Below are positions 1-23,706 of a stretch of DNA of 23,706 bases, piece by piece. The stretch is taken from positions 1-23,706 of the forward strand of contig JASHSN010000506.1 of NCBI GenBank assembly GCA_030038695.1, written 5' to 3'. Numbering within the stretch: the stretch's first letter is position 1; every line of letters starts with the position of its first letter. Both the position numbers and the translations under genes were made by a program. The notes beneath the pieces are model-generated. The model did no database searches. It worked only from the letters and a program-made list of their open reading frames with translations, and was not told the DNA's origin. The DNA is from Nitrososphaeraceae archaeon (GTDB lineage: Archaea > Thermoproteota > Nitrososphaeria > Nitrososphaerales > Nitrososphaeraceae).

Positions 1-1
1 T

Positions 2-1204
2 ATCCTCCCGAAATCAGAACGTGGCAAATTCCCTAGGCCAACCGTGCGACAGACATTGGAATATAGGTTGGTTATAGAAAGAGAGGTTATTTCCTTTTTA
101 AACGAGAAAGTTAAAGAAGAAGATGAGCTCAGCAATGGAGAACCATCATCAACAGCAGGCTCACGGCTAGAGGAATTGAAGTACGATATCATGTTAGGAA
201 ACCACCATGAGATGCAACACCAAGAACTTATGATCTATGATTTCCAACATTATTTCCAACGTTTCGAGGACCCCTCAGACAATTACGTTCCTGTCAAGAC
301 ACTAAGTCAACAGGAACGACGAACAGGTGTAGAGCAGCCTCGAATACGACAAGCGATCCCAAAGGAGGCCGTCACACAGTTAGGAAAAATGGTCGAAATC
401 CCAGGCGGAATTTTTGAACTTGGTTTTAATGGGAAAGGGTTTTGTTACGATAACGAGCTTCCAAAACACAGAGTCTATCTTCAATCGTACAAAATAGATG
501 TAACACCGGTTACCAACAAAGACTTTATTGAATTTATCGAAGATGGCGGATATGATAACTATGGGTATTGGTTATCTGATGGATGGGATTTAACTAGAGA
601 GAATGCATGGGAAGCTCCATTGTATTGGGTTCCTACTAAAAAAGGACAATACGAAGGCAGTAGTAGTCGTACTAGTGGTACTAAGTGGATAAAGAAGGAT
701 TTTCGCGGGATTCATGAAATCAATAAAGACGAACCAGTGGTAAATGTTAGTTATTACGAGGCTGACGCGTACGCAAGATGGGCTGGAAAGAGGCTTCCTA
801 CTGAAGCTGAATGGGAAAAGGCGGCAACTTGGAATGATGCTCTGCAAAGAAAAACTCTTTATCCTTGGGGAGACCGAAGGCCACAGCCTAAATATGCGAA
901 TTTGCTAGAGTCATACTTATGGGGTCCGTCTACCGTGGGTTCGTATCCTGAAGGAAGGAGCTATTATGGCTGTTACCAGATGATAGGCGATGTCTGGGAA
1001 TGGACATCTTCTGAGTATGTTCTATATCCGGGCTTTAAACCAAAATTCTCAGAATATACCGATAAATGGGCAATAAATCAAAAAGTTCTGAGAGGCGGAT
1101 GCTTTGCCACATCATCTAGTCAGATTAGAAATAGTTATAGGAATTATTTCAAACCACACGAAAGAATATTATTCTCGGGTTTCAGATGTGCCATGGATAC
1201 TTGA
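2..1204 (+). CDS. egtB: Ergothioneine biosynthesis sulfoxide synthase EgtB-like (5'-truncated by window edge)
   Basis: The frame is open from base 2 with no start in view, and the residues before the first GTG (base 44) still look like EgtB (RGKFPRPTV, then a helical DinB-like segment), so the gene begins outside the window. The iron-binding HX3HXE motif of the DinB domain is seen as HHEMQHQE at bases 203-226; the third iron-ligand histidine would lie in the missing part. From about base 390 the frame becomes a formylglycine-generating-enzyme/SUMF1-type domain (GGIFELG, RLPTEAEWEKAA, YPWGD, GDVWEWTSSEY, LRGGCFA, and a C-terminal FSGFRCA). Enzymes of this family use O2 and non-haem Fe(II) to join hercynine with cysteine or gamma-glutamylcysteine in ergothioneine synthesis; which thiol is used here cannot be told. 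The related OvoA or another DinB/FGE fusion is possible. EgtD, the usual partner, may lie upstream. Confidence 0.85.
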   Translation: MLPKSERGKFPRPTVRQTLEYRLVIEREVISFLNEKVKEEDELSNGEPSSTAGSRLEELKYDIMLGNHHEMQHQELMIYDFQHYFQRFEDPSDNYVPVKTLSQQERRTGVEQPRIRQAIPKEAVTQLGKMVEIPGGIFELGFNGKGFCYDNELPKHRVYLQSYKIDVTPVTNKDFIEFIEDGGYDNYGYWLSDGWDLTRENAWEAPLYWVPTKKGQYEGSSSRTSGTKWIKKDFRGIHEINKDEPVVNVSYYEADAYARWAGKRLPTEAEWEKAATWNDALQRKTLYPWGDRRPQPKYANLLESYLWGPSTVGSYPEGRSYYGCYQMIGDVWEWTSSEYVLYPGFKPKFSEYTDKWAINQKVLRGGCFATSSSQIRNSYRNYFKPHERILFSGFRCAMDT

Positions 1205-1342
1205 CTTGGAACAATTATTGACTTAAATCCCTAGACTAAGCCTCATATAAGGAAGATACGAAAATCTAACGCGTAGCAGATGATCCTTTGAATTTTACGA
1301 CAAGACATATTCTTGCAAAACTATATCATCGTCTCTGTGTTT

Positions 1343-2275
1343 CTATGAGTATGAACGAATATACAAGACATGATTCTGTTTGTCGTATGCCAGGTCCCTC
1401 AACGTTAATAGCTTAAATCCATTGTCGTGCAGGTATTTCATTTCCTGAGCAAACAAATTCACATCTGTACTATCCCGTGTTCTGTTCGTGTCTATGCTAT
1501 GGTATCCAATTATAGGAACAGCTAACACAGGTCCATTTAGTGTATTGTATTTCTGTTGACTATTAACCTCGTCAACAAAAATATCAAATATCTTTGAATC
1601 ATTATATGCGTTCGCTCTATCAACGTTGTTATGACTCCATTCTCGAATGGAGTATCGATTTGCGAAAGTCAACGTACCATTGTCAAAGTATGTTCTACAA
1701 TCTGTCTGACTAGAATATTTGATATATCCATTGCAGTGTAAAAACATCAAAGCACCAAAGCCGTTTACTGCAAGATCATAATATTTAGAAATTTCGTTAA
1801 TAATAGTAGAATTATCTGTCTCGTCTCCATGAGTGGTAGCGAAAACCGTAGCGTTTACGCCATGGATAGCCAGACATTTCTTTGATCCCGTTATCTCATA
1901 ATTCAAATCACTAGGAGAAAGATGCGTCATCCTACGATGCGTCATTGTTTTGGATTCTATATCTTGTCCGTCCTTGTGTAATGCTAAAACATCCTGCCAA
2001 TTCAGACGCGACGTGGAAGACCCCACCCATAGACAGGTAACAAAAAAAGTTCCTTTAAATTTATATTTATCCAGGATAAGCTTGGCCTTTGTAAACTGTG
2101 ATTTGTGGGTATCACCAAAGGTTAAAATTACTACCTTATTTTGATGTGATATCTCTGCAGGAAATGTCTGCGCAGAAGAGAAATCAGAAGATATGAAAAT
2201 ACATGAAATAAGTAGTGCGCAAATAGATAAATAAATTACTTTCGATTTGAATATAGTTGTCATGTTCCGATACAA
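1343..2275 (-). CDS. Exported polysaccharide deacetylase-like (NodB fold) protein with altered active-site motifs
   Basis: This is a 310-aa protein with a hydrophobic export signal at about residues 9-36 ending near SSAQ. The body follows the NodB-fold deacetylase pattern: KVVILTF at 47-53, KFKGTFFV at 72-79, NWQDVLALH at 92-100, and a late IIGYHS at 255-260 resembling motif 5. The catalytic motifs deviate. Motif 1, normally TFDDG, reads TFGDT (G54), which loses the presumed catalytic base while keeping the metal-binding Asp55. Motif 2, normally HTMTH, reads KTMTH (K109), which loses one metal-binding His. Motif 3, normally PYG, reads THG. The fold assignment rests on family pattern. The inference is an inactive or repurposed surface protein, or an early pseudogene with an intact frame. 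ATG at 2263 (MTTIF) is an alternative start. It is convergent with the egtB-like gene. Confidence 0.75.
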   Translation of the reverse strand: MYRNMTTIFKSKVIYLSICALLISCIFISSDFSSAQTFPAEISHQNKVVILTFGDTHKSQFTKAKLILDKYKFKGTFFVTCLWVGSSTSRLNWQDVLALHKDGQDIESKTMTHRRMTHLSPSDLNYEITGSKKCLAIHGVNATVFATTHGDETDNSTIINEISKYYDLAVNGFGALMFLHCNGYIKYSSQTDCRTYFDNGTLTFANRYSIREWSHNNVDRANAYNDSKIFDIFVDEVNSQQKYNTLNGPVLAVPIIGYHSIDTNRTRDSTDVNLFAQEMKYLHDNGFKLLTLRDLAYDKQNHVLYIRSYS

Positions 2276-2465
2276 CCTGACCTAGTTATGTAGGTAAAAA
2301 ATCTTGCATATAATATATATCTACCACCACAATTGTGAAATACCTGCTTAAAGCGACAGAGGTCTGGCCTATATACTAAAAAGATATCTAATATTCGATT
2401 ATACATGGGAATAATACAATAACAAAATATACGAAGGTAATAATCTAATGGAATTGGGAGAACTA

Positions 2466-2876
2466 TCATAAAATTTCCCAAACGGCAGAAGGAACTAAAA
2501 TTTCATATAATCCCATATTGCTGCATGAATTTACTCTGATCGTGCTGGGTTTCCATGGCATATTTGTGCCATATTGATAAATTCTGGATTTTGCCTGTAT
2601 GCCCTGATGAATTTCATAATGTTTCTTATCTTCAAAAGACATACCGCATTTTTTACAGGTAAAGCTCATAACTACAATCACAAGGTTCTGACATTTTCGG
2701 AGGAAATTGCAAATACTATAAATCACTCCTATAGCAAAACCCAAGCCCAATATGCCACGCCCCCCCCAAACCATATGACCAATGGATGAGTTATTTTCAT
2801 TTCTCTCTTCTATCCTGTGGGTGTTCTGGTCTTGAACTTGACATGTATTATCAATGCATCTTCCTCCATCAGACAT
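2466..2876 (-). CDS. Small membrane protein with degenerate C2H2 zinc finger
   Basis: This 136-aa frame has a Gly/hydrophobic membrane segment at about residues 38-58 (GILGLGFAIGVIYSICNFL), then a zinc-finger-like stretch starting MSFTCKKCGMSF. The finger has C-X2-C and one His after 12 residues, but the place where the second His is expected holds Gln (HQGIQAK), so zinc binding may be lost. Single C2H2 fingers with an N-terminal TM are common small proteins in thaumarchaea. The residues after the finger have no recognisable pattern. A shorter product could start at ATG 2669, just before the finger. An 8-base C run (2760-2767) falls in the Gly-rich part of the reading and could cause slippage. 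A real small protein or a decaying one are both possible. Confidence 0.5.
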   Translation of the reverse strand: MSDGGRCIDNTCQVQDQNTHRIEERNENNSSIGHMVWGGRGILGLGFAIGVIYSICNFLRKCQNLVIVVMSFTCKKCGMSFEDKKHYEIHQGIQAKSRIYQYGTNMPWKPSTIRVNSCSNMGLYEILVPSAVWEIL

Positions 2877-3131
2877 GTTGTATAATCCAGTGCGTTTTTA
2901 GTTCAAGGAATGGAAAGATACACATTAGAATAGGCATCAGTAGAATATAGACACTACTGTGCACTAATGTCTAAGAATTAACAACGATATCAACCAGTAA
3001 TCGCCCATGTCCTGCAGAAATCAGATTGTCAGGAACGCCTACTAATCTGGTAGGTAGTTGTCTAGAGGAGAATCGCTTTTTAGTCGTGGGTTAACCTCAC
3101 CTACTGGACCGGCAATGTATCCTTATGACCA

Positions 3132-3453
3132 TTATAGCTTGTAATCCCCAAAGCTATTTTTATTTGGAATAGTCAGATTGAAATCGCCATATTTGCCGTA
3201 TATCACTTTTCCTGATATTGCTTGGCCAGTCATAGGCATATTCATTGTTTTCGATGACGAACTCTTACTTTCATTCACATAAATCGAAGTCCGCTTGACC
3301 TGGCCAGTTCCCATTACTGCCTCTTAGATTGGCGTTAGGATTTGTTAGTCGGATATGAATTTCAAGTTTCAAGAGGTGCTGAGCAGATGTACCAATGTTT
3401 AACCTCAGGTTGTAGAAAAGCTCAGCGGTAATAGTTGTATGACCGCATAACAA
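3132..3453 (-). pseudogene. Frameshifted remnant of a hypothetical protein
   Basis: Two overlapping minus-strand frames together read as one protein. The first (3453 to about 3300) runs LKLEIHIRLTNPNANLRG then NGNWPGQ. The second picks up at GQVKRTSIYVNESK and continues TMNMPMTGQAISGKVIYGKY, GDFNLTIPNKNSFGDYKL to 3132. Each frame loses sense where the other begins, inside the 3271-3314 overlap, which fits a single frameshift. The combined protein would have about 100 residues with beta-rich, extracellular-like composition. The product is not recognised. The remnant lies downstream of the methyltransferase gene on the same strand. A sequencing error could also produce this picture. Confidence 0.45.
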
Positions 3454-3561
3454 ATACTCGCACTAATTAGAAAATACATTTGAAGAGCGGTTTTGAAAGA
3501 TGTTTATAAGGATTTATCCCTCTACAAAAGTAGTATACACATAGCTTATTTAATCAAATTT

Positions 3562-4842
3562 TCAAGTTTTCACCATCGCGAGTATGTGTTCGAATGGATA
3601 GGCCAATCTATCTGCCTTCAACGCAGATATAAACCGACCTGTCTTCTTATCTCTTGTCAGTGGGAGAATCTTGCTAGGAATTGGTCGTTTAATTACCTGG
3701 TGAATCGTAAATCCAAACTTTTCCATCGTCTGTATAAAGACATCGCCATTATGAATCCCTACCCCCTTAAGTTCCGTATCGCCAATTACGATAAATGCTC
3801 TCCCACCATGCTTCAAAACCCTGTGCATTTCTTGGAAACAGAGCTGCATTTCAAAAAAGTAACGCTCTACCCCGTTTGCTTCTCTCTTATCGATTTGTCT
3901 GAGTTCTGCTGCGATTTTTCTCCCTAATTTGCTGTAAAGATCAATAGGCAAGTGATCGTCTTTCCGTATTGATCCTATGAATTTACTCCTAAATTCAGAT
4001 AGCTTATCTGCATACCCTAGCCAAATAGCAGTAAGTTGATGTAGATCCGCGTATTCATACGAAGTAACATAGGGCGGGCTTGTGACAATTAAAGAAACAG
4101 AATTTTCCTTTAATCTCATCTTGTAAGCATCAACATTGTCCACAACACAATCATAATCTTTAGTACCAAGGATTTTCCAAAACTCGCCATTTTTTATGAT
4201 CATCCTTCGAGTCTGATGGAAGAAACTTTTGTATGCATCGGCTATTATCTTATCCTTGTCTATTGTAGGTTTAACGGATTTCATCATCCATTTTGAACAT
4301 CCTCTTAAAATGTTCGAGAATGCACAAAGCGAGAAGATTTTTACATCCTGATTCTCAATTTGGCTTATTCTTGATAATATAATTGCCAGATCCACCATTT
4401 GTTTCTCAGGGAACCAGTATTCCAAACGCTTGTTATCAGGTATTCTAATATCAACGTCATTGCAGGTTAAAAGAGACATTTGTCCAAGATGTTTCATTCC
4501 CATACTCGATTTTAGATCTCCTAATAAGTGTGATATTTGGTCTTTCAGGTAGGCAGGCTCAATAGGAGTAGTTTTCGCCTTGCTTATCAATACAGCTACT
4601 GGGTTGATGTCTGTTCCATAAGCCCTCCGTCCGTTTACAATAGCCTCAACTAGCGTGGTACCTGAACCCATAAAGGGGTCACAAACGAGATCTCCGATCC
4701 GACTGTTCTCTTTGATGAACCTGTCTGTAAGCTGAGGGATAAACTTGGCAGGATATTTATGATAATCATGAGTAAGATATGAAGTCTCAAGTCTGCCTAA
4801 CTCTTTAAATGACCAAGAGTCATCCACCTCAACTGAGCGCAC
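3562..4842 (-). CDS. Site-specific DNA methyltransferase (amino-group, N4-C or N6-A)
   Basis: The protein has 426 aa and a GTG start. Residues 24-38 (THDYHKYPAKFIPQL) match the N-terminal signature of a family of site-specific DNA methylases. DPFMGSGTT at 55-63 is the S-adenosylmethionine-binding motif I, and TSPPY at 254-258 is the catalytic motif IV typical of N4-cytosine/N6-adenine methylases. Motif I precedes motif IV with about 190 residues between them, an alpha-like order in which that insert could hold the target-recognition domain. HGGRAFIVIGD at 345-355 fits the following strand. No restriction endonuclease is visible on either side, so it appears solitary. It is divergent from the Mre11-fragment/Rad50 operon. 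Role: transfer of a methyl group to a base in a specific DNA site, for protection, regulation or marking; the site cannot be predicted. Confidence 0.88.
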   Translation of the reverse strand: MRSVEVDDSWSFKELGRLETSYLTHDYHKYPAKFIPQLTDRFIKENSRIGDLVCDPFMGSGTTLVEAIVNGRRAYGTDINPVAVLISKAKTTPIEPAYLKDQISHLLGDLKSSMGMKHLGQMSLLTCNDVDIRIPDNKRLEYWFPEKQMVDLAIILSRISQIENQDVKIFSLCAFSNILRGCSKWMMKSVKPTIDKDKIIADAYKSFFHQTRRMIIKNGEFWKILGTKDYDCVVDNVDAYKMRLKENSVSLIVTSPPYVTSYEYADLHQLTAIWLGYADKLSEFRSKFIGSIRKDDHLPIDLYSKLGRKIAAELRQIDKREANGVERYFFEMQLCFQEMHRVLKHGGRAFIVIGDTELKGVGIHNGDVFIQTMEKFGFTIHQVIKRPIPSKILPLTRDKKTGRFISALKADRLAYPFEHILAMVKT

Positions 4843-5199
4843 AGATTAAAATTATTTCTAAATGTCTATATCTATTTTGAGCGCGGCATTTGATTTTTTG
4901 ATAGTTTGGAATGTTCGATATTAATAAACTCCAAACGACACGCTAGCTTCAACTCAACGTCTCTAGGAAGCCCAATGAGGATAATGGCAGCGGCTGCTAG
5001 CTTTAAATAGGCGGTAACGTTAGAATAAGAGAAACTAAAATTTGTGCTTTCTGTAGCATTAGTCTTTTTCATATTTGTGAAGATCGGCCCGTTCAAGATA
5101 CCAATATAGTATTCTCAATATCATATCACGACAGTGATTAGAGAGGGGGTGATAATAAACTGAACGCTGCAAATGACTACGTGATAGAATTTTCGGAGG
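4843..5199. other. Divergent spacer between methyltransferase and Mre11-like gene
   Basis: This spacer separates two divergent units. It holds a minus-strand frame of 74 codons (4872-5096) with a hydrophobic LKLAAAAIILIGL stretch about 30 bp upstream of the methyltransferase; it is not recognised and may be chance. Nothing here encodes the missing Mre11 phosphoesterase domain in any frame examined, and stops (for example TAG at 5255-5257) close the frame just before the Mre11-like start. Confidence 0.4.
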
Positions 5200-5217
5200 T
5201 AAATAAATATATAAAAA
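5200..5217 (+). promoter_or_regulatory. Probable TATA box of the Mre11-like/Rad50 operon
   Basis: The AT stretch aaataaatatataaaa is a good archaeal TATA-box candidate. It lies about 55-70 bp before the ATG at 5273 and predicts transcription from roughly 5235-5245 with a leader of about 30 nt. It was assigned by eye. Confidence 0.45.
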
Positions 5218-5272
5218 AATAAGATTAGAAAAATCCTTAGAAAATATTAGAAGTTAGAGAAAGGATAGGATA

Positions 5273-5911
5273 ATGTTAAATTGTATATCCTTGTTCAGAT
5301 CCACATTTACAGATTTAGAAGATACTGCACAAGGTAATAGGAGAGGTTTCTATATCATAAGTTATGATGACGAGATGGAAAAAATAAGGGCTGACTTTAA
5401 TGAAATAAAGATAGTAGATATAATATTCAATTCTATTAATATAAATCAATATACAGTCAAGCAAGTAGAAGAAAAAATAAATTCAATAGTAGAAGAAATG
5501 GAGAACCTAACAGGTAATATAGTGCTAATTAAGATAATAGGAAAACGATCCGATATTATTTTTTCAAGATTAAAAGAAAAACTTTCAGCAAAGGGCGCGT
5601 TATTGTGTTACATTAACAAAAACAACCTTTTCTCCCAGGAGACTATCCAAATAAAAGTGTCTGGGGATAGCATAGAAGACATAGAAGAAAAAGTGATAGG
5701 AGAAAGAATAGTATCGTTTAAAATCGATCCTAGTATATCAGATGATAAAGTAAAGAATTTCATACAATCCATACTTATATCTGAACAAGGTAAATTTACC
5801 GCAAACGAGCTATTACTTTTCCTAAAGAAGGAAAGTATCGAAAACGACGAGACTGTAACTGACTTTGAGAAAAAAGTATTTTTGATGCAAATTGTGGGTT
5901 TCAGAGATTAA
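5273..5911 (+). CDS. Mre11 C-terminal-like protein lacking the nuclease domain
   Basis: This 212-aa protein lies 17 bp before rad50, in the position Mre11 normally occupies. Its first 30 residues (SLFRSTFTDL, then GNRRGFYIISYD) match the region just after the last metal-binding motif of Mre11, where archaeal homologues read GS-x-x-R-x-x-F...KGFYIVE. Residues 45-120 resemble the capping domain (IVDIIFNSI; NIVLIKIIGKRSD; LSAKGALLCYINKNNL), and the helical tail (about 155-212) is where Mre11 binds the base of the Rad50 coiled coil. None of the phosphoesterase motifs (D-x-H, GNHD, GH-x-H) is present. Upstream sequence does not supply them and is occupied by the divergent methyltransferase. It may be a Rad50-binding, nuclease-free subunit or a truncated gene kept in frame. 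The family call rests on remembered pattern and position, not a search. Confidence 0.6.
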   Translation: MLNCISLFRSTFTDLEDTAQGNRRGFYIISYDDEMEKIRADFNEIKIVDIIFNSININQYTVKQVEEKINSIVEEMENLTGNIVLIKIIGKRSDIIFSRLKEKLSAKGALLCYINKNNLFSQETIQIKVSGDSIEDIEEKVIGERIVSFKIDPSISDDKVKNFIQSILISEQGKFTANELLLFLKKESIENDETVTDFEKKVFLMQIVGFRD

Positions 5912-5928
5912 TGCATTGGTAAAATAAC

Positions 5929-8511
5929 ATGCTACTCAAAAAAATTACCTTAGAAAATATAAGAAGTTATAAAGAAAAAACAGTAATAGAAATACCTGAA
6001 GGTACAATCCTGTTCCAGGGAGATATTGGATGTGGAAAGTCAACAATTCTCTCTGCAATAGAGTTTGCTCTATTTGGATTAGGCGACATAGATGGAAACA
6101 ATCTTCTGAGATCGGGAGAAATGAGGGGTTCTGTTCTTCTGGAGTTTGAAGCGAATATCAAAAATTATCAGATCTTTCGAAGTCTAATAAGACGTAGTAA
6201 GAAGGTAACACAAGACGCGGGATATATTGTTGACGAACACGTAAGAACTAGCTATTCCGTCAGCGAAATGAAATCTAAGATTCTGAAGATTATTAATATT
6301 AATGAGAAAGCTCAAGCCAGAACAACATCTGTAATTTACCGATTCGCCATTTTTACTCCACAGGAAATGATGAAGCAAATTCTTTCAGAATTGCCAGAGA
6401 AAAGACTAGAAATCCTAAGAAGGGCTTTCAATATTGAAGAATATAGTACAGCCAGGAGGAACGCAGAGATCTTTCTTGGCTGGACGAAAGGCGAGGTCCG
6501 CTTAAGCTCTGAAATAACTAAAGACCTTTATGAAAGGAAAGCATTATTGGAGGGACTTAAACAAAGGGTCACCTTTCTGACAATTGAAGTAGAAAAGGCT
6601 AAGACTGAGATATCAGAGCTAGATAAAAAAATCAAAGAACTGAATGGAGAAATCGAAAGTCTCAAGCCAAGGCAAGTTCTTGTCTTACAGCTTCAGGTAT
6701 CCATACCTCATTTGAATAAGACAATTGAAAGAAATCAAAGGACTTTAGAAAAAGAACAAGAAAGATTAGACCTCCTTAAAAGAGATTTGGCTTCCATCAA
6801 CACCAATGAGAATACTGTTAGCCAACTAGAGCAAATCTATGACGATTACGTTTCAAAGAAAGATAGATTAAAACAGCTAGAACCATCCATTAGATTATTT
6901 GATATTTTTGAGAAGGAAAAGACAAGGTTGGAGCAGCGTTTAGAAAACGAAAGGAAAAACCTCGAATCAGACATCAATAGATTAACGGAAGAGAGAAAAG
7001 CTGAATTAGAAAAGATTGAAAGAGAAGAAAAGTCCATAAAAGAGTTAAACACATTCGAAAAGGAAGAAGCAAGCCTCAAAGAATCGATTTCACATCTTAT
7101 AACGCTAAGAGAGGAATCGGAGGAAATTTTGTCTCTCATCGCCGAAAACAGAACTGAACGTCTAGCACTAGAAGAGCAAATGTCCAAAAAACAAGAGGAA
7201 ATTGAGCGCATGATCAGGATAGGTGAAGGTGCCCCATGTCCTACCTGCCGACAGAAACTGAGTGGAGAGCACATCTCAAAAGTTAAAGCCGAATATCATC
7301 AAGAAAAATTGGGCGTAGAGGAACATGTAAAATATCTGAACCACACATTAACGACTTACGAGCATAAATTAAGAGAGACCAAATCCCTCATGGAGAAACT
7401 AGAAAGTAAAGACGAACACTTAAGGAAACTTCAACGCGTTCTAGGGATGCTAACTGAAAAGAAGGATTCGATCGAGAATGCAAAGAAAAATCTTGAAATT
7501 AAATTCTTTAGGATAACTGAAAACCAACAAAATCTTAGTAACCACAACTATTCTCTTGAAGAACGGACGAAGCTATCACAGATATCGAGAGAGATGTCCG
7601 GGTTAAGTCCTGAGAAAGAATTGTATAGACAAGTAGAACAAATCGTCTCTAAATATGAATTCGAAAAAATTGAACACAGATATCTTGAAGGCTTGCATGA
7701 AATAAAGAGGAAGTCAAAAATTGAAAAGGAAATCAACGATAATAACAAATTAGTAGATACGCTAGAGATCGAGATTAATTCTAATAAACAAAAATTACAC
7801 GAGACGCAGATACTATTTGAAAAGAATAACAATGCAATTAAAGAATTAGAAATATTACAGCAGACGGTTGAAGATTTTAAAAATAAGATGTCAGAAATGA
7901 GACAGAGCATTTCAGGCAAACGATCAGAGCTACGACTTTTAGAAACAAACTTGCATGAAGTTGAAAACGAAGTTCATGTCAAGAAGGAACGCTATCTGAT
8001 TAAACAGATTTTTCGGGAGACGTGTAATTGGCTGGAGCAACACTTTATACCAGCTGTTCAAGACATAGAAAGATATGTTCTTCAGAGTATAAACGAGGAA
8101 TTTAATCAATTATTCCAGAGGTGGTTTCATGTCTTGATGGAGACAGGTAGTATCAGTGTAGAAGCAGATTCTAATTTTACTCCAATTATCAGTCAGAGTG
8201 GTTATTCTCTTAGCATCAATAGTTTAAGCGGAGGAGAAAAGACATCAGTTGCTTTAGCGTACAGACTTGCACTGAACACTATGCTTAAGAGGGTTGCAGG
8301 TATGAATAATGCTTTGCTAATTCTGGATGAACCTACCGACGGATTCGGAAAAGAGCAGTTATTTAGGCTAAAACAAGTTCTAAATGAATTAAACTCTGCA
8401 CAGATAATAATGGTCTCTCATGAGCGTGAATTAGAGAGTTTTGTGGATAAAATTTACCGAGTAACTAAAGATGGCAACCAATCTAGAATCGAAGTGGTGC
8501 GCTATAACTAG
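5929..8511 (+). CDS. rad50: DNA double-strand break repair ATPase Rad50
   Basis: The protein has 860 aa, close to the usual archaeal Rad50 length. Walker A is GDIGCGKST at 31-39; the Q-loop is in FTPQEMMKQIL; two long Glu/Lys-rich coiled-coil arms surround the zinc hook CPTC (C437 and C440). The C-terminal lobe carries the ABC signature SLSGGEK at 765-771, Walker B LLILDEPTD at 796-804 and the H-loop SHE with His831. Rad50 folds its arms through Zn-mediated hook pairing and uses ATP to open and close the complex on DNA ends, normally with the Mre11 nuclease. Here the upstream partner retains only the Mre11 C-terminal part. All ATPase motifs look intact, so this is not a decayed gene. Translation is probably coupled to the upstream gene (17-bp gap). 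Confidence 0.93.
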   Translation: MLLKKITLENIRSYKEKTVIEIPEGTILFQGDIGCGKSTILSAIEFALFGLGDIDGNNLLRSGEMRGSVLLEFEANIKNYQIFRSLIRRSKKVTQDAGYIVDEHVRTSYSVSEMKSKILKIININEKAQARTTSVIYRFAIFTPQEMMKQILSELPEKRLEILRRAFNIEEYSTARRNAEIFLGWTKGEVRLSSEITKDLYERKALLEGLKQRVTFLTIEVEKAKTEISELDKKIKELNGEIESLKPRQVLVLQLQVSIPHLNKTIERNQRTLEKEQERLDLLKRDLASINTNENTVSQLEQIYDDYVSKKDRLKQLEPSIRLFDIFEKEKTRLEQRLENERKNLESDINRLTEERKAELEKIEREEKSIKELNTFEKEEASLKESISHLITLREESEEILSLIAENRTERLALEEQMSKKQEEIERMIRIGEGAPCPTCRQKLSGEHISKVKAEYHQEKLGVEEHVKYLNHTLTTYEHKLRETKSLMEKLESKDEHLRKLQRVLGMLTEKKDSIENAKKNLEIKFFRITENQQNLSNHNYSLEERTKLSQISREMSGLSPEKELYRQVEQIVSKYEFEKIEHRYLEGLHEIKRKSKIEKEINDNNKLVDTLEIEINSNKQKLHETQILFEKNNNAIKELEILQQTVEDFKNKMSEMRQSISGKRSELRLLETNLHEVENEVHVKKERYLIKQIFRETCNWLEQHFIPAVQDIERYVLQSINEEFNQLFQRWFHVLMETGSISVEADSNFTPIISQSGYSLSINSLSGGEKTSVALAYRLALNTMLKRVAGMNNALLILDEPTDGFGKEQLFRLKQVLNELNSAQIIMVSHERELESFVDKIYRVTKDGNQSRIEVVRYN

Positions 8512-9154
8512 GACTAGTCTGTTTAGTGATACTGTGTCGACGAGTCTTTTCCCATTCTTACTCTTAAATATACATTAAATCTTGAGATTCTTAGCGGTTT
8601 GATGGTCACTCCCTGAGCAAGTAATTCCCTTTCTAGCAATGGCACGCTACGGCTGCACGGAGTTGGCAGACCAAGTTAAGTCTGCATAGTTTGTTCTGAA
8701 CATTTTACGAGGGATATCAAACATAACAGGAAGATACACAACAGCAATGTGCTATTTTACACAACCAAAAGACGGATCAAACTATCATGTGGATTGTGAT
8801 GTTAGTACAATACTAGTGCGCCAGAGATAAAGACAATTACGACAAAATCCTAAACTGATTCTGGATGAAGTAATTTTGAACTCTTGTTACACGTGAAGTT
8901 CTTGTCAAGAAAATGCCTCAAAAAAGGGAAGACTGGCATTAGATCATTCGATGGCGAATTCCCATACTCATAGACGGCATTCCTGTGTTTGCTTCTGTTC
9001 GGTCAAATTCAATAACACGGTCAGTTTCAGAAACGCAGAACACTCATAGATATCATACTTCTATTTGCAAGACAAATATGGAACTATTTGGATTGGTAAC
9101 TTACCTTAGAGATAAAATGGATGTATTATGCACTAGTACCCAAATACATAATAC
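8512..9154. other. Intergenic region after rad50
   Basis: No convincing gene was found on either strand in about 640 bases. A 6-bp stem (gcagac/gtctgc, 8666-8685, 8-nt loop) is the only clear dyad. A plus-strand frame starting near 8985 overlaps the next gene and has no protein-like composition. Confidence 0.5.
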
Positions 9155-9192
9155 GATAAATAAGGGAATTGTACATCACATTAATGTTAACT

Positions 9193-9585
9193 ATGTACGC
9201 TCAACAAAATGTTCGCAGACAAAAAATTTCCGAAATACTAGCAATAGTTGCGATGGCATTAGTGCTGACATACATTGCTGACGCAGCTGTAGGTCAAGGA
9301 AAACGAGGTTTTTTGCCAATGAGTGCGGCTGAACGTGGAATGATATTTGGCGGATCAGCAATGGTTTTGTTCTTTCTTTCCTTTGTGATAGGCATTAAAG
9401 AAAAGTCTAGGATAACAACCGGTTTACTGATAGCAGGTGGACTAATTATTGGGACGTCAGTGTTAGGAGCATCAGCAATGACAAAGCAGGGCTTGGCTGC
9501 AATTCGTCCTGATTTCTTAGGTATAGTTATAGTGGGATATGTTATAATGGGCTTAGGTATATTCAGATTGATTCAGAAAAAATAA
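9193..9585 (+). CDS. Small multi-pass membrane protein, function unknown
   Basis: From ATG 9193 the product is 130 aa (MYAQQNVRRQKISEIL). It has about four hydrophobic segments: ILAIVAMALVLTYIA; AMVLFFLSFVIGI; TGLLIAGGLIIGTSVLGA; FLGIVIVGYVIMGLGIF. A short basic tail (RLIQKK) follows. The N-terminus is basic, which suggests a cytoplasmic start. An AT-rich gataaataag box at 9155-9164 fits a start at 9193 or at the in-frame ATG 9184; a TTG at 9169 is less likely. No family with a known role is recognised. The composition is that of an intact membrane protein. Confidence 0.65.
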   Translation: MYAQQNVRRQKISEILAIVAMALVLTYIADAAVGQGKRGFLPMSAAERGMIFGGSAMVLFFLSFVIGIKEKSRITTGLLIAGGLIIGTSVLGASAMTKQGLAAIRPDFLGIVIVGYVIMGLGIFRLIQKK

Positions 9586-9675
9586 ATAATGAGACCAGTA
9601 AAATGGCGTCGAGTTCAAGCTTTGATTCTAGGCCTAGGTTGGTTTGCTAGTTGCTTGACTACCCTTCCGTAGCTA

Positions 9676-10131
9676 TCATCTCGATGGTAAACATGGAAGA
9701 TAACATGTGGTTGAACCTAAGCTCTGAGGTTGGTTATATGGCTGATTCGAGCTCTGAGGTTGGTTATATGGCTGATTCGAGCTCTGAGGTTGGTTATATG
9801 GCTGATTCGAGCTCTGAGGTTGGTTATATGGCTGATTCGAGCTCTGAGGTTGGTTTGCTACTTGATTTAATTGACTAGAGAGTGACTGACAGTTGTTGTT
9901 GATACAGGTTGTCGCCTCGCATATATCCCCATCACAATGAGTACTATGGGTTGCGTCAATATGGTTAAGATTCATCATGCTTGTCGCGTATGCTATAGTG
10001 TAAGGGTATTCTACGTTCGTAATTGTCAAAATAGCCGTTGATAATAATACCACTGTGGCTAATGTCATAACGCCATTGATTCTAGTCGCTGCAGCATGAT
10101 ACTCGGCTACGCTTGTCACTCCGTGGTTCAC
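9676..10131 (-). CDS. Exported Cys-rich protein with tandem QPQSSNQPYN repeats
   Basis: This 151-aa frame starts with GTG. A hydrophobic export segment (about residues 21-48, VMTLATVVLLSTAILTITN) is followed by four cysteines at exact 5-residue spacing (C66, C71, C76, C81: CX4CX4CX4C). Residues about 93-136 are four and a half perfect copies of the 10-residue unit QPQSSNQPYN, then a tail with C143 and C147. The even Cys spacing suggests disulfides outside the cell or metal binding. The Gln/Asn/Pro-rich repeat should be extended and may act as a wall-like spacer or adhesive arm. A TATA-like aaatatact (10151-10160) 20-29 bp upstream supports the GTG and an almost leaderless transcript. ATG at 10068 is an alternative but would begin inside the signal. 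Function unknown. Confidence 0.6.
   Translation of the reverse strand: MNHGVTSVAEYHAAATRINGVMTLATVVLLSTAILTITNVEYPYTIAYATSMMNLNHIDATHSTHCDGDICEATTCINNNCQSLSSQLNQVANQPQSSNQPYNQPQSSNQPYNQPQSSNQPYNQPQSSNQPYNQPQSLGSTTCYLPCLPSR
9721..9855. repeat. 30-bp perfect tandem repeat, 4.5 copies
   Basis: Four identical 30-bp units (gctctgaggttggttatatg plus gctgattcga) at 9721-9840 are followed by 15 bp of a fifth. The unit is a multiple of three and encodes QPQSSNQPYN on the minus strand. The absence of any mismatch implies recent expansion by slippage or unequal crossing-over, and copy number probably varies between strains. Confidence 0.95.
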
Positions 10132-10150
10132 TTATTCTCACAGGCCACTA

Positions 10151-10160
10151 TAGTATATTT
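10151..10160 (-). promoter_or_regulatory. TATA-like box of the repeat-containing exported protein
   Basis: On the minus strand it reads aaatatacta, 20-29 bp before the GTG at 10131. That spacing would give a leaderless or near-leaderless mRNA, as is common in archaea. Confidence 0.4.
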
Positions 10161-10677
10161 GTGATGCTTCACACCAAGTGCTAAGAATATAGTATAATCC
10201 GTCGATATATTGGAACTATAATAAATTCATTAGAAAGATTATAGTTATTACAACGTGCAGTTTGTTTTATCCAAGATAATCTTGCAGGTACACATGTGTT
10301 TGAACTCAATGTGTACTCGTTGAATCCTCTAGAATATTCTTGATAAGAATTCTGGAGGATTAGTGTTAGAATTAAACTACATAATTAGATAACAATTTCC
10401 AAAAAACTGCAAGCACATGTTGTTATAATTCATATTCAATTTACTCAAGTACGTTACAACAATTGCTTAAATCAGTGTGAGAGATGTGGGATACTGTATC
10501 ATAGCAGTAGACAATAAATCTATAATGACCTCTCTAATAGATGTATAATATCTGACCCTCTAGTTAGAGGGTTAACGAAGTCATCATAAAGTAGACTAGC
10601 CACGATTCAAATGATGAAGGCATCCAGCACCGCCAATTTGATATGCGTTTGAGTTTCGCTATGAATGATGTAATAGG
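10161..10677. other. Intergenic region rich in dyad symmetries
   Basis: No gene was seen in about 515 bases, but there are four clear inverted repeats: 10272-10284 (caagat-a-atcttg), 10288-10316 (8-bp stem gtacacat/atgtgtac, 13-nt loop), 10323-10361 (long stem aatcctctagaatattctt against aagaattctggaggatt, one mismatch and a 2-base bulge, loop gat) and 10555-10572 (accctcta/tagagggt, 2-nt loop). The first three lie within 90 bp. They could be operators, terminator stems or part of a structured RNA. Confidence 0.6.
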
Positions 10678-10782
10678 CTATTTCTTATGCTGTCCTCGCT
10701 TATGCTTCTCAAATTCCGGAAGTGATTCAAACGAGGCACCACAAACTTCGCACCTGTAAAATGGACTGGCAGTGGCAGACAT
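10678..10782 (-). CDS. C2H2 zinc-finger microprotein (34 aa)
   Basis: An ATG at 10782 opens a 34-codon frame ending TAG at 10678-10680. The whole protein is essentially one classical zinc finger: FYRCEVCGASFESLPEFEKH followed by KRGQHKK, giving C11-X2-C14-X12-H27-X4-H32, with aromatic Tyr9, Phe18 and Phe24 near the expected core positions. The basic tail fits nucleic-acid contact. Single-finger proteins of this size are frequent in thaumarchaea and are missed by length cut-offs. Partners unknown. It could be a regulator of neighbouring genes, but nothing here shows that. The other plus-2 ATG just upstream (10787) is in a different frame. Confidence 0.75.
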   Translation of the reverse strand: MSATASPFYRCEVCGASFESLPEFEKHKRGQHKK

Positions 10783-10907
10783 TTCATCTACTAGGATCTC
10801 CTCTGTTATTTATAGATACTGACTGGTAGTAGTGCTCCAGAGAATTATTCGCTAAAAAGAATTTCAACCTATGGAAATATGCCACGTCCTATGCATAGTG
10901 CGTGGAG

Positions 10908-12233
10908 TCACGGATTTGTTGCTGATATTAATTGACGAACAAACTGACCAAGAGAAGGCCACGGCTTAAGATGTGCGACCAAATGTAGAATCTTACCATC
11001 CCTATATACGGTCAAATTCAAACTTTCTCCGGGACTTTTATGTTCATCTATATAGGAAATGAAATCATCAGCTTTTGTGACATTATGTCCATCAACCGCT
11101 ACAACCATGTCTCCGCTATGTCTTTGATAATATTGATCTAAACCTGATCCACGCAGCCCTGCTTCATCTGCAGGTCCAGCTTTTTCAATCGCATTTACAA
11201 ATACACCGTTCAGATTTGCTGGCACATTTTTGTAATCATTTGCTATAGCTGATGCAGATGCGTCTATGGCGAGTCCAAGATACGGATGAGTATAGTTTCC
11301 CTTCGCGATTAGTGTTGGGATAATACGAGTTATAGCATTAGAGGGTATGGCAAATCCTACTCCGTTATTACCGATAGCGGCAGTATTCATTCCAATAACC
11401 TGTCCCTGCAAGTTTAGCAAGGGTCCTCCAGAATTTCCTGGATTAATAGGTGCATCAGTCTGAATTCCGCTTGCTATAGAAAATGCAACCCATGGAAAGT
11501 GTAGGCGTAAGAATTGTTCAACCTGGGTATCTTCTGGTATCAATCTTCCAGTCGCGCTCACAATACCAGATGTCATTGTATTCTCAAGACGATAAGGGTT
11601 ACCAATGGCAATTACAGGCTCTCCTATTTGTAGTTTAGATGAGTTTCCGATTGGTAGTGGAGTGCTTTCTTCATTTTGTCCAGGTAACTGAGTAATATTG
11701 CCACTGAGTTTAAGAACAGCGAGATCATTCAAAGTATCCCCCCCTATAACTTTTGCAGTAAACCTATCACCGTTCTCAAAGAGTACATTTACCGTTTTTG
11801 CATGACCAACTACATGATTATTAGTTACTATATGTCCTTGATTGTCATATACGAATCCAGTCCCTAACACAGTAATGTTCTGCGCCTCAGGAGTGACGGT
11901 AGTGGGAGAAGGAAGTGTTCTTGTTATTGTTACTATGGATCTTTCGGCTTCTTTAAAAATCGTATTTAGTGTATTTTCAGGGGCTAATAGATCAGAAGTA
12001 AGGTTCGATATAATTGAGTTTTGTTTTGGTTGTATAACGGACATAGCCTGAAGGTATTGTCCTAGAGGGCGATCGTACAAGGCGTTTATACGTCCTTGTT
12101 GTCCTACGCCATATGTGCTGCCAATGAAGCTATGAGCTAGAACGAGGATGAGCGCAAGGGTAATGACTACGCCAATTCTTGCTGTTATTTTACTGAAACG
12201 AACTGACAAACAAGACTTAATACCAGCCAACAT
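10908..12233 (-). CDS. Membrane-anchored HtrA/Deg-type serine protease with PDZ domain
   Basis: This 441-aa protein has an N-terminal membrane anchor or signal at about 19-38 (RIGVVITLALILVLAHSFIG). The trypsin-like domain spans about 95-315 with the full triad: His140 in TNNHVVGHA, Asp170 in TLNDLAVLKL and Ser268 in NPGNSGGPL. A PDZ domain (about 320-430) follows: HPYLGLAI, GVFVNAI, GPADEAGL, GDMVVAVDG, LNLTVYRDGK. HtrA-type proteases degrade or trim misfolded exported proteins; the anchor places this one on the outer face of the membrane. Exported substrates are abundant in this region, but a functional link is only an inference. All catalytic parts are intact. A ttatat element about 40 bp upstream may be the TATA box. 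Confidence 0.92.
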   Translation of the reverse strand: MLAGIKSCLSVRFSKITARIGVVITLALILVLAHSFIGSTYGVGQQGRINALYDRPLGQYLQAMSVIQPKQNSIISNLTSDLLAPENTLNTIFKEAERSIVTITRTLPSPTTVTPEAQNITVLGTGFVYDNQGHIVTNNHVVGHAKTVNVLFENGDRFTAKVIGGDTLNDLAVLKLSGNITQLPGQNEESTPLPIGNSSKLQIGEPVIAIGNPYRLENTMTSGIVSATGRLIPEDTQVEQFLRLHFPWVAFSIASGIQTDAPINPGNSGGPLLNLQGQVIGMNTAAIGNNGVGFAIPSNAITRIIPTLIAKGNYTHPYLGLAIDASASAIANDYKNVPANLNGVFVNAIEKAGPADEAGLRGSGLDQYYQRHSGDMVVAVDGHNVTKADDFISYIDEHKSPGESLNLTVYRDGKILHLVAHLKPWPSLGQFVRQLISATNP

Positions 12234-12239
12234 ATTAAA

Positions 12240-12760
12240 TAATGACCTGGTGATGTTCTCAGCTCCTCAATATAACCTTAATCTAACCAAATCTACTTGA
12301 CATCTCAATCCGCGGTCGAATATTGATTAGTGTATATCATTTCAGAAGGCATGAAATGTAGTTCAGCTGGTATCTTTTCATAAGCCTCTTATGGGAACGT
12401 CGTCTTACCACAACAACGAATGGAGTGGTACAGTGTTGGCGAAAAAAATTGTTTTTACTAGAGAAAAGGGTATCTAAAATTGATAGTTCTAAGTGCCATA
12501 CGGAGCGGAAGAAATTATTAGTAAAACCATTCGAGCGCCCTCAAAAGTAAAATGTTGTCTCGATGCTGCTATGATTCGGCGGCCCATTCATGTTCATCGA
12601 AGGTGCAATGGGACATGTATCTTAAGAATGAAATTAGAAAATTCCTGATTCGCGTGTAAAATGTTTCACTGGAGAACCTGATACTAACGACGGACAAAAA
12701 CGGAGCAGATCGTGAATGACTGGCTTCCGAGCTTTTTCTCAAGAAAGCCTTATAAGCTAA
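12240..12760. other. Divergent spacer upstream of the HtrA-like gene
   Basis: About 520 bases separate the HtrA-like gene from the next plus-strand gene. A minus-strand frame of 68 codons (12569-12775) has no protein-like pattern and overlaps the next start. Apart from probable promoters, nothing was recognised. Confidence 0.4.
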
Positions 12761-12767
12761 CCGCAAC

Positions 12768-13616
12768 TTGACCATTTATCTGACTCGAGCAAGAGACAAT
12801 AAGCATTTCAAAGGCCATCTCAGGAATTTTACGGTTATATTGATTGGCTCGATCATTGTATCAGTTTCGCTCGTTATTTTATCAAACCCCGAAAACAGAA
12901 AGGCAGTTGACCTTATAGTCTTGGACATAACCGGAGCAATTGCTGTGACTCTAGGATTAATTGTTATATACAGACAAAAATTTCATGGACCCTATGGGAA
13001 ACCATTTTTTTGTCTTTCAACGGGTGTACTTTTTTTGTTAGCAGGCGACATTACCGTTTCATATTATTATTTTATTTTATTGATTAAAGACGTACCACCT
13101 CTAGTCTCCTTTGCCGACGTGCTCTGGTTAGTAGGATATGTTTTCTTTGCTCTTCACTTATTTATGATGTTAAAGATTGTCGAAAAAAAGATCAATACTG
13201 CCGTTGTAGTTGGAACATCAGTAGCATCAGCAATATTCGTTGCTTATACAATAACGACCCATGTACCCTTAATTTCGTCAGAATTTGCTCATCAGCACTA
13301 TTCGGTTTTCGCAGTCAATATTTCATACCCTGTTGCAGACGCCATATTAATAATCCCAGCAGTTGCTGTACTTGTAGCTCATAGATCCGATTTTGAACAC
13401 TCAATTCCCATGACATTGGCTTCATTATCTCTATTGATCAATGCGTTGGCAGATTATGGGTTTGTGAATGACGTTATGAACGACAACACCGGAAATAAAT
13501 GGATTTGGGATCTATTCTTTATCTCTGACTTTCTGATCATCGCAGCCGCTCTATACTGGTACAACAGATACTATGTTACGAGATCGTTAATAGATAGAAA
13601 GGATATAAAATTATAG
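12768..13616 (+). CDS. Multi-pass membrane protein resembling 7-8 TM sensor modules
   Basis: This 282-aa protein starts at TTG (12768); no in-frame ATG precedes the first membrane segment. About eight hydrophobic segments are visible, including VILIGSIIVSVSLVIL, ITGAIAVTLGLIVIY, LSTGVLFLLAGDITVSYYYF, VLWLVGYVFFALHLF, VVVGTSVASAIFVAY, ILIIPAVAVLVAH, LASLSLLINALADYG and FFISDFLIIAAALYWY. Conserved-looking acidic residues sit inside or next to helices (AGDI, FADVLWL, YPVADA, NALADYG). This pattern of D-x-LWL-x-GY and YP-x-AD is found in membrane sensory modules that head histidine kinases or cyclases. Here no output domain follows: the protein ends 20 residues after the last helix. It may sense or transport, or act with a separate partner. 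Confidence 0.65.
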   Translation: MTIYLTRARDNKHFKGHLRNFTVILIGSIIVSVSLVILSNPENRKAVDLIVLDITGAIAVTLGLIVIYRQKFHGPYGKPFFCLSTGVLFLLAGDITVSYYYFILLIKDVPPLVSFADVLWLVGYVFFALHLFMMLKIVEKKINTAVVVGTSVASAIFVAYTITTHVPLISSEFAHQHYSVFAVNISYPVADAILIIPAVAVLVAHRSDFEHSIPMTLASLSLLINALADYGFVNDVMNDNTGNKWIWDLFFISDFLIIAAALYWYNRYYVTRSLIDRKDIKL

Positions 13617-14088
13617 TCGCTAATAACTGATATTTGCAGCATTACTTTCTCCACGAAAAAGAGCACAACAAATGAAGAAGATATCTAATCCACATCATTC
13701 TTTGTGAGTGGCGGGTCAACAAAAGGTATTCATTTTTACAACGATGCTTCATCCAACATAGGTCGTTCTGTTACTAAGTGAGATGGTTTTCACTTGTACA
13801 CTTGAATTTTGGCCAGAAAATTTGGGGAAATTTTTTTGCTTAGCTTTGTGAAGATGAATCAAAGTACAACCCTAAATCTTCATTAGGAAGCATCTTAACT
13901 CGTAAATGATTCGTAGACGAAATCTCTCTGATAACACCTCTCAGCAATCCACTAGCACATGCTATTGTAAGATGGGATTATTCCGCCAGATATCAATCAA
14001 GGGTAATTGCTATCTGGTTATGTTCGTCACCACCTTTTTCAAATCTCTCTTGAGTGACATAAAACTACACGTAACTGATTTGATGTAT
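13617..14088. other. Intergenic region
   Basis: About 470 bases with no supported gene. A plus-strand frame at 13906-14124 runs into the opposite-strand Cys-rich gene and lacks protein-like composition. There are T-rich runs near 13829-13838 that could end transcripts from the upstream gene. Confidence 0.4.
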
Positions 14089-14310
14089 TTAAGCACAAAG
14101 GATGCATCTATAAACATTTGTTAATGCTTTACCGCAGAGCTCACAATAAGATGTACCGCATGTAGCGCAACGAATTAGCTGCGTACTTGATCCTATGAAA
14201 TCTACTTCAATCAAGTCATGTTCATGTCCGTTTTGGGGTTTTGTTACACTATTAGAAACATGAAAATCCACGTGATCCATTCTATGGCCAACCCGTCTTA
14301 TGGCTCTCAT
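14089..14310 (-). CDS. Small Cys-rich putative zinc-binding protein
   Basis: This 73-aa frame has an ATG start. The C-terminal third holds three CX2C pairs: CATC, CELC and CILC in RCATCGTSYCELCGKALT followed by NVYRCILCA, a spacing typical of zinc ribbons or treble clefs. The N-terminal part is polar with several His and no membrane segment. A purine-rich ggaaggg precedes the start, and a TATA-like tattttaat lies about 40 bp upstream, which supports ATG 14310; ATG 14280 (MDHVDF) is a second choice. The last residues of the protein are the third pair plus Ala, so nothing follows the metal site. No named family is recognised. It may bind nucleic acid or another protein. Confidence 0.5.
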   Translation of the reverse strand: MRAIRRVGHRMDHVDFHVSNSVTKPQNGHEHDLIEVDFIGSSTQLIRCATCGTSYCELCGKALTNVYRCILCA

Positions 14311-14878
14311 TGTTGTCTTTTCCCTTCCTAGAAATATGTGAAAGGACTGAATTAAAATATGCTAAACCTTGTAAGTTAACATTGTTAATCAAGCCCCTAA
14401 CATAAAATAAGCCCCCTCTGGCTACGCTACTGAAATCCGCAGATGAAACTCTAAATCCCCTTGTGTCTCTAACTTTCATATTGATCCTGTTTCTGCACTT
14501 CATGCACTTGTGAGTACAATTAACTATTTATAAGAAGCTCAAATTAGTACTAAAGTTTATATCAATTTCTATTATCAGATACTATGTTTTTCTTTTATTG
14601 ATCCTAAGTATTTTTATGTACAAGTATCCATTATACTAGAAAGCATCTACATTTTTGCCTCACAATGCCTTCCGCACGATCATTGCCATAGAAATATTTG
14701 GTAAGGAAAGTACAGTTTTCGTAGACGTCCATGCCACTTACGACCGAGAGGGCGTGTAGCATATGCACTCAAGAACTGGACCTACATTTATTCATAACTT
14801 CAACGAAAGTAAAACAAATATCAACAAAATATAACATATCTTCTTTTCAATAATGTCGAAATAACAATTGCGATTAAG
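14311..14878. other. Intergenic region between Cys-rich protein and exported protein
   Basis: Short open frames exist on the minus strand (14282-14503, 73 codons; 14631-14762, 43 codons) but neither has a recognisable motif or clear start signals. The 14631-14762 frame has a fairly protein-like composition (GMDVYENCTFLTKYFYG) and is the better of the two. The rest is AT-rich with no repeats. Confidence 0.35.
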
Positions 14879-15709
14879 GTGAGAAGGCAAAGAGTGGATT
14901 TTCGTATTTTACTTTTAACTACTGCCTCTTTATTCATTATCCTACCACTTTTACATACAACAAATCACCATATGAATCAAAAGGCACTAGCTCAAGGGGC
15001 GGTATTCATCAAGACCTCATCCAGTGCGCCCTCTGTCTGGCGTGTATCTGTTACAAAGCCTGCTACATCTAACGTCAATGATGCTTTGCGGACGCCAATT
15101 TCCAATCCCGCTAATACTGCTGAAACAATGATCGGTTCTTTTCTTAATCCAAAAATTTTATTGTCCTCGGCTATAGATCAAATTCGTAATAGTACAGGTA
15201 GTGTTACAAACGAGAGCAGTCGAAATAATACGCTTGTTGTATGGGACTATGACACTGTATTATTATCCCGACAAATAATTCCACCTAACGATTTCATACC
15301 CATTTTTGATACCTTACCAGACGATATGGATGGACACGTATCTACAAAGCTTCCATGTAGCGCTAATTCCACAACACCATTTAAGATATACGTCGCAAAA
15401 ATCAGTGTTGGACAAGAACCTCAGGTGAAATCAGTTCCCCTTCAGATCGTTAGTCAATTATCTAAACCAGGATACATGTGTGTATATCATGCGGACATTC
15501 CTTCCACAACCATCTCTATTAAAAATACCAATGTAAATCACACACATGCTACGATATCACAAGCAAAAGACAATCTAACAAATACCAGCATTGAACTTTT
15601 CAATCCCACGACCTCTCAGATAACACTTCCTGATACAAGTAGTGCGGCTATCGGAATGAGTCAGACAATTCCTTCAGATCGTCATCAAATATTGCAAACA
15701 ATGAATTGA
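14879..15709 (+). CDS. Exported protein of unknown function
   Basis: This 276-aa protein starts with GTG. The N-terminus is a strong export signal: basic RRQRVDFR, hydrophobic ILLLTTASLFIILPLL at 10-25, and a likely processing site near ALAQG at 36-40. The mature part is rich in Ser, Thr and Asn with many N-x-S/T sequons (for example NST, NES, NNT, NHT, NLT, NTS), suggesting S-layer-type glycosylation. A central ordered-looking region (about 118-205) includes LVVWDYDTVLLSRQIIP and FKIYVAKISVG and has two cysteines (C160, C201) that could pair. No transmembrane anchor is seen at the C-terminus, so it may be secreted or held by other surface proteins. No family is recognised. It is convergent with the winged-helix gene downstream. 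Confidence 0.7.
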   Translation: MRRQRVDFRILLLTTASLFIILPLLHTTNHHMNQKALAQGAVFIKTSSSAPSVWRVSVTKPATSNVNDALRTPISNPANTAETMIGSFLNPKILLSSAIDQIRNSTGSVTNESSRNNTLVVWDYDTVLLSRQIIPPNDFIPIFDTLPDDMDGHVSTKLPCSANSTTPFKIYVAKISVGQEPQVKSVPLQIVSQLSKPGYMCVYHADIPSTTISIKNTNVNHTHATISQAKDNLTNTSIELFNPTTSQITLPDTSSAAIGMSQTIPSDRHQILQTMN

Positions 15710-15965
15710 TAAGCCAAGAACCAAACAAAAGAACAAGGATTCGGAATTGTCCGTATTGACCCTACTTGTGGGTGGAGCTAATTTTTCCCTGTCTTCTTTC
15801 CTAACTGAAAACCTATCTGGTACTCGAAATTAATAGCTTCATGACACAGCGGTAGGTTGATGCGCCGCTAGCTGTTTTCTAACAACACACCAATCTACGA
15901 TCGAATATCGTCTACCATCGATGTATATTGGGGGATTGAATTGATGATTCATTGTAAGAATTTTT

Positions 15966-16301
15966 TCACTCGTATGCCCAATCTCTTTTATCGATTGGAA
16001 TCATTTCATTTAACCCATCGTATAACTCCAAGAAACGCAATCCCCTTTCTTTTATTCTGTAAAGCGATTGTTGTTCATTGGATGCTTTTAACAGACCAAT
16101 CTCCAACATGGTAGGCATATATTCTCTGATTTGCGCATAGGACACATAAGCGCCATACATTATCCGTGTCTTAGATGCCTCTCTTCCACTAACAACTCTT
16201 AAGATGGCAGCAATTACGCCGAGCCTGCTTCTGTTCTTTGTGTAGTAATGTTGAGTTGTTGTAGTTTCTTGGTTATTCATGCTGCTAGTAACGAATTGCA
16301 T
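15966..16301 (-). CDS. Winged-helix transcriptional regulator (ArnR1-like type)
   Basis: From ATG 16301 the product is about 111 aa. The core is a winged helix-turn-helix: RLGVIAAILRVVSG, then TRIMYGAYVSYAQIREYMPT, a wing-like LKASNEQQSLYRIKERGLRF, and a terminal helix LELYDGLNEMIPI. It matches a small DNA-binding family abundant in thaumarchaea, and its closest relative here is the 89-aa regulator at 19348-19617. A tttaaag TATA-like element about 24 bp upstream supports a leaderless start at 16301; ATG 16280 (MNNQ) is possible, and a longer hydrophobic extension up to 16394 is unlikely to be translated. It lies about 220 bp downstream of the discoidin/Gly-rich gene on the same strand. Its targets are unknown; the neighbouring exported-protein genes are natural candidates. 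Confidence 0.75.
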   Translation of the reverse strand: MQFVTSSMNNQETTTTQHYYTKNRSRLGVIAAILRVVSGREASKTRIMYGAYVSYAQIREYMPTMLEIGLLKASNEQQSLYRIKERGLRFLELYDGLNEMIPIDKRDWAYE

Positions 16302-16518
16302 CTTCAACCTTAAATTCTTTAAATGACCCAAACTAGCTAACAAAGGAATGTGAAATTGAAGAAGAAAAAAAAAAGATGAGATAGTTATTGTCATTGACTA
16401 CTACTACTAATTTATGTAAACTCATACGGCATTTATGATAGATGGATCAATCTAAATCCATGGCCCGCAGGATGATTGATCCGGTGCTGCGGAATCTTTA
16501 CATTCCAACCGTGCCGAC

Positions 16519-18198
16519 TCACCAGCCGTTCGCATTAATGCCAGTCCCTCCATTAGTATTAGCTCCTAGACTATTAGTGTGATCTACGCCCAAGCCTCCA
16601 TTGCCTCCATTAACGCTATTTGTATTAGCTCCACCTACACTTATCCCGCCGCTTCCTCCAAGGCCCCCATTGGCATTAGCCCCATTCACCCCTATTCCAC
16701 CATTCCCTCCAATCCCTCCATTTGCGCTAGCTCCATTAGCATTAGCCCCATTCACCCCTATTCCACCATTCCCTCCAATCCCTCCGTTCTGTGCACTAGC
16801 TCCGTTAGAATTCGTTTCGTTAGCTATGATAGCATTAGCTCCGTTAGTTCCAAGCCCGCCTGTTGTACCAAGAGTTCCAAGCCCGCCTGTTGTACCAAGA
16901 TTTTCATTAGTTCCACTGGAATTAGTCACAAGACCCGGTGTTACACCTGCTCCTCCATTCCCACCAATTCCACCAAGGCCGCCGCTAGTTCCATTGGCGT
17001 TAGATCCATATACGCCATTATCTGTAACACCGTTCCCTCCATTCAGATCCGCGCCGTTAGCTCCATTAACACCCTCGTTAACGCTCCCTCCATTAACATT
17101 ATTACCGTTGGCTGGATTTGAATTACTTCCGCTAGGTACATTGGTGTTACTTCCATTAGCTATATTAGCTGCATGAGCACTGACTCCATTTCCAGTTACA
17201 CCAGTCCCATTAGTAGGAGTGAAGGATTCGTCAGATCCCATAACTTTCACATTTGATATCTCACCAGGCCCATCGCTTAGAAAAGTGATCTTGACGTACC
17301 TAGCTTGAACGGGAGAATTAGGGATATTATATAACTCTCCACCGGAGATCATTCCAGTATTTTGAACAGTTCCGTCGTCGACGAAATGTATACCGTCTGT
17401 TGACGTCTGTATCGAAAAAAAGTTTATAGCCTTATCCCCGTTTGCGAACCCAACCAAAAGTCTACAAATAGATTTTTCCTTTCCTAAATCAAACTGGAGC
17501 CACGAACCTTTCCCCGTCGAAGACCAGCTAGCAACATTAGGACTTGAACCATTATAATTAGTATTAAATGAATGCGCAAGTTCCAAGCTGTTTACCTTAT
17601 TATCGTTATCTGTTACTCCTTGAATCTGAAGATTGCTGGGGTTACCACATCCCACTTGACCGATTGAATTAATGGTAGCTGATTCTGGATATTGACTACC
17701 TAGTACATTCGTTAAAGCTGTGTATGATGTGTATTTGCCACCTGGGAAGACAACGCGAGCTTCTATATTCCAAATACCCGGGAGTTTTGCAATTTCAAAT
17801 GAGTTTGAACCTATTTGTTTGAGTGGAAGCGCTGAAGGCATGTCTCCGTCGTAATCCACAATATATGCATCCACCTTCAAGGGTTTTTTACTAAATTCAA
17901 AGCTTATTTTGGAACCCTCTTGAACATTAAATGTGCTGTGGCTATCAGAATCTGGGAGTGCTGGAAAACCAAGCTTTGTAAATTTTCCACCCTCAATGAA
18001 AACAAATGGAGACATAGTAATTTTTTGACCATGAATGATTAACTGGGCTTCCGGCGGTGTACTAGACAAATCTTGAGCATGAATGCTATTATGAGATGCT
18101 TTGACGTGCGCAAAGGAAAACGAAACGAGAGTGGATGTGGATATCAAAAAAAGCAGTAAAGTAGTAAAGATATTCAGAAATGCATCGTTATGTTTCAT
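16519..18198 (-). CDS. Exported protein with F5/8C (discoidin-like) domain and Gly/Asn-rich repeat tail
   Basis: This 559-aa protein has a signal peptide at about 8-32 (IFTTLLLFLISTSTLVSFSF). Residues 50-165 look like a beta-rich domain (ISFEFSKKPLKVDAYIVDYDG; GIWNIEARVVFPGG). Residues 185-322 fit an F5/8 type C/discoidin jelly-roll: CGNPSNLQIQGVTDNDNKVN, SWLQFDLGKEKSICRLLVGF, FFSIQTSTDGIHFVDDG, ARYVKITFLSDGPGEISNVK. Such domains bind glycans or lipids. From about 330 to the end it is low-complexity Gly/Asn/Ala/Ser (NGGIGGNGGIGVNGANANG-type units). There is no C-terminal anchor. It may be a surface adhesin or matrix component. The repeat tail is built from exact DNA duplications (listed separately). 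The plus strand opposite it has long Pro-rich frames that are shadows. Confidence 0.82.
   Translation of the reverse strand: MKHNDAFLNIFTTLLLFLISTSTLVSFSFAHVKASHNSIHAQDLSSTPPEAQLIIHGQKITMSPFVFIEGGKFTKLGFPALPDSDSHSTFNVQEGSKISFEFSKKPLKVDAYIVDYDGDMPSALPLKQIGSNSFEIAKLPGIWNIEARVVFPGGKYTSYTALTNVLGSQYPESATINSIGQVGCGNPSNLQIQGVTDNDNKVNSLELAHSFNTNYNGSSPNVASWSSTGKGSWLQFDLGKEKSICRLLVGFANGDKAINFFSIQTSTDGIHFVDDGTVQNTGMISGGELYNIPNSPVQARYVKITFLSDGPGEISNVKVMGSDESFTPTNGTGVTGNGVSAHAANIANGSNTNVPSGSNSNPANGNNVNGGSVNEGVNGANGADLNGGNGVTDNGVYGSNANGTSGGLGGIGGNGGAGVTPGLVTNSSGTNENLGTTGGLGTLGTTGGLGTNGANAIIANETNSNGASAQNGGIGGNGGIGVNGANANGASANGGIGGNGGIGVNGANANGGLGGSGGISVGGANTNSVNGGNGGLGVDHTNSLGANTNGGTGINANGW
16673..16785. 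repeat. Two 47-bp exact direct repeats, 66-bp period
   Basis: Bases 16673-16719 and 16739-16785 are identical. The 66-bp offset equals 22 codons, so the duplication keeps frame in the Gly-rich tail (GGIGGNGGIGVNGANA-type unit). This suggests recent internal duplication in the coding sequence. Confidence 0.9.
16847..16900. repeat. 27-bp exact tandem duplication
   Basis: Bases 16847-16873 are repeated exactly at 16874-16900. The unit encodes nine residues (a cyclic form of LGTTGGLGT) on the minus strand. It is another in-frame slippage event inside the Gly-rich tail. Confidence 0.9.
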
Positions 18199-18378
18199 AT
18201 TAAGCTCCGATTCTTACCTTAAATCAAGTATTTACACTCTACCGAGCTAAGTACTGATAAAATGATCGATACCAACGATGCTTTCTGTGGAGGTTCTGCA
18301 ATCATTGAGACTTATTTGACGGAATTTATAGAGCAAATTCAGAACACTTATAGAATACAATGTCATTGAGACGTTGGG

Positions 18379-19011
18379 ATGGCTACAAAAAGTATGTTGA
18401 CTATAGGTGCCTTTTTATTAACAGCATGCAGCTTGAGCTTAGGCAACCTTGCTGTTCCAGCCTACTCATTGCCGAATCATGCTGCTCATTCGCAAGTAAA
18501 TACTGATCCTGAAATCAACAAGCAGGTACTCAAAGGAGTAGCTAATGTGTTAAAAGGAGTAAACATCATTTTAATGGGTAAAACATCTGCTGGATTGGAT
18601 GTAATTTCGATAGGAGCTAATATGATACGCTCTGCGTGCAACATTGCAAATAGTGAAAGTGGAACTAACGGCACAACTGGAAAAGGTGCAAACGGTGGTC
18701 AAGGTGGCGAGGGAGCTACCGGTGCCGGTTCCTGTGGCTCGACCATTAATGGTGGAATTGGGGGCAGCGGTGTTAATGGAGGCATTGCAGGAAATGGAGG
18801 TCATGGCACCCCTGGTACTAATGCAAATGGCTCCCCTGGTACTAACGCAAGTGGTACTAGTGGAAATGGTGGAGCAGGTGGTAGAGGCGGTACTGGTGGA
18901 GCAGGCGGTGTGGGTGGCATCGGTGGAAATGGAGGGACTTGTACTACGTCTCCTTGTAACTCTAATGGTGGGAACGCAAACGGAGGAAATGCTAACGACG
19001 AAGACAGCTGA
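18379..19011 (+). CDS. Exported Gly/Asn-rich protein with amphipathic N-terminal domain
   Basis: This 210-aa protein has an ATG start. The signal is at about 5-30. It contains LLTAC, a lipobox-like sequence with Cys17, so it could be a lipoprotein; cleavage after AYS is the other choice. Residues 43-90 form a non-repetitive, probably helical segment (INKQVLKGVANVLKGVNIIL; SAGLDVISIGANMIRSAC) with a GVANVLKGVNIILMGK-like hydrophobic periodicity that could contact membranes or other proteins. Residues 95-210 are Gly-rich GG-x repeats (GGAGGRGGTGGAGGVGGIGG). Near the end are a Cys pair (C188, C193) and NGGNANGGNAN. It is divergent from the discoidin-domain gene 180 bp away. TATA-like tttatag lies about 50 bp upstream. 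Role unknown; likely surface exposed. Confidence 0.75.
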   Translation: MATKSMLTIGAFLLTACSLSLGNLAVPAYSLPNHAAHSQVNTDPEINKQVLKGVANVLKGVNIILMGKTSAGLDVISIGANMIRSACNIANSESGTNGTTGKGANGGQGGEGATGAGSCGSTINGGIGGSGVNGGIAGNGGHGTPGTNANGSPGTNASGTSGNGGAGGRGGTGGAGGVGGIGGNGGTCTTSPCNSNGGNANGGNANDEDS

Positions 19012-19347
19012 CCTCACAAGGTCAAAAGAAGCAACTATCAGCTACCTACCGCCTAGCAACCATCAGATAACGTTAAGACTTGCCTGCGGTATTCGATGGT
19101 TGCAACTTAAAACACATTAAAAGGCGAAGAACGTGAAAGAGGTATAGCGTAAAAAAGCGGAACTTTTGATGGAACACAGCAAGCGAATCTAATAACGAAT
19201 TCCCAAATATATCACTCGAAATATCTCAGTAGCATTATCGCTTGAAAATTAAGCTACGTAATATAACATTTGATACAAATCGATGTAAGCCTTAGAACTA
19301 TGTTAGGTGTCTCGTAAATACTTGATTATAATTTCGTTTCATACAAT
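19012..19347. other. Intergenic region before the second winged-helix gene
   Basis: About 335 AT-rich bases with no supported gene, repeat or strong dyad. The ttataat at about 19324-19330 may serve as a TATA element for the regulator that starts at 19348. Confidence 0.4.
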
Positions 19348-19617
19348 ATGAAATACAGAAGTAGAACCGACATAGTTAGATCAATTTTAGAAGCAGCTAG
19401 TGCTAATGAAGGAACGAATAGAACGAAGCTAATGTATAAATCGTATCTGGCGTATGGTCAACTAAAGGATCATCTAGGAACTCTGCAAGAAAATCTTCTC
19501 ATCGAATACGAGGCAAAAGGCCGGTGTTACAGAATAACAGAGAAAGGAAGGCGGTTATTGCAGTTGTTGAATAAGATGGAAGAATTTACTCCGCTTAACT
19601 ACATCAATGTAAAATGA
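19348..19617 (+). CDS. Winged-helix transcriptional regulator (ArnR1-like type)
   Basis: This 89-aa protein has an ATG start. The helix-turn-helix core is MKYRSRTDIVRSILEAASAN, then TKLMYKSYLAYGQLKDHLGT; the wing is YEAKGRCYRITEKGRRLLQL, and a last helix holds LNKMEEFTPL. It aligns well with the regulator at 15966-16301 (RIMYGAYVSYAQIREYM against KLMYKSYLAYGQLKDHL), so the two are paralogues. Length and pattern match the small single-domain wHTH family of thaumarchaea. It sits between two genes for exported Gly-rich proteins (18379-19011 and 19861-20268) on the same strand. Control of these genes is an inference from position only. Confidence 0.8.
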   Translation: MKYRSRTDIVRSILEAASANEGTNRTKLMYKSYLAYGQLKDHLGTLQENLLIEYEAKGRCYRITEKGRRLLQLLNKMEEFTPLNYINVK

Positions 19618-19860
19618 TAAGTCAAATGTGATCATTGCTTCTAGAAATTACATCTGGTTTGGACATAATAATTGTTTTTCATCGGCGAATGTATATTGTA
19701 CCAAGGGCATTTTGAGCACAAAGAGAAAAAAAAGATCCCAAACTGTATTCCGATTCTTTGTTAGCTCATTCTAAAGTTGCTAATTGTAATGGTATTAGAG
19801 TCAAGCAACGAGCTGCATAAGCAAGATATACGGGAATGCCAACGTAATGAAAAGAAAACT

Positions 19861-20268
19861 ATGAAAGATCACAGAACTTTTAGATTCATTACCGCTTTTG
19901 CGATGTTCGTATTGATAGGAATGGCATTCCTAGCCGTTCAGGAAATACGAGGCGAATTATCAGATAACAATCCAGTAGCCAGAGACACACAGGAGTTAGT
20001 GAACAAGATCTGCCAAGACAATCCATTCCGATCTCATGAGATACCTCCGATCGTTATGCCCGGGTTCACTTCAGGCAAAAACGGAGGGATAGCTGTATAT
20101 GGGAATGCTAATGCCACAGAACACGGGCAAATCGGCCCGATCTCTATAGGGGGCGGTTATAAAGACAGGAGCAGTCCATACAATGGTAATCTGGTTACTA
20201 GAGGCGGAAATGGAGGTATCTCGATTTGTGGCACAGCTAATGGCGAAAATGCTACAAATGGAAATTAA
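19861..20268 (+). CDS. Exported Gly/Asn-rich small protein with GGIxVxGxAN motifs
   Basis: From ATG 19861 the product is 135 aa (MKDHRTFRF), with a basic N-terminus followed by a hydrophobic segment FITAFAMFVLIGMAFLAV. An upstream ATG (19789) would add 24 mostly charged residues ahead of the signal and is less likely. After a short polar linker with one Cys (NKICQDNPF) come two copies of a motif: NGGIAVYGNAN and NGGISICGTAN. The same motif (GGIAVFGFAN) occurs in the product of 20611-20898, linking the two. The C-terminus is GENATNGN. No known family is recognised. It is probably exported and small enough to be a matrix or surface subunit. Confidence 0.65.
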   Translation: MKDHRTFRFITAFAMFVLIGMAFLAVQEIRGELSDNNPVARDTQELVNKICQDNPFRSHEIPPIVMPGFTSGKNGGIAVYGNANATEHGQIGPISIGGGYKDRSSPYNGNLVTRGGNGGISICGTANGENATNGN

Positions 20269-20610
20269 GGCATAGACAAATCATATCATATCACAAACAC
20301 CTCCCAGAAAAAATCATAAAATTTGACTGTTAAGAGATGTACCAATCTAATATAAAATTAGTAAAGTGCAATTCTGTGCAAAATAAAAATACTTTGACCT
20401 TACCGAGTCAAGGTTCTGAATATCATCCCAGATTTGAGGGCAGTTAGTTGAATATCCTATTTGATTCGCATACACCATCATAACTATAGTTTGACATTGT
20501 CATGACATGTCTCCGATTGAAACACGGAGCACATAAAAATAAAGATGAAGCGAAATTCATCTTGCGCTGAAAGACTAGAGAAAAAGATAATGATGAAAAG
20601 AGTGTTTTCT
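20269..20610. other. Intergenic region
   Basis: About 340 AT-rich bases between convergent Gly-rich genes. Nothing is recognised beyond A/T-rich runs that could terminate transcripts from either side. A plus-strand frame at 20545-20844 is the shadow of the minus-strand gene. Confidence 0.4.
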
Positions 20611-20898
20611 TTAGCTGTTGGGAATATGATAATCCATGCAGCCGGCATGACATTGCGCATATCCACCGTTTGCGTCGCCGCCGTGGCCGCCATCAGCATC
20701 TCCGCCATTCGCAAATCCAAATACAGCGATCCCTCCAACCCCGCCAATTCCACCATTACCAGCTTCTCCTCCAGATCCTCCTCCTCCCCCAGACGCGCTT
20801 CCTGCTATTACTGGGGCTGGTCCCGCAAATGCAAGCGTAACTAACGTTAGGACGGTAGCTATCGTCGCTGCCAAAAGAGCATATGTTTTCTTGTTCAT
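20611..20898 (-). CDS. Small exported Gly-rich protein (95 aa), paralogue of the 22676-22954 gene
   Basis: ATG 20898 gives MNKKTYALLAATIATVLTLV, a clean signal peptide with a processing site near VIAG. The 60-residue mature part is GGGGGSGGEAGNGGIGGVGG, then GGIAVFGFANGGDADGGHGG, DANGGYAQCHAGCMDYHIPN. A CX3C pair (C83, C87) lies near the end. The start was chosen because the signal begins there and because the DNA upstream is a block shared with the paralogue (20899-21060). A longer frame reaching 21054 reads through this block but has no signal-like start. Role unknown; exported, probably surface or matrix. Confidence 0.7.
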   Translation of the reverse strand: MNKKTYALLAATIATVLTLVTLAFAGPAPVIAGSASGGGGGSGGEAGNGGIGGVGGIAVFGFANGGDADGGHGGDANGGYAQCHAGCMDYHIPNS

Positions 20899-21060
20899 AA
20901 TTCTTAGTATGATCTTCAAATAACTTAATTTATTAAAGATGGGAAGAATTATTCTTACTAGCTGCTGCACAGTTGATTTAGATAGGATGAAGATGTACTT
21001 GGATATCAGTAGATGATAACTAAGGATATACCATACCATATAGGATTCAAACAATCGATA
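20899..21060 (-). repeat. 162-bp upstream block, copy 1 (about 96% identical to 22955-23116)
   Basis: This stretch directly precedes the ATG at 20898. Aligned without gaps to 22955-23116 it shows about seven differences in 162 positions, clustered in the far third; the 95 or so bases nearest the genes are almost identical except one. It includes the putative TATA element at 20930-20937. It may be a promoter/leader duplicated with the gene. Confidence 0.9.
20930..20937 (-). promoter_or_regulatory. TATA-like element of the 95-aa Gly-rich gene
   Basis: On the minus strand it reads tttaataa, 32-39 bp before the start; it predicts a leader of roughly 10 nt. The same element occurs at the same distance in the paralogue (22986-22993). 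Confidence 0.4.
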
Positions 21061-21692
21061 CTATAGATAGAGTCAAATAATCTAGAAGATAACCTAGGAA
21101 CATTTTGTCCTGGAGATAGGACAAAATTTTCTGTATATTTTATCATGTCATTCGAGTCCATCCAGGATCGAATAATCTATCACTAAACTGTGTCGATCTG
21201 TAATACAGCAGATGATACTGGATTACAACCACAGAGACCCCAATTTGGATGGGCAGACCTAATGAATATTCGACATGGTATAAATATATACGAGAACAAA
21301 TCCTAAAACTAATGCTATTAACGCTATTGCTACATATACGGAAATTATAAGCTATTGCACTGTTTTAGCCCCCTATCCCAGATTGCACAACACATCTTAG
21401 CCTTTGTAACCTGTGTCTATTCTAAGATATACATGAATAGACAATAGTCGCTGCTGCTCCTTAATAGAAAATAATTATCATGAATCTAAACAAAGATTAT
21501 GGATTCTCTTGCACCATCACCTTCTTGTTCAGCTCGACAACATACTGAAATCGATGGCAATAATAACAATAGATCTGATTCGAGAGGAGATATGACAAGG
21601 ATTGACTGTCTAACAAATAAGTAATAGATATTCTATTGCAGCGAATAAGTCAAATTAGATCTTGTTTGGATCACTAACATGGTTAGCGAAGT
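21061..21692. other. Intergenic region with a perfect hairpin
   Basis: About 630 bases. The clearest signal is a 10-bp perfect inverted repeat at 21102-21127 (attttgtcct / aggacaaaat, 6-nt loop ggagat), about 40 bp beyond the conserved upstream block. A 41-codon plus-strand frame from ATG 21499 (MDSLAPSPSCSARQ) to 21624 is open but unsupported. Confidence 0.5.
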
Positions 21693-21701
21693 ATTTTAAA
21701 A
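21693..21701 (+). promoter_or_regulatory. TATA-like box of the two-TM protein gene
   Basis: The attttaaaa element is 26-34 bp before ATG 21727, the spacing expected for a leaderless archaeal transcript. Confidence 0.5.
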
Positions 21702-21726
21702 GGCACTACCCATTGATAATTTACCG

Positions 21727-22134
21727 ATGTCTTCCGATTCTAGTGACAGGGATTCCAAGAGCTTTAGAGATGATACTGAAAAAGCACAGGATAAAACTAA
21801 TGCCATCCAGTTAATTGACGAACTAGTATCTCATATGAACAAGACAAGAGGCGTATTCAAGACAATGATAATATCATCATTTGTTCTTGCACCCTTGTGT
21901 TTAATGTTGACTGCAGTATTCATACTTCATCCTTTTTTGTTACACAGGATCCTATTTAGGTTCCCAAATCTCGGCATTTTCCTTATTTTTTTTATTGCGG
22001 TTTCTGTAATCTTGGCTTCAATATGGTTGTATATGGGATTAAGCGAACGAAGCTTCTTTTCTAATTGGAACAATAAATATAACAGATATAAGTTGCTGAA
22101 AAGCCGACTTGATAACGAATTTCGACAAAAATAA
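21727..22134 (+). CDS. Small two-TM protein with charged coiled-coil-like ends
   Basis: This 135-aa protein has an ATG start. A polar, acidic N-terminus (about 1-40) leads into an amphipathic helix (AIQLIDELVSHMNKTRGVF), then a first membrane hairpin MIISSFVLAPLCLMLTAVFI and LHPFLLHRILF, a second segment NLGIFLIFFIAVSVILASIW and LYMGL, and a basic C-terminal helix WNNKYNRYKLLKSRLDNEF. The layout matches a family of small membrane proteins often seen in several copies in soil thaumarchaea; no function is known to me. It stands alone, with a TATA box for leaderless expression, inside the Gly-rich island. Intact. Confidence 0.7.
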   Translation: MSSDSSDRDSKSFRDDTEKAQDKTNAIQLIDELVSHMNKTRGVFKTMIISSFVLAPLCLMLTAVFILHPFLLHRILFRFPNLGIFLIFFIAVSVILASIWLYMGLSERSFFSNWNNKYNRYKLLKSRLDNEFRQK

Positions 22135-22675
22135 GTGTACCTACTATTGATGCGATTTCATAATTAATCTTGCAACCGGAACAATTGTATGTTAGTTAAC
22201 TTATTCTAATATTTTTGTTTCTGCGTCAGTCCATTTCTTTTTCTTTTCCACCAAATAAAGAACCAGTCCGAAGATATTGCTAAAAGTCGTATCATTATTT
22301 AATTCACAAGCATCGTCGAAAACCACAAGAGATCATTAGTATAACAATACCTGACATAAAGGGATATCGACTCAACCGATGAATAAGCCCACGCAGACTA
22401 ATCATACCACTTCTCTTAGGCGATAACTTGAATGTTGTGAATCGTAGTCTAAGCAGCATTCAAAGAGATAGCTTTGATAGGCTTAGTCATTTTCCAAATT
22501 TTGAGACTACCTACTTGGACATCGTGTATCCATTTTTTTGGTAGATTCTGAATCACTATACATAACATGTCTTTCTATCCTATTCTTTATTTTTTCCAAG
22601 TGAGTTCCAGAAAAAAAAGAGGGATCCTTCCAGTACGTTTGCAATGTCTTTAGTGTTCGCAGTGACGAAATACGA
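22135..22675. other. Intergenic region
   Basis: About 540 bases with no supported gene on either strand. T-rich runs around 22209-22217 and 22240-22255 could stop transcription from the two-TM gene. There are no repeats or strong dyads. Confidence 0.4.
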
Positions 22676-22954
22676 TCAGTTCACGCAGGCACCTTGGCCA
22701 CAGTACGCGTCTCCGCCGTTGGCGTTACCACCGTGACCGCCGTTGGCGTTACCACCATTTGCAGATCCTCCGCCATTTAGTACTTTACCGCCATTTCCTC
22801 CTGTTCCACCTGCTCCGCCTGCTCCTCCGTATCCTCCTTTTCCACCATATGCACTTCCTGCTAATACATGTGTTGGTACTGCAATTGCCAAAATAGCTAC
22901 TGCGAGGATGGTAGCTATCGTCGCTGTCAAAAGCACAGATGTATTCTTATTCAT
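22676..22954 (-). CDS. Small exported Gly/Asn-rich protein (92 aa), paralogue of the 20611-20898 gene
   Basis: ATG 22954 gives MNKNTSVLLTATIATILAVA, a signal peptide with processing near VLAG. The mature part is GG-x and ANGG units: YGGKGGYGGAGGAGGTGGNG, then SANGGNANGGHGGNANGGDA, ending with a CX4C pair (C85, C90). Signal and tail resemble the 95-aa neighbour (TATIATIL against AATIATVL; NANGG-type end) but the coding DNA has diverged, while the 162 bp upstream is nearly identical. The start is fixed by the signal and by the boundary of the shared block. Role unknown. Confidence 0.72.
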   Translation of the reverse strand: MNKNTSVLLTATIATILAVAILAIAVPTHVLAGSAYGGKGGYGGAGGAGGTGGNGGKVLNGGGSANGGNANGGHGGNANGGDAYCGQGACVN

Positions 22955-23116
22955 AATCCTTAGTATGATCTTCAAATAACTTAATTTATTAAAGATGGGA
23001 AGAATTATTCTTACTAGCTGCTGCACAGTTGATTTAGATAGGATGAAGATGTACTTAGATATCAGTAGATGATATCTAAGAGTATACCCTACCATACAGG
23101 ATTCAAACAATCGATA
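22955..23116 (-). repeat. 162-bp upstream block, copy 2 (about 96% identical to 20899-21060)
   Basis: It immediately precedes the ATG at 22954 and aligns without gaps to copy 1. The TATA-like element tttaataa recurs at 22986-22993. Identity stops after the shared aatcgata-type end at 23116, so the block has sharp limits at both sides. Confidence 0.9.
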
Positions 23117-23417
23117 TAAGTGAAGAATTGAATTCTTAATTGTCAGTTATGATCTCTCTCGCTTCAGTTTTTTCTATAACTAGATATTGTCATACCTAAC
23201 CCAAAAATAGTGTATCCTAATTTGACAATAATATATTGTTATTACATCTATTACTATAGATATCTTCCGGTTCATTTGATTTACCATATTGAGTAAAATG
23301 ATTCACTAGGTACAAATCAGTGTCAGTATTTTTCGATTAATATATTCGTAGTAAATTATAGCAGTAATTTTCGAAAATCAAAAATAGTATGATTACTATT
23401 GCCTAACAAGAAGAATT
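23117..23417. other. Upstream region of the last exported protein gene, with palindromes
   Basis: About 300 AT-rich bases. A perfect 12-bp palindrome attttcgaaaat (23367-23378) and a second dyad atagta-tgat-tactat (23384-23399) lie 19-51 bp before the ATG at 23418, a place where a regulator dimer could block or recruit the transcription machinery. Confidence 0.5.
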
Positions 23418-23645
23418 ATGAACAAGGCAGCACTAGGAATATGTTTTGCACTAATGACAGCTGCGCTGATCGTGGGTGTGACTCTTGCCTACAGTTCAGC
23501 TAATGCTTCCATGGTTGTCGGGCAAAATGGCGGAATCGCAGGAAATGGTGGAAATGGGGGGTTCATTCACGCCTTGAATGGTACCGCTCTTAATGGAGCC
23601 TCCGGAAAAGATGCTAACGGTTTATCTATGAGTTCTGTCAAATAG
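23418..23645 (+). CDS. Small exported Gly/Asn-rich protein (75 aa)
   Basis: ATG 23418 gives MNKAALGICFALMTAALIVG, a signal peptide with processing near ANA at about 28-30. The mature part, about 45 residues, contains NGGIAGNGGNGGF and then Ala/Asn/Leu-rich ALNGTALNGASGKDANG. It lacks the C-terminal Cys pair of its neighbours and the shared 162-bp upstream block. Short palindromes precede it. It is the last gene in the island inside this window; an aggtgag followed by ATG at 23702 may begin another. Role unknown. Confidence 0.65.
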   Translation: MNKAALGICFALMTAALIVGVTLAYSSANASMVVGQNGGIAGNGGNGGFIHALNGTALNGASGKDANGLSMSSVK

Positions 23646-23706
23646 CGGATCTGTCCTAGACATAGCATTTCTATTTTTTTCCTGAACATAACAGGTGAGC
23701 TATGAG

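Follow-up and report, generated by a model that had tools for sequence, protein, structure and literature searches.

The locus presented above raises the question of whether an archaeal Rad50 is partnered by an Mre11 stripped of its nuclease, since the gene standing immediately in front of rad50 encodes only the rear half of Mre11. The sequence-only reading of the window (by which we mean the whole stretch of 23,706 nucleotides analysed here, which is contig C55 of a 3.75-Mb draft genome split into 679 contigs, with a completeness of 78.5% and a contamination of 5.1%) had proposed either a nuclease-free Rad50 complex or one that recruits another nuclease in trans, and had taken the intact frames of the two genes as an argument for selection rather than decay.

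The gene in the mre11 position, a truncated mre11 on the forward strand (5273..5911), encodes 212 residues that, named by comparison with Mre11 structures, comprise the end of the phosphoesterase domain, the capping domain and most of the Rad50-binding tail. Its homology to the Mre11 proteins of relatives, which holds up to about residue 203 and beyond which the C-terminal end is rearranged, is strong enough to rule out a chance open frame and identifies the protein as an archaeal Mre11 reduced to its C-terminal half. The absence of nuclease motifs is equally clear: alignment with full-length Mre11 begins only at about residue 220, the phosphoesterase metal-binding motifs of five aligned full-length Mre11s sit at residues 9-200, and the Pfam Metallophos match that spans residues 3-201 in the full-length Mre11 of contig C650 is missing from the 212-residue protein. 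Searched on its own, this protein gave no Pfam hit over the cut-off, no match in a PDB sequence search and no Foldseek match against the PDB at E ≤ 0.001; the profile of alignment A2 did match PDB Mre11 chains, a result that by itself is uninformative on the 212-residue protein because A2 includes full-length relatives. Nor does the DNA upstream supply the missing half, as had been noticed before, for positions 4843-5287 compared with the first 654 nt of mre11, which the fragment lacks, or with herA scored no better than shuffles (138/200, 67/200 and 172/200). On that side of the fragment, and given here for context only, lies an N6/N4 DNA methylase gene on the reverse strand (3562..4842; PF01555, 1.5e-26), where three relatives (G188, G197 and G193) carry herA; no significant match to herA or nurA was found in the window, so that the adjacency of a NurA-HerA-Mre11-Rad50 operon is lacking here.

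The second gene, rad50 (5929..8511, forward strand), is complete, and both frames are uninterrupted over the 212 and 860 codons originally described. The window Rad50 matches the NCBIfam Rad50 model (1.8e-41) at a score below the equivalog cut-offs, and the Pfam zinc hook reaches 19.2 bits against a cut-off of 24.3; Walker A and B, the signature, the CxxC hook and the full length are all present, as the sequence-only reading had it, and the protein is 71% identical over its full length to Rad50 of G197 (Ca. Nitrosopolaris wilkensis). Codon models give an omega of 0.14-0.19 for rad50 and reject omega=1 (2ΔlnL about 15.7). A single match at E ≤ 1e-20 was obtained for rad50 in the bin, with 13 of 14 candidates scored, to which a profile search adds only a weaker hit on contig C93. 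Judged by these motifs and by this constraint, Rad50 is still functional.

What the locus looks like elsewhere can be read from relatives. Among the five other genomes of the same genus, three (G188, G197 and G201) carry a full-length mre11 directly before rad50, the contig of G113 ends inside mre11, and neither gene was found in G122. The order in G188 and G197 is nurA-herA-mre11 (437 aa)-rad50; for G197, Pfam confirms the first two names. The NurA, HerA, Mre11 and Rad50 of G197 are the same as in QHBN01000089.1, Candidatus Nitrosopolaris wilkensis, which places the window, being of the same genus, in the Nitrosopolaris group, whose members are putative ammonia oxidisers with a polar and alpine distribution (PMC10117904). 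In G193, of the same family, a full-length mre11 likewise stands directly before rad50, preceded by the end of herA. A family search with a full-length Mre11 alignment (E ≤ 1e-5) found matches in 46 of 70 genomes; at an E below 1e-50, 15 places in these 70 genomes belong to the operon type, of which 13 are full-length, one is cut by a contig end (G113) and one is the fragment of the window. When the search was widened to the order (75 of 201 genomes matched), no other truncated mre11 emerged among the seven other places with frames under 380 aa, five of which are contig-end cuts (G113, G053, G064, G038 and G054) and two of which hold no convincing Mre11 (G147, for which 20,000 of the 21,005 bases of the contig were examined, and G153). 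The mre11-rad50 pair is not always tight, since about 1.8-2.3 kb lie between the two genes at loci L076 and L087 of genus g6. Two distinct Mre11 types occur across the family.

The origin of the fragment is probably recorded in the 99 nt that precede it. Positions 5169-5267 align with the junction between the mre11 end and the rad50 start of G197 (L046:5340-5440), with 74 of 96 ungapped columns identical and four indels; the alignment score of 78 compares with a shuffle maximum of 49.5, and none of 1000 dinucleotide shuffles reaches it. We read the first part of this scar (5169..5221, forward strand, aligned with L046:5340-5387) as the degraded 3' end of an earlier full-length mre11, the first copy of a tandem duplication, and the second (5222..5267, forward strand), which encodes SLENIRS and then a stop in the rad50 frame, as the decayed 5' start of rad50, the other half of the duplicated junction. 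The point at which the rad50 start would have been joined to about codon 209 of mre11 is placed approximately at 5262..5273 on the same strand, given that the rad50-start alignment stops at 5267 and the mre11 alignment to G197 starts near 5264. A direct repeat of 22 nt (5235-5256 and 5948-5969, spacing 713) is also present. The rad50-start part of the scar differs from the window's own rad50 at 3 of 36 ungapped columns and from that of G197 at 8 of 37, and, being nearer to the former, it suggests that the duplication probably took place in this lineage, small as these numbers are. A decayed mre11 continuation upstream of the ATG had also been considered, as a tblastn match extended to 5192 (5228 in the family search, through a stop); it was dropped once blastn showed the stretch to be the two-gene junction.

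We infer the following course of events. In an ancestral mre11-rad50 pair, a segment of roughly 740 nt that began near codon 209 of mre11 and ran some 50 nucleotides into rad50 would have been copied head to tail, yielding the order full mre11, rad50 start fragment, mre11 C-terminal half, rad50. The upstream full-length mre11, along with herA and nurA if these preceded it, would then have been lost from the locus, leaving behind its last 50 nt or so and the broken rad50 start.

Such a loss need not have deprived the cell of Mre11, for the same draft genome holds a second mre11 on contig C650 (C650:177-1496, 439 aa; the family-search match covers 177-1457). Its product is 79% identical to Mre11 of G197, matches Mre11 models, is full-length with Metallophos over the cut-off (3.3e-11, residues 3-201) and keeps the invariant D9, H11, D48, H84, H165, H198 and H200. 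The proposal of a Rad50 complex without nuclease at the level of the cell is therefore not supported. That of a nuclease recruited in trans fits best, with the difference that the nuclease in question would be the ordinary full-length Mre11; and where a search of the rest of the genome for a complete Mre11-Rad50 pair had been suggested, a full-length mre11 was found on C650, apart from rad50 on C55. On the 4,338 bp of C650 no rad50 follows mre11, the 176 nt in front of mre11 do not contain a complete herA, and a herA tail in that place, reached in score by 19 of 1000 shuffles, was set aside as weakly supported. We thus consider it probable that the rear-half mre11 of the window is a partial tandem duplicate, that its parent copy has been lost here and that Rad50 is served by the C650 Mre11 in trans.

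This reading presupposes that C650 and the window belong to one organism. It is possible, though rather doubtful, that C650 is instead a binning artefact derived from another strain or species, in which case the organism of the window would have a complete operon that went unassembled or would truly lack a full-length Mre11. The incompleteness, contamination and fragmentation of the bin favour such an artefact, as does the S7e-like gene on C650 (its Pfam match is below the cut-off), an outlier that is 46-51% identical to those of the genus members, which are 70-96% identical among themselves; herA and nurA, moreover, were not found in the bin, although the same herA query finds the gene in three of six genus genomes (nurA is without such a control). 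Against an artefact, both the C650 mre11 and the rad50 of the window are nearer to G197 than to G201; C650, whose last 122 nt are identical to those at the start of C103, has an IS-like stretch and dispersed repeats in common with further contigs of the bin (a helix-turn-helix match suggests that its end is an insertion sequence); and a single copy each of the S7e-like gene and of rpoB was found in the bin. Taken together, these points make it likely that C650 comes from the same organism as the window. Trees place the C650 copy in two ways: the protein tree, built from the 212-residue protein and 34 matched rows (a subset of the 75 matching genomes, some entering twice under two locus identifiers), groups it with the fragment (92), and the nucleotide tree puts it with the G188 clade (76). 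Values of dS to G197 are 0.55 for the C650 mre11 and 0.62 for the fragment as against 0.95 for rad50 and 0.91 for rpoB, both mre11 copies thus having the lower values. Transfer of the whole operon from outside the genus was rejected, given the resemblance of rad50 to rpoB in this respect, and the similarity of the fragment to C650 around 5704-5783, which reaches 95% in one 60-nt step and might have reflected gene conversion, was not significant (316 of 5000 shuffles).

Whether the fragment itself is under selection bears directly on what it might do. Codon models assign the fragment branch an omega of 0.33-0.43 against a background of 0.10-0.11 (2ΔlnL about 10-11), and when the C650 branch is freed as well, the fragment takes 0.32-0.53, the background 0.08-0.09 and the C650 branch 0.19-0.20; three-point counts give 0.2-0.3 for the fragment branch. 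For two of the three tree shapes the models reject omega=1 for that branch (2ΔlnL 7.3 and 7.6, against 1.1 for the third); an omega of 0.3-0.4 is, at the same time, compatible with recent neutrality because part of the branch predates the truncation. Of the residues invariant in 11 family relatives (seven of them from one related group, L073-L078 and L087, with Lokiarchaeota and other distant hits excluded), the fragment has changed 8 of 42 and the C650 protein 1 of 42 (Fisher p=0.03), a difference that is suggestive and not proof of decay, because the more distant control relative L072 has changed 13 of 54; the other controls have changed 3 of 45 (L069), 4 of 45 (L070) and 2 of 43 (L071). The reading frame tells a partly different story. 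While stops or frameshifts occur within 5169-5267 and towards the 3' end of the homologous stretch, the 594-nt interior contains no stop and no net frameshift, its net changes of -15 and +3 nt contrasting with four indels in the 99-nt scar (p 0.005 counting two interior events, 0.01 counting three and 0.03 when each of the five gap pieces in a raw alignment is counted). A neutral fragment would have stayed free of stops with a probability of about 0.06-0.12 at 40-60 substitutions. To judge from these counts and models, the fragment is under relaxed constraint, yet is not clearly a dead gene and may retain some weak protection of its frame. The inference of selection from intact frames thus stands for Rad50 and, weakly, for the frame of the fragment, whose sequence constraint is relaxed; and of a picture in which relatives are full-length at this locus and the present copy is clearly decaying, only the first half is found.

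It is against this background that a role for the half-protein has to be weighed. A rather unlikely reading is that the C-terminal half is a retained working subunit that binds Rad50 by its helical tail, forming a second, nuclease-free complex that tethers DNA or competes with full-length Mre11. Such a subunit would account for the protection of the frame relative to the adjoining scar, for an omega below 1 by either method and for the retention of the fragment 17 nt upstream of rad50, and helices are predicted, with low confidence (pLDDT about 50-66), in the region of the Rad50-binding tail (residues 157-167 and 171-190). It is less easily reconciled with a constraint weaker than that of full-length Mre11, with the changed invariant sites, with the net 15-nt deletion that removes five residues from a stretch conserved in relatives and with the rearranged C-terminal end; constraint is not clearly stronger in either the capping part or the tail of the fragment, which is the sole truncation not due to a contig end among the 15 operon-type places. 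We hold it unlikely, in the same vein, that a captured truncated duplicate has become a free-standing, nuclease-free Rad50-binding subunit produced along with Rad50, giving the cell two Rad50 complexes, the usual nuclease with full-length Mre11 provided in trans and a nuclease-free one that would tether DNA ends or restrain the nuclease.

Selection might also act on the frame more than on the sequence, if the frame had been kept open only for translational coupling to rad50, a legacy of the mre11-rad50 operon. The rad50 of relatives starts 1 nt after the mre11 stop (G188 and G197) or overlaps it (G113, G193 and G201), and a frame kept under weak amino-acid constraint is what coupling would leave; the gap has now grown to 17 nt, however, and an omega below 1 points to a degree of constraint on amino acids, even if time before the duplication also accounts for such a value, so that we regard coupling as improbable. 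An assembly error that removed the front half of mre11, conceivable in so fragmented a bin, is very improbable, as substitutions and indels separate the scar from the copy that the window itself carries, which marks it as old rather than as an erroneous joining of identical repeats, and the fragment differs at the protein level by at least 28% from every full-length copy matched.

Most likely, then, the full-length Mre11 of C650 and the Rad50 of C55 would form an ordinary Mre11-Rad50 nuclease from two separated loci, and the C-terminal half next to rad50 would be a by-product, possibly translated, at most accessory and not the only Mre11 of the cell. Rearranging this repair system appears tolerable, at least in Haloferax volcanii, whose mre11 rad50 deletion mutants are viable with an altered choice of repair (PMC2700283). 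In most hyperthermophilic archaea mre11 and rad50 are linked to nurA and herA (PMC2288612), and the thermophilic thaumarchaeon Nitrosocaldus cavascurensis encodes all four genes (PMC5797428). In the searches of open-licence literature no report of a half mre11 before rad50 was found, and the one paper obtained on archaeal mre11 pseudogenes or truncated Mre11 is a review of disease mutations.

These findings do not only illustrate that an apparently nuclease-free Mre11-Rad50 locus can arise without any new system, by partial tandem duplication, loss of the parent and the presence of a complete gene elsewhere, but also warn that function should not be read off a single locus of a draft genome. 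Should the half-protein be used, it would represent a natural Mre11 in soil archaea in which the Rad50-binding and nuclease parts have been separated. The repair system of these soil archaea, with two Mre11 types in one family, looks fluid.

Set beside known systems, the Rad50 of the window resembles archaeal Rad50 in being full-length, constrained and equipped with ATPase and hook motifs, and differs in being paired in cis with half an Mre11, without herA or nurA alongside. Compared with archaeal Mre11 of the NurA-HerA-Mre11-Rad50 system, the fragment is homologous throughout the C-terminal half and keeps the usual order beside rad50, whereas it is without phosphoesterase motifs, is a partial duplicate and has a full-length counterpart on another contig. 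Partial tandem gene duplicates, finally, are a general kind recognised by a junction scar, a 5'-truncated copy and an intact downstream gene; the present locus shows the same succession, with a scar that joins two genes, and departs from it in that its truncated copy can still be read without interruption over some 200 codons.

The search of 70 genomes of the family with the alignment of full-length Mre11 proteins distinguishes two Mre11 types: one, the operon type, is matched at E-values below 1e-50 and is present in genera g1, g3, g4 and g6; the other, a distant type, is matched at 1e-7 to 1e-32 and is present in genera g2, g5, g11 and g56. One genome (G022) holds both types, and 24 of the 70 yielded a match to neither at E<=1e-5. 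As to gene arrangement, mre11 and rad50 lie approximately 1.8-2.3 kb apart in two genomes of genus g6 (loci L076 and L087), with other DNA in between.

In the window, the mre11 fragment (5273-5911, plus strand) is flanked by a divergently oriented N6/N4-type DNA methylase gene (3562-4842, minus strand), whose match to PF01555 is split over two stretches. Elsewhere, a frame at 9676-10131 (minus strand) ends in repeats of the form QSSNQPYNQP, and a series of glycine/asparagine-rich frames, including 16519-18198 and 18379-19011, also comprises two small glycine-rich, perhaps secreted, proteins (20611-21054 and 22676-23110, both minus strand), which have almost the same N-terminal stretches and are separated by about 2 kb.

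On C650, the contig of the same bin that carries a full-length mre11, an S7e-like gene (2776-3285, minus strand) is strongly diverged, reaching 46-51% identity to its genus counterparts as against 70-96% among the latter. With regard to the full-length proteins themselves, all 14 aligned Mre11 sequences carry GSHD as phosphoesterase motif III (alignment A3, position 83); the canonical form of this motif is GNHD.
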